A program made the translations under genes and the position numbers. Below, one piece after another: positions 1 through 64,000 of a DNA stretch of 64,000 nt. The notes under the pieces are model-generated. The model did not search any database and had not been told where the DNA came from. It was given only the letters and a program-made list of their open reading frames with translations. The DNA comes from an uncultured Pseudomonadota bacterium (GTDB lineage Bacteria > Bdellovibrionota_B > Oligoflexia > Oligoflexales > CAIYRB01). The stretch spans positions 1 to 64,000 of the forward strand of contig CAIYRB010000029.1 of assembly GCA_903928445.1 (NCBI GenBank), read 5' to 3'. Every line of letters begins with the position of its first letter. Positions within the stretch are counted from its first letter, which is position 1.

Positions 1-120
1 GGCGATCACGACCCGGCTCGATTAGGCCGATCCGGGGGTGGCTCCATTATGGCGATCACACAGTGGCTCGATTGGACCGATCCGAAGGTGGCTCCATTAT
101 GGCGATCACGCCGTGGCTCC
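1..120. repeat. 50-bp direct tandem repeats across the rep start
   Basis: Two full 50-bp units (1-50 and 51-100) and the first part of a third (from 101) can be lined up. Each begins GGCGATCAC and ends GTGGCTCCATTAT. Copies differ at a few positions. The ATG of the Rep gene lies at the junction of units 1 and 2, so unit 2 encodes the Rep N-terminus. Such repeats at a replication gene could be iterons or Rep-binding sites. The window begins inside the array, so the copy number is unknown. Confidence 0.85.
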
Positions 121-1575
121 ATATCCGCGATCATTCACACGCCGGGAAGGAAGCTAATAGCCGAGGGGTTCCTGCGGTGGCGGGAAGGCGATACGGGACC
201 CAGGGGATGGCTAGAAGAAAGGGCCGAGAAACTGGGAGAATGTGGGCGTCCAGGCGGGCCAGTGTTTGCAACGTCGCGGACGATGGCGAACGGCGAGACA
301 GCGCACGGACTCGCAGGGCTTCTGCGATGCAACCTTGCAAGCTGTTGTTCGGTGTGCGCCGAGATACGAGGGGTAGAAAGGTGGCAGCAGGGTTACGGAG
401 CGTTTAAAACGTTTCTGGACGAGGGCGAGGGCAATGCGCTGGCACACGTGATCCTCACGGTGCCTAGAGCGATGACTCTAGGGCATGACAACAAGGCGCA
501 AGAGAAGTGGGCGGAAAGCGTCCAGCTTGCACGCGCCACATGGGACGAATGGACTAAGCACGGGATGCGCGAAGTGCGTAAGAGGTGGGACATTGCAGGG
601 ACGCTGAGAGTTACTGAGCATCAGTTTTCAAACGGTTCACGCTGGCAGTGGGTGCCGAAGCTCAGGCGGTCCGAGCGTCACGGTACCGGTGTGCATCAGC
701 ACTGGCATAACGCGTGGGCTGTGCGCGGTGACATGGTTGACGCCGGAGAATGGCAAGTGGCCCAAGTGATCTTCGCAGCGTGGCGTTCCTGTCTTGTGAA
801 CGTCGTCGCCAAGACAAGGGCCACCGACCCGGACGCTTACGACTGGGTGAACCTGCAGGAGCCCTTGCGTGCGCTGGAGAGGGCTGAGGACGGGACGATA
901 AAAGGAGCCGTAAGCGTTCGCTTTGTGCCGGCTGGACAGGAGGCGACGACACAGCTTCTGCGCTACCTACTCAAAGAGCTCGCCTTTGGGGCGGGACACA
1001 AAACAAGTAGGGACGAAGCGAAGTCGAGGAGCTTCTCGTGGGGGCAAATGCTCACCTTGGCTGGAACCCCGCTGGCAGGATGGGCAAGGCAGGCATACCG
1101 GTGGCATGCCCGTAACTCGCACGGCGAAAGAACCTGGGCGTGGAGCTTTGTCCAGGGTTACGGCGAGGGTAAGCGCAGCTTTGCCGCCAGGGTGGCAGAG
1201 GCGGAAGCCGCCGAGGCCGTGGATGACGATGGCACTAGCCTTGACGACCTGGAACTGGGAGCGTCGGCGTCGGCTAGCGACTTCGGTCGGGCGAGAAGAA
1301 ACAAAGAGCACGTAAAAGATAGGCGCCTTTTCAAAGCAGGTGTGATCGAAGCTGAGGGTGTGCAAGGCTTTCAGGCCGACGAGCGGAGCCAAGACGCGAA
1401 GCGAGCAGTGCTACAAGCGGCGGCTGACAAAAGAGCTGCCGGTAGAGCCAGGCACTTGGCGTTTAGAGGCAGTACTGCGACGTGGGTGGTCAGGCAGATG
1501 GAGCGGCAAGGGTTTATGCTTGGTCCGGATGGTAAATACGTTCGGGAGAAGGACGAGGAGCTGGGAGAGCTGTGA
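49..1575 (+). CDS. Rolling-circle-type plasmid replication initiator (Rep_1-like)
   Basis: The 508-residue protein shows the ordered motifs of HUH rolling-circle Rep proteins. A Cys pair region (ASCCSVC, near residue 100) is followed by AHVILTVP (near 132), the metal-binding HQHWH motif at 216-220, and YLLK with a probable nicking Tyr at about 306 and Lys at about 309. This order matches the Rep_1 family of plasmids replicating by nicking one strand at a double-strand origin. It is longer than most Rep_1 proteins, with an acidic then basic C-terminal extension. The ATG at 49 lies in the 50-bp repeats. It marks a plasmid-like replication module in the integrated element. Family assignment is by motif recognition only. 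Confidence 0.75.
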   Translation: MAITQWLDWTDPKVAPLWRSRRGSISAIIHTPGRKLIAEGFLRWREGDTGPRGWLEERAEKLGECGRPGGPVFATSRTMANGETAHGLAGLLRCNLASCCSVCAEIRGVERWQQGYGAFKTFLDEGEGNALAHVILTVPRAMTLGHDNKAQEKWAESVQLARATWDEWTKHGMREVRKRWDIAGTLRVTEHQFSNGSRWQWVPKLRRSERHGTGVHQHWHNAWAVRGDMVDAGEWQVAQVIFAAWRSCLVNVVAKTRATDPDAYDWVNLQEPLRALERAEDGTIKGAVSVRFVPAGQEATTQLLRYLLKELAFGAGHKTSRDEAKSRSFSWGQMLTLAGTPLAGWARQAYRWHARNSHGERTWAWSFVQGYGEGKRSFAARVAEAEAAEAVDDDGTSLDDLELGASASASDFGRARRNKEHVKDRRLFKAGVIEAEGVQGFQADERSQDAKRAVLQAAADKRAAGRARHLAFRGSTATWVVRQMERQGFMLGPDGKYVREKDEELGEL

Positions 1576-1599
1576 GGTCGGTCGGGAACGGTACCGACC
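1576..1599 (+). terminator. Hairpin directly after rep
   Basis: A 7-bp perfect stem, GGTCGGT (1576-1582) with ACCGACC (1593-1599), starts one base after the rep stop codon. There is no T-run, so it may be a weak terminator or an origin-type hairpin. Related short motifs (GGTACCG, ACTGTTAC and its complement) recur to about 1705. Confidence 0.4.
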
Positions 1600-1716
1600 C
1601 CACGCTCCACTGTTACCGATGAATGCGATTCAGATTTTCCAATTCCCCGATGCCAGACCAGGCAAGCTCAAGAGAGCTACCGCCTCGACAGTGGGTACCG
1701 TAACAGTAGCAGCAGA

Positions 1717-2223
1717 CTAGGCGGGGCGACCAGTCCCCAGCTGGCACGGATGACTCAACCGCAGTTTGAGCCACGCATCCTCATCCACATTCCAGCGGTC
1801 GAAGCTTTCATATTCAGGCCACGTGACCCAAAGGCTCTTGCCGCCCGTGTAGGGGCTAGTTACACGCATCAGGCTAGAGCAGTCACTGTGGCTCTCCATC
1901 TCCCGGATATAGTTAGCCCATTCAAGCAGGTCCTGGTCCAGAATCTTATTCATTCGGGCCACGGCTTCAGACACTGTCGACGGTAGGCTAAAGATAGGTT
2001 CGAGGTCCCCGCACCAATAGCCATCAGCGTTTTGCACATTGAGATACCACTCCACCTGGGACGCAGGGACGGGCTCGAACTTTTGGCGATAGTCGTCCTC
2101 GTCGCCGTCATGGCCGTACATGGGTTCTGGCACCAGTTGCAGGTGAAAGACCTTGCCAGTAAGGTGGTCAGACCACTGGAAATCGATGGTGTTTGCTGCG
2201 GAAAGCTTTTGATTCGTATCCAT
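1717..2223 (-). CDS. Hypothetical protein, 168 aa, element-encoded
   Basis: I do not recognise this protein. The ATG at 2223 is preceded by AGGAG at good spacing, so it is probably real. The product is acidic, soluble, rich in Trp, Tyr and Asp, and has no signal peptide or membrane segment. It is convergent with rep and is the last gene of the leftward genes in this part of the element. Its job may be plasmid or element maintenance, but nothing in the sequence shows it. Confidence 0.6.
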   Translation of the reverse strand: MDTNQKLSAANTIDFQWSDHLTGKVFHLQLVPEPMYGHDGDEDDYRQKFEPVPASQVEWYLNVQNADGYWCGDLEPIFSLPSTVSEAVARMNKILDQDLLEWANYIREMESHSDCSSLMRVTSPYTGGKSLWVTWPEYESFDRWNVDEDAWLKLRLSHPCQLGTGRPA

Positions 2224-2334
2224 TATTAACTCCTAGCAGTTTGATGCTCCGAGAACCTCCCACCATGGGAGCAACCCGGCTTAATTACTCTTCGGAATCT
2301 GTCGCGGCTTCGATATTAAAAAACGTAATTTTTT

Positions 2335-2463
2335 TTATCGAAGTCTGGTGGCCAGTTCGTCCATCTGGCCTGGCAAACCTGAAGTTCGGTTGTAGGCATA
2401 CTCCTGGGCGTTGCTAAGCAGCGAATCGGCAAGTTCGGCGATTGCAGTATCGTAACGTTTCAT
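2335..2463 (-). CDS. Small hypothetical protein, 42 aa
   Basis: The reading frame starts MKRYDTAIAELADSLL and ends in TRLR. An AAGGAG box lies 8 bases before the ATG at 2463. The peptide is soluble and predicted to be largely helical, without a signal peptide. It lies upstream of and parallel to the 168-residue gene. The small size and good ribosome-binding site suggest a real element gene of unknown role. Confidence 0.5.
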   Translation of the reverse strand: MKRYDTAIAELADSLLSNAQEYAYNRTSGLPGQMDELATRLR

Positions 2464-2546
2464 ACAGGAACTCCTTAAATTGACCCTCAACAGGTTGGGT
2501 TTTTACCTCCGCCTTTGCACCACAATGGTTCCTTCAGCGAAGATTC

Positions 2547-2567
2547 CTCCTTTACGGTTTAAAGGAG
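2547..2567. other. Inverted repeat in the 2464-2911 intergenic region
   Basis: CTCCTTTA (2547-2554) and TAAAGGAG (2560-2567) form an 8-bp stem with a 5-base loop. The arms look like paired Shine-Dalgarno and anti-Shine-Dalgarno sequences. A TTAATTAAAAAAG stretch follows. No convincing gene lies here, so the hairpin may be regulatory or part of an origin. Confidence 0.3.
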
Positions 2568-2809
2568 CGGTTCTTAATTAAAAAAGTGTTGTTTACGATT
2601 GGGGCGGTCTAGGCCATAGGAAGGCCGTTGACAGCTGCTGAGGAGAAGGTTGCTAACTAATCTAAAGAACAGCCTTACTCGGCGGCCTGAGCCCGGGAAA
2701 GACGTGCAGCCGGCGACGAGGGCGAAACGCACGGACGAAGTCAGCCCAAAGGTTGGGGGTGCTTGGGCCAGCGAGGGTCGGTCTACCCGGCGGTGCAGGC
2801 GGAAAACAG

Positions 2810-2877
2810 TGCGGTCATTTAGCAGCTGATAGGCTGCGGCGTAAGCCGTCCGAAGCTTGTGTTGCAAAATGACCGCA
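2810..2877. other. Structured element with 11-bp closing stem (possible single-strand origin or ncRNA)
   Basis: TGCGGTCATTT (2810-2820) is exactly complementary to AAATGACCGCA (2867-2877). Inside lie a 5-bp hairpin GCAGC/GCTGC (2822-2837) and a GGC/GCC hairpin closed by a GTAA tetraloop (2838-2847). The whole can fold as a branched structure. It lies in the gene-free stretch before the J-domain gene. Rolling-circle replicons use such folded single strands as single-strand origins. A small RNA or a termination structure is equally possible. Confidence 0.45.
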
Positions 2878-2911
2878 AAGAATCAATAGAGACTTAGTAA
2901 CCGGCAAGTGC

Positions 2912-3649
2912 CTATGGGCGCTTGAGAAGAAAATCAGCAGCCGCATTTATCCTAGGCATCATCGTGCCCGAGCCGGCGCCAGCGTCCTCATGGTACAGCC
3001 TGGCCAAAGCCTTGCGGCGAGCTTTTATTGCAGTAGCATCAGCCGTCCTGAGTCCGAGGAGTTCCAGTGCTCCGGCAATGGTGAGCGGGCCGGAGGTAGG
3101 TGGGCAGGGTTTTGCGGACCGGAGGCGTGCGATTATTTCCTTCTGCCGGCTTAGTAGAGCGTTTTGAGCTGACGCAAGCTCTTCTAGGAGGGCTGCCCTA
3201 GCAATGGCCTCAGCAGCCCCGGTCGTGGCGGCGGTGGCCGTCGCTCTTAAAGCTTCAAGAGCTACCTTAGCCGCTTGGCGGCGGCGAAAGTAGCGGCCAA
3301 TCAGCGTGGGGACACAGGCGAGAGCCAGCGAAGTCCCAGCTCCAGGTAGCGGTAAAGACGCTGTCGGGCGTGGCGCTGCCGGAGGCGCCGGAAGGAGGAG
3401 CCGCCCGGGGCGGATGGTGTCCAGGCAGCCAAGGTGGTTTAGCCGTTGAATATCGGCCAATAGCTTAGAGGTCGCTGGGATCCCGGCACGCTTAAGGCTT
3501 TTAAGAAGCGACCCGCCGCGTGGGATTTGCAGGCCTGGAGAGTGGCTCGGAGCGGGCATCGGACGCAGAGGAAAAGAGTGGCTAGCAGCCCAGGCTAAGC
3601 CGTGAAATAGCGCGTGCAAGATTATGAACCGGCGTATGGCCCCCAGCAT
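2912..3649 (-). CDS. Membrane-anchored protein with C-terminal J-domain-like module
   Basis: This 245-residue protein has a hydrophobic N-terminus (about residues 5-22), a Pro-rich linker, and a second hydrophobic stretch near 105-120. An Ala-rich helical region with LEELASAQNALLSRQ follows. The last 50 residues (ALELLGL...ARRKALARLYHED...INAAADFLL) have the layout of a DnaJ J-domain, with HED where HPD is normal. J-domains stimulate Hsp70 ATPase, and the Pro is usually essential, so activity is uncertain. It is the last gene of an overlapping operon of small secreted or membrane peptides, 10 bases after the lipoprotein gene. A membrane-tethered chaperone recruiter is an inference. Confidence 0.55.
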   Translation of the reverse strand: MLGAIRRFIILHALFHGLAWAASHSFPLRPMPAPSHSPGLQIPRGGSLLKSLKRAGIPATSKLLADIQRLNHLGCLDTIRPGRLLLPAPPAAPRPTASLPLPGAGTSLALACVPTLIGRYFRRRQAAKVALEALRATATAATTGAAEAIARAALLEELASAQNALLSRQKEIIARLRSAKPCPPTSGPLTIAGALELLGLRTADATAIKARRKALARLYHEDAGAGSGTMMPRINAAADFLLKRP

Positions 3650-3659
3650 GGCGGTCTCC

Positions 3660-4118
3660 TTATTGGCCGACAGATAAAGTGATTGTTATCTGCGCCGGCG
3701 GTTGTGTGGTGCTCGTGATCATGGATTCCGTCGGGTAGCTGAGGCTGGCACCGCCAGTGGCGTCTGGTAGCGGGAACAAGGGTGCCGTAATGATGACCTG
3801 GGCCGGCGCTTGAAGAGACTGAGCTTGAGAAGCGGTGTAAACCAGGCTCCCGACGTTTACTGTAAGTGTTGCTCCGGTGGGCAGGGCGGTCCCGAGAAGG
3901 ACGGACATCGGCCCTGAGACCGTTGCAGCAAAATAATTGCAAGACGTTGAGTCGTCGTAATTGAACGCGAGTGTTGTCGGCTGTGTGGCGCTGAGCGGCA
4001 GGGCCATTACACACGTTTGTGAGCTGTCGCTGATGCCCGACATAATTTCGTTACGGCCGCAAGCAACGATGGACCATGAACTGAGAAGAGCTACCGTTAG
4101 GATGAGCTTAGTGTGCAT
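3660..4118 (-). CDS. Small lipoprotein, beta-rich, unknown function
   Basis: I place the start at the ATG at 4118, which has CAGGAG 8 bases upstream; a longer frame from 4142 has no such site. The product of about 152 residues begins MHTKLILTVALLSSWSIVAC, a signal peptide ending in a lipobox-like IVAC. The mature part is Thr/Ser/Val-rich with beta character and ends ITLSVGQ. It overlaps the stop of the preceding 41-residue gene by 11 bases, so it belongs to the same operon. It may be surface exposed. No family recognised. Confidence 0.6.
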   Translation of the reverse strand: MHTKLILTVALLSSWSIVACGRNEIMSGISDSSQTCVMALPLSATQPTTLAFNYDDSTSCNYFAATVSGPMSVLLGTALPTGATLTVNVGSLVYTASQAQSLQAPAQVIITAPLFPLPDATGGASLSYPTESMITSTTQPPAQITITLSVGQ

Positions 4119-4233
4119 GTGTGGAACTCCTGTTTTTGGCATGTGCTAGAGCGTGTGTGATGTTTATCTGGGTGAAATAAAGCGGACCACTGAAGCCGAG
4201 TAGAAGGGCGAATATAGTGATAAGGCCTTTCAT
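4108..4233 (-). CDS. Small membrane peptide, 41 aa
   Basis: The frame starts MKGLITIFALLLGFSGPLYF, a single hydrophobic helix, followed by a short polar His-rich tail. GCAGGAGG precedes the ATG at 4233. The ATG overlaps the TGA of the 20-residue peptide upstream (ATGA), and its own end overlaps the lipoprotein start, indicating translational coupling. Size and topology resemble small coat or holin-like proteins of mobile elements, but nothing proves that. Confidence 0.5.
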   Translation of the reverse strand: MKGLITIFALLLGFSGPLYFTQINITHALAHAKNRSSTHAH

Positions 4234-4292
4234 AATGGCCCTCCTGCAGCAGTAAGAAGGCCGACGAGGCCAAGGATGAGTATTTTTGCCAT
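4230..4292 (-). CDS. Tiny hydrophobic peptide, 20 aa
   Basis: ATG at 4292 opens the frame MAKILILGLVGLLTAAGGPL and ends in TGA within the next start (ATGA). A GAGG box lies 7 bases upstream. The peptide is almost entirely one hydrophobic helix. It could be a real mini-membrane protein or a leader that couples translation of the genes around it. Support rests on spacing and overlap only. Confidence 0.35.
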   Translation of the reverse strand: MAKILILGLVGLLTAAGGPL

Positions 4293-4301
4293 GTTGCGGC
4301 C

Positions 4302-4442
4302 TCATTTCGTTAAAGGTTTTGGAGGAGTGGCATCGGCAGTGGAAACTGCGGTCGAGGCGCTGGCCGGCTTCGCTAGCTTTTGGCAGTTATCTGGGTGGCT
4401 GGTGCAGGAGATAGCTAGTAAGAGTGTTAGAAATGCAGACAT
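4302..4442 (-). CDS. Small exported peptide, 46 aa, possible lipoprotein
   Basis: The frame starts MSAFLTLLLAISCTSHPDNC: a short hydrophobic signal followed by Cys in a weak lipobox (AISC). The tail is Ala/Ser/Thr/Pro-rich, typical of a tether. Its ATG at 4442 overlaps the TAA of the 70-residue gene upstream (TAATG), and GGAG lies 9 bases before it. Its stop is close to the next start, so the run is polycistronic. Confidence 0.5.
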   Translation of the reverse strand: MSAFLTLLLAISCTSHPDNCQKLAKPASASTAVSTADATPPKPLTK

Positions 4443-4654
4443 TAAAAGAATCTCCAGGCTACGGGTTGAGGTGGAAAGCGAAATCCGGCGCGGAAAACGA
4501 TTTTGCTAAGAGATGTCGCTCCGGGCTGTGAGCAGACGCGAGCAGCGCAACGAACGGAATCAGCTGGTGTCATATTGCGATGCCTTTGCAGAAGCTGAGC
4601 AACTACTCTGGCGACAGCGCGCCGTTCTGGGTCAGATAGTGAGCGATAAAGCAT
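4442..4654 (-). CDS. Small basic protein, 70 aa
   Basis: The ATG at 4654 has AGAGGT about 5 bases upstream. The protein is Arg-rich (MLYRSLSDPERRAVARVVAQLLQRHR), predicted helical at its N-terminus, with three Cys and no signal peptide. It could bind nucleic acid. It is coupled to the 46-residue exported peptide by a TAATG overlap. No family recognised. Confidence 0.45.
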   Translation of the reverse strand: MLYRSLSDPERRAVARVVAQLLQRHRNMTPADSVRCAARVCSQPGATSLSKIVFRAGFRFPPQPVAWRFF

Positions 4655-4705
4655 TTTTTACCTCTTTGGGTTAAGGCCCCGGGCGGGGCCGGCTAGACGT
4701 GGCGG

Positions 4706-4987
4706 CTAAGCGGTTTTCTTTTCGAATTTGTTCCGAAGAAAGAGGACAAACTGAGGCTGAGGGTATTCGGGCGTGGTGCGACTAATCGACACTGAGACTT
4801 GGACGCTGAGGTTGGCGACGCCTTCTGGCAGTTCGCCGCGACGGCAAGTGATGAAGACTTTGTCCGTGGTCGGCACGTTCTGGGAACCTGAGGTTGACTC
4901 GACAAGGCATAGACAGCGGTCCCAGCCGCTGTTGCGATTGCCGACATAGACCCGAAGGACACTGGTTAGATTAACGGTTGCAAGCAT
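4706..4987 (-). CDS. Small beta-rich protein, 93 aa, first gene of the small-protein operon
   Basis: The ATG at 4987 has AGGAG 8 bases upstream. The sequence alternates short beta-type stretches (VNLTSVLRVYVG, KVFITCRRGELPEG, LSVQVSVSIS, QFVLFLRN) and ends with a basic FEKKTA tail. Length and composition would suit a single-stranded-DNA-binding OB-fold protein, which sits in this position in small ssDNA replicons. That is inference from layout, not recognised homology. Confidence 0.5.
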   Translation of the reverse strand: MLATVNLTSVLRVYVGNRNSGWDRCLCLVESTSGSQNVPTTDKVFITCRRGELPEGVANLSVQVSVSISRTTPEYPQPQFVLFLRNKFEKKTA

Positions 4988-5020
4988 TTAAGTGACTCCT
5001 AGTTAAAGTTTTGAGGCGAA

Positions 5021-5053
5021 CCTTTTCGCTCTCGTAAAGATTCGAGCGAAAGG
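5021..5053. promoter_or_regulatory. Inverted repeat upstream of the small-protein operon
   Basis: CCTTTTCGCTC (5021-5031) pairs with GAGCGAAAGG (5044-5053), leaving one bulged T. It lies 34-66 bases before the ATG at 4987. It is a candidate operator or 5'-UTR hairpin. The XRE-Dam protein encoded nearby would be one possible binder. Confidence 0.35.
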
Positions 5054-5517
5054 GATGCCGAAAGTGCCAGGCGTGACGCCGCTAAAAGACAGGTTTGATG
5101 CGGAGAAAGTGGCGCCGGCAGCCAAAGCTACGCGCGACGCACCTGGGAGGCGACTCGTCAGGCAAGAGGACAATAGGAGGCACGATGATTGCAGCGCCTA
5201 GAAGCCAACGTGTTAGCAGGGGCATGGCCGGCAAAGATTTAGCGGCGGCGCAGATTACGGCAATCAGCAAGAGGGAGGAGGGACGATCATGAGCCACACC
5301 AGGCAGACCAATCGAGGTGTAGACCATTCTATTGCAGTCAGTAGCAAGTCAAGGTCTCGTCAGCCCATCGCTCACTCGCTGTGTTTCTTACGCTAGATGT
5401 TCGTTCGCAAGTCCGCTCCCATCGCAACCAGTCATCCAGTCACGCCAAATGGTAGCCTTGCACCAACACCCATTTGAGCTTATCCTTTGCTTAAACAATC
5501 TTTAGATTTTAGGACGC
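5054..5517. other. Divergent intergenic region between the small-protein operon and the XRE-Dam gene
   Basis: Frames of 60-80 codons exist on both strands (5082-5327 minus; 5095-5292 plus). They overlap each other, and I see only weak start signals, so I call neither as a gene. The stretch should hold promoters for the two flanking units. I see no clear promoter hexamers or tRNA. Confidence 0.4.
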
Positions 5518-6525
5518 TTGGGTGCCTCTTTGACAAAAGAACCTTTATATTTTTCTCTTGGAAGCCTGGTCCAACGTCACCGGCGCGAGCGGCAGATGAC
5601 TCAAGCAGCTTTGGCTGAGGCGGCAGGTCTGTCCGCGCCTACGATAGGGCTCATTGAACGCAACCGTGGGCAAATTGCGTCATTGTCACTGCTCCTAGAT
5701 GCGCTAGGCCTGGTCATAACTGGTCGTAATCTGTCTCCAAGTGGGCCTATCGGAGTGCAAATTGCTCATCTACGCCGCAGCCGAGGTCTATCGCAACGGG
5801 CGCTTGCGGAGTTGGTCAAGGTAACGCAACCAACCGTAATTTCTCTGGAACGGAATCCCTGCCGAGGACGGATTGAAACGTTAGACAGGGTCCTGCGCAA
5901 ACTTGGCGCCGGAGCTTTCCTTCATAAACAGGGCCAACCGACTGCGTTTTACGCCGGCGTCGGCAACTCAAGTGCGAATAACTCGTGGACCACGCCGCCC
6001 GAACTGTTGAATGCGTTATACGATATCTGGGAATTTGATCTCGACCCGTCATCGCCTGGCAAGACACGTCGTCACGTCAAGGCGCGCATGCATTACACTG
6101 CCCTTGATGATGGGTTGTCCTTGCCATGGGGTGATGAAAGTATTGCATGTAAATCTGGTGCATCAAATAGTGCAGGTAATTCAGTAATTTTCTGTAACCC
6201 GCCTTATGGCCGTGGATTGGCAAAATGGGTTGAAAAATGCCGTGCAGAAGTTGACGCTGGTCGTGCAAAAACTGTAGTAGCGTTAGTTCCGGCGCGGACC
6301 GACACTCTGTATTGGCATGAACATATCGCTGGTCGAGCAGCAATTTATTTTTTGCTTGGACGTCTTAAATTCGGAGGGCAAACCGACGACAAGAAAACAA
6401 ACGCGGCACCATTTCCGTCAGCACTAGTTATTTGGGGAGCTGAGCCGGAGGCCCTAGAAAAAATGTGTACCCTGGTTCCGGGGACGATGGTCCTCCCTAA
6501 GGTCAGTGAAAGACCGGCGGTATAA
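5518..6525 (+). CDS. Double XRE helix-turn-helix fused to a Dam-type N6-adenine DNA methyltransferase
   Basis: Residues about 15-68 and 78-135 form two XRE-like helix-turn-helix units (MTQAALAEAAGLSAPTIGLIERN and LSQRALAELVKVTQPTVISLERN; each quoted in part from the frame). From about 150 the protein matches the phage-type Dam family: NSWTTPPELLNALYDIWEFDLDP, then the catalytic NPPYG motif (near 235), and FLLGRLKFGG. It should bind a specific site and methylate adenine, acting as regulator and modifier of element DNA. The TTG at 5518 follows AGGA closely; a later TTG at 5530 is also possible. No restriction nuclease lies beside it. Confidence 0.75.
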   Translation: MGASLTKEPLYFSLGSLVQRHRRERQMTQAALAEAAGLSAPTIGLIERNRGQIASLSLLLDALGLVITGRNLSPSGPIGVQIAHLRRSRGLSQRALAELVKVTQPTVISLERNPCRGRIETLDRVLRKLGAGAFLHKQGQPTAFYAGVGNSSANNSWTTPPELLNALYDIWEFDLDPSSPGKTRRHVKARMHYTALDDGLSLPWGDESIACKSGASNSAGNSVIFCNPPYGRGLAKWVEKCRAEVDAGRAKTVVALVPARTDTLYWHEHIAGRAAIYFLLGRLKFGGQTDDKKTNAAPFPSALVIWGAEPEALEKMCTLVPGTMVLPKVSERPAV

Positions 6526-6596
6526 TAAACCAAGGCAACTTCAATGTTGCCATCGGAGTCATTTCTGTTTCGCATTTCGTAAGCCGGCCTATTAGG

Positions 6597-7517
6597 CTAA
6601 AAAAGCCAGTCCTTGGTGTTAACTCGTTCGTTCTGCCACTGCGTCACAGGATATTGAGTAACCACGGCTAATAGGCCTTCATGTTCGGTGGGCAGAAGCA
6701 AGATTCTGTCATCCAGCACTACGTGGGGCTTCCACTTGCCTTTTAGCGCGGCGGCCGTCGTCTCCAAGGACTGCGTATATAGGTGCACCCCGTAGAAATT
6801 AAGGTCAGGATTCTGAAAGAATGAGGCTTTAGGCGAGTTCGAACAAAATCTTTTAAAAGACGTGGCGAAAATGCGATGACATCCGAGCCAAATATCTGAA
6901 CCTTCACGCCTCACGAGGTCTCTAGGGAAATCGGCTATCAGATTAGTAGTGACCGCATCCAAGTCGTCACTATCGTACAGCAGACCAGCAACCGCAAAGA
7001 TGCCGTTCGCGCCGGTTTGTATTTCCACCTGGTCGGCAACTTTGCCTTGCAGATACTGGACGTAGAAGCTGCCCAGGCCGGATAAAGGTTTCTCTAGTTC
7101 GACGAACGACCATAGGTTTGGTGTATCCTCGCCTTTGTCCTCGGGGCGTTTGGACCAGACTGGCTTTACGGCGGTGCCTTGCGCAACCAGTGCAGTATGA
7201 ACAGCGTCTGCGTTCTTCACTCTAATACCCACGCCTTGCGCACAGGGCTGTTCTGTATATTTTTCCTCGCCTTTCGCCTGAGCTAGAGTGAAGGCGCCCC
7301 GGTCCTCAACGGTCAGAAACTCAATGTAGTCGCCGGCTCCCTTGGGCGAAAAATAAAGGAAGCCAGTCCGCAGGCCGGGTTGGTGGCGCATCGTTTGATC
7401 GTAGGGCGAGACCTTAAATCCAATTTCTTCATATGAAAGTAGCAGGTCACGCATCTCCTTGGAGGCGCCGAAAATAACATGATCAATACGGGCCTGCGCT
7501 TTCGAACTATTCACCAT
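6597..7517 (-). CDS. VOC-superfamily (glyoxalase-like) protein of the YcaO operon
   Basis: The start is the ATG at 7517, with AGGAG 7 bases upstream and one base after the stop of the regulator gene. The 306-residue protein begins with a VOC module (IDHVIFG... DYIEFLTVED), holding the His and Glu positions that bind metal in this fold. A second half ends LYTQS...LLLPTEHEGLLAVV. VOC proteins include lyases, dioxygenases and antibiotic-binding proteins. As the last gene of the lipopeptide/YcaO operon it could modify or bind the product, or give self-protection; this is inference. Confidence 0.6.
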   Translation of the reverse strand: MVNSSKAQARIDHVIFGASKEMRDLLLSYEEIGFKVSPYDQTMRHQPGLRTGFLYFSPKGAGDYIEFLTVEDRGAFTLAQAKGEEKYTEQPCAQGVGIRVKNADAVHTALVAQGTAVKPVWSKRPEDKGEDTPNLWSFVELEKPLSGLGSFYVQYLQGKVADQVEIQTGANGIFAVAGLLYDSDDLDAVTTNLIADFPRDLVRREGSDIWLGCHRIFATSFKRFCSNSPKASFFQNPDLNFYGVHLYTQSLETTAAALKGKWKPHVVLDDRILLLPTEHEGLLAVVTQYPVTQWQNERVNTKDWLF

Positions 7518-7518
7518 A

Positions 7519-9000
7519 TTAATTCTCCTCACTACCCGCTTTTAACCGGGAGATTCTTTGGGATACTGTGCTGCGGGCCACGCGTAAATGCTCAGATACC
7601 TCCCGCATAGACGTGTGTCTTTTCATCGCTTCCTGTAAAACTGCGTTCTCGATAGCTTCGACTACGTCGTTTAGTGGAAGGTCGCGTACAAGGGCATCGC
7701 GAAACATTTGCTCTGCTTTCGTAATGACGTCATTACTGGGTAAGATGGCCGCTGGCTTAGGAGCATATTTACCAGGCGCAAACATCGTCTTTAATTCAGG
7801 AAGGTCTTCCGCCCTGATTTCCTTTTCATCTCCCATTGCTTCAGTGACGAGGACATTTATAACCTTATTGAGCTGGCGAACGTTCCCTTGCCAATGATAT
7901 TGCCTACAGCGCTTCGTTAGGGATTCGAGTATTTCTGCGGCAACCTCGACGCCTTGGCGAGCAAGGGCCAACTCTAGAAGGAGCGGCAAGTCGTCCAACC
8001 GTTCTCGCAGTGGAGGCAGTGTAATGGTGAGCCCTGTAAGGCGGCTTTGCAGATCAAGTAGGAAGGCGCCTTTCTCTACCTCGTCGTCAAGGTCTTTTGT
8101 GCTCGCAACAATGACCTGAAAGTCGCTATAGATAGTTTGAGTCTCGCCGAGACGATTGTATGACCCGTCGTTCAAGACTCGAAGAAGCCTCTGCTGACAG
8201 TCAATAGTAAGGGCCTGAATCTCGTCGAGAAAAAGAAAACCGCCGTCTGCGTCGCCGACGAATCCAGCAGTCGTCTGGTCGGCGCCTGTAAAAGCACCTC
8301 GTCGGTGACCAAATAATGCCGACACCGCCGTATCGCCGGTCAAGTTGGCACAGTTGACCGCTACGAAAGGCACGGGTCCTTGGGCTTCATTGCGCAGTCG
8401 GTGGATTAACTTGGCAACTTCCTCTTTGCCGGTGCCCGTTTCGCCGCTGATAACAACTGGGATGGATGCGTTCAGCGAAGCTTTTCGCGCTCGGTCGCGG
8501 ATGGCTGTGGAAAGCACAAGGCCGTCGGGGCATTTTTTCAAAAGCGCAGGTGGTAGTAGTCGAGGGGACGACTGCCTTTTTGCCAGTGACCCAGTGCGGC
8601 GGCCTTTTTTTGCCACCTCTAAATGTATAAATAACTCAGCTTCAGTCAGAATCGGTTTACGAAATAAGTGTGCAGCCCCCGCGTTTATCACTCGGTTATA
8701 CGTGTCAATCTGAGGGTCCGAAGACATTGCCAACGGAACCGTCTCAGGGTGGTTTGTGCCCAGTTCCTTTAAGATTTCAATACCCTCAAAAGTATTCTGT
8801 CGCCCGGGACCGCTGAGATGAATGTCGGTAAGTACATACTGGTAGCTGACCTGCGATAGTTGAGCCATAGCCTTGTCGAGCCTATCCACTCCCTCCGCGA
8901 GTAGACCTGCACCTCGCGCCATGTCTAGGTAGCGATTGAGCTGCGAGATGTCGTCCTCGATAATCAGAATGTTTCGCTGTAGTTTGGAATTAGCTTTCAT
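7519..9000 (-). CDS. NtrC-family sigma54-dependent response regulator
   Basis: The start is the ATG at 9000 (GGAG 7 bases upstream), overlapping the kinase gene by 11 bases; 31 upstream in-frame codons lack support. The receiver has acidic residues E15, D16, D17, phospho-acceptor D59 (VLTDIHL) and a conserved Lys (FRKP). The AAA+ domain has GETGTGKEE (Walker A), GAFTGA (sigma54 contact) and FLFLDEIQ (Walker B). A Fis-type helix-turn-helix (SMREVSEHLRVARSTVSQRI) closes the protein. It should activate sigma54 promoters when phosphorylated by the adjacent kinase. A near-consensus sigma54 site lies upstream of its own operon at 13363-13378, implying positive autoregulation. Confidence 0.92.
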   Translation of the reverse strand: MKANSKLQRNILIIEDDISQLNRYLDMARGAGLLAEGVDRLDKAMAQLSQVSYQYVLTDIHLSGPGRQNTFEGIEILKELGTNHPETVPLAMSSDPQIDTYNRVINAGAAHLFRKPILTEAELFIHLEVAKKGRRTGSLAKRQSSPRLLPPALLKKCPDGLVLSTAIRDRARKASLNASIPVVISGETGTGKEEVAKLIHRLRNEAQGPVPFVAVNCANLTGDTAVSALFGHRRGAFTGADQTTAGFVGDADGGFLFLDEIQALTIDCQQRLLRVLNDGSYNRLGETQTIYSDFQVIVASTKDLDDEVEKGAFLLDLQSRLTGLTITLPPLRERLDDLPLLLELALARQGVEVAAEILESLTKRCRQYHWQGNVRQLNKVINVLVTEAMGDEKEIRAEDLPELKTMFAPGKYAPKPAAILPSNDVITKAEQMFRDALVRDLPLNDVVEAIENAVLQEAMKRHTSMREVSEHLRVARSTVSQRISRLKAGSEEN

Positions 9001-10492
9001 CCGTGCGCTCCTCTGATTGCAGTGACCTATAAATTGACAAAATGAGTTTCGTGGATTTTTCAAGAGTTGTAGTAGACTCGTGGAAAACGACACGCACGGA
9101 TTGTGCTAAATACTTGTCGGTAAATTCGTCGAGGTCAGAATAAACAAGGACCGGCATGGAGCCGATGGGATCATCTGTGACGACGGGAATGGCCAATTCA
9201 GAGAGTCTGGTCACGAGGTCTTGCTGGCGTGCTCGGTTTTGCAGCCCAACAAGGACCGTGCTCGGGCCGCGGGATGAACGCTTATGGAGAAGAGGCAGGC
9301 GTTTTGAGTCGGATATTGCCGGCGCATCATTAGTCATGGCTGCATTCGGGAAAAGCATAGTGAACTTGGTCCGTCCGGTCTCTCTTGCGTGTTGAACTTT
9401 GCCGCCGTGTGCCTCGACGATAGCCTTAACGTTATGCAAGCCGATGCCTGAGCCACCGGTCTTTCCATGCGTGGCACCTCGCTGGAAAAGTTTTGATAAA
9501 ACTTGCGCAGGGAGCCCCGGTCCATCATCACTAACGGCGATAGTTAGTTGCCCACCTTCTATCGAAGCCTCAATGACGATATCTTTGGCCCCTGCCTCGA
9601 TGGAGTTGCGCGCAAGATTAGTTATAGCCCGCTCCACTGCGACAGAGTCGAGGTAGACCTGGACGTCCACAGGGCCGTGATAAGTAATACCAACCTTATG
9701 GTCTGCGAATAATCGCTTCAAGTCTGCCGAGATAGTTGCGATGTCGAAGCGAGTGTCTTGTGGGGTTGTTATACTGCCCTGACCCTTGCCCATCCGCCCT
9801 AAAATGGTCCGGATAGTTGTCAGAGACCGATTCATTTGGTCTTTAGACTGCTGGAATTCCTGCCAGTTTCGAGATTGAGCTGCGAAATCGAAAGCAATCA
9901 GAGGATTTTTAAGGTCGTGGGCTAGATTTTGTGACATCTGCGCGACGGTGCGAATATGTTCAAGTTCTAAAGATTCAGACAAATCTAGCATCATTTTTCT
10001 CGATAAAAAACGAAAAAGGATAACTGCCACGATTCCCCATAATAAACATAGCCCCAAGGCTACGCCCATGTTCGCAAACCGGTCATATTTAAAAACGAGA
10101 ACTCCGAATGGAGCTTCGGTATCCTTAAATCTTATAGGCTCAATAATCGCGCCCTCAATGATATCGCTGCTTGTCTGCGAATCAGCACCAGGCAGTGAAA
10201 ATATGATTTGTTTAGATGAATCGATGAATTGAATTGAGCTAAAAATACTACCAATCATCGGCGTGCTGGCAAGCTCCGCCTCACGCACGTCTCCCATGAT
10301 GAGATAACGACGGACTTGAGGGACAAGTTGCTGAGCGGCCTGAAAACGAACCGCTCGCGTGGTAACCCCTGTTGCAAGTCCAACAATCAGTACAACCAAA
10401 GCAGTTAAGGCTGCTAGAATTCCTGCAAGACGACGCGTGTTTGGCAGAATTACCTTATTACCATCGAAACTCGCGTTACGCATGGGGTTCAT
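8990..10492 (-). CDS. Membrane sensor histidine kinase with C-terminal receiver-like domain
   Basis: Of 500 residues, about 22-46 and 146-166 form two membrane helices around a periplasmic sensor of about 100 residues. The dimerisation helix carries the phospho-His in NLAHDLKNPL. The ATPase domain has NLARNSIEAGA (N box), SDDGPGLP and GGSGIGLHNVKAIVEAHGG. The last 115 residues after the ATPase (STVLVGLQ...SLQSEE) look like a degenerate receiver without a clear acceptor Asp. Its start overlaps the YcaO stop (ATGA) and its end overlaps the regulator gene. It is the likely sensor for the lipopeptide or for its bound form with the solute-binding protein. Confidence 0.88.
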   Translation of the reverse strand: MNPMRNASFDGNKVILPNTRRLAGILAALTALVVLIVGLATGVTTRAVRFQAAQQLVPQVRRYLIMGDVREAELASTPMIGSIFSSIQFIDSSKQIIFSLPGADSQTSSDIIEGAIIEPIRFKDTEAPFGVLVFKYDRFANMGVALGLCLLWGIVAVILFRFLSRKMMLDLSESLELEHIRTVAQMSQNLAHDLKNPLIAFDFAAQSRNWQEFQQSKDQMNRSLTTIRTILGRMGKGQGSITTPQDTRFDIATISADLKRLFADHKVGITYHGPVDVQVYLDSVAVERAITNLARNSIEAGAKDIVIEASIEGGQLTIAVSDDGPGLPAQVLSKLFQRGATHGKTGGSGIGLHNVKAIVEAHGGKVQHARETGRTKFTMLFPNAAMTNDAPAISDSKRLPLLHKRSSRGPSTVLVGLQNRARQQDLVTRLSELAIPVVTDDPIGSMPVLVYSDLDEFTDKYLAQSVRVVFHESTTTLEKSTKLILSIYRSLQSEERTDES

Positions 10493-11478
10493 CCGAACAC
10501 ATGCGGTGCAGTGTCAATATCGTCCCATGAGAGACTTCGGCCCGCAAAGAGTTGTAGCCGTGAGATGTTCACCACATTAGGGGTGGTTCGCCCGAAAAAA
10601 GCACCTTGCAACTCTAAGCTATCGGCATAGCAAGCAACAAGAGGTGCATCTTGAACGTCTTGAGGAATACGAACGTGGTGAAAGCCGATACTATCAGTCG
10701 AACAAGCGTGGCCCTGTTGCTCGCCCTTCATGGCTGCGAAAAGAGTTCTGGCTGGCCCCGACGCCTCTATATCTAATGCCAAAGCATCATGGTCAGCTAC
10801 CGTGATAGTTGGCAAAGCGAGAAATTCAGTCTTAGTCAGTCTTTTGACCTCGCCACCTTCGATAACCCTGACTGAGCGCTTCATAGCTTCCAGCACAGCA
10901 TGTTCGATACTTCCACCAGCTTGCTCCTTACAGCCGAGACCGATCCTGATACCAAACGGGTGGCGCGCATGGGCACCATCGATGCTGCACACTATTCCTA
11001 CGAGCCCTTCTGGGGCAGTCATCCGGCCGAGATGCAATTCAACTCCAAAGGTCTCCAGCCGCTTTGATAGCTTACCAAGGTCAAACGTAATTGTCTGAAG
11101 CGCCTCATTAGACACAGCCGCGAACGGAATCTTTGTTAGGAAATGGCAAAAGAAGGCATCCCGCTCTATCAACTCCTCAAGAGCATTCTTCTGAGCGGCA
11201 GCCGGCAGCTCATGCACAGCCAGCCCGTTGGTATTGGCGCGTCCAGTTGAAGCGTGGATGCACCTCTCTAGAGCTTCAGCGCCTGCTTTTAAAAAGGCTT
11301 CATCTTCGCTAAGGCTTAGCCCGCTACCAGCGAACTGTTTGCCGCCGACTTCGATAGAGACGTGGAAATCATAATAGCCCGGTAGCCACTCATCAGGCCA
11401 AGTGTAGCGATGAGCTGATAGTTTTAATCTTTCAGCATTGGCTAGTAGCCAACTCGTTAGTCGCGATGTATGCGCCAT
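10489..11478 (-). CDS. YcaO-family ATP-dependent peptide-modifying enzyme
   Basis: The 329-residue protein has the hallmark YcaO blocks: GSGLSLSEDEAFLKAGAEAL followed by ERC (about 52-75), NALEELIERDAFFCHFL (about 98-114), GLGCKEQAGGSIEHAVLEAM (about 180-200). These blocks hold the Glu and Arg residues used for ATP and Mg binding. YcaO enzymes activate peptide backbone amides to make azolines, thioamides or amidines in RiPPs. It is shorter than usual and lacks the C-terminal PxPxP seen in many azoline-forming members. No E1-like or TfuA partner is next to it. It overlaps the solute-binding gene by 22 bases and the kinase by 4. The obvious substrate is the 66-residue lipoprotein of the same operon. 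Confidence 0.85.
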   Translation of the reverse strand: MAHTSRLTSWLLANAERLKLSAHRYTWPDEWLPGYYDFHVSIEVGGKQFAGSGLSLSEDEAFLKAGAEALERCIHASTGRANTNGLAVHELPAAAQKNALEELIERDAFFCHFLTKIPFAAVSNEALQTITFDLGKLSKRLETFGVELHLGRMTAPEGLVGIVCSIDGAHARHPFGIRIGLGCKEQAGGSIEHAVLEAMKRSVRVIEGGEVKRLTKTEFLALPTITVADHDALALDIEASGPARTLFAAMKGEQQGHACSTDSIGFHHVRIPQDVQDAPLVACYADSLELQGAFFGRTTPNVVNISRLQLFAGRSLSWDDIDTAPHVFG

Positions 11479-12980
11479 ATTGCGTTCGATGCAAAAATAG
11501 GTGAATGTTCAATTTTCCAGCCACGCCGAACCATGGATATTTGAGGCGTCCCGAGCAATGGTACGACCTTGCCACTTCGCAATGCGTTATAATGCAGGTC
11601 CCGAAGCATCTTGATTCTGATTTCTCGCTTTTCGGTGTCCATATATTTTCGAATCCAAGAGTTGCCTTCTGCGAAGGTCATGGGGTACTCGTTCATGCTG
11701 AAAGAGTAGGAAAGGAAGGATATATTTTCGTTCCAGAGAGCATCGGTGCCGATGATAAGCATTTGCGGGTCTTTGGCATCTATCTTTTTAGGATTTTTTT
11801 CTTGGCGTTCGTAATAAGCCAGCATGTCAGCTTCGACCTGTAGTCCAGGCAGCACATCATGCAGCAAATTTTGCGCCTCGCTAGCAAGTTGCGGAAAAGT
11901 GCTAATTTTGAGCCCTACTCCGGTTACCGGCTTTGGCGCTTTGGCGAAGAGTGCCCTGAGCGCGGTATGCTGGTCGGCCGTTAAGTTGCCGTCGCCTTGC
12001 TCGGCGAACCACTGCCGTGCTGGGACGTTTTGGCGTATGGGAGATACAGCCTTCGACCAGTACGTGTTTTGAATCACGCTACCAAGGCCAAGCCGTGTTG
12101 ACTCAGGCAGCTCTTTCATTCCTTTATCAGTAAAAAGTAGCATTATTTTAAAGAAGTTTTCGGTGATGTCTACCTGAGCGTCGCTGTGGGTCTTGACGTA
12201 TTCTGTGAGCAGGTGCCGTTGGTATATGTTCGAGGATGGGACAAAATCGGTCTCGTGGTCGATAAACTGCTTTAAAGAGCCAGGCATTTCCGGGGTGCTT
12301 TTTTGCTTATTGACACGAAATGCAACTGTTTGCGGAATGTCTTTCCGGTAATGCCAGTGATTCGGGTTAGCTTTCATAACGAAATCGCCATTGGGTAACA
12401 ACTTGCTGAGGTAATAGGGTCCACTGGTCTCGGCATATGACTTTATCTTAAGGGTCACGGGGTCAACAGTCGACCGTATAAGGACGCCGAAATCTATCGC
12501 CGTTAGCATCGGGACTAAGAACGTGTGTCCGAATTTAGGCCTGAAGACCAATTCGTTACCTGATACAGCTATACCGTCGCAGGGGTCTTCAACGCGGGTG
12601 AGCTTTTGGTCTGGGCATAGAATCTCACCAAGTCGACCATGGGTGTTACGGCTCAGGACGAGCAGTCGCTTCAAGGTGAACATGGCATCGTCGGCAGTTA
12701 TTTTCAGACCAGATGCTGTTTTAGCATTGTCGCGAATGTGGAGATGGAGCTCTTTACCGGTCCAAGTTAGGTTGTCGGCTAAAGCCGGCACCATCTGACC
12801 GTCAAGGTCTTCTTCAATCAAAGGGCTGAGCAGGTTCTCGAAGACGCCGTACTCGTGCGCAAGAGTGATAGCAGAAGGGTCTAAATCGCCGACGTCTCGC
12901 CACGGCACGGGGTGATTTATCGCGAATTCAACGCTCTCGGAGGGCGAGGCATTGATTTGCAGCGGCAGCAGCCCAAGCAA
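11457..12980 (-). CDS. Peptide-type extracellular solute-binding protein (SBP_bac_5-like), no permease nearby
   Basis: The protein resembles oligopeptide/dipeptide periplasmic binding proteins: FENLLSPLIEEDLDGQMVPALAD near the N-terminus, LHLHIRDNAK, SGPYYLSKLLPNGDFVMKANPNHW, and a C-terminal lobe ending MVRRGWKIEHSP. From the TTG at 12980 the signal peptide would be short. In-frame codons further upstream read SRTWLLILLLGLLPLQINA, a good signal, so initiation is probably upstream (to about 13037) at a non-ATG codon near the lipoprotein stop. It is tightly packed between the lipoprotein and YcaO genes. No ABC permease or ATPase is present, so a ligand-presenting role for the kinase is likelier than import. 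Confidence 0.8.
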   Translation of the reverse strand: MLGLLPLQINASPSESVEFAINHPVPWRDVGDLDPSAITLAHEYGVFENLLSPLIEEDLDGQMVPALADNLTWTGKELHLHIRDNAKTASGLKITADDAMFTLKRLLVLSRNTHGRLGEILCPDQKLTRVEDPCDGIAVSGNELVFRPKFGHTFLVPMLTAIDFGVLIRSTVDPVTLKIKSYAETSGPYYLSKLLPNGDFVMKANPNHWHYRKDIPQTVAFRVNKQKSTPEMPGSLKQFIDHETDFVPSSNIYQRHLLTEYVKTHSDAQVDITENFFKIMLLFTDKGMKELPESTRLGLGSVIQNTYWSKAVSPIRQNVPARQWFAEQGDGNLTADQHTALRALFAKAPKPVTGVGLKISTFPQLASEAQNLLHDVLPGLQVEADMLAYYERQEKNPKKIDAKDPQMLIIGTDALWNENISFLSYSFSMNEYPMTFAEGNSWIRKYMDTEKREIRIKMLRDLHYNALRSGKVVPLLGTPQISMVRRGWKIEHSPIFASNAIWRIHRD

Positions 12981-13039
12981 GAGTATGAGCAGCCATGTAC
13001 GACTGACTCGCGCTCTAGCATGGGCGGGGGAACGCAGAA

Positions 13040-13240
13040 TTAATTGCAGGCGAGACCGCCGCAGGGTGGAACTGCCGCTGAAGTGGTGTGCTCGATTTTC
13101 AGTCGTCCCATTTTTTCGAGTTGTGCTGATATCGACTCCTTCGCTTTTTGCGGAGTTTGAACTGCCCCTTTGTCGCCGCAGCCGGCCAACATAAGTGCGA
13201 CGGAACCAACCCCTAAAACCACCTTATTGACGACTTGCAT
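13040..13240 (-). CDS. 66-aa lipoprotein, candidate RiPP-type precursor for the YcaO enzyme
   Basis: ATG at 13240 follows GAGGAG at 7 bases. The N-terminus is a type II signal ending MLAGC, so Cys21 should be lipidated. The mature part has a Lys/Glu-rich helical stretch (KAKESISAQLEKMG) and a C-terminal tail HTTSAAVPPCGGLACN (51-66), rich in Thr, Ser and two Cys. Such a tail is a typical YcaO target: a leader-like helix, then a small heterocyclisable core. It is the first gene of the operon containing the YcaO enzyme, solute-binding protein and two-component system. An alternative is an unmodified small lipoprotein whose two Cys form a disulfide. Confidence 0.7.
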   Translation of the reverse strand: MQVVNKVVLGVGSVALMLAGCGDKGAVQTPQKAKESISAQLEKMGRLKIEHTTSAAVPPCGGLACN

Positions 13241-13275
13241 TGCCAGGCTCCTCTTCGGTTTAAAATACCATTAGT

Positions 13276-13304
13276 TTAGTACAGGAGTTTATTAGTAATG
13301 TCAA
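13276..13304 (-). promoter_or_regulatory. Possible sigma70-type promoter for the lipoprotein-YcaO operon
   Basis: On the minus strand TTGACA (13304-13299) is followed after 17 bases by TACTAA (13281-13276), preceded by TG. The -10 element is a weak match. It would start transcription about 30 bases before the lipoprotein ATG and could give basal expression beside the sigma54 promoter. Confidence 0.35.
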
Positions 13305-13362
13305 CATTGTTATTATTGTTTAAAATTGAGTTTTCTTCCGTTTCATGACCGTGACTTACCGA

Positions 13363-13378
13363 AGCAAATTTCGCGCCA
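13363..13378 (-). promoter_or_regulatory. Sigma54 (-24/-12) promoter of the lipoprotein-YcaO operon
   Basis: The minus strand reads TGGCGCGAAATTTGCT. This matches the sigma54 consensus TGGCACG-N4-TTGCW at 11 of 12 defined positions and keeps GG-N10-GC. Transcription would begin near 13351, about 110 bases before the lipoprotein ATG. The operon itself encodes a GAFTGA-type activator, which supports function. Confidence 0.75.
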
Positions 13379-13437
13379 TCGTGTCGGTCGTGAAAAAGCC
13401 TGTGCTTTCAGTGAAGATGTTTAGAGAGCTGGTAACG

Positions 13438-13463
13438 AAAAAGGCCAGTCCGGCCTGTTTTTT
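13438..13463. terminator. Bidirectional terminator between integrase and operon
   Basis: AGGCC (13442-13446) and GGCCT (13452-13456) form a short GC stem. A T-run follows on the plus strand, and A residues on the other side give TTTTT on the minus strand. On the minus strand it would stop integrase transcription before the operon promoters. Elsewhere in 13241-13623 I see no gene. Confidence 0.55.
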
Positions 13464-13623
13464 AGACGCTACCGACCATTATGGCGTAAATTCGGATAGT
13501 TATTGCTGGTTCATTTCTGATCCATGCGTCTGACTTGTCGCTTTTGCCCGCAGGTGTGCCGGTATGGCCCGCCGCCTAAAGCGGGCGCGGCAATCCGGCG
13601 TCATGGAAATCGATGGCCTAGCG

Positions 13624-14769
13624 CTAGCTGGCGGCCCTAGCACTGTTACCTTTGATGCTGCTGACCATCTTATCCATCGCGTCGTCGGTCAAAATGAAGC
13701 CGGTATAGTGCTTCTCGCAGACGGACACAGAGTCGCCGATGCAGCGGGCCACGTTATGTAAGCTGATGTTCTCTTCCAAAAGCCATATGGCAAAGCAGTG
13801 ACGCAGGTCGTGAGCGCACAGCCATTTGTCTCGGTTCTCTGGCGGGTTGTCCTTCCCACCGATTGGGAAGGACCGGCGACAGGCACTCTTGACGACCACT
13901 GACCACTGACGATTGCGAAGCTTGGTCTTGGCTGCCTCCGACAGCGCGTACCACTCGGTCAGTGCGGTCAAGCCCTCGTCAAAGACGTAGGTCTTGCGGG
14001 TCTTGCGGTTTTTAGTGCCGCGTTGCTCAAGATTGCGGCTTATTTGCCAGCGTACTAGTAGCGTCTGCCCTATAAGGTCCTCTTTTTTGGAGGCAAATAG
14101 CTCACCCGTACGCATGCCCATGTAAACGAGGCAGTCGAGTACCACGCGGTGCTCGTGCTTTTTTACTCTGCTACGCATCAGCAGATAGTCCGCACGGGAC
14201 AGGTAGGCTACCTTTGGTTCGTCCTCATGGTCCAAGACCAAGAGCTTAGCGTCTTCTTCGCGCTTGAAAAAGCGCAGGATAGTTCGCAGCCGCAGGATGA
14301 CCCGTCTTTGACTGTTCCCTCGCAGATTCCGACCTATCTGTCGCTGCATTTCGGGAATCGGCGCAGTCAGTAACGGTAACTGGCCCAACGCTTCAACGGC
14401 ACGCCGGTACTCGCAGAAGGCTGTGTTGGCGTCGATGTGCGGACGCTTAGTCAGGACGTACTTTTTCCAAAATTTGTCGAGGAGCTTCAAATTGTCCGAG
14501 TGAAAGACTGCTTCGCCCTCGCCCCGGTCATGCTTGGCTTCGGCGTAAAGAGCGGCCCGCAGTGCCTCGGCCTGCTTGGTGACCTCACTCAGCTTGTCCG
14601 GAGCCTCGGCGTAGGCTTTGTTCAGCGCATCAATGCGCTCATCCTTAACCTTGGCATAGCGGTAGCCGCATGCAGACTGAGCGTCAGGGGTGCGTTTCAA
14701 AAACTGGAACGTGCGTCGTCCGTCTTTTACGCTGGGTTTTTTTATGATGTAGGCGGGCTTCAAAGACAA
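13624..14769 (-). CDS. int: Tyrosine recombinase (integrase)
   Basis: The 381-residue protein has the catalytic set of tyrosine recombinases. The first Arg lies in GMRTGELFA, the HxxR box is HDLRHCF, and the nucleophile Tyr is in CEKHYTG, about 30 residues from the end. The N-terminal part resembles the SAM-like core-binding region of phage and ICE integrases. The start is probably the TTG at 14769, after GGAG. The gene lies 130 bases downstream of, and parallel to, a tRNA-Leu, the usual layout for elements using tRNA genes as attachment sites. It should excise and integrate the element spanning 1-15,100. Confidence 0.9.
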   Translation of the reverse strand: MSLKPAYIIKKPSVKDGRRTFQFLKRTPDAQSACGYRYAKVKDERIDALNKAYAEAPDKLSEVTKQAEALRAALYAEAKHDRGEGEAVFHSDNLKLLDKFWKKYVLTKRPHIDANTAFCEYRRAVEALGQLPLLTAPIPEMQRQIGRNLRGNSQRRVILRLRTILRFFKREEDAKLLVLDHEDEPKVAYLSRADYLLMRSRVKKHEHRVVLDCLVYMGMRTGELFASKKEDLIGQTLLVRWQISRNLEQRGTKNRKTRKTYVFDEGLTALTEWYALSEAAKTKLRNRQWSVVVKSACRRSFPIGGKDNPPENRDKWLCAHDLRHCFAIWLLEENISLHNVARCIGDSVSVCEKHYTGFILTDDAMDKMVSSIKGNSARAAS

Positions 14770-14899
14770 AAGGCTCCAGCTTGGCTCGGCGATTCAACTC
14801 GCGCACCGCCCTTAGGGCTTCGGCAAACGAGCCAACACCTTTAACCTTAAGCTGAATTTCGTGCAAGTCCCGGGCTTCGCGCCATTCAGATAAACGGGG

Positions 14900-14986
14900 T
14901 GGTGGGGCTGAGAAGACTTGAACTTCCACAGGGTTACCCCCATTGGCTTCTGAGACCAACGTGTCTACCAATTTCACCACAGCCCC
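14900..14986 (-). tRNA. tRNA-Leu(CAG)
   Basis: The minus strand folds as an 87-base class II tRNA. The acceptor GGGGCTG/CAGCCCC is perfect and followed by ACCA. The D-arm is GTG...CAC, the anticodon stem TTGGT/GCCAA encloses the loop CTCAGAA (anticodon CAG), there is a long variable arm, and the T-arm GGAAG-TTCAAGT-CTTCT. It lies inside the element, 112 bases from a partial second tRNA-Leu with a different acceptor stem. Confidence 0.95.
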
Positions 14987-15098
14987 AAAACACCTGTCCG
15001 TTTACCACTGGTAACTGGATATACCAAAGAGCGAGCTTTTTCGTATACCAGGAAACCTCTAACTTGCCCAAGAGCCTGGCTTAAACCGTCGCAGAGTT

Positions 15099-15142
15099 CT
15101 GGCTTCTGAGACCAGCGTGTCTACCAATTCCACCACGCTCGC
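15099..15142 (-). other. 5' half of a second tRNA-Leu(CAG): probable attachment-site junction
   Basis: The minus strand begins GCGAGCG (acceptor 5' strand), then a D-arm and the complete anticodon arm CTGGT-CTCAGAA-GCCAG. It then diverges, with no T-arm or matching acceptor 3' strand in the next 100 bases. The D-arm to anticodon-arm segment is nearly identical to the complete tRNA-Leu at 14900-14986. This is what remains when an element inserts by crossover in the anticodon arm. It marks the right boundary of the element. The region 14987-15287 holds nothing else recognisable. Confidence 0.7.
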
Positions 15143-15287
15143 ATTCACATCGTGGCTCTTAGTAAAAAACCACATGGAGGCGCAACTTAAAGCACGCCTT
15201 GCCAAATTGCAACCAAAACCCTCAACCCCTCACAAGGCCGCAACTTGGCAACTCGGGGGCAGCAAAGCCCCCAAAGCCCCCTACCCC

Positions 15288-15905
15288 CTAGGGCAGATCT
15301 TTATAAGTCTCAACAATCTTCGAAATCAGCCCGTACTCCAGAGCCTCCTGCGCATTCATCCAGTAATCCCGAACCGTGTCGCGCTCGACCTTCTCCAAGG
15401 GCGTGCCAGTCTCTTTTGCCAGCAGCTTGTTGATCTTCTCGCGGGTCTTCAGGATCTCCTTGGCGGTGATCTCGATATCCGAAGCTTGCCCATAGACCTG
15501 GCCTGGGATCAGCGGCTGATGGATCAGAAACTTCGCATTGGGCATCGAAAAACGACGCTCTTTCTTGGCCGCGACATTGATGACCGTGGCGATACTGGCG
15601 CATAGACCGGTGTTGATGATGGTCACGGGCGAGCTGATAAAGCGGATGGTGTCATACAGAGCATAGCCGCTGTTGACCTCGCCGCCGGGGCTGTTGAGAT
15701 ACAGGGTAATGGGCTCGCCCGGTTTATCGTGCTCAAGAGCAAGAAAGTCGGAGATGTAGCGCTTGGCCGTTTTTGAGGTGATGGCCTCGGAGATGAAAAT
15801 CTTGCGGCGCTCGAGCAGACGGACTTCGGTCACTTGGTCAAGCAGGCCTAGGTCTGCAATGCTCGCAGCTTGAATCTGCGACGACTTATCTGAAAACTGG
15901 GTCAT
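15288..15905 (-). CDS. clpP: ClpP-family serine protease subunit
   Basis: The start is the ATG at 15905 with GGGAG upstream; the longer frame has no support. The 205-residue protein shows ITLYLNSPGGEVNSGYALYD, nucleophile Ser in LCASIATVI, catalytic His in FLIHQPL and Asp in VERDTVRDYW, so the triad is intact. Residues around the Ser differ from the usual GQAASMGA, suggesting a paralogous ClpP rather than the main one. ClpP forms a tetradecamer that degrades proteins fed by ClpX or ClpA. No clp ATPase or tig gene is adjacent. It is the first host gene after the element. Confidence 0.85.
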   Translation of the reverse strand: MTQFSDKSSQIQAASIADLGLLDQVTEVRLLERRKIFISEAITSKTAKRYISDFLALEHDKPGEPITLYLNSPGGEVNSGYALYDTIRFISSPVTIINTGLCASIATVINVAAKKERRFSMPNAKFLIHQPLIPGQVYGQASDIEITAKEILKTREKINKLLAKETGTPLEKVERDTVRDYWMNAQEALEYGLISKIVETYKDLP

Positions 15906-16075
15906 GCGGTCTCCCTCTCTCTGGCGATGAGTTACAGCAGGTCGAGGATAGCTCTCACCTAGCCGAATCAAGACGTTGCCCCAAAGCCTAGCAGGTCGGA
16001 AAAGAAAAAGAAATTGCCGAACTGCGCCGCCCTTCGACGCCGTGGCAGAGGGCCAACACCCTGCCCGAACCACCC

Positions 16076-18433
16076 TCAGATCAGGCTTTGTGGGTCGACA
16101 TCGATGCGCATCCGGACATCACCCGGCTGCTTTTGAAAGGTGGCAGCAAACTGGGCCACCAGCGCCCGCAGCGGCTCCAGGTGTTCCGAGGCAAAAATCA
16201 GCTGGCGCCGATGCCGTCCCCGGATCGTTTCGATCGGCGGAATGGCCGGCCCAAGCAACCGGACCTGGCGCACCCGCTGCGGCTGCGCTTCGGCCATCTG
16301 CTCGATCCACCCTTCGATGCGGCGGGTCAGCTGATCCAGTCGGCCACGGTCTGGTCCATTAAACTCGACGGCGATCATCCGCGCAAATGGTGGGTAAGCG
16401 TGCTGCTGGCGAAAAGCGAGCTCGCGTTCGACAAAGCTCTGATAGTCGTGCTGAACGGCCGCAGTGACCACCGGGTGGTCCTCGCGCATGGTTTGGATCA
16501 AAACCCGCCCCGCATGCTCCGCACGCCCGGCCCGGCCCGCCGCCTGCACGATCAACTGGAAGGTCCGCTCTCCGGCACGAAAGTCCGGCAGCCCCAGCAG
16601 CTGGTCGACCTCGAGGATGACGATCAACGTGACATTGGGGAAATCATGACCTTTGGCCAAAATCTGCGTGCCGACGAGGATATCGATCTCGCCCTGGCGA
16701 AATGCGTTCAAGGTTTTGGGCAACATTCCCTGCGTCGTGACGGCATCGGAGTCCAGGCGGACGATCCGCGCTCCAGGCAGCGCCGAGCGCAGCCCATCCT
16801 CGGCCTTTTGACTGCCGTAGCCGATGGCGATAAAGCGCTCACCGGGGCGATCTTTGAGGATCTGATCCACCGTCACAGCATAGTCGCAGTAATGACAGCG
16901 TAGCACCGTACTACGCGCATGAAGGGTCATGCTGATGCTGCAGCTGACACACTGCACCGCCTTTTTGTCATCCACCGATAACAGGTAGTAGGCATAGCCG
17001 CGGCGATTGACCAGGACGATGGCTTGGCGTTTGTCGGCGAGATTGGCCTCAAGCGCCGCTAAAACGACTGGATCTAGGGGCACTGATTGATCTTGAGATT
17101 CAAGCGGCATAGCGCCCCTGCCGCTGCCACTAGCGGTAATCAACGTACCCTGGCGAGGAGCTTTGGGCATAGGCAACACCTCGATGCTTGGCATCGGGCG
17201 TCCCGTAACGCGCTGCGTTAGCTTCAGCAGCCTGTAACGACCGGTGCGCGCGTTCTGATAGCTTTCCAAGGACGGCGTGGCACTGCCGAGGACGACCGTC
17301 GCGCGCTCAAGCTTACCTCGCAGCACGGCGATGTCGCGGCCGTGATAGGTCAGGCCAGTCGACTGTTTATAGCTATGATCGTGCTCTTCATCGACCAGGA
17401 TCAGGGACAACCTTTGGAAGGGACCGAAGATCGCCGAACGCGGACCGATTAAGATCTTCGCCTCGCCGCTGCGGATTTTGTTCAGCTGAGCCCAGCGCTC
17501 AGGATCGCTCATCGCTGAATGCACGACGGCCACCAAGCCCGGAAAGCGCTGGGCAAAGACGCGGGTCATCTGCGGAGTCAGCGAAATCTCCGGGACCAGA
17601 ACGAGGGCCTGCCCGGTACCACCAGCTAGGGGCAGAGCTGCCGCGATCAGCCGCAAGTACACCTCGGTCTTGCCCGAGCCGGTCACACCGTGCAGGAGGT
17701 ACACCCGTCCCGCCGCAGGCGCCTCCAGGCCGGCCGCGAGAATCTCCGCCAAGACTCCAGACTGCTCAGGCGTTGGCGCTGGCGGCGGCTGGGCTTGCTG
17801 ACTCGCCACCGCTGCGGCAACAGCAGCATCAAGCGCCGCTGGATGCCGGCGCGCAGTAGCACTCGATGCTCGAGTCGACGTCACCAGGCCGGCCTTTTGC
17901 AACTTCCTAACGGTTACGGCCCGAATCTCGCTTTCTAGAGCGGAGGCGGCAATCAGGCGCGCCAGCTTGGAGCGACAAAGACTTGCCGACAGGGAGGTCT
18001 TTTTTTTGCCAAACAGCGCCAGCAAAGCCCGCGCTTCAGGCGACCCACCACCGCCGCGCGCGGCGATACCAGCGTCGCTTAACTCAAAGGTCTGTTTGAC
18101 GACTTTGCTGGACGATGCGGGCAGCATGGTCCGCAGCACCTCACCAAGCGGGTGCATATAATAGGCGCTCAACCAACGGGCGATTTCGAGCACAGTGGCA
18201 CTATAGGCGGGCTGCACATCGATCACCGAATCGATGGCCTTTAGCTCGATGCCTGGATCTACAGCCGCGGCAGAAGCCGGCCCAAGCACCACCCCGACCA
18301 CCTTGCGCTTGCCGAACGGCACCAGGACACGCTGCCCAGGACTCACCGGATCTATGGAAAGATAGGTGAAGGTTCGGTGCAGCGGGGTCGGGACCGCGAC
18401 GTCGATGTGATTTGTAACTTCATGAAATGACAT
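16076..18433 (-). CDS. priA: Primosomal replication-restart helicase PriA
   Basis: The 785-residue protein has Walker A GVTGSGKTEVYLRL, DEEH box VDEEHDHSYKQSTGL, GSATPSLES, and the C-terminal helicase motif VQAAGRAGRAEHAGRVLIQT. PriA reloads the replisome at stalled forks. The zinc-binding insert keeps CVSC and CHYC. The CPxC pair expected just after is replaced (VDQILKDRPGERF), so only part of the usual eight Cys ligands remain. No Shine-Dalgarno precedes the ATG at 18433. A TATAAT sequence lies 3 bases upstream of it (18437-18442), which would give a leaderless transcript if used. Confidence 0.93.
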   Translation of the reverse strand: MSFHEVTNHIDVAVPTPLHRTFTYLSIDPVSPGQRVLVPFGKRKVVGVVLGPASAAAVDPGIELKAIDSVIDVQPAYSATVLEIARWLSAYYMHPLGEVLRTMLPASSSKVVKQTFELSDAGIAARGGGGSPEARALLALFGKKKTSLSASLCRSKLARLIAASALESEIRAVTVRKLQKAGLVTSTRASSATARRHPAALDAAVAAAVASQQAQPPPAPTPEQSGVLAEILAAGLEAPAAGRVYLLHGVTGSGKTEVYLRLIAAALPLAGGTGQALVLVPEISLTPQMTRVFAQRFPGLVAVVHSAMSDPERWAQLNKIRSGEAKILIGPRSAIFGPFQRLSLILVDEEHDHSYKQSTGLTYHGRDIAVLRGKLERATVVLGSATPSLESYQNARTGRYRLLKLTQRVTGRPMPSIEVLPMPKAPRQGTLITASGSGRGAMPLESQDQSVPLDPVVLAALEANLADKRQAIVLVNRRGYAYYLLSVDDKKAVQCVSCSISMTLHARSTVLRCHYCDYAVTVDQILKDRPGERFIAIGYGSQKAEDGLRSALPGARIVRLDSDAVTTQGMLPKTLNAFRQGEIDILVGTQILAKGHDFPNVTLIVILEVDQLLGLPDFRAGERTFQLIVQAAGRAGRAEHAGRVLIQTMREDHPVVTAAVQHDYQSFVERELAFRQQHAYPPFARMIAVEFNGPDRGRLDQLTRRIEGWIEQMAEAQPQRVRQVRLLGPAIPPIETIRGRHRRQLIFASEHLEPLRALVAQFAATFQKQPGDVRMRIDVDPQSLI

Positions 18434-18647
18434 AATATTATACTTTGATGCGGCGTGATTCCCAGCGCTGAGTGAGCATACTCAGGCGGCGAGAGAAAGC
18501 GAGTGACATTCACGCTTGCTCGCTCGGTGGTTCTGTTGTAGCTTTCCCGGCTCGCGCAGGGGTTTCCAACGAAGCGGCACGGACCTTATTCGGACGATGC
18601 ACAGAACCCTACACAAACAGAGGCCCTTTTAGTTACTGGGAGGCTGC

Positions 18648-19097
18648 ATGGCTCCGAAGATTGGTAAGAAAAAACGCCGCCGCTTTATGCTACGCAGAAA
18701 GCGGACACTTGATCCATCGATTGCGATCGACTTCAAGAAACCCGATACGCTTAAGCGTTTCATCACCGATCGCGGCAAGATTATTCCTCGCCGCATCTCG
18801 GGCGCTACTGCAAGTCAGCAGCGTGCGATCACCACGGCGATCAAACGTGCACGCTATCTTTCCCTGCTGCCTTACGCCGTGACGCACCGTCCTGAGCGTG
18901 GCTTTGCCGGTGAAATGACGGCGGCCAACGCTGGCGGCTTCCGCGACTCTCGCGGACCGGGCGGCCCTGGTGGCGGACGCTTCGGCGATCGCGGCGGACG
19001 CGACTTTGATCGCGGTGGTCGCGACTTCGATGGCGACGGCATGGGCGACCGTGACGGCAAGGATGATGACGATTTTGGCGGCGGCCGGGAGGACTAA
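18648..19097 (+). CDS. rpsR: Ribosomal protein bS18 with long Gly/Asp/Arg-rich tail
   Basis: Residues about 20-85 carry the bS18 core: [51 protein letters not shown]. bS18 binds the 30S platform with bS6. The protein is 149 residues, about twice the normal length. The extra 65 residues repeat [18 protein letters not shown] and end in an acidic [17 protein letters not shown] precedes the ATG. The gene is followed by rpmB and a small basic protein. rpsF and rplI, frequent neighbours, are absent. The tail is probably disordered; its role is unknown. Confidence 0.95.
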
Positions 19098-19102
19098 GGT
19101 TT

Positions 19103-19333
19103 ATGTCTAGAAAATGCTTGAGCGGTAAAGGCATCCAAACCGGACACCGCGTGTCGCACTCAAACCGTAAGACCAATCATCGCTTTCTGCCCAACCTGCA
19201 GAAGAAGCGCTTTTGGTCTGAGACTGACAAAAAATTCGTGACCCTGCGTGTCAGCACAGCAGCGATCCGGACGATCGATAAAGTCGGCCTGGATACGTTT
19301 CTGCGCCGCTGTAACACGCTGGTTGCCAGCTAA
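19103..19333 (+). CDS. rpmB: Ribosomal protein bL28
   Basis: The 76-residue sequence has the bL28 signature: MSRKCLSGKGIQTGHRVSHS, NRKTNHRFLPNLQKKRFW, and TLRVSTAAIRTIDKVGLDTF. bL28 is a 50S protein, and the length is normal. It starts 5 bases after rpsR and must be cotranscribed. A single N-terminal Cys is kept, but there is no second zinc-type CxxC pair. Confidence 0.95.
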   Translation: MSRKCLSGKGIQTGHRVSHSNRKTNHRFLPNLQKKRFWSETDKKFVTLRVSTAAIRTIDKVGLDTFLRRCNTLVAS

Positions 19334-19351
19334 ACAATAAGGTGGTGCAGC

Positions 19352-19486
19352 ATGGGTCGTGGGGATAGCCGTCGTAGTTTGTTACATCGTCGCCGTAAAG
19401 CCTGGAGGCGCAAGAAACTGCGCTTGAAGGCCAAGATTGAAGCCGGCCAAGCCGCTAAAGTCACGGTGCCAGCTAAGAAAAAGTAA
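19352..19486 (+). CDS. Small very basic protein, 44 aa, possible ribosomal bTHX-like peptide
   Basis: The frame MGRGDSRRSLLHRRRKAWRR continues Lys-rich and ends PAKKK. The MG(R/K)GD-x-R start resembles bTHX (S31), a tiny 30S protein, but the rest does not match the usual bTHX body. It is 18 bases after rpmB, has GGTGG upstream, and precedes a strong terminator, so it is the last gene of the ribosomal operon. A ribosome-associated role is likely by composition and context. Confidence 0.6.
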   Translation: MGRGDSRRSLLHRRRKAWRRKKLRLKAKIEAGQAAKVTVPAKKK

Positions 19487-19526
19487 GCCTGAGGGTAGGG
19501 TTCTGTTTAACGGAACACCGCCGACA

Positions 19527-19563
19527 AGATAGCCAGCCTCTAGGGGCTGGCTATCTTTGTTTT
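19527..19563 (+). terminator. Rho-independent terminator of the rpsR operon
   Basis: AGATAGCCAGCC (19527-19538) pairs perfectly with GGCTGGCTATCT (19545-19556), followed by TTGTTTTT. It ends the rpsR-rpmB-small-protein unit. Confidence 0.9.
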
Positions 19564-19573
19564 TGATGGGGCC

Positions 19574-20050
19574 TTAACGCGCGCGGATGACCTTCTGCCT
19601 GCCTCGCCTCTGCTTCACATGGACCAGGAGCCCTTTGCCCATCACCGTGTAGAAGCTGGCCCAGGCCAAGGCCCCCAGACTGAGGCTGGTGGTACTGTGC
19701 TGCCGTAGCCTGTTGAGCGACTTCGCCAGCAAGCCACCGCCGGCCTTTTGCGGCTGGACCTTGAACTCGCTTAAGGCAACGGCTGACGACAGGATGCAGG
19801 TCATAAAGATGTTGTTTTGTGACAGCGTGACCACGCGCTTTTCTTCCAAGGCCACGGCAAATCGCTCCATGGCGTGTTCGTCAAAGCCGAGGATCTGTCC
19901 CTGCGCCGTTTTAAAAGCCGGCAGGACAGCTTCTGGGGTGAGGCTTGCAAGGCTGATCAGCAATCTGTTGGAGGCGCTCAGTGCAGCCTCGAGCTTTTGC
20001 GCCAAGACTCTAAAGTCGGCGTATGCCGGATCGTTTTCCCACGGATTCAT
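19574..20050 (-). CDS. Hypothetical protein, 158 aa
   Basis: I place the start at the ATG at 20050, preceded by GGAGG at 5 bases. The sequence has an N-terminal helical region (DFRVLAQKLEAALSASNRLL) and a middle ALEEKRVVTLSQNNIFM. A weakly hydrophobic C-terminal helix (LSLGALAWASFYTVMGKGLL) and a basic tail RRGRQKVIRAR follow. It may be membrane associated. No family recognised. It is convergent with the ribosomal operon. Confidence 0.65.
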   Translation of the reverse strand: MNPWENDPAYADFRVLAQKLEAALSASNRLLISLASLTPEAVLPAFKTAQGQILGFDEHAMERFAVALEEKRVVTLSQNNIFMTCILSSAVALSEFKVQPQKAGGGLLAKSLNRLRQHSTTSLSLGALAWASFYTVMGKGLLVHVKQRRGRQKVIRAR

Positions 20051-20186
20051 CGCACCCTCCTGCGTCAAGCGCCCCTGAAGGGTACCAGATTTGCCTGCCG
20101 CGCATAGGCATCCTTTTCCCACTCAAGTAAATGCCTCGCTTGCCGAACAGCTTCATAGATTCAGCGATTCTGTGAAGGAGCGTGCC

Positions 20187-20810
20187 ATGGGTGCTAAAGT
20201 CACGACTAACTTGATCCAGCTAAGTGTGGCCGCACTATGCGGCTTAGTGGGGATAGGCCTTGTGCCTCTGGCGAAGGCTGAAGCCATCGCCGTGAAAGAA
20301 GCACCGGCTGACCTCCATACCTCCTCGCACCTTGGCTTTGCCGTCGCCGATCAGTCCTCGACTGGCTTCCGAGCGGTCGGTGGCTCATTGGTCTTTCTGG
20401 ATATCAGTCAAAGTTTGAGCCGCCGACTGGAGCTTGGCCTACGCAGCATCGGCGAGGGCGGTAAGACCAGTCAGCGGGAATTCTACCGCTTGGGTGCGGG
20501 ACCGCTCCTTAGCTGGCATCTGAGCAGCGACTGGATGATCCAAGGGGCATTGGCCTTGTTCAACGAGACCGGACTGGCCAGCGACGGGCAAAAAGCTTAT
20601 CAATCCAGGGGCCAAGAGCTCATGTTGGGGTGGGAAAAGAGTTGGCAGATGGCACCGCGAGTCAGTGTCGCCTGGGGTGGCTTCGTCACCTATCATCGTG
20701 GCGGCGTCGTTCCTACCGAGGCGTTCAGCAGTCCAGTGGTCGCTGCCAGTCGCGTCCTCAATGCGGGCCTCTCCCACGGCATGGAAGCGGCCCTTCGTCT
20801 AAGCCTGTGA
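20187..20810 (+). CDS. Secreted protein, probable outer-membrane beta-barrel
   Basis: The ATG at 20187 has AAGGAG 6 bases upstream. The N-terminus is a signal peptide ending near LAKAEA. The mature part alternates hydrophobic and polar residues in strand-like segments (RLELGLRSIGEG, SWHLSSDWMIQGALALF, ELMLGWEKSWQMAPRVSVAWGG quoted in parts) and ends with hydrophobic residues (ALRLSL), as barrel proteins often do. The function is unknown. Confidence 0.6.
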   Translation: MGAKVTTNLIQLSVAALCGLVGIGLVPLAKAEAIAVKEAPADLHTSSHLGFAVADQSSTGFRAVGGSLVFLDISQSLSRRLELGLRSIGEGGKTSQREFYRLGAGPLLSWHLSSDWMIQGALALFNETGLASDGQKAYQSRGQELMLGWEKSWQMAPRVSVAWGGFVTYHRGGVVPTEAFSSPVVAASRVLNAGLSHGMEAALRLSL

Positions 20811-20934
20811 ACGCGACCTTTGGCTTGACGCCCTAGGGCCTTCTTGCTAGAAGCAAACCCTTCGCCGTCGGCAGTAGGTGTGCATACTGGGTACCACCAG
20901 GGCCGGCGATTAAAGTGTATCCGAGAGGACCTCC

Positions 20935-21417
20935 GTGGCACATCATAAGTCAGCGATTAAGCGTATCCGTAGAAACAACAGCGCCAATGTCCGCAACAGC
21001 CAATACCTGTCCTCCGTACGGACGGCAGTGAAGAAGTTCCGCTTGGCTGTCATCGCCGCTGGCGAAGGCAAAGGCGAGAAAGAGCAAGTGCGGCCGCTTT
21101 TCGTGAGCGCGCAGTCGATGCTGGCCAAGGCCGCAACCAAAGGCATCCTGCACCGCAACAACGTCTCCCGCAAGATCGGCCGTCTGTCAGCGATGCTGCG
21201 TTCGGCAGAAGCAGGCGAAGTCGCCCAGGCCAACGTCAAGTCGACGAAAAAGTCGGCCGCTGTGCGTCGCGCCGAAGCAAACCAAGCCGCGACCTTAGCT
21301 GCAAGCGAAGCCGCGACGAAGACCGCCGCGAAGAAGGCCATTGCCGCGAAGAAGGTCATTCCTGGCGCTGCAGCTCCTGCTGCTGCCAAGACCACGACCA
21401 AGGCAAAGAAAAAGTAA
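20935..21417 (+). CDS. rpsT: Ribosomal protein bS20 with Ala/Lys-rich extension
   Basis: Start GTG at 20935. The first 90 residues match bS20: MAHHKSAIKRIRRNNSANVR, AVKKFRLAVIA, KGILHRNNVSRKIGRLSAML. bS20 binds 16S rRNA in the 30S body. The protein runs to 160 residues because of a 65-residue tail of Ala, Lys and Thr (KTAAKKAIAAKKVIPGAAAP), a histone-H1-like composition. It stands alone with its own double terminator. Confidence 0.95.
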   Translation: MAHHKSAIKRIRRNNSANVRNSQYLSSVRTAVKKFRLAVIAAGEGKGEKEQVRPLFVSAQSMLAKAATKGILHRNNVSRKIGRLSAMLRSAEAGEVAQANVKSTKKSAAVRRAEANQAATLAASEAATKTAAKKAIAAKKVIPGAAAPAAAKTTTKAKKK

Positions 21418-21427
21418 GCTAGTCGGC

Positions 21428-21484
21428 TAGGGAGTTCGCTCCCTAAGTCGAGTTCGACCTCAAGGCGCTATTTAGCGCCTTTTG
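21428..21484 (+). terminator. Tandem terminator hairpins after rpsT
   Basis: TAGGGAG-TTCG-CTCCCTA (21428-21445) carries a stable UUCG loop. AAGGCGCTA/TAGCGCCTT (21462-21481) follows and runs into TTTG. Both can stop rpsT transcription. Confidence 0.85.
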
Positions 21485-21508
21485 TCGTCGCCGCGGCACT
21501 GCAAAAAA

Positions 21509-22453
21509 TCAAATTTTTGCTCTGCAAGAATAGCTGCGCTTGCCGTCTACCTCGCTGCTGGTGTTGTCCACGAGGCAGGTGAGGACGCCAACGATGTTTT
21601 GACCCTCCTCTAGCGAGACCCTGGCATTCGGACCTGGCGGCGACGTTACTTTAGCATGGTCGGACACCGCCTGCTTGAGGCCGCGAGCCACCTCCGTCGC
21701 CACGCCAGCACTCATCTCGGTGATCTTTTCATCGAGCACGCCGCCGACTTGAGCCCTGACAATGCACGGAGTTCGCGGCGAAGCCTTGAGCCACTGACAG
21801 GAGACTAAGCCAGTAAGGGTGACCATTTTGGGACCGTAGGGTTTACCGCCGCGGATGCCCTCACTCAGCTCTTCGGCAGCCTTGGCGAGAAAAATCGCCT
21901 CATCCTCGGCGCGTGGTGCAGTGACTTCGCAATGCACCGAGGTGACCTTATAGGGTGGCGATTTTGTGCCGATATAGTCACAAAGTAGGTTCATTAGCAC
22001 CGCCGCCTCACCCTTCAGTTCGGGGCGGTTGGCCTGGGCAAAAATCCATAGGCTCGGAGCCAAGCTACTGGCGATAGGTTGGGTCGCTGACAGCTCCAGG
22101 CCCTCCAGCCGAACCCTAAAGGTACACGGCGCTTGGCCACCCGTGCGGCGACACTCGACCAGGCCACGCGAGGTATGCAGCTGATCCTTTGGGACTTTGA
22201 CACCAGCGTTCGTCTCGACGGTCAGCATCTTCAAGTAAAGTGCCTGCTCATCATCGCGACTAAATTGGGTTCCAGCAGCTCCCCCACTGTTAATTGCTGC
22301 TTTGCCCTCGGGGCCAGAGGCGTCAGCGCCGTCACTCGCATCAGACTCCTTTGACTCGGCAGTGGTCGAAGACGCTTCGGGCTTAGTCGTCCGACAACTC
22401 AGCGCGAAGAGGGCAGTGCCAGCAACTAGAAGGGTCCGGTAGGGAGAGGACAT
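21509..22453 (-). CDS. Lipoprotein of unknown function, 314 aa
   Basis: ATG at 22453 follows AGGAG. The signal MSSPYRTLLVAGTALFALSC ends in a lipobox-like ALSC. A Ser/Glu/Asp-rich linker follows, then two similar halves. Each has a Cys-containing segment (RGLVECRRTGGQAPCTFRVR and TGLVSCQWLKASPRTPCIVR), so the fold looks duplicated with disulfides. It ends SYSCRAKI. It is divergent from gpmI. No family recognised. Confidence 0.7.
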   Translation of the reverse strand: MSSPYRTLLVAGTALFALSCRTTKPEASSTTAESKESDASDGADASGPEGKAAINSGGAAGTQFSRDDEQALYLKMLTVETNAGVKVPKDQLHTSRGLVECRRTGGQAPCTFRVRLEGLELSATQPIASSLAPSLWIFAQANRPELKGEAAVLMNLLCDYIGTKSPPYKVTSVHCEVTAPRAEDEAIFLAKAAEELSEGIRGGKPYGPKMVTLTGLVSCQWLKASPRTPCIVRAQVGGVLDEKITEMSAGVATEVARGLKQAVSDHAKVTSPPGPNARVSLEEGQNIVGVLTCLVDNTSSEVDGKRSYSCRAKI

Positions 22454-22589
22454 GAAAGACTCCTTTGCAAACACCAGGGCCCGAGGGCACGGGGATAGAC
22501 TCGGATGGCTCCAGTATATGGTGATGTGATGGATTCAGGTATAAAGAACCACTCATCACCAGGTGAGAGCCCTTATTTTGGAGACAAAC

Positions 22590-24224
22590 ATGGTACCAGC
22601 CGAGCAAGTCCTGTGTGTGGTGATGGATGGCGTGGGCATTCGCGCTAGCCAGTTTGGCAACGCCGTCGCCTTGGCCAATGCCCCAGCCTTAAGACGACTC
22701 TGCTCGCTACCCCTGTACACGACCCTCCAAGCTCATGGTACCGCCGTGGGCTTGCCAACGGACGACGATATCGGCAACAGCGAAGTCGGTCACAACGCCA
22801 TCGGCGCCGGCCGCATCTTCGATCAGGGAGCCAAGCTGGTCAACGCTGCGATCGCCACTGGCTCGCTGTTTAACGGTCAGGCCTGGAAGGAGGTCACCGT
22901 TCCGTTAATAGAGTCCAACAAAACCCTGCACTTTATCGGGCTCCTATCGGACGGCAACGTGCATTCACATGAAAAACACCTCTATGCCATGCTGCGAGCT
23001 GCCAAATCGGCCGGAGTGAAGCATGCCCGCATCCATGCCTTGCTGGACGGACGCGACGTCAGTGCTAAATCCGCTGAGATTTATATTGGCCACCTAGAGG
23101 CGGTGATGGAAGAACTGCGCAGTAGTTCGTTTGACGTCCAGGTCGCATCCGGGGGTGGCCGCATGGCGATCACTATGGACCGCTACGATGCGGATTGGCA
23201 GATGGTCCACCGCGGCTGGCAGGCCCATGTGCTCGGCAAAGCCGAGTTCACCTTCACCAGCCTAAGCGCCGCCTTGGCCCATTTCCGTAAGGACGACAAG
23301 CTAACGGATCAAAATATCCCGGCCTTTGTGCTTACTGCGCAGGGTCAGCCCGTGGGCAGGATCCAAGACGGTGATAGCGTCATTTTCTTTAATTTTCGCG
23401 GTGACCGCGCCATCGAGATCACCCGCGCATTTACCGAAGCCGACTTTCACCACTTTGATCGCGAGCACTTCCCCTCTGTAGCATACGCCGGGATGATGCA
23501 ATACGATGGCGACTTGCACTTACCGCCGCGGTTTTTGGCCAGCCCACCGTTGATCGACCACCCGCTAAGCGAATACCTGCTCCAGCACCACATTCGCCAA
23601 TTTGCCTGCAGCGAAACCCAGAAGTTTGGCCATGTCACTTACTTTTGGAACGGTAATCGCAGTGGCTACCTCGACTCCACCATGGAGGAATACGTCGAGG
23701 TGCCCTCAGACCCGGCCGCCGAGTTTGAAGCCAAGCCACAGATGAAGGCCAAGGAGATCACCGACGTGGCTATCGACCGGATGCGTCGCAGGACCTTTGG
23801 TTTTGGCCGCATCAACCTGGCCAATGGCGACATGGTCGGCCACACCGGTAGCCTTGAGGCCACTATTAAGGCGGTCGAGGCCGTCGACCAGCAACTGGCG
23901 CGGTTGATGCTGGCTGCAGACGAAACCGGCACGACGCTGCTCGTCACTGCTGACCACGGCAATGCCGACGAAATGTTTGACGCTAAGGAAAGGGATTTTC
24001 CAAATTGGCACCCTGGCGCCACCGATCACCTACCAAAGGCTAAGACGGCGCACACTCTAGCGGAGGTGCCGCTGGCAATCTACGGCAAACATGCCGGCTC
24101 CTTTGAACTAGCCGGCACGACACCGCGTGGACTTGGCAACATCGCCAACACCGTCATCGAACTACTCGGCTTGCCCTTAAACAAGCTTTACTTGCCAAGT
24201 CTGATCCGCAAAAAAGGGTCCTGA
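22590..24224 (+). CDS. gpmI: 2,3-bisphosphoglycerate-independent phosphoglycerate mutase
   Basis: The start is the ATG at 22590, with GGAG 6 bases upstream. It has the alkaline-phosphatase fold of GpmI: VMDGVG near the N-terminus, nucleophile Ser in IGNSEVGHNAIGAGR, HALLDGRDV, VASGGGRMAITMDRYDADW, FFNFRGDRAIEITRAF, and the metal site TADHGNADEM with HT near the end. It interconverts 3- and 2-phosphoglycerate in glycolysis using two Mn ions. The length of 544 is slightly above typical. mazG follows after 3 bases. Confidence 0.95.
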   Translation: MVPAEQVLCVVMDGVGIRASQFGNAVALANAPALRRLCSLPLYTTLQAHGTAVGLPTDDDIGNSEVGHNAIGAGRIFDQGAKLVNAAIATGSLFNGQAWKEVTVPLIESNKTLHFIGLLSDGNVHSHEKHLYAMLRAAKSAGVKHARIHALLDGRDVSAKSAEIYIGHLEAVMEELRSSSFDVQVASGGGRMAITMDRYDADWQMVHRGWQAHVLGKAEFTFTSLSAALAHFRKDDKLTDQNIPAFVLTAQGQPVGRIQDGDSVIFFNFRGDRAIEITRAFTEADFHHFDREHFPSVAYAGMMQYDGDLHLPPRFLASPPLIDHPLSEYLLQHHIRQFACSETQKFGHVTYFWNGNRSGYLDSTMEEYVEVPSDPAAEFEAKPQMKAKEITDVAIDRMRRRTFGFGRINLANGDMVGHTGSLEATIKAVEAVDQQLARLMLAADETGTTLLVTADHGNADEMFDAKERDFPNWHPGATDHLPKAKTAHTLAEVPLAIYGKHAGSFELAGTTPRGLGNIANTVIELLGLPLNKLYLPSLIRKKGS

Positions 24225-24227
24225 TCC

Positions 24228-25112
24228 ATGTCAACTAAACCGCTCGATGCCACCTCACCCAGAGTCCCAGATACCGCCGCTGCTGCTCACGCCTTCGCCG
24301 AGTTTTGTCAAACCATTGCCGCCTTGCGCGATCCAACCAGCGGCTGTCCCTGGGATCTCCAGCAAAACCATGCCTCGCTACGCCGCTACATGATCGAAGA
24401 GGCCTATGAAGCCGTGGAAGTCATGGGCGAAGGTAAGCCCACCGAACTGTGTGAAGAGCTCGGTGATGTGCTCCTGCAGGTCGTGCTCAACGCTCAGGTG
24501 GCGCTTGATGAGCAAAACTTCTCGATCGTCGATGTGATCAAGGGAATCAATAGCAAGATGCGGCGCAGGCACCCTCATGTCTTCGCACCTGGTGCCGAAG
24601 GCGGGGCCACCGTTCAGTCGGTGCATGCTAAATGGGACCAGATCAAAGCCGCAGAAAAGGCAGCATCCTCGAAGGCTACGACCAAAACATCTGAGGGTTT
24701 ATTTGCGGCGGCTCAGGGCAAACAGCCGGCGATGGCGCAGGCTGTGACGATTGGCAAAATTGCCGCCAAGATCCGCTTTGACTGGGACAACACGGCGGAG
24801 GTGTGGCGCCAAGTCTGCTCCGAAGTCGACGAGCTTGCTGCCGAGCTAGAACAGCCCAAACCAGATGGCTTGAAAGTCGCCGAAGAGCTAGGCGACCTCT
24901 ATTTTTCCCTAGCACAACTCAGTCGCCACCTGGGCCTTGACCCGGAGATCGTGGCTCTGGATGCCAACCGCAAGTTTTTGCGCCGCTTCGCCGCACTCGA
25001 GGCCATTGCCAGTGGTCAGGGGATCGACCTTGCCCAGGCCTCAAGGGAACAACTAGAGGCACTGTGGCAAGCCGTCAAACGGTGTGAAAAGCAGCTTTCA
25101 AGCAAGGTTTAA
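24228..25112 (+). CDS. mazG: Nucleoside triphosphate pyrophosphohydrolase MazG
   Basis: Two MazG modules are visible. The N-terminal one has CPWDLQQNHASLRRYMIEEA with EAVE and EELGDVLLQVV. The C-terminal one has RFDWDNTAEVW and EVDELAAELE with EELGDLYFSLAQL. These supply the Mg-binding Glu/Asp residues. MazG hydrolyses (d)NTPs to monophosphates, cleaning aberrant nucleotides and lowering ppGpp precursors. The linker between modules is longer than in E. coli (Ala/Lys/Ser-rich). It is cotranscribed with gpmI and overlaps the hemE end by 4 bases. Confidence 0.93.
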   Translation: MSTKPLDATSPRVPDTAAAAHAFAEFCQTIAALRDPTSGCPWDLQQNHASLRRYMIEEAYEAVEVMGEGKPTELCEELGDVLLQVVLNAQVALDEQNFSIVDVIKGINSKMRRRHPHVFAPGAEGGATVQSVHAKWDQIKAAEKAASSKATTKTSEGLFAAAQGKQPAMAQAVTIGKIAAKIRFDWDNTAEVWRQVCSEVDELAAELEQPKPDGLKVAEELGDLYFSLAQLSRHLGLDPEIVALDANRKFLRRFAALEAIASGQGIDLAQASREQLEALWQAVKRCEKQLSSKV

Positions 25113-26164
25113 AACTGGAAGCGGCGCAGCTCGTCGAGAACCGTCGTCAAGGACTCCGGCGGCGTATGCGGCAGTAGTCCATGACCGACGTTAAAGATGT
25201 GGCCGCGCGGCGCAATCGTCCGGACCTCCTCCAGTAGGGAACGTACTTTGCTGCGCAGTAAAGCCTCGGGTGCGATCAAGGTCTGCGGATCCAGGTTGCC
25301 CTGTAGGCTGACGTTGAGCCCGACATTTTTCAATACGCCCTGCGCTACACTTAGCCGCGTGCGCCAATCGACCGAGATGACGTCGACCTCGAGGTCCTTT
25401 AGTTCATGCATCTTGTCGACGCCCTGGCCAGGAAAGTAAATGACCGGCACGCCAGTCGTCTGGCGCACCGTGCTGAGCACGCGCTTAGTGACTGGAAAGA
25501 CAAACTGGCGGTAATCAGGCCCAGTCAGTTGGCCAGCCCAGGTGTCAAACAGCATCAGAATGTCGGCGCCGCTGGCCACCTGCATCTGCAGATAGTCGAT
25601 AGTCACATCGCCGATCAACTCAAGCAGACCGGTCAACGTGGTCGCATCTGTAAATAGTAATTTTTTAACCTCGGTAAAGGTTTTACTGCCTGCCCCCTCG
25701 ATCATATAGCTAGCGACGGTGAATGGGGCTCCGGCAAAGCCAATCATCGTCTGGCTGGCCTGCAGCGAGGCCTTGGTCTTGGCGATGGCCTCACCCACAT
25801 AGCCAAGATCCTTGGCAGCGACCGGCCGCTTCAGAGCCTTTAGGTCAGCGCCCGAGCGCACCGGTCGCGACAACACTGGTCCCTCACCTTTGTCGAAGGT
25901 GAGGGACTGGCCCATCGCCACGCAAGGGATCAAGATGTCGGAAAAGATGATCGCAGCGTCGAGATCGAAGCGACGCAGGGGCTGCAGCGTGACCTCGGCG
26001 GCGAGGTCGGGGCTTTGGCACAGGGTGGTAAAATCGACCTTGGCGCGGACCGCCCGGTACTCCGGCAGGTAGCGGCCGGCCTGGCGCATGAACCACGCCG
26101 GATAGCGGCTAGGACGATGCCCAAGGGCGGCGGCAATCAGCGGTTTTTCTTGGTGTTTACTCAT
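25109..26164 (-). CDS. hemE: Uroporphyrinogen decarboxylase
   Basis: The 351-residue protein opens with the HemE signature PAWFMRQAGRYLPEYR, then IIFSDILIPCVAMG (catalytic Asp), GFAGAPFTVASYMIEG, LMLFDTWAG, and ends FNVGHGLLPHTPPE. It removes four acetate carboxyls from uroporphyrinogen III in heme synthesis. Length is normal. It is convergent with mazG, with its own promoter region upstream of 26164. No other heme genes lie in the window. Confidence 0.96.
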   Translation of the reverse strand: MSKHQEKPLIAAALGHRPSRYPAWFMRQAGRYLPEYRAVRAKVDFTTLCQSPDLAAEVTLQPLRRFDLDAAIIFSDILIPCVAMGQSLTFDKGEGPVLSRPVRSGADLKALKRPVAAKDLGYVGEAIAKTKASLQASQTMIGFAGAPFTVASYMIEGAGSKTFTEVKKLLFTDATTLTGLLELIGDVTIDYLQMQVASGADILMLFDTWAGQLTGPDYRQFVFPVTKRVLSTVRQTTGVPVIYFPGQGVDKMHELKDLEVDVISVDWRTRLSVAQGVLKNVGLNVSLQGNLDPQTLIAPEALLRSKVRSLLEEVRTIAPRGHIFNVGHGLLPHTPPESLTTVLDELRRFQF

Positions 26165-26333
26165 ATCGTCGCAGTCTCCTTGTGAGGCATTGGAATCCTA
26201 ACATGAGCCGCCGGCAGGCGATAGCATCGCCGTTCTGGCCTGGCGCGTAGAGGTAAGAAAGGCTAAAAGCAATAGATTGTTTGCCTCAGCCTAAATCGGC
26301 TTTCCCTAACTTGTAAGCCAGGAGCCCAGCGCC

Positions 26334-27491
26334 ATGACTCACGCGCCACTGACCACGCTGTCGAGCGACGAGCAGTTATTTTTCAACGAAGTCGAAAAAT
26401 TCGCCCGCACTGTCATTGGGCCAAAGATCATGGCCATGGACGAAGCGGAGCAGCTGGACCCCGAGGTGCTGGCGCAGCTGTTTGAGCTTGGCCTCATGGG
26501 TATCGAAGTCCCGGTGGAGCTGGGCGGTGCAGGCGGCACCTTTATGATGGCAATCTTAGCCATCCAGGCCCTGGCTAAGGTCGACCCTTCGGTGTCGGTG
26601 ATCTGCGACGTTCAGAACACCCTGGTGAACAATATTTTTGCCTCCTACGCGACGGCAGAACAGCGCAAGACGTATTCACCGCGGCTTTGCTCAGGCGAGG
26701 TCGGCTCGTACTGCCTGACCGAGGCGAACAGCGGTTCCGACGCCTTTGCCCTGCAAACGAGAGCCGTTGCCGACGGCGCTGACTACGTGCTCACCGGCAA
26801 AAAGGTCTTCATCACCAATGCCAAAGAAGCCAGCATCTTTCTTGTCTTTGCCAACGTTAATCCGGAGCTTGGCTACAAGGGCATCACCTGCTTTCTCGTC
26901 GAGCGTGGCACGCCTGGGCTGTCGCTTGGCAAAAAGGAAAAAAAGCTCGGCATTCGTGCCTCAAGCACCTGCGAAGTTATCCTCGAAAAAGTCCGTGTCC
27001 CGAAAGCAAACGTCGTCGGCGAGATCGGCAAGGGCTATAAGATTGCCATTGAAACCCTCAACGAAGGCCGCATCGGCATCGCCGCGCAGATGCTTGGCCT
27101 AGCCGAGGGCGCTCTCGCTGGAGCCCTGCAGTATGCTAGTGAACGTGAGCAGTTCGGCAAGCCTCTGCGCGACTTCCAAGGGATCCAGATGCAGTTGGCG
27201 GAACTAGCCAGCAAGGTCGAAGCGGCCAAGCTGTTGGTCTATAACGCCGCGCGTCTCAAGGATGCCGGCCAGCCTTTCATCAAAGAGGCGGCGATGGCCA
27301 AGTATCTGGTGTCGCAGTTCGCCGAGGAAGTCGCGTCGCGGGCCCTTGAAATCTACGGCGGCTATGGCTTCATCAAGGAGTTTCCCGCCGAGAAGTACTA
27401 CCGCGATGCCAAAATCGGCAAGCTCTACGAAGGAACCTCGAACATGCAGCTTACGACTATTTTTAAATTACTAGATGCCCATAAACACTAG
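26334..27491 (+). CDS. Acyl-CoA dehydrogenase (short/branched-chain type)
   Basis: The 385-residue flavoprotein has SYCLTEANSGSDAFAL and the catalytic base Glu in KLYEGTSNMQL. It also has ALEIYGGYGFIKEFPAEKYYRDAKIG. The layout matches bacterial short- and branched-chain acyl-CoA dehydrogenases, which form the 2,3-double bond of acyl-CoA and pass electrons to ETF. GGAG precedes the ATG. No other beta-oxidation genes are adjacent, so the substrate is open. Confidence 0.93.
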   Translation: MTHAPLTTLSSDEQLFFNEVEKFARTVIGPKIMAMDEAEQLDPEVLAQLFELGLMGIEVPVELGGAGGTFMMAILAIQALAKVDPSVSVICDVQNTLVNNIFASYATAEQRKTYSPRLCSGEVGSYCLTEANSGSDAFALQTRAVADGADYVLTGKKVFITNAKEASIFLVFANVNPELGYKGITCFLVERGTPGLSLGKKEKKLGIRASSTCEVILEKVRVPKANVVGEIGKGYKIAIETLNEGRIGIAAQMLGLAEGALAGALQYASEREQFGKPLRDFQGIQMQLAELASKVEAAKLLVYNAARLKDAGQPFIKEAAMAKYLVSQFAEEVASRALEIYGGYGFIKEFPAEKYYRDAKIGKLYEGTSNMQLTTIFKLLDAHKH

Positions 27492-27532
27492 CTCGAGCCA
27501 GACGGTACAAACTGAGCAAAAGGACCTAGACG

Positions 27533-28600
27533 ATGAAAAAAGTGCTTCTGAGAATCCTGTTTTGCAGCACCTTACCGGTGATCATAGTTGGAGCCGGCAG
27601 CGCACCGCAGAGCGCCGAGCCACTGTGGCGCCGCGACCTCAGTACGGCTTTTGGCAAAGCCGTATGTGCCGGCGAAATCGGCGACAAGCCGCTAGCGGCA
27701 TGGGCCACTCAGGCTTACGACGCGCAGATCGAAGCGCACCTCGTTGCCTCTCGTCATGGCCAACCAGTCGCTACCGAGGACCTGGCTAAAAGAGCCCGTG
27801 GACTTGCCTCGCTGAGGTCCGTGGCTGGCTATAGTTACGGCTTGTGTGACGGTGGCCAACGCGGCTGGATTGCCGTCGTACCAGCTCCAACCGCACTAAA
27901 GCTTGGTCCAGACCAATTGACGCTGCCGCAAACGGACTTGGAGCGTCTGTGTTCATCTTACCGCGTCGACTTCGCTGCGCGTCATCTCGATGCTGTCAGA
28001 GGCCTCAAGCAGCTCGTCATCTTCGGCAGCGCCGTAAACACTAAAGACCTTGGCGACGGCACTATCAGCCTAACCTGTCAGCCGCGAGCACCGCGTTGGC
28101 AGGGACCAGTGCTGTGGTACCTGGCGCCGGTCGGCAAGGGCCCAGAGGCGACACCGCCGGACGGCGACGGGCTCGCCACTGCGACTTCAACTGCAGCATT
28201 GGTACCGTGGCTGCAGCGCCTGCGCGCAAGTCAGGGGCTGCCACCCATGGCCGCCAGTGATGCGCTGAACGAAGCAGCAGCGAATCTAGCAGCTGACGGC
28301 AGCTTGGTACACAACCGCCAACTGCTGCAGCAGGCCGAGGCCGCCGTCAAACCCAAGAATATCGAGCTGCTTGGCGAGGACCGAGTCCGCGCGCACGATA
28401 TTGCCAGCATGGCCTGGTTACTCTGGAATTCGCCTCGGCACCGTCAGCTCTTGCTAAACAAAGATGCCAACGTCCTGGGCATCGCCTCAAGGGCGATCGA
28501 TGACGATCAACTTGCCGTACTCGTCATAGGCAAGGGTCAGGCGGTCAATACTTCGCTACGCACTCCGACCAACAAGGCTGGAGCGGCCGTCGCCAAATAG
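27533..28600 (+). CDS. Secreted protein with C-terminal CAP/SCP-like domain
   Basis: The N-terminus is a signal peptide (KKVLLRILFCSTLPVIIVGA). The C-terminal 140 residues show a CAP-superfamily pattern: WLQRLRASQGLPPM, LNEAAANLAADGSLVHNR, and WLLWNSPRHRQLLLNKDANV followed by LGIA. The middle domain (about 30-215) with a few Cys is not recognised. CAP proteins are secreted and bind lipids or have protease-like surfaces. AAGGA precedes the ATG. It lies between the acyl-CoA dehydrogenase and the phosphatase gene. Confidence 0.65.
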   Translation: MKKVLLRILFCSTLPVIIVGAGSAPQSAEPLWRRDLSTAFGKAVCAGEIGDKPLAAWATQAYDAQIEAHLVASRHGQPVATEDLAKRARGLASLRSVAGYSYGLCDGGQRGWIAVVPAPTALKLGPDQLTLPQTDLERLCSSYRVDFAARHLDAVRGLKQLVIFGSAVNTKDLGDGTISLTCQPRAPRWQGPVLWYLAPVGKGPEATPPDGDGLATATSTAALVPWLQRLRASQGLPPMAASDALNEAAANLAADGSLVHNRQLLQQAEAAVKPKNIELLGEDRVRAHDIASMAWLLWNSPRHRQLLLNKDANVLGIASRAIDDDQLAVLVIGKGQAVNTSLRTPTNKAGAAVAK

Positions 28601-28634
28601 CCAACTAAAAGAAGACCCCACGCCTTAGGTGATT

Positions 28635-30026
28635 ATGCTACGTATTTTGCTCAGGTTCATCTACGGCAGCGACGACCAATTGAGTCTCGCTGAGCAAAAG
28701 CACCTTGCGACGTGGCGGCGTGATTATTGGCGCAGCTACGTACCATCGGTATTCGTTCCGGCCTCCTTCGGATTATTTAGCGGGGCGGTTGCCTTGTGGT
28801 TTTTAACTCCCAACGGTTACCAGGCCTACGCGACCTTGCCTGTCCTCATCTGTTCTCTCATAATGGCCACGCTTTGCTTTATCAGCCTTAGGCTACCGGA
28901 CTTGGCGCCACGGGCTTATATACCGCTATTTAGCGCCTACACCCAATGCATCCTCATTGGCTACGCCATAGCCATAGCGGTATTCCACCACTACAGTGAT
29001 CCCGACTATTTTATGATGACCAGTGTACTCTACGCCGTCTTTGGCCTGCTCATCCTTATCCAGATTCCGATTTACAATGGTTGGATGTTATTTTTTGCCA
29101 TCGAATGCGTTGGCCTTGGAATGATTGCCTGGGGCGACGACTTGATGTCGATCAAGGGCTTGGCATGGTTCTTAATTATATTCCTATTTAGCTCCTATGC
29201 AGTAGCAGTCAATGCGAGCATTCACCGGATGATGCGTCAAAATGCCCTGACCGATTGGGCGAAGCAAATGCTCGTGCGGCAAAATGAGAGCCTTCTTCGC
29301 CAGTCGATGGAGGAGGAACTTGCTCTGGCCAGGCAACTTCAAGACTCCTTAGCTCCACCGACGGCACTACTCACTTGCCGCCAAGGAAAGCTCCGTTACT
29401 TCCAACAGCGGCATGGGATGACTAGTGGGGATTGGATGGCCTTTCGTGAATTGCCAACTGGCGAGCTAGTCGTCGCCGTCGCAGACGTCACCGGCAAGGG
29501 TCTGCCCGCAGCCATGGTGGCCCAGACGATTCATGGACTATGGGCGCGGATGCTCAGCCAGACTCAGTTTGACGCGCGCCAGTGGCTGGGTGATGTAAAC
29601 CAAACGCTTAAGGCGATGAGTTACTCGGCACCGCACACAGCGACCCTTGGCGTGCTCGTGATTTCCGACATCGACATCACCTATTTCTCCTGTGGTCACA
29701 TCCCGGCTTTGGTGACCCATCAAGCTGGTAGTGGGCTGCACATCCAGCCCATGATGGCTAAGGGGAATATCGTTGGGATGTACGAAGATTTAGATCTTGT
29801 ACCCGTCACATTAGCTTTTGGTGAACTCGCCGTCGAATCGATTATCCTTGGGACGGACGGGATTTTCAACCAAATCTCTCGTATCAAGACCAAGCATATT
29901 CAACATCTATTACAAGACCTCGCACTAAATGGCGAAGCCGCTCTCGCAAACGTCGATGTCGAAGATGATAAGATGCTGGTCGTTATCGACCGCAACAAGC
30001 CACCACGTCTCACCAGACGGACATGA
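28635..30026 (+). CDS. Membrane-bound PP2C/SpoIIE-family serine phosphatase
   Basis: Six membrane helices lie between about residues 33 and 195, followed by a helical linker (MEEELALARQLQDSLAPP). From about 240 there is a SpoIIE/PP2C domain with SGDWMAFRELPTGELVVAVA, DVTGKGLPAAMVAQ, and ILGTDGIF, holding the metal-binding Asp residues. RsbU/SpoIIE enzymes dephosphorylate anti-anti-sigma factors. No partner anti-sigma or STAS protein is adjacent. The start is ATG 28635 or GTG 28629. Confidence 0.85.
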   Translation: MLRILLRFIYGSDDQLSLAEQKHLATWRRDYWRSYVPSVFVPASFGLFSGAVALWFLTPNGYQAYATLPVLICSLIMATLCFISLRLPDLAPRAYIPLFSAYTQCILIGYAIAIAVFHHYSDPDYFMMTSVLYAVFGLLILIQIPIYNGWMLFFAIECVGLGMIAWGDDLMSIKGLAWFLIIFLFSSYAVAVNASIHRMMRQNALTDWAKQMLVRQNESLLRQSMEEELALARQLQDSLAPPTALLTCRQGKLRYFQQRHGMTSGDWMAFRELPTGELVVAVADVTGKGLPAAMVAQTIHGLWARMLSQTQFDARQWLGDVNQTLKAMSYSAPHTATLGVLVISDIDITYFSCGHIPALVTHQAGSGLHIQPMMAKGNIVGMYEDLDLVPVTLAFGELAVESIILGTDGIFNQISRIKTKHIQHLLQDLALNGEAALANVDVEDDKMLVVIDRNKPPRLTRRT

Positions 30027-30028
30027 CC

Positions 30029-30238
30029 CTACGCACGCCAAACAAGCGGTAGCAAGGAAAGAAGCACGCCCACACCGATATTCCAAGCCAAAGTCGGCGT
30101 GAAATAGCTGTAGCCCATCAGCAGGCCGCCGGTGATGACCAGCGGCAACTGGGTCTGCTTCTTTCCATAAGAGAAATAAACAAAACCAACTGCTGAAAAG
30201 ACCAGCGCGGCGATGATATTCGGTGCGTCGAAGTCCAT
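30029..30238 (-). CDS. Small membrane protein, 69 aa
   Basis: Two or three hydrophobic helices (IIAALVFSAVGFVYFSYG, LPLVITGGLLMGYSYF, WNIGVGVLLSLLPLVW) fill nearly the whole length. The GKK turn and overall pattern recall small inner-membrane proteins of the amino-acid-transport-auxiliary type, but I cannot name a family. Its end is 3 bases from the end of the phosphatase gene (convergent), and it follows the lipoprotein gene by 2 bases. Confidence 0.65.
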   Translation of the reverse strand: MDFDAPNIIAALVFSAVGFVYFSYGKKQTQLPLVITGGLLMGYSYFTPTLAWNIGVGVLLSLLPLVWRA

Positions 30239-30240
30239 AG

Positions 30241-30891
30241 CTACTCGGTCATCTGGCAGTCAACATAGACCTGCTTAGGCTTGAAGGTTAGGTAAGCCAC
30301 AACAGCCGTGCGCTTTTCACCGGGATTGCTGGTTCCGATCGAATCATGGCGAATAAAGATCGCCTGGTCCTTTTCGAATACCGAAAAGCTGCCGGTGTCT
30401 CTGAAGTACATGAGTGCCCTGACGAGGTAGGGCTTGCGTCCGGGGAACGTCGCCGCCTTGCCGGAGTATGTCTGAGCCTCGGCGGGGCTGAGCTCAACGA
30501 CTGCTTCATTGGCCAATTTTGCCACCGCCTCGTCCTCCTTAACGACTGGAAGCACAAATTGGCCTTCGACCTCTTTGGCCTGCAGCCAACTGTCTGCGGC
30601 AAAATTGAACCAAGGCTCGCGCTTTTTCGCCTCGTCTTCGAAGCCCTTGTAGAGGAAGTCATTGTGTTCGTAGCACTTGCGCAAATCATCGCCTTGCTTG
30701 CCGTTTGGGTTGCAAAAGGGCGGTGTCTTGTCGTCTTGTTCAGCAGGATCCGGATCGGCGATGCCTAGCTCAGAGACAGGCGTAACCGCATCGGCTTGCG
30801 CTTGGGAATCACCCTTGCCGTGGACGCAGGCTGGCAAGAGCACGACGGCAAAGCGCAACAACACAGACATTATGTGCGACCGATGCAACAT
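30241..30891 (-). CDS. Lipoprotein of unknown function, 216 aa
   Basis: ATG at 30891 has GGAG 5 bases upstream. The signal contains SVLLRFAVVLLPAC with the lipobox LPAC, followed by an acidic linker. The mature domain (FNFAADSWLQAKEVEGQF to the C-terminus) is beta-rich, with a Cys pair before (FCNPNG...LRKCYEHND). Cotranscribed with the small membrane protein. Function unknown. Confidence 0.7.
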   Translation of the reverse strand: MLHRSHIMSVLLRFAVVLLPACVHGKGDSQAQADAVTPVSELGIADPDPAEQDDKTPPFCNPNGKQGDDLRKCYEHNDFLYKGFEDEAKKREPWFNFAADSWLQAKEVEGQFVLPVVKEDEAVAKLANEAVVELSPAEAQTYSGKAATFPGRKPYLVRALMYFRDTGSFSVFEKDQAIFIRHDSIGTSNPGEKRTAVVAYLTFKPKQVYVDCQMTE

Positions 30892-31096
30892 GGCAACTCC
30901 AGGCGGGCAGGGGGTCAGTCACCTCCTGCAACAAACTGTTATAACGAGGATAGATAGTTTATTTATCGATCACAGCTCGGTACCGTTTAAAGTATATCAT
31001 GCCAACAAGCTCACCTCCATGCGGCTACTTTTCCAAAGACAGGTCGCTTATAATATGAGTACGTCCTCACAACACCTATGGGAAAAGGGAACATAA

Positions 31097-31549
31097 ATGA
31101 CTTTCAGCAAACTTTCTTCGCGACTTATCCTCGTCATTGTGGCCGCGTTTGTAAACATGCCGCTGCGTGCAGACACCAAAGTCGGGTGCAAATCGGTGGC
31201 CGCCACCGAAGCAGCTTGCACCGAGTATGCGAGCGACACGAAAGCCTGTACTGATCTGGTTCAAGCGGAAGTAACCAAGAAGATCGACGCCGCCAAGGCT
31301 GAGCAAGACAGCTGTAAAAAGAAAAATGGCGCCGCCTACATGATGAAGTGTACGAACGAGATGAAGGCAGTCACAACCCTTGTGCATACGCCCAAGCCAG
31401 TCATGAACCACAATGTCGAAAAGGAGCAAACCGCACTTGCCGGTACTCCCTGCGCGAAAGCCGCAGCAGTTGGCAAAGACAACCCACTGTGCAAAGGACC
31501 AAAGAAGGCCATCGAGGTGATGAAGGCCAACTGCATCAAGGACCTTTGA
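31097..31549 (+). CDS. Secreted Cys-rich protein, 150 aa
   Basis: A signal peptide (residues 1-25, ending near LRADT) is followed by a helical mature part with eight Cys residues in spaced pairs (VGCKS, AACTEY, ACTDL, DSCKKK, MKCTNE, TPCAKA, PLCKG, ANCIKD). It should be disulfide bonded in the periplasm or outside. A TATAAT box lies at 31049-31054 and is a plausible -10. The family is not recognised. Confidence 0.65.
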   Translation: MTFSKLSSRLILVIVAAFVNMPLRADTKVGCKSVAATEAACTEYASDTKACTDLVQAEVTKKIDAAKAEQDSCKKKNGAAYMMKCTNEMKAVTTLVHTPKPVMNHNVEKEQTALAGTPCAKAAAVGKDNPLCKGPKKAIEVMKANCIKDL

Positions 31550-31653
31550 GTGATAAAAATCCTAGACCGAAGCCCTCGCTTGACCTTGCAGAGCAGGGGC
31601 ACTCGCCGTGGTGAGCAAGTTCCGTTAGCGGATGCCGGACCCGAGCTAGGATC

Positions 31654-32841
31654 CTAGTACCTAGCCAGGTCAGGCGCGTAGGCATCAGCCCAAGCAAGGA
31701 TTCCGCCGTGCAGGCTACGCGCCTGGTGCAGCCCCGCGCTCCGCATCAACGCGACCGCTTTGAGACTGCGCGACCCCGCCTTACAATGCACGATCACCGG
31801 ACAAGCATCGGGAATCTCGGCTAGACGCTGCGGCAGCTCATCAAGCGGGATCAGCTTGCTACCTTGGATACGGCAGATCGCAAATTCTGCTGCAGTTCGC
31901 ACATCGATTAACACATGTGCGACGCTACTTGCGCGCATCGCATAAAACTCTGCCGGACTAATTTCGAGGTCAGCAGCCGGGGTCGCAGCACAAGCAGGCG
32001 CGCTGGCGACACCATCCATCTGGGTGGTTCTGCTTTCCGGTTTATTCGCGGCAGCACCACACCCCGCGCATTCTGGATCGCGCTCCAAGCGATATTCACT
32101 AAAGCTCATCGTCAAAGCGTCAAACGTCAGGAGTCGACCAATCAGCGGTGCACCAATCCCAAGCAGCATCTTGATCGCCTCGGTCGCCTGAATCGCGCCG
32201 ATCTGCGCTGGCAACACCCCAAGCACGCCGCCCTCGCCACAGCTTGGCACCTCGCCAGGGCCCGGAGACCGCGGGAACAGGCAACGGTAACAGGGGCCGT
32301 GTGGTGGATAAAACACCGCTGCTTGGCCGGCAAAACGCAGGATCGAACCGTAAATGTAAGGTTTGGCAAGCTGGGCGCAGGTGTCGCTTAGCAAGAAACG
32401 CGTGGCAAAGTTGTCGGTCCCATCGAGCACCAGGTCGTATCCGGCCACGAGCCTGGCAACACTAGATGGGTCGATGCGCGCCGAGTGTTGCTCCACGACG
32501 AGCGCACTGTTGAGCTGACTAAGTCTGGCTGCAGCCGTTGCCAACTTCGGCGCACCAACATCGGCTTCGGTATAAAGGATCTGGCGCTGCAGATTGCTAG
32601 CCTCGACTTGATCAAACTCGACCAAACCCAAGGTACCGACTCCCGCCGCCGCCAAGTATAGACTTGCCGGACTCCCCAGCCCGCCAAGGCCGACGATCAG
32701 CACCCGCGACGACTTTAGGCGCAGCTGTCCGTCCAGGCCGATCTCAGGGAGCAACAGATGCCGGCTGTAGCGGGCCTTCTCGGCAGCCCCTAGCTCCGTA
32801 CCGCGAGCGCGGGCAGCAATGGCAGTGGTGATGGGGTACAC
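31654..32841 (-). CDS. moeB: MoeB/ThiF-type adenylyltransferase fused to a rhodanese domain
   Basis: Residues 20-265 match MoeB/ThiF E1-like enzymes: RYSRHLLLPEIGLDGQLRLK, VLIVGLGGLGSPASLYLAAA, QRQILYTEADVG, DGTDNFATRFL, and Zn ligands CYRC and CAGC. Residues about 295-395 are a rhodanese domain with the active Cys in IVHCKAGSRS. It adenylates the C-terminus of a small sulfur-carrier protein (MoaD or ThiS) and hands over sulfur. Start GTG at 32841 after AGGAA. No moaD, moaE or thiS is adjacent, so molybdopterin or thiamine synthesis cannot be separated. Confidence 0.9.
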   Translation of the reverse strand: MYPITTAIAARARGTELGAAEKARYSRHLLLPEIGLDGQLRLKSSRVLIVGLGGLGSPASLYLAAAGVGTLGLVEFDQVEASNLQRQILYTEADVGAPKLATAAARLSQLNSALVVEQHSARIDPSSVARLVAGYDLVLDGTDNFATRFLLSDTCAQLAKPYIYGSILRFAGQAAVFYPPHGPCYRCLFPRSPGPGEVPSCGEGGVLGVLPAQIGAIQATEAIKMLLGIGAPLIGRLLTFDALTMSFSEYRLERDPECAGCGAAANKPESRTTQMDGVASAPACAATPAADLEISPAEFYAMRASSVAHVLIDVRTAAEFAICRIQGSKLIPLDELPQRLAEIPDACPVIVHCKAGSRSLKAVALMRSAGLHQARSLHGGILAWADAYAPDLARY

Positions 32842-32981
32842 AGCATTCCTCGTCAGTCGTGATCTCGGGGTGGCTTGTCATGAGCCTAAGTCCGGCCCAG
32901 GTCGACCCGAGCGCATGCTAGCTCGAAGCGAACCTTCGTGCTATCAAACTCCATCTGTCCTCGCTCAACAAGGGGTAAGGT

Positions 32982-33875
32982 GTGGCCCGCGTTATTGATC
33001 CTGCCGAGATTGCCAAGGAATTTCGCAAACTAATCAGACAGCGGGTGGCCCAGCTCGGGGTCCCGCTGAAGCTGGTTGGTTTTCTTTCGTCCGACAATGC
33101 TCCGTCCATGACCTACGCCAGCTACACCAAGGCCGGCTGCGATGATGTCGGCATTGACTATGAATTGCGCCACGTCAACAAATTGGCCCTGGCCGCAGCG
33201 GTTGACACCGCAAATGCCGATCCGAGCGTCCACGGAATCATGGTTTACTACCCGATCTTCGCGACGGAACAGGATGCCTACATCAAGGACCTGGTCGACC
33301 ACCGCAAAGACATCGAAGGCCTGAACACCTACTGGGCCCGCATGCTTTATCACAATCAGCGCTATGTCGACGCAGCTAAAACCAAGCAAGCGCTGCTGCC
33401 ATGCACGCCACTGGCCGTCATCAAACTACTCGAAGCCGCCGGGGCCTTGCAACGCTCCGGTAGCGACCAAGCGGCGGCACTGAAGGGGCAGACCGTGGTC
33501 ATTTTCAACCGCAGCGAGGTGGTCGGGCGCCCCCTGGCAAGCATGCTAGCAAACGACGGGGCCAGCGTTTACTCGTTTGATATCGACGGGCCACAGCTAT
33601 TCCACAACGGCCAGGTCAGCGAGACCAAGGTCCAACGCACCGACGCCCTGCGCCAGGCCGATATCGTCATCACGGGGGTCCCGAGTCGGCAGTTTCCCTT
33701 GGTGCGTACCGATGAGATTCGTCCCGGGGCCGTGTGCTTAAACTTTTCGACGCTGCGCAACTTCGTCCCCGAGATCGGCAACGTCGCTGGCGTGTTTATT
33801 CCGCGCGTCGGTCCCATGACCGTCGCCATGGCTTTACGCAACACCCTACGTCTGTATGAGAACTACCATGCCTAA
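32982..33875 (+). CDS. Methylenetetrahydrofolate dehydrogenase, Mtd1-like
   Basis: The 297-residue protein has the FolD/Mtd fold: HGIMVYYPIFATEQDAYIKD, LVDHRKDIEGLN, LPCTPLAVIKLLEA, VVIFNRSEVVGRPLASMLAN and PRVGPMTVAMALRNTL. IMVYYPIF and the long insert resemble the eukaryotic NAD-dependent Mtd1 more than bacterial FolD. At the position of the FolD catalytic Lys (YxxxK) this protein reads YTKAGC, aligned so that Thr replaces Lys, so cyclohydrolase activity may be missing. An FchA-like cyclohydrolase overlaps its 3' end and could supply it. GTG start after AGGGG. Confidence 0.8.
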   Translation: MARVIDPAEIAKEFRKLIRQRVAQLGVPLKLVGFLSSDNAPSMTYASYTKAGCDDVGIDYELRHVNKLALAAAVDTANADPSVHGIMVYYPIFATEQDAYIKDLVDHRKDIEGLNTYWARMLYHNQRYVDAAKTKQALLPCTPLAVIKLLEAAGALQRSGSDQAAALKGQTVVIFNRSEVVGRPLASMLANDGASVYSFDIDGPQLFHNGQVSETKVQRTDALRQADIVITGVPSRQFPLVRTDEIRPGAVCLNFSTLRNFVPEIGNVAGVFIPRVGPMTVAMALRNTLRLYENYHA

Positions 33876-34515
33876 CGCCGTTCCCAGCTTGAGTTCCCTA
33901 TCGCTAGAGGCCTACCTCGAGCAGCTAGCGAGCGAGGCGCCAGCCCCAGGCGGTGGGGCGGTCGTCGCACTCCTTGGCGCTCAGGCCTGCGCGCTTTTGG
34001 CCATGACCTTGCGAGTCAGCGGCGAGACCACCAATAGCAGCGGCAAAAAGGGCGAACATAGCGCACTCCTCACGCTGCTCGACGATCGGCGCGCCGTCTT
34101 TGTGCGCTTGGCCGATGACGATGCTAAGGCATTTACCGCGGTCCTTGCCGCCTATAAATTACCCAAGGGTGACGAGGCCGCGAAAAAAGCTCGGGGCGAA
34201 GCGGTACAGAAAGCATTTAAAGAGGCGACGCGAGTCCCTCTGCAAGGCATGGCGGAACTAGCTGCACTCATGGACGTGGTTGACGCCGTGTCGATGACGG
34301 CCAAGGCCTCGGTCGCCAGCGATACTGGAATTGCTCTGCAGCTGGTCGTCGCCGCTTTACAGGCCTCCCGCTACAACGTCTGGATCAACCTGAAGTACCT
34401 CATTGACCCGGACTTCAAGGCCGAAGCGAAAAAGTCCGCAAGATGCCACCTGAGCGGCGTCAAGGAGCGACGTCGTGCGCTGCATCAACGCTTGAAGACG
34501 TTGATTCAGGCCTAG
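33868..34515 (+). CDS. fchA: FchA-like methenyltetrahydrofolate cyclohydrolase (cyclodeaminase family)
   Basis: The 215-residue helical protein has the family signature LASEAPAPGGGAVVALLGA, then a long helix LLDDRRAVFVRLADDDAKAF and VVDAVSMTAKASVASDTG. Members are formiminotetrahydrofolate cyclodeaminases or methenyl-THF cyclohydrolases (FchA). Overlap by 8 bases with the Mtd1-like dehydrogenase points to cyclohydrolase: the pair together would do the job of one bifunctional FolD. Start ATG 33868; an in-frame ATG at 33856 is also possible. Its 3' end overlaps the convergent FAD oxidoreductase by 56 bases. Confidence 0.8.
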   Translation: MPNAVPSLSSLSLEAYLEQLASEAPAPGGGAVVALLGAQACALLAMTLRVSGETTNSSGKKGEHSALLTLLDDRRAVFVRLADDDAKAFTAVLAAYKLPKGDEAAKKARGEAVQKAFKEATRVPLQGMAELAALMDVVDAVSMTAKASVASDTGIALQLVVAALQASRYNVWINLKYLIDPDFKAEAKKSARCHLSGVKERRRALHQRLKTLIQA

Positions 34516-35995
34516 CTACCGGCTCGATGTTCGAACCGATGGCGGCGCTAGCCAAAAACACCGACTGAATCAAATTAGCATCGCCGTCATAACGCGCACC
34601 GTAGGCATCGCCACAAAAAGCCAGCGTCGGCGTCTGAAAGGACTTCTTGTCCAATCGCTCGAGATAGCGGCGGTCGCTATGCACCGGTGATTGGGCCCAA
34701 GCGACTGGCAGCAAAGCGACATGACCGCTCTCACTCACCGTGTCGGGATAGATTTGCTGCAACTTCTTGCGCGCCCTTTTCAAGGCTTTGACGGCTTTGA
34801 TCACGGCTGGAGCTTGGAGCGACAGTTCATAGTCGATGGTCGCTTGAAAGCACAGTTCGCGCTCGCCGCTGCGGATGATCTGCACCCGTTCCGCGGGAAC
34901 AATCGTCACATCTGGAAGATCATGAGCAACGTCCTCAGCAAACAGCAGCCGCTCGGTCAACACCACCATACTCACCGGCTTGGTCTTACTCGCTAGCTGC
35001 AGCAACTGGGTCGGCCAGAGACTGCGTTTGAGCCACTGTGCTGCTTGCCAAGGCGACTGCGCGACAACCAGGGAGCGGGCGCGGTAGGCGCCCTTCTCAG
35101 CGGCAATCGTCCAGAGTCCGCCTTCGAAGTCGGCATGGAGCAGGCGATTGGACATCTCAATATGGACGGCCTCAGCAAAGGCCGGCTGATCCACGAGGAT
35201 CGCCATCATCTCCGCCCAACTACCACTGTGCAATCTGCTGCCATGAAAAGCCGCGCGATCTGCTAAAGCCGCAGTCGCTGCCCCCCAAACATCCGGAATA
35301 CCGACTGCACTGGCAAAGTGCTCCAGCACAATCGCCGCCGGCGCCTTGCGCGGCTGCTTCCAATAGTGCGAAAAGGCATGTGAGCGAGCGGCGGCGACCT
35401 CTTCGGGGTCATCGTCTTGATCGTCGTCTGAACTTGCGCTGCCTTCAGACGCGCCACCTGTCGCGGCACCGCTTCGCGCGCTAGTTGCCAAAACGGGTTT
35501 GGCCGGACCAGCGGCGCTTGCGCCTTGCCGCAAAATGTCCTCTACCTCTCCCCATTGCCGCGACGCGGTGAGGCCTCCGAGCAGACGGGCGCCTTTAGGC
35601 GTGAACCATTCTCGGATCTCTTGCTGCACGATGCGGCCACTAGCCAAGATCCCGATGTGCTGTTGCCGTTGGATGGGCAGTGCTGTGAGATCTTCAGCGC
35701 TGGCCCCAAGGTCCCTAAGCGCCTGTTGCCAGACACCAAACAAGTCATCGGAACCAGCGCTCAAGCCGTAGCCATGAACCTGATCTTCGGGCGAGCTGCT
35801 CCGCATGCGGCCGCCGAGGGTACGTCCCTGGTCCAGCAAAGCGATCCTGAGACCGGGATGCGCTGCGGCCAGCCGAGCCGCCGTCAGAACTCCAGCCGTG
35901 CCGCCACCAGCAATCAGGACATCGTAGATCACGGCCTCGGGGGCGACGGCCGTAGCGTCAGAGGTCGTATCGGTGGCGGTAGAGTTTGCGTCCAT
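34460..35995 (-). CDS. FAD-dependent oxidoreductase (amine oxidase/renalase-like)
   Basis: The N-terminus has the Rossmann FAD motif VLIAGGGTAGVLTAARLAAA and a GG-x-M/R site (LGGRMRS), as in renalase and flavin amine oxidases. The middle is interrupted by an acidic Ala/Ser/Asp-rich insert (SDDDQDDDPEE). The C-terminal part returns to the FAD domain with AFCGDAYGARYDGDANLIQS. Substrate unknown. The C-terminal end overlaps the convergent cyclohydrolase gene. Confidence 0.75.
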   Translation of the reverse strand: MDANSTATDTTSDATAVAPEAVIYDVLIAGGGTAGVLTAARLAAAHPGLRIALLDQGRTLGGRMRSSSPEDQVHGYGLSAGSDDLFGVWQQALRDLGASAEDLTALPIQRQQHIGILASGRIVQQEIREWFTPKGARLLGGLTASRQWGEVEDILRQGASAAGPAKPVLATSARSGAATGGASEGSASSDDDQDDDPEEVAAARSHAFSHYWKQPRKAPAAIVLEHFASAVGIPDVWGAATAALADRAAFHGSRLHSGSWAEMMAILVDQPAFAEAVHIEMSNRLLHADFEGGLWTIAAEKGAYRARSLVVAQSPWQAAQWLKRSLWPTQLLQLASKTKPVSMVVLTERLLFAEDVAHDLPDVTIVPAERVQIIRSGERELCFQATIDYELSLQAPAVIKAVKALKRARKKLQQIYPDTVSESGHVALLPVAWAQSPVHSDRRYLERLDKKSFQTPTLAFCGDAYGARYDGDANLIQSVFLASAAIGSNIEPVARPESTSSSVDAAHDVAP

Positions 35996-36080
35996 GGTCG
36001 GCCTCGTTTCTTCGTGTCCTTAAAATCCCACAGAGGCGCCAGCTGCGTCCAGCGCCGAATCTGGAGACGACGATTAGACT

Positions 36081-36845
36081 TTAGGTTGCCGCCGCGCTGG
36101 GCGTGGCCGTCAGCCATTCACGCTTGCCTGGAAGCAGTGCGGGAATTTTCTTCCAGCTCCAACCAGCAGCAGCCAGGGCGCGACGCACTGGGCCCGCGAC
36201 GCTGTAGGTCATCAGCACGCAGCTGGAAGCGGCGGTTGCCCGAACCCGACTGAACCAGGCTGCTTGCCACAAGGGCGGATTTTTCTCGGGGGAAAACGGG
36301 TCTTGCCACACATGGGTATAGCCACTTAGGTCTGGCGCAGGCGGGATCTCGGTCGTCGCGGCGTCATGGATGTGAATGTGCCAGGTGGCGGTCGCTTCGG
36401 CGCTTTGATGCGCGACCTTTGCACTATAGAGTTGCGGCGATTCAAGCCTTAGTTGCAAACAAAAATGCGTGATGCCCGCTGGCCAACGCTCCTGCCACGG
36501 TGCCGCGCCGGAAGCCAGGGCCGCGACTAATTCGCGGTTGATCTCGAGGCTGTGGATGACCAGAGGCCCTGGGTTACTGGCCTCATTCCAAGCAGTTAAG
36601 GTCGCGACTGCATTTAATCCCAGGCCCAAACCGACGTCGAGGACCGCAATGCGCTGCGGACCCTCTTGCCACAGTGCTGCAAGGCCGCTGGATTCGACAT
36701 AGAGCAAGCGAGCCTCAGCCATCGCGCCTGCCTGAGTGTGATAGGTCTCACCGTGCTCTGGGTGAATCATCGTCAAGCTGCCGTCAGCCGTGCTGACCGG
36801 AGTGCCAAGAGATTTTGATGGAGCTTGTGCGTTGATAGTTTTCAA
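36081..36845 (-). CDS. mnmD: tRNA mnm5U methyltransferase, MnmC N-terminal-domain type (MnmD-like)
   Basis: The protein matches the methyltransferase half of MnmC: GETYHTQAGAMAEARLLYV, SAM motif AVLDVGLGLGLNAVATL, and HVWQDPFSPEKNPPLW, then TYSVAGPVRRALAAAGW. It would finish mnm5(s2)U34 in tRNA by methylating nm5U. The FAD oxidase half of MnmC is absent, as in stand-alone MnmD. An FAD oxidoreductase gene lies 85 bases downstream, but it does not look like MnmC C-terminal domain. Confidence 0.82.
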   Translation of the reverse strand: MKTINAQAPSKSLGTPVSTADGSLTMIHPEHGETYHTQAGAMAEARLLYVESSGLAALWQEGPQRIAVLDVGLGLGLNAVATLTAWNEASNPGPLVIHSLEINRELVAALASGAAPWQERWPAGITHFCLQLRLESPQLYSAKVAHQSAEATATWHIHIHDAATTEIPPAPDLSGYTHVWQDPFSPEKNPPLWQAAWFSRVRATAASSCVLMTYSVAGPVRRALAAAGWSWKKIPALLPGKREWLTATPSAAAT

Positions 36846-36907
36846 GGGATCCTGGTCGGCGATGCGCCGCGCTTGGTGACGCAGCTAAGGGATAAAGGAA
36901 GCTGGAC

Positions 36908-37609
36908 ATGTCATTACATCATACGAGCCATGTGGAATCCCACTTCACCGCCGGAGCCATCGTCCGCGACCTGGTGATTGGCATGTCTGATGGCTTGACC
37001 GTCCCGTTTGCGCTAGCCGCGGGCCTAGCGTCTGCCGTGCAGAGCAACCAGGTCGTAGTCACCGCTGGGCTGGCCGAAATCGCCGCTGGGGCCATCGCCA
37101 TGGGCCTCGGAGGCTACCTGGCCGGGCGTGGGGATGTCGAGCACTATACTCAAGAGAAGCACCGTGAAGAGCGGGAAATACGCGATATTCCGGACGAAGA
37201 AGAGCGCGAGGTCATTGAAATATTTGAAACTTACGGGGTCACCGCAGCAGAGGCCCAGGTCGTCGTCAACGGCCTCAAGCGCCAGCCTGAGCTATGGCGC
37301 GATTTCATGATGCGCTTTGAGCTTGGCCTCGAAGAGCCTGACCCCAAACGGGCTGTGACCAGTGCGCTGACGATCGGCGGATCGTACATCCTCGGCGGCT
37401 TTTTTCCGCTGATACCGTATGTGGCATTGCCTGGAGCAAACGAGGCCTTGCTGGCCTCGGTGGGAGTCACCCTGGTCGCCTTGTTGGGATTTGGCTACGT
37501 CAAAGGCCGCCTGACGGGAACAGGAGCTTGGCGTACCGCGCTACGAACCGCGGCGATCGGTGGACTCGCAGCGAGTGCAGCCTACGGTATCGCTAAATTG
37601 GTGGCATAG
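36908..37609 (+). CDS. VIT/CCC1-family Fe(II)/Mn(II) transporter
   Basis: The 233-residue membrane protein has RDLVIGMSDGLTVPFALAAG, then AGLAEIAAGAIAMGLGGYLA and a cytoplasmic Glu-rich helix (EKHREEREIRDIPDEEEREV) that binds metal in the VIT1 family. Three more membrane helices follow. It probably exports or sequesters iron or manganese. AGGA precedes the ATG. It stands alone before tRNA-Pro. Confidence 0.9.
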   Translation: MSLHHTSHVESHFTAGAIVRDLVIGMSDGLTVPFALAAGLASAVQSNQVVVTAGLAEIAAGAIAMGLGGYLAGRGDVEHYTQEKHREEREIRDIPDEEEREVIEIFETYGVTAAEAQVVVNGLKRQPELWRDFMMRFELGLEEPDPKRAVTSALTIGGSYILGGFFPLIPYVALPGANEALLASVGVTLVALLGFGYVKGRLTGTGAWRTALRTAAIGGLAASAAYGIAKLVA

Positions 37610-37668
37610 GCGCTAGTAGCTTGACGCTGACTCTAGTGGCTGTTAGAAGGATTGCTCAGCTTCGACGT

Positions 37669-37744
37669 CGGGGTGTAGCGCAGTTGGTAGCGCGCGTGGT
37701 TTGGGACCATGAGGTCGCAAGTTCGAATCTTGTCACCCCGACCA
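37669..37744 (+). tRNA. tRNA-Pro(TGG)
   Basis: The 76-base sequence folds as a standard tRNA. The acceptor is CGGGGTG/CACCCCG with ACCA, the anticodon stem CGTGG/CCATG encloses the loop TTTGGGA (anticodon TGG), and the T-arm has GTTCGAATC. CCA is encoded. Confidence 0.96.
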
Positions 37745-37752
37745 AAAGTTAA

Positions 37753-37787
37753 GAAAAAGCCCCGTGAAAACAGGGCTTTTTCTTTTT
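37753..37787 (+). terminator. Terminator after tRNA-Pro
   Basis: GAAAAAGCCC (37753-37762) pairs with GGGCTTTTTC (37773-37782), then TTTTT. It directly follows the tRNA. Confidence 0.88.
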
Positions 37788-37828
37788 AAAATCCTCTCGA
37801 AAAATGGTCTGCGACCACTTGCGACCAC

Positions 37829-37981
37829 CTAGCTTAAGACCCACTGCTTTTTCACGTACTCGCCGTAAGCTTTTTGGTCTCGCTTGGCGTAGCTAGGCCC
37901 GTGAGCCTTTGGCTCTCCGGTCGTTGCGGAGCCGTTTTCTAGAAGTACCCATAATTTCCTGTAAATATTGGAATTATCCCG
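37829..37981 (-). pseudogene. Possible C-terminal gene fragment next to tRNA-Pro
   Basis: A minus-strand frame open for 50 codons reads protein-like: SNIYRKLWVLLENGSATTGE, then KAHGPSYAKRDQKAYGEYVK and KQWVLS, ending at 37829. No in-frame ATG or GTG exists after the upstream stop. It may be the tail of a degraded mobile gene, since tRNA 3' ends often flank such remains. The protein family is not recognised. The region 37787-38075 holds nothing else. Confidence 0.3.
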
Positions 37982-38075
37982 TTACAGGCAGCGACAGCCG
38001 AAAAGACGCCCTTGTTTCATGCATAAGCCGCTGATTTTTGTGGATGCAGCTGCTATTTTCCTCTAACATACTGAT

Positions 38076-39449
38076 ATGGAACGAAAACAAACATGGAATC
38101 TAGGGCAATGGCTGACCTCACCCCGCCGCAAGCCCCTTATTATCCGTGGTGCCCGCCAGGTCGGGAAGTCGACGCTTGTGCGCATGCTAGCCGAGGGGGC
38201 GGGACGGCGGCTTATTGCGGTCAATCTCGAGCGCCATGCGGAGCTCGACAGTGTATTCGCGACGCTCGACTTAGCCAAGATCATCCCGGCGATTGAGTCT
38301 TTGCCGGGCAGTGGACGTATCACAGATAATGACATTCTCTTCCTCGATGAGATCCAGGCAACGCCGCACGCTTTGGCGGCGCTTCGTTACTTTCATGAGG
38401 AGCGTCCGCAGTTGGCAGTCGTGGCAGCCGGATCCCTGCTTGAGTTCGTTCTTGCGGATCACGATTTCGCGATGCCAGTTGGTCGTGTTCGATTTCTTCA
38501 CCTCCATCCGATGGATTTTGAGGAGTTCCTGGCCGCAGTCGACGAGCCGGTGCTTCTCGAGCGATTGCGCACGCTGACTCCAGAGGGCGGGATCGACGCG
38601 GTTGCACACTCCCGCCTTCGCGAGCTTTTCACGCTTTATTCGTTTGTCGGCGGCATGCCGGAAGCCGTTTCGACTTGGGTCGACACCCGCAGCCCTATAG
38701 CCGTGCGCGAAGTACAGTCCGGGCTTATCGACACGTATAAGGCAGACTTTGCGAAATACGGGCTGCGCCAAGACATGCCCGATCTGCACCTTCTCTTCGA
38801 CCGCGCCGCACGCAACGTCGGTCGAAAGGTGAAATATGCAGCGCTCCTTGCGGATGAGCAAAGTCGAACGGTGCGGAGGCTCCTGAACTTGCTGATCTCT
38901 GCGCGGCTTTTCTACCGGGTTCATCACGCTGATTGCCAAGGGATGCCGCTGCGCGCTGGTATTGACGACCGAATCTATAAGCTCCTGATGCTTGATGTCG
39001 GCCTGTTTAACGCCGTGCGTCGTTTCGAATGGTCGAGCGCTAAAGGGGAGCTAGAAGAGTCGGTCGCGCATCGTGGGGCACTGGCCGAGCAGCTCGTCGG
39101 CCAGGAGCTACTAGCCAGTGGCGTCACTGGCTCTGCCGATGAGCTCGTCTATTGGTTGCGGGAAGGGCGCGGCAACAATGCCGAGGTTGATTACGTCATA
39201 GCCGCCGGTGGCAAGGCTGTGCCTATCGAGGTGAAATCAGGAGAGACCGGATCGTTGAAATCACTATTTGTATTTGCTGATACCCACCGGAGCCGACGCG
39301 CCGTACGACTCGACCTCGGTATGCCCAGCCTACGGCCGACTGCGCACGCGAAGGGCAATGAGAAGGCCAAAGCAACCGAGATGGAGCTGCTTTCACTGCC
39401 GATCTACGCCGCTGGACAGCTGGGGCGAATTCTAGGCGATGATCTGTAA
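38076..39449 (+). CDS. ATPase with DUF4143 domain (AAA_14-type)
   Basis: The 457-residue protein has Walker A IIRGARQVGKSTLVRML, Walker B NDILFLDEIQATP, and the region MDFEEFLAAV typical of this family. From about 195 to 370 it is DUF4143 (LYSFVGGMPEAVSTWV), ending in a nuclease-fold-like segment NNAEVDYVIAAGGKAVPIEV and KSGE. Such ATPases are scattered by horizontal transfer, and their role is unclear. No Shine-Dalgarno is seen at the ATG. The position just after tRNA-Pro suggests acquired DNA. Confidence 0.88.
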   Translation: MERKQTWNLGQWLTSPRRKPLIIRGARQVGKSTLVRMLAEGAGRRLIAVNLERHAELDSVFATLDLAKIIPAIESLPGSGRITDNDILFLDEIQATPHALAALRYFHEERPQLAVVAAGSLLEFVLADHDFAMPVGRVRFLHLHPMDFEEFLAAVDEPVLLERLRTLTPEGGIDAVAHSRLRELFTLYSFVGGMPEAVSTWVDTRSPIAVREVQSGLIDTYKADFAKYGLRQDMPDLHLLFDRAARNVGRKVKYAALLADEQSRTVRRLLNLLISARLFYRVHHADCQGMPLRAGIDDRIYKLLMLDVGLFNAVRRFEWSSAKGELEESVAHRGALAEQLVGQELLASGVTGSADELVYWLREGRGNNAEVDYVIAAGGKAVPIEVKSGETGSLKSLFVFADTHRSRRAVRLDLGMPSLRPTAHAKGNEKAKATEMELLSLPIYAAGQLGRILGDDL

Positions 39450-39711
39450 ACAAGCCGGATTTTCAAGGCGAAGGGTGCGGTGGCTCACGCGCAGGTCAAT
39501 TTGCGCGACGAGGTGGCAAGCAACGATCATCGACTTCGTTGGTCGTTCAGCGCTGGAACAAGACTCAAAGGAACGCTACCTACAGATTGTCGATGAACGA
39601 GTGTCCGCGCTGAACAAGCAGTAATAGAGCAGCGGAGCACCCTAAGGTGAGGAGGTCCGCCGCCGGATGCCGCTGTGAACTCGACCCCAAAGTCGGATAA
39701 CGGTTCAAGCC

Positions 39712-40968
39712 TCACATCTTGGCGCAAGCGGACTGAACCTCGGCGAGAAGCAAGTTGAAATTGGTCTTCAAAGTCGCCTGCGCTCGCATTTGATCCTCCA
39801 CAGTAGGATCGGGCGGATGACTCTGCCCGGCTGCTAGTGACTCCACGGACGCGTTGACTTTTTCGCTGTAGCGACGAACTTCCGGCTCAAATTGCTGAAA
39901 GCGATCGTTGCATTCGCTGAACGATGCCGGCGGCTGGATGAATCGATGTATATATTTAGCATATGGCGGCAATTTATGGGGTGGCACCTTGGTCGGCTGC
40001 CAGACCGTGTGCTCCCAGGCATATTGTTGCTTGTCGGAGCCCGTGACTTTAGTTGTCACGGAATGCCACAACTCTTGCGAAACGCCTCCTGGCAATTTAT
40101 TACCAAGGCGTAAGTCAGCATTAGCTTTGACGACGATCTTGCCGTCGATGGTGCGAAACTGCCCATCTTCAACCCCAAGGTCACCGACCACTATGCCTAG
40201 CTTTGGATGATACCCAAGACTGGCAACCGTGGTGATGTTCGTATCAATGATGGTAACCTGGCCTTCAGCGATTGCTGCGGTAAAATTCAATGCCTTAACT
40301 CCCCCGCCAATGGCTGCATGAAAACTAATCCCAGGGATGAACGACACGGCGACAGCTTGAGCTTCCTGGTAGACGACTTGCGACCTACCACCAAATTCAC
40401 CGCCGATATTGCCAGTGACGGTCACGCCAAGAAACGGCACAGGATAGAAGGTCGCATCGTCGCCTAGGGTTCGCGTAAATGACTGATTCCACTTACCCTT
40501 AATATCACCGTGATACTTTTCCTGACCCAGATAACGAATGATCGCCTGGACGCCCGCTGGATCCGGACTGGCCTGAACCAGGATCTCAATCGCCTGACCG
40601 TGACCACCACTACCAGCACCACCAATTTGCTTGCCAAAAACATAAGCATCGATCCAAAAATCGGCTTTAAACGACGGGGCCGCGTGTTCTTGCAGCACGG
40701 TATCGGCTGTCAAATTGGTATCGACCTCAAAGCGGTCCTTGCTGCCGATTGCGAGGTAGGCATCTCCGGGAACCGCCATACTTGCAAGCGCTGCAAGCGA
40801 GGGATTCGCGCGTGCATAGCTGGTCAGATTGAAATGCAAACCAGCTTCACTAAGGTCTGTTCCCGGGCTGCTGCTACTTGCGACGTTACTGGTTAATGAT
40901 TTACAGCCAGTGACTAAAGTCGCGGTCGCCAACAGCATGATCGCCTGAACCAACCGACGCGTAAACAT
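39712..40968 (-). CDS. Lipoprotein of unknown function, 418 aa
   Basis: ATG at 40968 has GAGG 6 bases upstream. The signal ends with lipobox LVTGC. The mature part is beta-rich with Gly-dense stretches (GKQIGGAGSGGHGQAIEILV, GVTVTGNIGGEFGGRSQVVY). It has a C-terminal helical segment ending SACAKM. It may be a surface lipoprotein with a beta-sandwich or barrel-like fold. It is divergent from the HEAT-like gene. Family not recognised. Confidence 0.7.
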   Translation of the reverse strand: MFTRRLVQAIMLLATATLVTGCKSLTSNVASSSSPGTDLSEAGLHFNLTSYARANPSLAALASMAVPGDAYLAIGSKDRFEVDTNLTADTVLQEHAAPSFKADFWIDAYVFGKQIGGAGSGGHGQAIEILVQASPDPAGVQAIIRYLGQEKYHGDIKGKWNQSFTRTLGDDATFYPVPFLGVTVTGNIGGEFGGRSQVVYQEAQAVAVSFIPGISFHAAIGGGVKALNFTAAIAEGQVTIIDTNITTVASLGYHPKLGIVVGDLGVEDGQFRTIDGKIVVKANADLRLGNKLPGGVSQELWHSVTTKVTGSDKQQYAWEHTVWQPTKVPPHKLPPYAKYIHRFIQPPASFSECNDRFQQFEPEVRRYSEKVNASVESLAAGQSHPPDPTVEDQMRAQATLKTNFNLLLAEVQSACAKM

Positions 40969-41067
40969 GATCAACCTCACTTTTGGTGGCGACCCTACAC
41001 GGTATCCATATAAAAGTGTAACCTATTTAGATCTCGGTCGTAACGTCAGCACGAGGACGCCATTTTG

Positions 41068-42126
41068 ATGAAACATCAAGTAAATATTTACGGATTATCG
41101 CGTGGTCTTTTAGGTCTTTTAGGCCTATTGGCATTGATCATCGGACTAGTCCTCAGCACCTTTATGCAGAAGCAAGACATAACCCCCAACGTGGGAGCTC
41201 CGACAGCTTTGGCGCGTGTCCAGACTATCACCACGGCAACTGCGGCTGGCGAGGTCTACACCCTGTTCGGCCAGATCAAGACTTGGCTGCAACAGGATCC
41301 TGCCGCGCTAGCCCAAGTCGCAAAAATGCTTAACGATACGCGCGGCGAAGACGATGATACAAGGCGCCGCATGTCCCTGCTGTACGGCGCACTGGCCGAA
41401 TCCACCAACCCAGCGGCAGGACTAGCCTTAGTCGACCTCCTGCGCCAACGACTCTCTGAATCGGCCGTGATTCAGGCGGCCGCAGCTCTAGGCGATCAAA
41501 TCCACCCGCCCAAAGCGGCTCTTGATGCCCTTTGGCAGGAGGTGCAGCAACCACTGAGCGCAGCAAGTCGCAATGTCTCTTTACTAGCTTTTGGCAGCCT
41601 CGCGCATCACCTGGACAACGACCTTAATGACGCTACCATGCGGCTCCTGAGCTTGACGTCTCACAGCCATAGACCTCAAGCCGAAATCGAAGTGCTGGCC
41701 GCCATGGGCAATCATGGGTCGATGGCGTATGTTTCATATATCCGCAAAGCCGCCGCTAACCCGAGTCCACAAATCCGTGGCGCTGCTTTATACGCTCTGC
41801 GCTTCCTTCCAAGCTCAGAGTTGCGCGACTGGCTGGCAGTGACCGCGGCAGCAGATGCAAGTAATGCCGTCAAGGCGGAGGCCGTGCGTTCGCTACGTGT
41901 TCTGAGCCGAGACGCCATGGATGTACAACGTCTCACCATAGTGGCACGCTCGAGCACAGACCCCGACGTGCAACTCCAAGTCGCCCGTATCCTTAAAAAC
42001 TCATGCGAAGAAGTCGACCGCTCGCTGCGCGATCACGCTCTCGGTGATATCGCCCAGCACACGCATTTTGACTCGGTCCGGGAGTTCATCGGCAACGGCG
42101 AAGGGATCCCTGTTAAAAGTCATTAA
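41068..42126 (+). CDS. Membrane-anchored HEAT-repeat-like protein
   Basis: One N-terminal membrane helix (LLGLLGLLALIIGLVLSTFM) is followed by about 300 residues of helical pairs of 30-35 residues. These have HEAT-like features (ALVDLLRQRLSESAVIQAAA, IRGAALYALRFLPSSELRDW, VQLQVARILKNSCEEVDRSL). The fold suggests a periplasmic scaffold. ATG at 41068 (or TTG at 41065). The function is not known. Confidence 0.65.
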   Translation: MKHQVNIYGLSRGLLGLLGLLALIIGLVLSTFMQKQDITPNVGAPTALARVQTITTATAAGEVYTLFGQIKTWLQQDPAALAQVAKMLNDTRGEDDDTRRRMSLLYGALAESTNPAAGLALVDLLRQRLSESAVIQAAAALGDQIHPPKAALDALWQEVQQPLSAASRNVSLLAFGSLAHHLDNDLNDATMRLLSLTSHSHRPQAEIEVLAAMGNHGSMAYVSYIRKAAANPSPQIRGAALYALRFLPSSELRDWLAVTAAADASNAVKAEAVRSLRVLSRDAMDVQRLTIVARSSTDPDVQLQVARILKNSCEEVDRSLRDHALGDIAQHTHFDSVREFIGNGEGIPVKSH

Positions 42127-42275
42127 GCGGGCGACCAGGATGCCCGGTCTCGTCGGACAATCTCAAGGTCCACATGGGGGGCCGACCGCGCCGCGAAGAA
42201 AGCACTAAAGTTTTGGCTGATTATGCCGATAAGACCAACCAGTTGCAGCAATCGCTTAAACAAAAGTTTATTAAC

Positions 42276-42971
42276 ATGACATTTATAAATAATTTCAGAG
42301 TCTTGCTATTGGCAGGATCGATCGCACTCCTGTTGCTGTCTTGCAGCTCTGGTGGCGGCAGCAAGGCGCCATCCCCCGCCGGAGGCTCCAGCAGCACCCA
42401 ATCCCCCCAGTCGGCCAACACAACCGGGAGCGTGGCTACCGCCATGTCAGGAGGGTCAGGAGGGTCAGGAGGGTCAGGAGGGTCAGGAGGGTCAGGAGGC
42501 AATACAGTCGCAACCGGCAGCAGCGCTACCGCTCAAGGTGGAAGCCCCACAACTAGCACAGGGAGCGGCACCGCTGCCATCAGCGCGACCGCCAACGCCG
42601 GCGGGAGCAGCGTCGGAATCACTGTGACGACCGGACCAAATGGCACCGTGACGGTGATGCAAAACACTCCGAACACGCTTACACCCGGAGGCGGCGTAAG
42701 CGTTGGCACCTGCGACAGCGTGAAGACGCGGGCGACTTGCCTGGAGTACTACCTACCGCAATCTGACCCGACGGCAGCAAGCCGGTACCAGGCGAGTTGC
42801 GGCCAGCAGCAAGGCACGTTCGGCGCGCCTGGCGCCTGCCCATCCAGCAACGCCGTTGGCAATTGCACGATCATCCTGGGCGGCTCCGGGATCAGTGTCG
42901 CCTACTATGGCAATACCAACGTGGCATCGATGCGCGCCTCGTGCGCCAGTCAGAACGGCATCTGGCAGTGA
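42276..42971 (+). CDS. Lipoprotein with Gly-Ser repeat linker
   Basis: From ATG 42276 the sequence MTFINNFRVLLLAGSIALLL ends in the lipobox-like LLSC. A Gly/Ser/Thr-rich tether holds six Ser-Gly-Gly units. The C-terminal 80 residues have six Cys (GTCDSVKTRATCLEYY, ASCGQQQG, GACPSS, GNCTI, ASCASQNG), a disulfide-rich small domain. An upstream in-frame ATG (42174, after AAGG) would bury the signal, so I prefer 42276. Probably surface exposed. Family unknown. Confidence 0.6.
   Translation: MTFINNFRVLLLAGSIALLLLSCSSGGGSKAPSPAGGSSSTQSPQSANTTGSVATAMSGGSGGSGGSGGSGGSGGNTVATGSSATAQGGSPTTSTGSGTAAISATANAGGSSVGITVTTGPNGTVTVMQNTPNTLTPGGGVSVGTCDSVKTRATCLEYYLPQSDPTAASRYQASCGQQQGTFGAPGACPSSNAVGNCTIILGGSGISVAYYGNTNVASMRASCASQNGIWQ
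42447..42500 (+). repeat. Six 9-bp tandem repeats (TCAGGAGGG) in a lipoprotein gene
   Basis: Six consecutive units (the last ends in C) encode Ser-Gly-Gly. The first five are identical, which favours slippage. As the unit is three codons, copy changes would alter linker length without shifting frame. Confidence 0.92.
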
Positions 42972-43053
42972 CGGAGGCTGGCGCCTTAGGTCGTCAAGAA
43001 GGCTAAAATGTCCTCCGGAGTGCTCGAGATTTGACCACTCGTAGCTTCGACTT

Positions 43054-44112
43054 TCAGCAAATCCGAGGCAGTTGCTCCCCACTGAGCATCGGAACACACC
43101 GCTCGGTACCGTATTGACCTTCGACAACCAGCATCCTCTTGTGCTCCCTGGTCACGCGTCCGATGACGACAGCCTCGCGGCCCTCCGGCAGTTCACGCAT
43201 GAGCGCAACGGCTCCTTCGGCGTACTTTGCTGGTACAAAGACCACGCAACGGCCTTCATTGGCAAGATACAATGGATCCAAGCCCAAGATCTCGCAGGCG
43301 CTGCGAACGGACTCGCCGACAGCGATTTTATCGTCAAATAGCCTTATACCAAGCTCCGAACTCTCGGCGAGCTCGACCAAGGTCGATGCTAAGCCACCCC
43401 GCGTCGCATCACGGAGGCAATGGACGGGAATGCCGCTCTCGAGCAGACTCCGCACCAAGCGATGCAATGGCACCGAATCACTTTCGACCGGCGGATCAAA
43501 GACCATGTCTGCTCGTGCACCCATCACGGCCACTGCATGCCTACCAAGATCACCATTGATGATGATCGCGTCGCCAGCCTGAATCTTCTGTGGGCCAATC
43601 AAAATTCCTGACGGTAAAACACCTAGACCGGCGGTGTTGATGTAGAGGCCGTCGCCTTTGCCGCGGTCGACGACTTTGGTGTCGCCGGTGATGATCTCGA
43701 TCCCTGCGACCTCTGCAGCTGCGGCCATGGATCTGAGGACCCGCTCCAACGATGCGACAGGAAAGCCCTCTTCGATGATCAACGCGCAGCTCAGAACTTT
43801 TGGCACAGCTCCGCACATGGCGAGATCATTCACGGTACCATTTACAGCAAGCTTCCCGATGTCGCCGCCGGGAAAAAACAAGGGATTTACGACATATGAA
43901 TCAGTCGTAAAGGCGAGGCGCTCCCAGTCTGCCACCGAGACCACAGCTCCATCGTGACGCAACGAGGGTTTCTCGCTTCCGGGTAGCAAGGGTAAAAGGC
44001 GGCCGAGCAGTTCGCTCATCAATCGTCCACCACCGCCGTGCGCCATCTGGATGACCCGTGAAGAGTGTAAGGGTCTAGGACACTGCAAACTCGGGGACGG
44101 GGACGACTCCAT
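43054..44112 (-). CDS. hypE: Hydrogenase maturation protein HypE
   Basis: Start ATG at 44112, preceded by AGGAGG at 7 bases, overlapping hypD by 38 bases. The 352-residue PurM-like protein begins near [20 protein letters not shown], then [34 protein letters not shown]. It ends PRIC with the essential C-terminal Cys. HypE dehydrates the carbamoyl group received from HypF to a thiocyanate, giving the CN ligands of the NiFe centre. It is the last gene of the hydrogenase operon. Confidence 0.96.
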
Positions 44113-45202
44113 CGATACTCCTCCTGCGGTAGTGGTAATAGGCGGCACACGCCCCCTCGGTCGACACCATAGGGGCACCGAGCGGATGCTCTGGCGTGCA
44201 CGCTTTAGCGAATGCCGAACACTGCGGCGGCTTGATTTGACCAGTTAGCACGGCACCGGCTTGACAAGCACTGGGTATTGAAGTCACAGAGCAGGGACGC
44301 GGAAACCTTAGCTCAGCATCATAGCTTAGGTAGGCGTCCCGCAGCGCCAGACCGCTCACAGCAAGCTCGCCAAGGCCGCGCCAATCTGAGCCGACGATCT
44401 CGAAGACTTCAGCCACCAGTGCCCTGGCAGGACCATTACCTTCAGGACGCACAACTCGCGCATACTGATTCTCAAGCGCAAACGTTCCGACTTCGAGTTG
44501 GCGCACGCACATCAAAATTCCCTGCATGATATCAACCGGTTCAAAGCCCGTTACGACGATGGGCACGCGGTGCGTGGCGGCAATGAGTTGGTATTCGCTG
44601 GTTCCCATGATGCTGCAAACGTGACCTGCGGCTAAGAAGCCTTGCACGCGGTTGCCTTCTGCTTGAAGGATCGCGAGTATTGCCGGCGGCACGAGAACAT
44701 GCGCGATAATCATAGAAAAATTGGTGAGTGCTTGACGCCTAGCGGCATAAGCTGCCATGGCGTTGGCTGGCGCAGTCGTCTCGAAGCCTACAGCGAAAAA
44801 GACCACTTCGCGCTCAGGATTCTCACGGGCAATGGCCACGGCATCGAGCGGCGAATGGACCATGCGAATGTCGGCCCCACGCGCCTTTGTCGTCAAAAGG
44901 TCTTCGCTGCTTCCGGGCACCCTTAGCATATCGCCGAAAGAGCAGAAAATAACATTCGGCTGTTGGCTCACCCACACTGCAGCGTCGATCTTTTCAGTCG
45001 GCGTCACACAAACAGGACAGCCGGGGCCGTGAATCAGCTCCAAGCCCTCCGGCAGCAATTGGTCCAAGCCATACTTCACAATACTGTGAGTCTGACCGCC
45101 GCAGACCTCCATGATGCGCCAGGGTCGAGTTACGACACGGCCTATGGCATTAGCTAGGGCTTTGACTCTCGCGCTGTCGCGGAACTCTTCGACATACCTC
45201 AT
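44075..45202 (-). CDS. hypD: Hydrogenase maturation protein HypD
   Basis: The 375-residue protein has [61 protein letters not shown] and a C-terminal Fe-S Cys set, all HypD hallmarks. With HypC it assembles the Fe(CN)2CO fragment. Its start overlaps the end of hypC by 4 bases. The length is typical. Confidence 0.97.
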
Positions 45203-45492
45203 GTCCAGCCTTCTCCAGGAGGGGGCAAGCCGGCAGGACCATCGGCCGAAAAGCGCTCGCTATTTGCTTGTTCCAGTTCGGTGATGAGACCAAGGGCATA
45301 GTCAGCAGCCTCCTGATCGAGCCGACTAATCGCAAAGCCAACGTGGACGATGACATAGTCCCCTGGGGCCACGTCGGGAACGTAGGCAAAGTTGACCCTG
45401 CGCACGACGCCTCCGAACGCCACTTGACCGAAGCGCTCGAGCGGGTCGTCACCGACTACATTCATCACTCGTCCGGGGACGGCTAGGCACAT
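45199..45492 (-). CDS. hypC: Hydrogenase maturation chaperone HypC
   Basis: Starts [12 protein letters not shown]; Cys2 is the Fe-ligand residue of the HypC/HybG family. Then comes the short OB-like core [20 protein letters not shown] and a C-terminal helix with an extra tail to 97 residues. It carries the Fe fragment with HypD to the large subunit. It overlaps hypF by 10 bases. Confidence 0.96.
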
Positions 45493-47804
45493 ACAACCGC
45501 CTTTCTTTCGCAGGAGATCAGAAGGCCATAGAGAGCCTGACCAGCGGCAAGACCGCCATCACCGGCTGGCACCAATCCATGAGTGTAAACTTTGAACCCA
45601 CGGGCATCCAGGCGCTCCTCTGCGAGTGAAGTCAGCAATGCGTTTTGAAAGACACCACCAGTCAGAACCACTTGGCGGGGATTGCCCACAGCCGTCGCAA
45701 TGGTGGCAATAGAATCTGCCAAGGCCTCGTGAAAGCCGCGCGCGATGGCGCCAATTTCCACGCCGTTGGCAACGTCCTCGAGCATAGCCTGCACTAGTGG
45801 CTCCCAGTCCAATACGTAGCCGCGATCTGGTCTATGATCGATCGCCATGTGATAAAGCCTTGAAGTCGTCGATGCTGCAGCACTGTTTTCAAGTGCCACA
45901 GGAGCCTGCTCTGAATAAAGAACGATTTGACATAGGTCAAGGATAGAAGCGGCGACGTCAAAGAGGCGCCCGATGCTAGATGTACGAGGTGCGTTGACGC
46001 GTTGATGGATCGCCGCGACCAACAAGCGTTGTTCCTCGGCGGTGAACGCTCTGCGGACAACTGGGGACGCTGTAAAAGCTGCGGCGCCGTGCACTTCATA
46101 GAGCAGTCCCAAAGCCGATCGTCTTGGCTCACGCATAGCTTGTTCACCGCCTGGCAGAGAAAACGACCGCAACGATCCAAGTCGTGAAGCACGAGTGTCT
46201 TCGACGCGAAGGATTTCCCCACCCCAAATGGTTTGATCTCCACCATATCCAGCACCATCCCAGGCAAATGCCAATACAGGCCCAATCAATCCATGCTCTA
46301 AGATGCAAGATAAGGCGTGCGCATGGTGATGCTGTAGCGCGACAGGCCGGAGATCCGGCGTGGCAATACGAGCGCCCTGATAATCTGGATGCAAATCCAT
46401 GACGATGGCTGTAGGTCGGCAATGCAGCAACGCGGCAAAGTCGCGGGACTCACTGGCAAGCATGGATAAGGCCTCCGGGCTAGCCAAATCGCCGATGTGC
46501 TGGCTCAATACTATGTGCTGTGGCGTCGTCACAGCGAAGGCATTCTTCTCTTGGCCACCGACTGCTAGCACATCCGTGACATGTGTCCGTCGGTGCTCTA
46601 GAGCCAGTGGCGCATAGCCGCGTCCAAGGCGCATGATCCGGGGGCGACTACCACTTATGCGCACGACCGCATCATCGACCCGATGTAAAATCTGGCGGTC
46701 ATGGACGAGCCAAACATCGGCAAGGCCATGCAACTTAGCAAATGCTGTCCTTTCGTCGATGCTGATCGGCTCACCGTGCCGGTTGCCGCTGGTTGCAACC
46801 AAGGGACGACCCATCATGGACATAAGTACATGGTGCAAGGGCGATGCCGGCAGCATGACACCTAGTTGAGAGGAATAAGGCGCAACCAGTGGACTTATCG
46901 TCCGAGCCTCATGGCGACCCTGCTGCACATGCTTCCTTCTGAGAATAACGATGGGCTTTTCGGGACTGTTGAGGACCTGGGCCTCTCCTCCACTCACGTC
47001 ACAAATTTCAGCCACGGTACTGAGCGAATCAAAAAGCACCGCGAGTGGTTTACCTGGACGGGCCTTTCCCTTCCTAAGTCGGACCAGCGTCGAGTCCGCA
47101 GATGCATCAGCAAGCAGCTGATAGCCGCCAATTCCCTTGACGGCGACGATGGCTCCAAAACGGAGCTGACGGACAACCTCATGTATGGCCGCGGCACCAG
47201 TAAATAAGGTCTCTTGTGCTTCATTCTTGAGCTCAAGGGCCGGGCCGCAATTGGCACAGGCAATCGTCTCGGCGTGAAAGCGCCGATCCCTAGGGTCAGC
47301 ATACTCGCGACTGCAAGCATTGCAGGGTGTGAACGGCGCCATAGTGGTATGGACGCGATCAAACGGCAGGCCTCGCAGAATTGTAAAGCGAGGTCCACAC
47401 GTTGAGCATGTAATAAAGGGAAAGAGGTAACGCCGGTCAGCCGGGTCCATCAGTTCGCGTAGACACTCAGCGCAGGGAGCTCGATCATGAGGTATGAGCG
47501 TTGTAGGAGCGGTCCGCAGATCACCATGCTGGTTAGTCATAACGACCTTGAAACTGGCTTCCGCAGTGGGAACTACCTCCGTCCGATGAACTGCCAAGAC
47601 TTGTGCTGGCGCTGGCGCGGACCGCAGTCGGCTCAGCATAAGCTCCAAACTCTCGCAAGGTCCCTCAGCCTCAATTTCCACTCCTCCCGGCGCATTGCGG
47701 ACGTATCCGGCAAGGCCTAGGTCGGACGCAATACGATAGACGTAAGGTCGAAACCCAACTCCTTGAACAAGGCCTCTCACGACGAAACGCAAGCGCTTAC
47801 TCAA
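45483..47804 (-). CDS. hypF: Carbamoyltransferase HypF
   Basis: The 773-residue protein shows, in order, an acylphosphatase domain (VRGLVQGVGFRPYVYRIASD), two zinc fingers (CAECL...CSTCG and CNACS...CANCG), and a YrdC-like domain (VAVKGIGGYQLLADA). A Kae1-like domain with HHHAHALSCILEHG and VVLTGGVFQNALLT follows. It makes carbamoyl-adenylate and transfers carbamoyl to HypE. Start TTG at 47804 overlaps the hypA stop (TTGA), with AAGGGA upstream. Confidence 0.97.
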   Translation of the reverse strand: MSKRLRFVVRGLVQGVGFRPYVYRIASDLGLAGYVRNAPGGVEIEAEGPCESLELMLSRLRSAPAPAQVLAVHRTEVVPTAEASFKVVMTNQHGDLRTAPTTLIPHDRAPCAECLRELMDPADRRYLFPFITCSTCGPRFTILRGLPFDRVHTTMAPFTPCNACSREYADPRDRRFHAETIACANCGPALELKNEAQETLFTGAAAIHEVVRQLRFGAIVAVKGIGGYQLLADASADSTLVRLRKGKARPGKPLAVLFDSLSTVAEICDVSGGEAQVLNSPEKPIVILRRKHVQQGRHEARTISPLVAPYSSQLGVMLPASPLHHVLMSMMGRPLVATSGNRHGEPISIDERTAFAKLHGLADVWLVHDRQILHRVDDAVVRISGSRPRIMRLGRGYAPLALEHRRTHVTDVLAVGGQEKNAFAVTTPQHIVLSQHIGDLASPEALSMLASESRDFAALLHCRPTAIVMDLHPDYQGARIATPDLRPVALQHHHAHALSCILEHGLIGPVLAFAWDGAGYGGDQTIWGGEILRVEDTRASRLGSLRSFSLPGGEQAMREPRRSALGLLYEVHGAAAFTASPVVRRAFTAEEQRLLVAAIHQRVNAPRTSSIGRLFDVAASILDLCQIVLYSEQAPVALENSAAASTTSRLYHMAIDHRPDRGYVLDWEPLVQAMLEDVANGVEIGAIARGFHEALADSIATIATAVGNPRQVVLTGGVFQNALLTSLAEERLDARGFKVYTHGLVPAGDGGLAAGQALYGLLISCERKAVVCA

Positions 47805-48088
47805 CGTGGTCCCTTCAAAGTCTCGCCAACTTCAATCTCAACAACGTCGAGAACAACATCCATGGCGAAAGGATCCTGCTGATCATCTGAAGTTTCAATA
47901 TCGAGCTCTGCACTGTCGGCAATGCCACCCATCGAAGCCATTGTGAAGTGCTCGCGAAAATGATCAGGAGACATATGCGATAAGGCTCCAAGGCGCACCT
48001 TGACGGCGACAACACGTTCTGCGCCCTCGCGACTCGCGACGGCATGGATCTGATTCATTAAATTGTTCATCAGCGACATCTCATGCAT
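47801..48088 (-). CDS. hypA: HypA-like nickel chaperone lacking the zinc domain
   Basis: From the ATG at 48088 the protein begins [20 protein letters not shown], keeping the His2 that binds Ni, then VVAVKVRLGALSHMSPDHFR and EHFTMASMGG as in HypA/HybF. The CxxC...CxxC zinc loop is absent: after SAELDIETSD the chain runs to DPFAMDVVLDVVEIEVG without Cys. It is 95 residues instead of about 115. No hypB follows. It may be a reduced HypA or a cluster-specific variant; Ni delivery may rely on HypB elsewhere. Confidence 0.8.
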   Translation of the reverse strand: MHEMSLMNNLMNQIHAVASREGAERVVAVKVRLGALSHMSPDHFREHFTMASMGGIADSAELDIETSDDQQDPFAMDVVLDVVEIEVGETLKGPR

Positions 48089-48626
48089 GATTGCCATTCT
48101 CCTTTAGTGATTTTGATCCGTGAACATGATTTATTGCAGGCACATAAGCTTCAAGGCACCTTGGCCATTCAGAAACCATCCGCTGGACGACGTGAGCAAG
48201 CTCGGCGCTAAGAGGGTCCCCCATAGCAAACTGTTTGCCGACGATACCTACGATGATTAATTCCTTTGGCAAGCCTGAGAGGGTGCTGGATAGATCGATC
48301 GCCTCCTTAAGTCCAAATGCATGAGTCGACAGAACGAACGCATCCTGGGGCAGTGGGCCTTGCAATCCATCAAGAATCAAAATGTCTCCGCCCGGCCGCG
48401 ATCCGACATCAAGTGCGTCGATGACCACAACTCGCCCTCGCCCTCGCCAAAGATCCATCAATGAGAAGGCCGAACCGTTGGATTCGCACACCTCGAAACT
48501 AGTGCGTCCGGATAATGACCGAGATCTCAATGCGCGCGCCGCGACCAAACCAGCAGCATCGTCGCCACGAAAGTCATTGCCAATACCGATCACCAAGGTC
48601 TCAGCCGTCTCAGGTGACTCATTCAT
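48081..48626 (-). CDS. NiFe-hydrogenase maturation protease (HyaD/HycI family)
   Basis: The 181-residue protein begins with [20 protein letters not shown], whose Glu/Asp positions bind Ni, and has [17 protein letters not shown] and [12 protein letters not shown]. This endopeptidase removes the C-terminal tail of the large subunit after Ni insertion. It overlaps the large-subunit gene by 4 bases and hypA by 8. Confidence 0.93.
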
Positions 48627-49960
48627 GGCATCACCGTCCCATCGCTAGGTTCGACATCATGAATCTCTAGACGCAAAAAATGCGTGGCGCAAGAAATACA
48701 GGGATCATGGTTGCGGATCGCCTGTTCACACAGATGGGTTAGCTCGCCCTTAGGCAGCGCGGCACGCGATGGCAAAAGGTCGCGCAGGTCATCCTCGATT
48801 GACTTTTGATTCTGCGAAGTGGGTGGGATGATCTTAGCATCTAGTATCGTACCGTCTTCACTCAGTCGGTAGCGGTGATAGAGGAGTCCACGTGGAGCTT
48901 CGGTCACCGCTGCTCCTGCTCCTGCGTGGAGAGTGAAGGGCACGCTTGGAGCCGGAGATTCGCGGTATTTTTCGATGATCCTTATAGCCTCTTCGAGGGC
49001 ATGAACGATCTCGATGCTTCGGATGATGATGCTTTTGAATGGGCTTTTTACTATGATCTCAAGTAGGAATTCATCCGCAAGGCTTCGAGCCGTCGTGGCG
49101 AGAAGCGAGCGATTCAAGTTGAAGCGTGCCAGCGGTCCGGTCAGATAAGATCCGCGACCTTTGACCACTGAATGAAGTGCGTTGGTGTACGGCACATGGA
49201 TCTCTGCGAATTGATCGTCAAACTGCACAGCATCAATGTCTATACCCTCACTTGAAACGACACGCCCATCGCACATTGGATATTCCGTGGGATGGCGCAG
49301 TGCCACGAATTCTGGCTCACGGTCAAAATCCGGAAAGCTAAAACCTGCGACCCAGCGCACGGTATCCACAGCCATCGCCAATGCACGCTGGAGGGGCTCC
49401 AGCAAGGTACGGACCTCGCCAGGGCGCGGAGCGCGGTGAAAGCCGCCCACCTTTACATTGATCGGATGAACCTCTCGGCCACCGACGACACTGACGATGG
49501 AGTTCCCAGCCTTCTTGATCGCTAGTCCCATTTGGACTTCTTTTGGGTGGCTCTTGGCCATTCCCATAGCATCCTCAAAGCCAAGAAAATCCGGCGCGTG
49601 AAGCATATAGACGTGGAGCGTGTGGCTTTCAATCCACTCACCGCAGTAGAGAAGGCGCCGCAAATCGCGCAAGGGTTCGGTGACTGTCACGCCAAGCGCA
49701 TGTTCCACGGCGTGGACGGCACTCATTTGGTAGGCGACCGGACAAATACCACAGATTCTAGCGGTGATGTCCGGAGCTTCAAGAGCGTTTCGACCGCGGA
49801 GGAAAGCCTCGAAGAAGCGCGGGGGCTCAAAGATCTTGAGCTGAACGTCCTCGACCTTGCCCTTGCGCATGCGAACGTGCAAAGCCCCTTCGCCCTCAAC
49901 GCGTGCTAGGTAGCTGACCTTGATGGTTTTCGTTTTACTGTCACTCACATTCAGCTTCAA
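48623..49960 (-). CDS. hydA: NiFe hydrogenase large (alpha) subunit, group 3b type
   Basis: The first Cys pair is in [20 protein letters not shown], and the second in [14 protein letters not shown] near the C-terminus. These four Cys bind the NiFe centre. An 18-residue tail after the His is the likely protease-removed peptide. [17 protein letters not shown] and [15 protein letters not shown] are typical of bidirectional cytosolic enzymes. With HydB, HydG and HydD it forms a soluble NADP-linked H2 (or sulfur) oxidoreductase. The start is TTG 49960 or GTG 49948, both overlapping the small-subunit gene. Confidence 0.92.
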
Positions 49961-50765
49961 TGCGCTGAATTTCTGGTGTCAAGTCCTGCTTGGCGGCTAG
50001 ACCGGCTTGCCGAAAAGGCTCTGCCCACGCATGAAACGTGTGAAAAAGGCGCTCCATCGCCAGCGGCGAGAGGCCCTTTTGCTCAGACCAGTCCGCTCTG
50101 AGCGAGTTGACGTTGGCATGTTCCTTTGGACCGAAGCAGCCGTAGCAGCCCCGATCGTAAGCTGGGCAGATCGCGCCGCAACCCGCCTGCGTTACCGGGC
50201 CCATGCAGGCCACTCCTTTCGCAACCGCAATACAGATATTGCCTCGCGCTTTGCACTCTACGCATACACTCTCGCTCGCAATGTTAGGGCGTCTTCCCTT
50301 GAGAAAGGCCAGGATAACCTCGAGCAGCTGGCGCTTGTTGATGGGGCAGCCGCGTAGTTCAAAATCGACTTTTACATGGTCAGCAATGCCGGTCGATTGA
50401 GCAAGCGTATGGATATATTCAGGACGGGCGTAGACGATGCTGGTAAATTCTCGCACATCAGCAAAATTGCGTAAGGCCTGAATTCCTCCTGAGGTAGCGC
50501 AAGCGCCGATAGTGATGAGGGTTCGAGACTCTCGTCGCACCTCTTTGATCCGCTCCGCGTCGTCGGGTGTCGTGATTGAACCTTCGACGAGCGACAGGTC
50601 GTATGGCCCGCGCATGACCGCGCGGCTGGCTTCAATGAAATGCGCGATCTTTATCTTTCCAGCTAGGGTTAGGAGCTCATCTTCGCAATCCAGTAGGCTT
50701 AGCTGACAGCCGTCGCAGGAGGCAAACTTCCATACCGCCATTTTCTTCAGTCTCTCACGGCGCAT
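49941..50765 (-). CDS. hydD: NiFe hydrogenase small (delta) subunit
   Basis: The 274-residue protein has the proximal-cluster motif [65 protein letters not shown], and a ferredoxin-like Cys set [13 protein letters not shown]...[17 protein letters not shown]. No Tat signal is present, so the enzyme is cytoplasmic. It carries Fe-S clusters moving electrons from the NiFe centre to HydG. GGAG lies 5 bases before the ATG. Confidence 0.93.
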
Positions 50766-51667
50766 CAGAGCTCCTTAACCGTGAGGAGGTGTTCTACAGC
50801 GTCGAACGAAAACACGGGGCCATCGCGGCAAACAAAATAGCGACTCAGTTGGCAGTGACCGCAAAGTCCAACAGCACACTTCATGTTCCGTTCCAAGGAA
50901 AGATAGATGTGTTCTTTGGCGATTCCGAGTTGTAGAAGATCCTGCACGGCATGGCGCATCATGACCTCTGGACCACAAATCATAGCCGCTGCGTTGACTG
51001 GATCTGAGATAGACCGAGGTAGCAGCGAGGTCACGACACCTATTTCGCCGTGCCAAGCCGCCTTAGCTTGGTCTGGGACGCGGTCGACAGTGACTCGCAC
51101 CTGAATGGACTTGGCGCCGGTGGCATGAGGTTTTTCTCTTTGCCAGCGAGAAAACTCGCTGGCAAAGATTCTATCAGCCGGCGAGCGGGCGCCGCAGTAG
51201 ATACCGACCTCGCCAAACGCGTCACGAAATTTCAGCAAGTGATGGATTGCTGGCCTAAGCGGTGCGAGTCCCAGGCCGCCTGCCAGGACTATGACCGACC
51301 GTCCATGCAAGGATTCAAGTGGCCAATGTGTGCCGTAAGGTCCTCGCACCCCAAAGCTTTCACCGATACGGAGATTACCGAGAGCCTTGGAAACAGGGCC
51401 GACCCGGCGCACCGTATGAAGCAGTGACCCATCAGAGCCTACGGCGCTCAGCGACACCGGAATTTCACCGATACCATGGACATATAGCATATTGAACTGG
51501 CCAGGGCGGGCTTCTAGCTGCACGCCGCCATCCCCGGAGTGCGCCTTGATCGTCACGGTGTCGGCGGTCTCCCGAGTCTTTCCGGTTACCGTGAAGACCC
51601 TTGGCACAAAGGAATTCTGGCGTGGATCAACCTGCTTCTGGACATTGATCGGCAGGCCGAGACTCAT
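50765..51667 (-). CDS. hydG: Hydrogenase gamma subunit, FAD/NAD(P)H-binding diaphorase
   Basis: The 300-residue protein belongs to the ferredoxin-reductase/DHODB family: [20 protein letters not shown] (FAD), [30 protein letters not shown] (NAD(P)), and the C-terminal 2Fe-2S motif [20 protein letters not shown]. It exchanges electrons between NAD(P)H and the Fe-S chain. It overlaps the cyclic-nucleotide-binding gene by 4 bases. Confidence 0.93.
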
Positions 51668-52134
51668 GCGCTGTGATCTCCATAAAGATCGAGCAGTCTG
51701 AGTCGAGTCGATCTAAGACGATCGACCATCATGCCGGCAAGCCGCTTGGCGACTTCGTAGCCAAGTCTCGGATCTCCTTCGCATTTCTCTCGGAGACACT
51801 TGCCGTTTAGTTCGACAAAAGACGTTCCCTCAAGGGCTTTAATATCGAAGGTCCATTTGTGCGGCGGGAATAGCCAAGACCATCCCGACATATCGCCAGC
51901 ACCAAGAGTCTCGACCATCACACCGCCACGTCCAGGAATATTGGTCTCAATCGACACCTTGCCACGGCGAACGAGAAATAACGCTGCGGCCTCGTCGCCT
52001 TCGTGGGCCAGATATTCACCCTTCTCCGCGTATCGATTCTTGGCACAGCCTGCGACAAATCGTGTGAACTCTGCTCCCAGGGCGATAAAGAAGGGATGGC
52101 TGGCGATGAGGTCTTCGATCGTTTGGGTCGTCAT
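51664..52134 (-). CDS. Cyclic-nucleotide-binding-domain protein within the hydrogenase operon
   Basis: The 156-residue protein is a lone cNMP-binding/Crp N-terminal-type beta-roll: EKGEYLAHEGDEAAALFLVR, GKVSIETNIPG, GVMVETLGAGDMSGWSWLFP. There is no DNA-binding domain. It lies between the beta and gamma hydrogenase genes and overlaps both, so it should be made in step with the enzyme. It may regulate the complex in response to a ligand or redox state; that is inference from position. Confidence 0.85.
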   Translation of the reverse strand: MTTQTIEDLIASHPFFIALGAEFTRFVAGCAKNRYAEKGEYLAHEGDEAAALFLVRRGKVSIETNIPGRGGVMVETLGAGDMSGWSWLFPPHKWTFDIKALEGTSFVELNGKCLREKCEGDPRLGYEVAKRLAGMMVDRLRSTRLRLLDLYGDHSA

Positions 52135-53336
52135 GGATGCTCGTACTTTCCAGTCTGCACGCCGGTCACTTCCGGCGAAAGAGTTAGGGCCTCAAGCTCC
52201 ACGGTGAGATCGATGCCAACGGGGCACCAGGCGATGCAGCGCCCACAGCCGACGCACCCTGAGCTTCCGAACTGCTCATGCCAAGTGCCCAGCTTATGCG
52301 TCAACCACTGGCGATAGCGAGATCGCGTAGTCTGACGGACACTACCGCCGTGCAAATAGCTAAAATCCAGGTGGAAGCATGAGTCCCAACGGAGCCAGCG
52401 TTCGGCGACATCTCCTGATAGGTCACTGGTGTCTTCGATGTTTGTACAAAAGCACGTCGGACAAACCAGCGTGCAATTAGCACAGCTTAAGCAACGCGAG
52501 GCCACTTCGTCCCAGTGCGGGTGCTCAAGGCTGTCTTGGAATAACTGTGCGGGCTTATCCAGCTTGAGATGCCTCCTCATCAGCGCCGCAGTGGTGTCGC
52601 TCTGCTGCCGAACGGCGTCGCACTCTTCCTCCGTTGCAAGCTGCCTTGGTATATGGCTTGCGATATCAGCGCCCCTCTCGCTGCGTGCCTCGATCGTGAA
52701 ATGGTGGTCATCTTCGGAGGGAAACTCAGTAAGCGCAAGGTCGTAGCCAACACCTGATGAACCCGGCGGACCCAGCGCAGGTCCGGTGCCCATAGAAGTA
52801 CAAAAGCAAGTCGCTGCCGACTGGGCGCAGGTCACACCCACGAGAAAGGGTGTGGCGACCCTGCACTTAGCGTCTATTAAATCGTTTGCCGGTTGACCGC
52901 TGACCTCTCGCACTCGCTCCTGCACCCGTATGGCCGCCAATTCGCAGGCGCGCACTCCGATGAAGGCAAGCTGCTGCGGGCCGCCGCCCAGCCGTTCAGG
53001 TTGTTCTATGGTAAAGGTCGCGCCTTGGCGCCGCGCGCGCCAAAGGAGCTGGCGTTGCGGCGTCAGAAACTTCTTCCACGACTCAGGCCCAAGGTTGTAT
53101 CCGAAGAATGCTTGGTCCGCTCGTCGCCTCAGCCGGTAGCGACCTGCTTCTTGCTCATCGCCCCAACCTACCGGCAGGTCTTCTGGACCATTCAACTCTT
53201 CGAGGATTATCGCCTCCCCCGAAAGCCGCGGTCCGATCGTCAGAAAGTTGGCGGCGTGCAGTGTCGAAAAGAGAGCACCTAGATCTCCTGCTCGCATCCG
53301 ATAGGTAACGCCGATATCCGCGCTTAAAGTCGCCAT
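52131..53336 (-). CDS. hydB: Hydrogenase beta subunit, 4Fe-4S electron transfer (sulfite-reductase A-like)
   Basis: The 401-residue protein has two C-terminal ferredoxin motifs, CLSCANCTLVCPTCFC and CVGCGRCIAWCPVGID, and an N-terminal domain with Cys pairs (VRACELAAIRV, CAQSAATCFCTS). It matches HydB of Pyrococcus-type sulfhydrogenase (AsrA-like). It connects the enzyme to ferredoxin or sulfur reduction. It starts 35 bases after ppsA, so the operon probably begins at ppsA. Confidence 0.92.
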   Translation of the reverse strand: MATLSADIGVTYRMRAGDLGALFSTLHAANFLTIGPRLSGEAIILEELNGPEDLPVGWGDEQEAGRYRLRRRADQAFFGYNLGPESWKKFLTPQRQLLWRARRQGATFTIEQPERLGGGPQQLAFIGVRACELAAIRVQERVREVSGQPANDLIDAKCRVATPFLVGVTCAQSAATCFCTSMGTGPALGPPGSSGVGYDLALTEFPSEDDHHFTIEARSERGADIASHIPRQLATEEECDAVRQQSDTTAALMRRHLKLDKPAQLFQDSLEHPHWDEVASRCLSCANCTLVCPTCFCTNIEDTSDLSGDVAERWLRWDSCFHLDFSYLHGGSVRQTTRSRYRQWLTHKLGTWHEQFGSSGCVGCGRCIAWCPVGIDLTVELEALTLSPEVTGVQTGKYEHP

Positions 53337-53371
53337 AAGCCCGCATCAGAAAAATAGTTAGCGATCGATTT

Positions 53372-55819
53372 TTAACGATCTCCGTGGGTCTCTTCGGCCT
53401 GAGCGACCAAACGCGCTGTCTTGACGAAGCTGTCAGGATTGAGCGACATGCTATCGATACCAAGCCTCACCAACATGGTGGCAAACTCAGGATAGTCGCT
53501 TGGCGCCTGCCCACAGATGCCGACCTTTCGACCATTGGCGTGAGCAGTCTCAATCACCGTTTCAATCATGCTCGTCACGGCTTTATTGCGTTCGTCGAAA
53601 AGTGGCGCCACAATTTCTGAGTCGCGATCAACACCGAGCACGAGCTGGGTCAGGTCGTTCGAGCCTATAGAGAAACCATCGAAGATCTGGGAAAACCCCT
53701 CCGCCAAGATGACATTGCTGGGAATTTCGCACATGCAGTAAACTTCAAGGCCACGTTCACCGCGCTTCAGGCCATTCGCTTCCATCTCTGCGAGCACCTT
53801 TCTTCCTTCCTCAATCGTCCGACAGAAGGGTATCATCACCTTTAAATTGACGAGTCCCATCTCGTCACGCACGCGGCGGATAGCGGCGCATTCTAGGGCA
53901 AATCCCTGCCGATAACGTTCATGGTAGTAGCGTGAAGCGCCGCGAAAGCCGAGCATCGGGTTTTCTTCTGCAGGTTCAAAACCACTTCCACCGAGAAGCC
54001 CTGCGTATTCATTGGTCTTGAAGTCGCTGAACCTAATGATAACCTCGCGCGGGTAGAAGGCGGCCGTGATCATTGCGACACCTTCGGCAAGTCTATCGAC
54101 GAAGTAATCCGCCTTCCTCGCATATCCCTGCGTCAGCCGCGCAATCTCCCGCTTTTCCTCCCCGCTCGGCAGGTCATCAAATTTGACCAAGGCCATGGGA
54201 TGAACTTTGATCGCATGGGTGATGATGAACTCCATCCGGGCCAACCCGACACCATCGCTAGGCAACAGACCCAGCCGCAGAGCTTCGTCCGGATTAGCCA
54301 CATTCAGCATGATGTTGGTAAACGTCGGTTTGAGTGCTGCCGCGTCGACCTTGCGCCGATTGAACGGTAGTCGCCCTTCATAAACAAATCCGGTGTCACC
54401 GTCAGCACACGAGACGGTAACCAGCTGGCCTGTTTTGAGGTTAGTCGTGGCGCTTTCGGTACCAATCACCGCAGGAATACCCAGCTCCCGGCTGACGATG
54501 GCGGCATGGCAAGTACGACCACCATGATCGGTGACGATGGCAGCGGCGCGCTTCATCGCTGGCTCCCAATCGGGATCAGTCTTCTTCGCCACCAAGACCT
54601 CTCCCTGCTCCAAGCGGCCAAGATCACGTGGATCATCGATCACTCGGACTGGTCCAGCGCCGATCCGGTCGCCCACGGACCGCCCCTGAACCAAGACCTT
54701 GGCATCAACTCGACTGCCGCCGGCAAGTTCAAAGATTTCCAAGTTCATCGAGTGAAGCAAAGGTCTTTGGGAATGGACGGTCTCTGGCCGCGCTTGCACG
54801 ATGAACAAGTCGCCGGTGCGACCGTCCTTAGCCCATTCAATGTCCATCGGCGTCGGACCGCGGCGTTTATCACTGTAGTGCTTCTCGATGCGGCACGCCC
54901 AATGCGCCAGTTGAATAATATCGTCGTCAGAAACGCTAAGCCTTTCGCGATCGCTGGGCACAACAGGCACAGTGCGCGTCCGCTTACCGGCCCCTGCGTC
55001 ATAAATGATCTTGAATTCCTTGCTACCAACTCGTTTTCGAAGAATCGGTGGCTTGCCGAGAGCTAGGGTAGGTTTGAAAACATAGATTTCATCCGGGTCG
55101 ACGGCGCCCTGAACCACCGATTCGCCAAGACCATAAGCAGCATTGATCAGCACCACATCGCGAAAACCGGTCTCTGTATCTAGCGTGAACATGACCCCAG
55201 CAGTTGCTAGATCTGACCTCACCATTCGCTGAACACCTACGGATAAACCAACTTTAAAGTGGTCGAAGTGTTTATCGTGTCGATAGGAGATGGCACGGTC
55301 CGTGAACAGCGAGGCAAAACATTGCCTGCACGCCTCTAACAGGGCCGCTTTCCCTTGAACATTGAGAAACGTCTCCTGCTGCCCAGCAAAGCTCGCGTCC
55401 GGCAAGTCTTCCGCCGTGGCGCTGCTGCGTACGGCAACATCGATTAGGGCATTGCTCTGCTCGCAAAGCTGATCGTAGGCTTGAGTGATTTCGGCGGCGA
55501 CATCGACAGGCAAGGGGACGTCGAGAATCAGATGGCGAATTCTGGCGGCGATTTCCTGAAGTTGCTCTGGCGATTGAGTGATCCTAGCGAGCAAATCTTC
55601 TATCTTGGGTCTCAGCCGACCCTCGTCCAAGTGACGCCAATAAGCAGCCACCGTCACCGCGAAGCCTGGAGGTATCTTGACTCCTTCAGCGCTCAGCTCC
55701 CGGAACATCTCTCCGAGGGAGGCGTTCTTGCCACCGACGGTAGGTACGTCTTCGTAGGTGATCTCACCGAACCCTAAAATGAATTTTAGGGCGCTGTTAC
55801 TTTGGCGTTTCGAAGTCAT
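53372..55819 (-). CDS. ppsA: Phosphoenolpyruvate synthase
   Basis: I set the start at ATG 55819 (after AAAGGG), because a sigma54 promoter lies just upstream; the open frame to 55888 would cross it. The 815-residue enzyme has VPTVGGKNASLGEMF (ATP-grasp), phospho-His in HGGRTCHAAIVSREL, and VGICGQAPSDYPEF with the catalytic Cys. It converts pyruvate and ATP to PEP, AMP and Pi, for gluconeogenesis. It is the first gene of the hydrogenase operon, linking H2/NADPH metabolism with carbon flow under starvation or low oxygen. Confidence 0.95.
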   Translation of the reverse strand: MTSKRQSNSALKFILGFGEITYEDVPTVGGKNASLGEMFRELSAEGVKIPPGFAVTVAAYWRHLDEGRLRPKIEDLLARITQSPEQLQEIAARIRHLILDVPLPVDVAAEITQAYDQLCEQSNALIDVAVRSSATAEDLPDASFAGQQETFLNVQGKAALLEACRQCFASLFTDRAISYRHDKHFDHFKVGLSVGVQRMVRSDLATAGVMFTLDTETGFRDVVLINAAYGLGESVVQGAVDPDEIYVFKPTLALGKPPILRKRVGSKEFKIIYDAGAGKRTRTVPVVPSDRERLSVSDDDIIQLAHWACRIEKHYSDKRRGPTPMDIEWAKDGRTGDLFIVQARPETVHSQRPLLHSMNLEIFELAGGSRVDAKVLVQGRSVGDRIGAGPVRVIDDPRDLGRLEQGEVLVAKKTDPDWEPAMKRAAAIVTDHGGRTCHAAIVSRELGIPAVIGTESATTNLKTGQLVTVSCADGDTGFVYEGRLPFNRRKVDAAALKPTFTNIMLNVANPDEALRLGLLPSDGVGLARMEFIITHAIKVHPMALVKFDDLPSGEEKREIARLTQGYARKADYFVDRLAEGVAMITAAFYPREVIIRFSDFKTNEYAGLLGGSGFEPAEENPMLGFRGASRYYHERYRQGFALECAAIRRVRDEMGLVNLKVMIPFCRTIEEGRKVLAEMEANGLKRGERGLEVYCMCEIPSNVILAEGFSQIFDGFSIGSNDLTQLVLGVDRDSEIVAPLFDERNKAVTSMIETVIETAHANGRKVGICGQAPSDYPEFATMLVRLGIDSMSLNPDSFVKTARLVAQAEETHGDR

Positions 55820-55871
55820 ACCCTTTGGTCCTTGTACAATTGAAAATGGGACATGGAGTTCGTCATGTTTG

Positions 55872-55887
55872 TGCAAGATCAATGCCA
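55872..55887 (-). promoter_or_regulatory. Sigma54 promoter of ppsA-hydrogenase operon
   Basis: The minus strand reads TGGCATTGATCTTGCA: TTGCA is perfect, the -24 half is TGGCA, and GG-N10-GC spacing is exact (10 of 12 consensus positions). Transcription would start about 40 bases before the ppsA ATG. Confidence 0.75.
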
Positions 55888-56060
55888 CCGACTGATTAGA
55901 TACAAAAGCCCTCGGAACCGCATGAGCGTGTCAAATGCTGCGCAATGTTTGGACCCATCGTAGCAATTGCCACAGGCCTACTAGGCCGTTGAAACGCCAG
56001 TATTGCGCCTAGCCCAGCCAAAGGGCCCCAATTTTTCGTCCGAGGTATCTGCGCGCAAAA

Positions 56061-56076
56061 TGGCACGTTGGCTGCA
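56061..56076 (+). promoter_or_regulatory. Sigma54 promoter of the erythromycin-esterase-family gene
   Basis: TGGCACGTTGGCTGCA has a perfect -24 half and one mismatch in the -12 half, with GG-N10-GC. The start would be near 56087, about 55 bases before the ATG. It is divergent from the ppsA sigma54 site. A 13-bp palindrome GGCCTACTAGGCC (55975-55987) lies between them and could be an activator site. Confidence 0.8.
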
Positions 56077-56141
56077 AGCAATGGGATAGAAGCGACAAGC
56101 CACATCCTCACTCTTCGGATCACAACAGCAGGAGCAGCCTA

Positions 56142-57506
56142 ATGATTAACATCGAATCAGAAGGTTATAAAATTCATGTGCTACAAGAGGCGGCGCGACC
56201 TTTACTTGAGACGGGCGACGACTACGGGGACCTCCTCGCCCTGGTCGGCAATGCAACCATTGTCTTACTTGGCGAGGCAACGCACGGTTCGCATGAATTC
56301 TATCGCGAGCGCGCCCAAATCACCAAACTCTTGATCCGTAACAAGGGGTTCAAGGCGGTCGCCATCGAAGGCGACTGGCCGGATGCCTACCAGGTCAACC
56401 GGTTTGTACGTGGCCAAAGTGATGACCACGAGGCGATCGATGCACTACGCGGTTTCACCCGCTTCCCTAGTTGGATGTGGGCCAATGCCGACGTCCTCGA
56501 CTTCGTTGGGTGGTTGAAAGCACACAACGACTCCCAAGGTCCGGAATCAACCCCGGTCGGCTTCTTTGGCCTAGACCTTTATAGCCTCTACCGCTCAGCG
56601 CGTGAGGTCATCGACTATCTTGAAAGGACTGATGTCGCAGCCGCCGAAAGAGCAAGAGTGCGCTATGGATGTCTGGACCGCTTCGGCAGCGACAGCCAAC
56701 AATATGCCTATGCAACTGCACTCGGGCTGGCGCCGTCTTGCGAAGAGGCTGTCGTCGCGCAGCTGGTCGATCTGCAGAAGCAGCAAGAACGCTACCGTAC
56801 CCACACGAACAGTGAGTTAGCAGCGGATGCTTACTTCAATGCCGAACAAAACAGCCGACTTGTGCAGTCGGCAGAGCATTACTATCGGACGATGCTCCGT
56901 GCTGAGATTTCATCATGGAACCTTCGCGATGAGCATATGGTCGAAACGGTTGAACACATCCGTCAACATTTGGCGGGAGGCGGCCAGGAACCAAAGATCG
57001 TCGTATGGGCGCACAACTCACACGTCGGCGATGCCAGAGCGACTGATATGTCGCGTCGAGGTGAATTCAATATCGGCGAGCTAACGAGGAAGAGGTACGG
57101 TGCGGGCGCCGATGGCAGTGTGTCTATCGGCTTTACGACCTACCACGGCACCGTCACGGCGGCATCAAAGTGGGATGGTGAGGCTGAGCACAAAACGGTC
57201 CGACCCGCGCTGAACGGTAGCTATGAAGAGCTCTTTCATTGCACAGGAATTTCCCGCTTCTTCCTTGACCTAAGGCGTAGTTGGGAGGCTGCACGTGTGC
57301 TCAGAGAGCCCATGCTAGAACGGGCAATAGGCGTCCTTTATTTGCCGCAAACGGAGCGTCTCAGCCATTATTTCCATGCGTCTTTGTCGGAGCAATTCGA
57401 CGCCGTCATCCACATCGATCGCACCAGGGCCGTCGAGCCGATCGAACACATAACAAGGTGGGACACGGGCACCGAAGCGCCTGAAACCTACCCGAGCGGA
57501 GTCTAG
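56142..57506 (+). CDS. Erythromycin-esterase-family hydrolase
   Basis: The 454-residue protein has the family core: GEATHGSHEFYRERAQITKL with His and Glu of the active site, VAIEGDWPDAYQVNRFVRG, WMWANADVLDFVGWLKAHN, and VWAHNSHVGDARATDM. Chromosomal members are widespread in stress islands (mycobacterial Rv2030c carries one), and their true substrate is unknown. Macrolide resistance should not be assumed. It has its own sigma54 promoter and is divergent from ppsA. Confidence 0.92.
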   Translation: MINIESEGYKIHVLQEAARPLLETGDDYGDLLALVGNATIVLLGEATHGSHEFYRERAQITKLLIRNKGFKAVAIEGDWPDAYQVNRFVRGQSDDHEAIDALRGFTRFPSWMWANADVLDFVGWLKAHNDSQGPESTPVGFFGLDLYSLYRSAREVIDYLERTDVAAAERARVRYGCLDRFGSDSQQYAYATALGLAPSCEEAVVAQLVDLQKQQERYRTHTNSELAADAYFNAEQNSRLVQSAEHYYRTMLRAEISSWNLRDEHMVETVEHIRQHLAGGGQEPKIVVWAHNSHVGDARATDMSRRGEFNIGELTRKRYGAGADGSVSIGFTTYHGTVTAASKWDGEAEHKTVRPALNGSYEELFHCTGISRFFLDLRRSWEAARVLREPMLERAIGVLYLPQTERLSHYFHASLSEQFDAVIHIDRTRAVEPIEHITRWDTGTEAPETYPSGV

Positions 57507-57701
57507 TCTGGCGTTGGGGAGTGGGGCCAATAAGCGCAGAAATCCCAACCTAGGATAGAGTTAAAAGTTCACGCTTTTGATGCAGAATGAATTTAAGGGT
57601 GACCCTAAAGTGGCAATGAGTCGCATTTTGGCGACATTGTCGCCATTTCCCTTCGATGCAATGTTAGCGCCATATAACGCTGTGCACGCTACATAAGGCT
57701 G

Positions 57702-57717
57702 CGGCCCGATCCTTGCA
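57702..57717 (+). promoter_or_regulatory. Possible sigma54 promoter at the cold-shock-domain remnant
   Basis: CGGCCCGATCCTTGCA matches 10 of 12 sigma54 positions with correct GG-N10-GC spacing. It overlaps the first codons of the remnant frame. It may be the old promoter of a gene that lost its 5' part. Confidence 0.45.
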
Positions 57718-57922
57718 GAGTTTCCAAGAGCAAGTTGGGGCCGTGGCCATTGCTGCACTGGGCTCCTGTAGCTTCATCACGACTAGCGATGATCGTGAGG
57801 TATTCTTCGACGCCAATGCCGTCGTCGACGAGATGTTTGAGAGGTTAGTGGTCGGGTCACATGTTCGTCTTTGCGAGGAGTCTGGAGAAAAAGGCCCGCA
57901 GGCAACGACGGTGCGTGCATGA
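57713..57922 (+). pseudogene. Cold-shock-domain fragment, like the C-terminus of HPF-CSD proteins
   Basis: The frame contains SFITTSDDREVFFDANAVVD, then FERLVVGSHVRLCEESGEKG and PQATTVRA. This follows the cold-shock domain found at the end of HPF/RaiA-type ribosome hibernation fusion proteins (normally GYGFIET-DGREVYFHRNSV...EGEKGPQASTV). RNA-binding aromatics are partly lost (GSCSFI for GYGFI). There is no HPF part upstream and no good ATG, only TTG 57713 or GTG 57743. I take it as a decayed remnant, though a short standalone protein of 60-69 residues is possible. The rest of 57507-57995 holds no other gene. Confidence 0.5.
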
Positions 57923-57995
57923 GCAGCTAACCTACTATCCAGCTAAACAATCTGAATGCCGGCCGCCGGTGGTAGTCCGACGGCCGCAAGACGTA

Positions 57996-58502
57996 TCAAT
58001 GTTTGATATGGATCTTCTTAACGTCGTTCTTCGCTTCGGGACTCTTTGGAACCTCGACTGTCAGGACTCCTTTGTCGAATTTTGCTGAAATCTTGTCTTT
58101 GTCGACAGACGTCGGCAACCGGATCGTGCGTTCGAATGAACCGAAGCGCCGCTCGGTAAAATAGCGACCAGCATCCTTAGTTTCCTTCTCTTCCTTTTTT
58201 TCGCCTTTGACCGTCAGGTAGTCCTTATCGACCGAGACTTCGACATCCTTATCGGTGAGTCCAGGAAGTTCAGCTGAAAGGGTAATTTTGTCGTCCGTTT
58301 CTTGGAGGTCAAGACGCGGCACGAAGTCCGTGGCAGTTTCTCCAAGGTCCGAGAATGACAAGAGCGATGGCTCATCTTCGAAGAATTCGCGCATCATCCG
58401 GCTCATGCTGCGCTGGAAATCAGCGAGATCGTCACGACGACGCCAGGGTGCGAGTGCCCGAAGACCACTTGGAACGATGTCTGGTAGCATGATTTTCTCC
58501 AT
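57996..58502 (-). CDS. Hsp20/alpha-crystallin small heat-shock protein
   Basis: The 168-residue chaperone has the alpha-crystallin domain (about 60-155): VPRLDLQETDDKITLSAELP, KDYLTVKGEKKEEKETKDAG, RYFTERRFGSFERTIRLPTS, and the C-terminal GVLTVEVPK. It holds unfolding proteins in an ATP-independent way. GGAG-like bases precede the ATG. The sigma54 promoter at 58587-58602 stands upstream. HspX (Rv2031c) has the matching place in the mycobacterial DosR regulon. Confidence 0.95.
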   Translation of the reverse strand: MEKIMLPDIVPSGLRALAPWRRRDDLADFQRSMSRMMREFFEDEPSLLSFSDLGETATDFVPRLDLQETDDKITLSAELPGLTDKDVEVSVDKDYLTVKGEKKEEKETKDAGRYFTERRFGSFERTIRLPTSVDKDKISAKFDKGVLTVEVPKSPEAKNDVKKIHIKH

Positions 58503-58586
58503 TACAAGTTGGACGATTTAAAATGACACGAAATCCCGCGAGAGGCCCCGCCTCGACGACTGATGCCTGGGACTCCGTGCTCATGA

Positions 58587-58602
58587 AGCAAGATACATGC
58601 CA
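58587..58602 (-). promoter_or_regulatory. Sigma54 promoter of hsp20
   Basis: The minus strand reads TGGCATGTATCTTGCT, 11 of 12 consensus positions, with GG-N10-GC. The predicted start is about 70 bases before the hsp20 ATG. Confidence 0.8.
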
Positions 58603-58696
58603 GCTCATGAGAGTTGGTTTTCAGACTTTGGCCTGAGCCTCCCAGCGCTGATATCGACATCGAGCAATATTCCTATTGTAGACTTCCTGGAACAGA

Positions 58697-60367
58697 TCAT
58701 CCCGGATCTGGAAGCATTATATCGCTGGTAATATGGACATTGCTTACCTGGTGTTCAATCTCAGGGGCAGTCGTTCCTTTTAAAAGTCGCCGTATATGCC
58801 TCATGATGAGCCGTACATGAGAGGCCGTGGTGCCAACTGAAGTATCGATTGATAAAGAAGACGCGCCATAAAGCACACCCTCGTTGTCCCTTTTCTGCGA
58901 TATTAGATGCTCTGGTAGAGCATCCGAAAGACAGCCAGGCTCCCTTGATCTAGCAACGATGCGGCCTATAGCGACAGCATCGGGGCAATGGCAGTTGATA
59001 ATGAGTAACTCAATGCCCATCGTCTCGGTGAGTGCTCGAACACGATGTTGCAGGTCCTGTGCAATGAAGCAAGCGTCAAGAATGACTGATATTCGTTCGC
59101 AAATCAGCACCGAGGCGAGTTCGAACATGCGCTCGTAAACCTCCACGCGGTTCTGGGAGGTGTAACAGCCGGTGCCGTAGACACCCGACTGTCTGGACTC
59201 GGTCATCATCTCACGCCGAATGCTATCAGATTGCAAAATCTCCATTCCCAGAGCCTGAGCTAAGTTGGTCGCAATGGTCGATTTTCCGCTTCCGACTAGG
59301 CCTCGGACCATCACACACAGCGGCTGAGACGTCGCGCCAAAGCTGCGGTCAGCTAGTTGCAGATAAGACTTGGCGAGGATTACCGTTTCTTCCTCCTTCG
59401 CTCCGGGTTGCAACGATCTTAGAGTTGCAACCTTAGCGCGCACGCAGGCACGATAGGATTTGTAAAAGTCGGTCAGCGACTGCGGCAGTTGATCGGCCGT
59501 GACCTGTGAGTATGATTTTAAGATCTCATCGCCAACTTTTTTCGCATTCATACGCTCGCATTCCATCGCGAGAAAGCATAGCTCATCAGCCACATCAACT
59601 TGGCGAAACTCTTTATTGAATTCGATGCAATCGAAGATTATTGGCGGGTCTTCCATGCAAATGTGCTCGGGACGCAAATCACCATGGCCGTCGATAACGC
59701 GATTATTCTTGAGTCTGACCTCAAACAAGTTGCGCTCCAAGTTGACAAATTGAAGTTGACGACCATGGACCCGCTTAATTAACGCAACGGGAAGTCGATG
59801 ATCTGGCCTGAGAAGCTCAAGCCGATTGCTGCGGATATGGTCCATCATATGCTGTAGAAAGTGGCCAACCGAAATAGGTACCGGTTTCGCATTGCGGTAG
59901 AACTGCGCAAGGACGAACGTCAAGGCATTCATATCGAGCGATTTTGTGTTTCCCCTCTCGATCAGAGCATCCAGCATGCGCTCGTGCGGGAGGCGACGCA
60001 TTTTGACGATCCATTCGATGGGCTGACCAATGCCGTCGATGGTCAACGACCCAGACCCATTGATTGTTACCGGCACGGAACCTAGGTACACGTCAGGCGC
60101 CAGGCGTCGGTTCAGCAGCACCTCTTGTTTGCAAGCCTGGTGACGCTTTTTGACAGTGGAAAAGTCGAGAAAATCAAAGCGCACTGGCTTTTTCAACTTG
60201 TAGACGACCGTCTCACCAAGGAAAACAAGGGAGCTATGCGTCTCGATCACCCGAGGCGCCTGATCGCTTGGAAAGGCCGCACTGGAGCGAAGGAAATTCG
60301 CAACCCGCGCCCACGAAGGGTCTAGAGAGTTGGTTTCGCCTTTATGGCTTAAGCGCCGGCTCAGCAT
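58697..60367 (-). CDS. Bifunctional APH-like kinase / P-loop ATPase (Rv2004c type)
   Basis: ATG at 60367 follows AAAGGAGG at 9 bases. The N-terminal 340 residues are aminoglycoside-phosphotransferase-like (LVFLGETVVYKLKKPVRFDF, VIDGHGDLRPEHICMEDPPI with the catalytic HGDL, IFDCIEFNKEFRQVDVADEL). The C-terminal part is a gluconate-kinase-like P-loop domain (VMVRGLVGSGKSTIATNLAQ, LQSDSIRREM, VILDACFI). This fusion is found in dormancy-type islands, including mycobacterial Rv2004c; the substrate is unknown. It overlaps the small lipoprotein gene by 26 bases. Confidence 0.9.
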   Translation of the reverse strand: MLSRRLSHKGETNSLDPSWARVANFLRSSAAFPSDQAPRVIETHSSLVFLGETVVYKLKKPVRFDFLDFSTVKKRHQACKQEVLLNRRLAPDVYLGSVPVTINGSGSLTIDGIGQPIEWIVKMRRLPHERMLDALIERGNTKSLDMNALTFVLAQFYRNAKPVPISVGHFLQHMMDHIRSNRLELLRPDHRLPVALIKRVHGRQLQFVNLERNLFEVRLKNNRVIDGHGDLRPEHICMEDPPIIFDCIEFNKEFRQVDVADELCFLAMECERMNAKKVGDEILKSYSQVTADQLPQSLTDFYKSYRACVRAKVATLRSLQPGAKEEETVILAKSYLQLADRSFGATSQPLCVMVRGLVGSGKSTIATNLAQALGMEILQSDSIRREMMTESRQSGVYGTGCYTSQNRVEVYERMFELASVLICERISVILDACFIAQDLQHRVRALTETMGIELLIINCHCPDAVAIGRIVARSREPGCLSDALPEHLISQKRDNEGVLYGASSLSIDTSVGTTASHVRLIMRHIRRLLKGTTAPEIEHQVSNVHITSDIMLPDPG

Positions 60368-60473
60368 TTGCGGTCGCCTCCTTTGCCGTTTGACAGCCAG
60401 ACGCCAAGGACCCAACAGCAAGCGCACCCATCAACACGGCACCGAGCATCTTTCTATTCACATGCATGTCCAT
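60342..60473 (-). CDS. Small lipoprotein, 43 aa
   Basis: From ATG 60473 (after GGGGGG) the frame reads MDMHVNRKMLGAVLMGALAV then GSLASGC, a clear signal with lipobox LASGC. A 17-residue tail QTAKEATANAEPALKP follows. It is about the size of Lpp or entericidin-like proteins. It overlaps the start of the APH/P-loop gene, so they are coupled. Confidence 0.65.
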   Translation of the reverse strand: MDMHVNRKMLGAVLMGALAVGSLASGCQTAKEATANAEPALKP

Positions 60474-60508
60474 AGCATCCCCCCAGAAAGTGAGTTCGGG
60501 TTGAACTC

Positions 60509-60524
60509 TGCAATTTCTGCACCA
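60509..60524 (-). promoter_or_regulatory. Sigma54 promoter of the small lipoprotein-APH/P-loop unit
   Basis: The minus strand reads TGGTGCAGAAATTGCA: the -12 half TTGCA is perfect, and the -24 half keeps TGG and C. GG-N10-GC is exact. Start near 60498, 25 bases before the lipoprotein ATG. Confidence 0.6.
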
Positions 60525-60695
60525 ACGCATTAGGGACGACTCCCGCGACAACCACTGGAGTAAACCGGGTCTTGTGATTAACGCTATTTACTGGTATGTT
60601 GACCCTCCCGTGCGTAGCCCAGCTTAGTCGATCATAGCGGTTCGAAGTCCCCCCAATTGCCTCGACCAAAATCTAAGAAAAAGCCTCGTTATTGC

Positions 60696-60711
60696 TGGTT
60701 ATTTTCTTGCA
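60696..60711 (+). promoter_or_regulatory. Sigma54 promoter of the secreted-protein gene at 60781
   Basis: TGGTTATTTTCTTGCA keeps TGG and a perfect TTGCA at GG-N10-GC spacing (8 of 12). The start would be about 60 bases before the ATG. Divergent from the site at 60509-60524. I see no gene in 60474-60780. Confidence 0.5.
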
Positions 60712-60780
60712 TCGATGAAAGCCGTTCCGACGCAAGACTGATGAATTCGATGAACACCAATTTCAGATGGAGGATACGCT

Positions 60781-61503
60781 ATGAAAAGAACCATGTGGAC
60801 CATCGTCGGGGCATGGGCCCTCTGCGCCCCCCTAGCCAGCGCTCAATCAGGCTTGCAGCTCCATTCGCTCCTCGAAGCCGGGCCATCCTGCGTCGCTGGC
60901 GTCTGCACGGAGCCTGTGGCTACGCTCGGCGAAGCTAACTTTGCCACCGTTGAAAAAGGCCGAATTATCGAAGTTCCATCTGATGGCATTGAGGCCTACA
61001 TGCCCATCGGCACTTCAGCCCACGGCCTGCCGCCCACCATCCAGGGGATCTGGTGGATGGACGGCAATCCGATCGGTGATATCCTCGTCACGCTGGCCTC
61101 CAGTCACTACGATCCTGCCACTCGTACGGCTTTTTTGACCACTGGCGATGAGGGTAGCTACAGTTTCCGTAAGAGTGACATGACCAGGGCGGCCTATGAA
61201 CAAGCTCGGAAAACAGGCGAAGGTTACGTGATGCAATTTGACGAGAGCTTCACCAACGCGACAATCACGCCGTCCCTATTGAAAGACGGCGAGCGCGTGC
61301 TAATCTCAGATAGGCTCGTTAGGTTTTCCATGCACTTGGCCGAAGATGGCCACTGGATCCGTCAATCCTACATCTTTGGCATCAGAATTCCTGACTACAA
61401 TCTGCGACGTGTCGTGCGGCCTGACGGCACGCGGGATCCAGCGTACGCCGACTACGTGAAACAGGCGGGCGAATACTCGTACTTGCTCAGTCACTTTGAC
61501 TAA
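60781..61503 (+). CDS. Secreted protein of unknown function, 240 aa
   Basis: A classical signal peptide ends ASAQS near residue 23. The mature part has two early Cys (SCVAGVC), then beta-rich segments (IQGIWWMDGNPIGDILVTLA, MHLAEDGHWIRQSYIFGIRI). It may be a calycin-like or other periplasmic beta-protein. Location among stress genes and its own sigma54-type promoter suggest co-regulation. Family not recognised. Confidence 0.7.
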   Translation: MKRTMWTIVGAWALCAPLASAQSGLQLHSLLEAGPSCVAGVCTEPVATLGEANFATVEKGRIIEVPSDGIEAYMPIGTSAHGLPPTIQGIWWMDGNPIGDILVTLASSHYDPATRTAFLTTGDEGSYSFRKSDMTRAAYEQARKTGEGYVMQFDESFTNATITPSLLKDGERVLISDRLVRFSMHLAEDGHWIRQSYIFGIRIPDYNLRRVVRPDGTRDPAYADYVKQAGEYSYLLSHFD

Positions 61504-61581
61504 TAGCCGCGAAAAATCATTCGCGACCTAGCTAAAGTCACGAATGTGCTACATTGTAGGCGCGAGAAGTCACCCAGTCCC

Positions 61582-61607
61582 GCGACCTAGGGCCCAGCCT
61601 AGGTCGC
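61582..61607. terminator. Hairpin between convergent genes
   Basis: GCGACCTAGG (61582-61591) pairs perfectly with CCTAGGTCGC (61598-61607) around GCCCAG. It lies between the 60781 gene and the convergent BaeRF-like gene and can serve both strands. No T-run. Confidence 0.6.
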
Positions 61608-61620
61608 CGGGTTCCGCACC

Positions 61621-62091
61621 CTAGGCGTGGACTCCCCTGCTTAGACCATCTTTCGATCCCCTTTGACGAGGCGGATCCATGTGGAAAATCGTTTTGAAGC
61701 GCGCCACCAGCTGGGGACTTGTCATCGCTCTGCTTGGTCCCGTGAAAGCGACCCGGTCACCGAGTGACGAGTCATTCTCGAGATATTTAATGAACTCACC
61801 CCTCGCCACTCCAGACCCAAGTACCGCGATCTCGTCTGCTCTTGAAATGGCTTTGGCGATGGCTTGGTAAAATGAAGTGATCTCATGACCACGGCGTTCA
61901 TCTAAGCGCCGCTCGGACGCCCCCATGGCGCTAATGTACGCACGTCCGCCAAGCTGTGTACCGCCTGTGGCGTGGGTGTGTCGCTCCACGTTCGATTCGA
62001 TCTCTTGTTCGCTCACGTCGTCACCGCAGAGTTCCACGATTTTTGCTTTTCTATGATCCAACCAAACCCCAAAAAGGTGGAGATTATTCAT
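61621..62091 (-). CDS. BaeRF-like (eRF1-domain-related) protein
   Basis: From ATG 62091 (AAGGA upstream) the protein starts MNNLHLFGVWLDHRKAKIVE, then VERHTHATGG, a central RGHEITSFYQAIAKAISRAD with EIAVLGSG, and MTSPQLVARFKTIFHMDPPR. This pattern fits the family of small archaeo-eukaryotic release-factor-like proteins annotated as translational machinery proteins in stress islands. Action on stalled ribosomes is inferred. It has a strong sigma54 promoter upstream. Confidence 0.6.
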   Translation of the reverse strand: MNNLHLFGVWLDHRKAKIVELCGDDVSEQEIESNVERHTHATGGTQLGGRAYISAMGASERRLDERRGHEITSFYQAIAKAISRADEIAVLGSGVARGEFIKYLENDSSLGDRVAFTGPSRAMTSPQLVARFKTIFHMDPPRQRGSKDGLSRGVHA

Positions 62092-62167
62092 GATAAAATC
62101 CTTGTCGTTTGCTGAGGCGAAGGCCGCCACACTGATACGCTGCCAGAACGTTTTCGAATAGCTGCGA

Positions 62168-62183
62168 AGCAAGTTCCGTGCCG
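62168..62183 (-). promoter_or_regulatory. Sigma54 promoter of the BaeRF-like gene
   Basis: The minus strand reads CGGCACGGAACTTGCT, 11 of 12 consensus positions with GG-N10-GC. Start near 62157, about 65 bases before the ATG at 62091. Confidence 0.75.
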
Positions 62184-62213
62184 CATCGTCGGATGCAGCG
62201 ACGGTAGGCCAGA

Positions 62214-63458
62214 CTAGGTCAGGACGAGTGCTTCACCCGGCTTTAGGAAGGATCGAATCTCGTCCTGACGGGATATGGCATCGCTGTAGCCTAAGTCAAG
62301 AAGGCGGCGCAAAAAGGATGGTTCGAACAAGAGATAGCTGACCATGTCAGCCGCCTCAGCCAGACTCCCTAGGCCCGCCATCAGGTAGCGGATGATGCGC
62401 GGCATGGCATTGACTTCTTCGATGGCGATTTGCGCGATGTCTACCGATGGATGAAAATAAAGCCAGTCGATTGATTTGAGCGTTGTTGAGGCCTTAGCCT
62501 CAGCAGAGAGCAAGTCAACCGTATGGTTGATACGCGATAGGCGTTCGATGTCCGCATCGACCCCGTCGAGTAGTACAGCATTGATAATGGTGTTTAACAC
62601 CCTAGCTATACTTGGTTCTAGTAGGGGGTCATTGGCTGCAGCATCGATTTCTACAACACCGAAACCGGCGGCCTTGCGAACGCCGATGATGCATAGCTTG
62701 TCGGCGCCAAGATGAACCGCAGGACTAAGCGGCGCCGTATTTCGTAAACATCCGTCGCCGTAGTAGCGCCCATCGACCGCAACCGGAGGAAAAAAGAACG
62801 GGATGGCTGCCGATGCCAGCACATGCCCAACCTCAATGTCTTGTGCAACTCCCACCCGCCGACTGCGCTGCCACGGCTTCAATTTAAAGCGGGACATACA
62901 GAAGGTCATGCATTCCGTCGATGCGTAATCCGTTGCTGAGACCGCCACCGAGTCCAAGTGCTTCGCGTCTAGGTTGCCGCGGATCGCAGCGACATCCAAA
63001 TGGACCCGAATCAGTTCGGCCAATGGTGATGTATCTAAAAGGGCCCGTGCCCTATGACCGATTGCACTTCCTCCGGATACGGCATCCACGAGCCAATGCA
63101 AACCGGTCTGGCTTAGCGACCATGGATCGACCTTAAACACCTGATCGGTGCGTAGGTTCGCCCAAAAGTCCTGGAGTAACTCCGTCGCCACTATGTAATC
63201 ATCAGCATGAGCCGCCAGGTAAGCCACGTTGATAGCCCCAGCGCTGACTCCGGTGAGTATCCTAAAGGGACTAGGAAGGCCGCTTTGCGAGGCGACTGCA
63301 AAAATGCCGCGCAGCACCCCCACCTGATAGGCGCCTCGCGCGCCGCCGCCGGAGAGAACCAAGCCTACACGCTGGAGTGACTCCCCGACGGCACTAGGCG
63401 AACGCTGAGCCACCACCCTTGATTTTGAGGCGCTTGCCGATGTTAATTCAGCCTCCAC
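62214..63458 (-). CDS. Patatin-like phospholipase
   Basis: The 414-residue protein has the patatin oxyanion loop VGLVLSGGGARGAYQVGVLR, nucleophile Ser in LTGVSAGAINVAYL, and the catalytic Asp in RYYGDGCLRNTAPLSPAVHL (DG-x). It hydrolyses membrane or storage lipids. A C-terminal extension of 120 residues (IRYLMAGLGSLAEAADMVSY) is common in bacterial forms. The sigma54-type site at 63686-63701 would give a leader of about 215 bases. Confidence 0.92.
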   Translation of the reverse strand: MEAELTSASASKSRVVAQRSPSAVGESLQRVGLVLSGGGARGAYQVGVLRGIFAVASQSGLPSPFRILTGVSAGAINVAYLAAHADDYIVATELLQDFWANLRTDQVFKVDPWSLSQTGLHWLVDAVSGGSAIGHRARALLDTSPLAELIRVHLDVAAIRGNLDAKHLDSVAVSATDYASTECMTFCMSRFKLKPWQRSRRVGVAQDIEVGHVLASAAIPFFFPPVAVDGRYYGDGCLRNTAPLSPAVHLGADKLCIIGVRKAAGFGVVEIDAAANDPLLEPSIARVLNTIINAVLLDGVDADIERLSRINHTVDLLSAEAKASTTLKSIDWLYFHPSVDIAQIAIEEVNAMPRIIRYLMAGLGSLAEAADMVSYLLFEPSFLRRLLDLGYSDAISRQDEIRSFLKPGEALVLT

Positions 63459-63685
63459 ATATCCCCTTCATCGGCCACGGCGAAGTCGCGATGGCACTGC
63501 AGCTTAGAACTCACACACGAACCTACCTCGGGCAAGAGTCCGCAATCCGAAAGCTGCCACCCACCAGATAAGCGGCGCAATTTAGTGACAGTGTCGCCAC
63601 TTCCATCCGCCGCTACAGGGTCAGAATTCCCCAAACAACAAAGCCCGAGTCACGCCGACCGGCGTTTGTAAGCCACTGATCGGAA

Positions 63686-63701
63686 AGCAAGAAATATGCC
63701 A
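63686..63701 (-). promoter_or_regulatory. Sigma54 promoter upstream of the patatin gene
   Basis: The minus strand reads TGGCATATTTCTTGCT, 10 of 12 consensus positions with GG-N10-GC. A 63-codon frame without a good start (63443-63634) lies in the leader. Otherwise 63459-63864 holds no recognisable gene. Confidence 0.6.
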
Positions 63702-63864
63702 AACCTAGAAGGCGCTTCGATCCACGGATTCCATTTGAGGACGACTTGTTGTATAAGAGTCCCTCCAGCGGCATCCTGCGGTTAACGACGTTCGATCAGC
63801 ACCATCCCAAGTTGAGTTTAGTCACTCGCCCTCACCAAACTACACCCCTAGGAGTCACGCCTTG

Positions 63865-64000
63865 ATGTTTCACTTTGACTATGTGCGTTTGTGTCTCCTA
63901 GCTGCATTAGTTTCTGCAACTGCAGCGACTGCAGCACCGCTCGCAACCGGTCTCGCGCCTGCAACCAACACTTCGGCGACACTGAGCGTTCAGGATTTTG
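63865..64000 (+). CDS. Start of a secreted protein, truncated by window end
   Basis: ATG at 63865 (AGGAG upstream) opens MFHFDYVRLCLLAALVSATA then ATAAPLATG, a signal peptide with cleavage near ATAA. The frame stays open to the window end (45 codons). Too little remains to name it. Confidence 0.6.
   Translation, partial: MFHFDYVRLCLLAALVSATAATAAPLATGLAPATNTSATLSVQDF

Follow-up and report, generated by a model that had tools for sequence, protein, structure and literature searches.

Gene content of the locus

The window, by which we mean the whole stretch of 64,000 nucleotides analysed here (G000:C29:1-64000), comes from a draft genome of 4.85 Mb. The initial annotation described six minus-strand genes that overlap or nearly touch, and the ORF check and Pfam domains place all six in the window, with every Pfam score above its cut-off (Table 1). 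They encode a small lipoprotein, a solute-binding protein (SBP), a YcaO enzyme, a sensor histidine kinase (HK) with a periplasmic loop of about 100 aa between two transmembrane (TM) helices, an NtrC-type activator (RR) and a VOC protein. The near-consensus sigma54 promoter proposed upstream of them is also there, against a background of 0.03 sites scoring at least 13 per 300 nt.

Table 1. Features of the YcaO operon and of the adjoining part of its element in the window.
Feature	Position	Strand	Remarks
VOC/Glyoxalase_3 protein	6597..7532	(-)	Glyoxalase_3 35.1 bits; overlaps RR
NtrC-type sigma54 activator (RR)	7519..9000	(-)	Sigma54_activat 162.3 bits, Response_reg 35.0; GAFTGA loop
Sensor histidine kinase (HK)	8990..10492	(-)	HATPase_c 73.3 bits, HisKA; HDLKNP box
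YcaO enzyme, 329 aa	10489..11478	(-)	Pfam YcaO 44.7 bits; C-terminus ...PHVFG
OppA-type solute-binding protein (SBP)	11457..13040	(-)	Pfam SBP_bac_5 43.8 bits
Precursor-like 66-aa lipoprotein	13040..13240	(-)	lipobox LAGC; leader-like block ESISAQLEKMGRLK; tail PPCGGLACN
Sigma54 (-24/-12) promoter-like site TGGCGCGAAATTTGCT	13363..13378	(-)	score 14.4/15.6; lipoprotein ATG 122 nt downstream
Tyrosine integrase	13624..14769	(-)	Phage_integrase 30.5 bits; phrog_1 integrase 5.5e-18
Element-borne tRNA-Leu(CAG), replaces interrupted chromosomal copy	14900..14986	(-)	compared with intact tRNA-Leu in relative G016
att core, chromosome/element junction within interrupted chromosomal tRNA-Leu	15099..15127	(.)	G016 homology starts at 15099

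Two of these genes call for comment. The start listed by the ORF callers for the SBP, a TTG at 12980, truncates the signal peptide. The frame extends upstream as RARVSRTWLLILLLGLLPLQINA, immediately behind the lipoprotein stop, into a normal signal peptide, and since this upstream part has no ATG, GTG or TTG start, translation likely begins at a CTG or an ATT. The VOC gene had been counted as part of the system; it is absent from every other locus described below and thus falls outside the conserved module, as a passenger or a local target.

The claim that these genes ride on a mobile element was borne out: there is a tyrosine integrase, the insertion is in a tRNA-Leu(CAG) gene, and both junctions and the empty site were located. 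The empty site is the intact tRNA-Leu of G016, to which the homology of the window begins in the middle of the gene. No att repeat was found within the window; the second junction is on a different contig (G000:C207:7120-7181) and consists of the 3' half of the tRNA and the same 29-base core, with an outer side that matches G016 at 95%. The GC content of the module is 0.50-0.52, and that of the adjoining 40 kb on its right is about 0.54-0.62. The part of the element in view has the integrase and att sites and no type IV secretion system (T4SS), another part being in an assembly gap. Its other cargo includes a Dam-type methylase with a helix-turn-helix (HTH) and a rep-like gene. A phage origin was rejected, as the rep-like and ATPase-like genes have no PHROG match, and searches of a plasmid collection and of viral contigs found no relatives.

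Conservation of the module in two phyla

We searched 427 genomes by YcaO similarity alone and then inspected the neighbourhoods. Relatives of the enzyme occur in 19 of 58 genomes of the host's phylum and in 96 of 369 genomes of Bdellovibrionota, the phylum of locus L008. With one additional scan of close relatives, this defines the taxonomic scope of the roughly 105 YcaO loci retrieved, many of them from draft genomes with short contigs. The kin of the window genome include a Silvanigrella MAG (L010, identical in sequence to G049:C77) of the same class, which places the host in an Oligoflexia-type lineage. Neighbouring genes were labelled with profiles built iteratively from the window's proteins, a procedure that very divergent partners may escape.

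Conserved co-occurrence of lipoprotein, YcaO and SBP had been set beforehand as the test on which the proposal could fail, and we found the set conserved at 95 loci in two phyla. Among these modules, 92 have the SBP, 92 the kinase and 89 have SBP, YcaO and kinase together, and a full-length sigma54 regulator lies within 6 kb in 49 of the 95. In all six modules that miss the SBP or the kinase, the contig stops at the YcaO gene. A contig break in G000 splits a module into L007 and L059, and this module was therefore probably counted twice. The genes are tightly packed: the gap between SBP and YcaO is at most 10 nt in all 72 measured cases (median overlap of 22 nt), and that between YcaO and kinase in 65 of 70. 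There are two main gene orders, (RR-)precursor-SBP-YcaO-HK(-RR) and YcaO-precursor-SBP-HK-RR. The SBP-YcaO-HK arrangement is far beyond what is expected by chance. By gene content and coupling, a self-encoded and exported candidate signal, its candidate receptor and a regulator share one operon.

A small exported precursor with a Cys tail

In almost all modules a short ORF that encodes an export signal stands immediately upstream of the SBP, ending between -40 and +25 nt of the SBP start in 66 of 80 cases. These precursors were called by a heuristic (signal-like start and position before the SBP), and the evident miscalls in L060, L116, L127, L141 and L188 were excluded. Their dN/dS values (0.05-0.33 in measurable pairs) indicate purifying selection and, therefore, real genes. 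Although highly divergent, their sequences follow a recurring pattern: a helical block (e.g. IVRELERRGNIRDV, EELRREGII or SAQLEKMGRLK), 8-15 residues, and a Cys near the end. Besides that of the window, examples of tails are ...GGTICF, ...SSICY, ...GVICVDPVK, ...GNPTCWTK and ...TGTSCFGGGRTNM. The block and Cys tail of the window precursor have homologues in G000:C114 (L006) and in G014 (L044).

The Cys is strongly enriched in the tail. It occurs within the last 15 aa of 44 of the 57 non-redundant precursors, against 12.5% expected from their own composition (p = 7e-29), and 64 of all 80 precursors have such a tail, compared with 18.5% among 200 other small exported ORFs taken from the same DNA as controls (p = 5e-22). 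Sixteen precursors are devoid of Cys over their final 15 aa (14 when the final 20 are considered), which we counted against the pheromone reading developed below; in the window's own genome this concerns three of five precursors. A lipobox is present in only 7 of the 80, mostly in the host's phylum, and the others are plain Sec-type proteins that resemble signal peptidase I substrates. In this the family departs from the initial annotation, which described a lipoprotein. Locus L008 encodes two precursors in tandem.

The YcaO enzyme and its possible chemistry

The YcaO domain in the window scores well above the curated Pfam cut-off of 25.7 bits and has the ATP/Mg residues E68, E71, R72, E102, E105, R106 and E197. 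The ATP-site residues are kept in 94-100% of 90 homologues, with R72 and R106 likewise nearly invariant. The AF2 model of the protein (pLDDT 96.6) matches YcaO structures with bound nucleotide (6ci7/6cib, AMPPCP), and also the LynD-type heterocyclase 4v1v, the TruD type and McbD (6gos). About half of the YcaOs have a C-terminal PHPxx motif, which resembles the PxPxP end of azoline-forming YcaOs (PMC12338566). The other half, chiefly the short enzymes of conjugative elements, have no azoline-type C-terminus, and the chemistry may therefore vary.

The window enzyme is a single domain, with neither a fused nor an adjacent C protein (E1-like/RRE), and at 45.9 bits it remains far below the cut-off of the SagD family (TIGR03604, 219.25). 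Clustering of the neighbours revealed no recurrent C/E1-like partner, TfuA or dehydrogenase near the modules, which makes the chemistry uncertain; indeed, nothing beyond the core set and the T4SS genes recurs around them. The precursors do share with those of TOMM/LAP clusters (a short peptide with a Cys/Ser/Thr core) the Cys in the tail. A thiazoline made by YcaO at the tail Cys is a possible but not quite probable product.

Binding protein, kinase and predicted sigma54 control

The AF2 model of the SBP (pLDDT 91.9) has OppA (1b52) as best PDB match (E 1.9e-25). We found no permease motif near any module, and thus nowhere the arrangement of Opp/Dpp nutrient uptake, where SBP_bac_5 proteins are encoded with permease and ATPase genes. 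The two ordinary SBPs of the window's genome, on C121 and C149, do adjoin ABC permeases. Of the 55 kinases with a recognised H-box, 52 have two TM helices, with a loop that measures about 101 aa. The GAFTGA loop is kept in 43 of the 49 regulators of the family.

Sigma54 sites scoring at least 13 of 15.6 head 28 of 60 operons, when about 2 are expected from the background rate. They precede the precursor in 11 of 32 operons that begin with it, the regulator in 10 of 20 and YcaO in 7 of 8; perfect sites include those of L005, L007, L099 and L107. Together with the frequent GAFTGA loop and the presence of rpoN in the window's genome, these sites lend good support, at the level of sequence, to the predicted activation of the operon by its own regulator through sigma54, as proposed in the initial annotation, and they fit an autoinduction that would depend on the signal.

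Association with conjugative and other mobile elements

The wider setting of the modules, which goes beyond the initial annotation, is that of conjugative elements. Seventeen modules of Bdellovibrionota adjoin virB2-virB3-virB4, i.e. genes of conjugative type IV secretion. Where the flanks could be read, virB6, virB9/CagX, virB10/TrbI, TraD and a serine or tyrosine recombinase follow further along, so that T4SS, coupling protein and recombinase are on one element at Bdellovibrionota loci such as L154, L161 and L164. None of the 10 YcaOs outside modules has VirB4 nearby. The conjugation-linked modules fall into separate YcaO clades in a quick tree with many weak forks.

Similar associations exist closer to the window. 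The fifth module of G000, on C137, is divergent (lipoprotein, SBP, YcaO-like protein, kinase and regulator); its YcaO-like protein reaches only 3e-8 with the YcaO profile and has no Pfam match. A full conjugation locus (TrwC relaxase, TraC, TraD) adjoins it back to back, and a sigma54 site scoring 14.6 faces this locus. In G014, of the same genus, the contig is plasmid-like and has a ParA-type gene beside the module. Finally, four species share a cassette of about 90% identity, which occurs in at least three unrelated surroundings; it adjoins a Type III restriction-modification system in one case and Hma defence genes in another.

Control of virB2 from strong sigma54 sites is not supported, with one such site against 4.3 expected. 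Weaker sites, noticed post hoc at seven loci of a single clade, are consistently placed at -44 to -87 before the gene that opens the transfer operon; they are no more than suggestive of a control of this operon.

A probable pheromone circuit and the alternatives

We consider it probable that the module is a self-sensed circuit for a YcaO-modified peptide pheromone, autoactivated through sigma54 and carried by mobile elements. The short precursor would carry a Sec or lipoprotein signal at its N-terminus and a helical recognition block (Lxx(x)G type), and would end in a Cys tail. At the expense of ATP, the cytoplasmic YcaO would modify this tail ahead of export or in its course, the most likely product being a thiazoline at the conserved Cys. 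In the periplasm, the OppA-like SBP would bind the exported peptide, or its processed tail, and once loaded act on the periplasmic loop of the two-TM kinase. The latter would phosphorylate the NtrC-type regulator, which would act on the sigma54 promoter heading the same operon, a positive feedback, and probably also on genes of its element, for instance those of the conjugation operon. We infer from gene content and motifs each of three links: YcaO acts on the tail, the SBP has the modified peptide as its ligand, and the kinase receives its signal from the SBP; release and targets are part of the same conjecture. Against the pheromone reading, no peptidase or exporter recurs beside the modules, which leaves the release of a diffusible peptide without explanation, above all for lipid-anchored precursors.

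Some of these observations could be read otherwise. The window element does carry other unrelated genes, so one could suppose that chance or history brought the operon together there; the recurrence of the same set at 89 loci, with overlapping start and stop codons, two gene orders and several YcaO clades, and the transfer of a near-identical cassette as a unit into unrelated surroundings reduce the probability of this to practically nil, and we reject it, as refuted by the conservation over 95 loci. The enzyme might act on something other than the Cys of the small peptide, as an ATP-dependent peptidase or maturase, or on the SBP or kinase. MusD, which reportedly is such a peptidase/maturase, is among its sequence and fold matches, some precursors have no Cys tail, and the short YcaOs have no azoline-type end; the very strong enrichment of the Cys tail and the frequent PHPxx end nonetheless render such a role improbable.

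Two further alternatives concern the purpose of the circuit. The SBP and kinase might sense peptides from outside, e.g. from lysed prey or recipients, with the YcaO-modified exported protein as an internal brake or co-ligand that holds the kinase off until displaced. This would suit an SBP with the fold of broad oligopeptide receptors, host lineages that include predators, and precursors some of which are lipid-anchored and therefore not obviously diffusible. Yet precursor and SBP are cistronically coupled, the conserved block and variable tail of the former resemble a private ligand, and we saw nothing specific to prey, so that we hold this for unlikely. The module might also make a bacteriocin or toxin of the RiPP kind that regulates itself, the SBP serving immunity or uptake, as the catalogued YcaO clusters are mainly devoted to bioactive RiPPs (PMC4603692) and variable tails behind a conserved block look like leader and core. 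But there is no recurrent ABC exporter, leader protease, immunity gene or further modification enzyme around the modules, the precursor carries a Sec signal instead, and the linkage to the kinase is constant, often with a sigma54 regulator; such a function is quite improbable.

Relation to known systems

In function, the modules may come closest to peptide pheromone systems, and most of all to those of enterococci, which have an OppA-type receptor. Conjugation of pCF10 is under the control of short peptides, and the plasmid-encoded OppA-type PrgZ is their receptor (PMC5552905). The modules likewise encode an OppA-type SBP on elements with conjugation genes. However, in the pCF10 system (cCF10/iCF10, PrgZ, PrgX), PrgZ feeds the Opp permease and the intracellular repressor PrgX; the modules have no permease motif, their output is a kinase and a sigma54 regulator, and they add a YcaO and a Cys-tailed exported precursor in Gram-negative hosts. 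A PrgZ-type pathway, with Opp permease and a PrgX-type intracellular receptor, was thus not found.

With TOMM/LAP clusters and the RiPP clusters of stand-alone YcaOs (SagD type, bottromycin), the modules share a YcaO with conserved ATP site beside a short precursor made of a block and a Cys tail, and in bottromycin clusters too the YcaO stands alone, without a C protein (PMC4603692). They differ from them by the lack of C/E1-like protein, dehydrogenase, ABC exporter and leader protease, by the Sec or lipoprotein signal of the precursor, and by the constant partnership with SBP and kinase, often with a sigma54 regulator. The module belongs to no described family; membership in the TOMM and PrgZ families fails on the features tested. 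Bacteroidales YcaO clusters from a paper that mentions pheromones (PMC10352776) were rejected as the same system, being of a different type (rSAM/PCAT). In line with the initial annotation, which knew of no described pathway with this exact set, we found no matching description in the full-text literature, a coverage that leaves most subscription papers outside.

Two other systems show a partial likeness. The binding protein of the LuxP/LuxQ type has no permease of its own and is encoded with a sensor kinase, a pairing also present in the modules; the latter differ by a family 5 SBP (OppA fold), a self-encoded precursor, a YcaO and a sigma54 output. In ICEBs1, RapI-PhrI controls an integrative element by a self-encoded exported peptide, as the modules might; they have, instead of a Rap/Rgg-type intracellular receptor, a modification enzyme and a two-component output.

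We tentatively suggest, as a conjecture that may well fail, that the modules represent a new class of cell-cell signal: a Sec-exported, YcaO-modified (azoline, thioamide or amidine) peptide pheromone of Gram-negative bacteria. A dedicated SBP, kinase and sigma54 activator would read it, and mobile elements, conjugative ones among them, would use it to detect carriers and to time transfer or the expression of cargo. If true, RiPP chemistry, known mostly from antimicrobials, would be joined with the control of gene transfer, two fields that have been separate so far, and Gram-negative bacteria would have a peptide signal of YcaO chemistry for self-sensing. Receptor, kinase and promoter would be named in one step, giving a direct handle on what makes the mobile elements of Bdellovibrio-like and Oligoflexia bacteria move. 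The many natural pairs of precursor and SBP make the specificity of the signal directly testable.

Sigma54 sites and YcaO genes outside the module operons

The gene downstream of the two strong sigma54 sites that diverge from modules is likely a second target gene; its small protein product is conserved (cluster L099:11533, L105:176) and has no Pfam match. The transfer operon adjoining some modules starts with small Zn-ribbon proteins, ahead of the T4SS gene virB2, and weak sigma54-like sites lie 44-87 nt upstream of the first Zn-ribbon gene (loci L121, L126, L129, L138, L139, L143, and L176). In contrast to the modules, the non-module YcaO of L117 and the protein encoded upstream of it, which has a C-terminal NCSSYCDCS, form an ordinary TOMM-like arrangement. 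The pairs of binding protein (SBP) and histidine kinase (HK) in L060 and L188 are possibly receiver-only (eavesdropping) copies.

Features of the mobile elements and related modules
Position	Strand	Feature
window 1-125		tandem repeat at contig end, four copies of a 25-bp unit
window 49-1575	+	508-aa protein, HQHWH motif
window 5518-6525	+	Dam-type N6-adenine methylase carrying a fusion to two HTH domains, adjoining module
L060:11439-15586		SBP-HK pair, no YcaO adjoining
L107:11600-11615		strong sigma54 site, divergent from module
L111:11078-11093		strong sigma54 site, divergent from module
L117:6055-7032		non-module YcaO
L188:2693-5533		SBP-HK pair, no YcaO adjoining
L188:10572-13535		SBP-HK pair, no YcaO adjoining
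L206:1629-7566 and L204 (G000:C137)		fifth, divergent module of G000

Mobile elements and shared cassettes

The HQHWH protein of the window resembles a rolling-circle replication initiator, with no match above cut-off in Pfam and PHROG; the tandem repeat is probably the point where the element's assembly broke. The fifth module of the same genome has an only just recognisable YcaO-like protein and a lipoprotein lacking the Cys tail, and adjoins a complete conjugation locus with a TrwC relaxase. Finally, module cassettes of 5.7-7.5 kb with ~90-93% identity occur in four species (L177, L180, L182, and L175), in at least three surroundings unrelated to one another, adjoined in one case by Type III restriction-modification genes and in one case by HmaAB defence genes.
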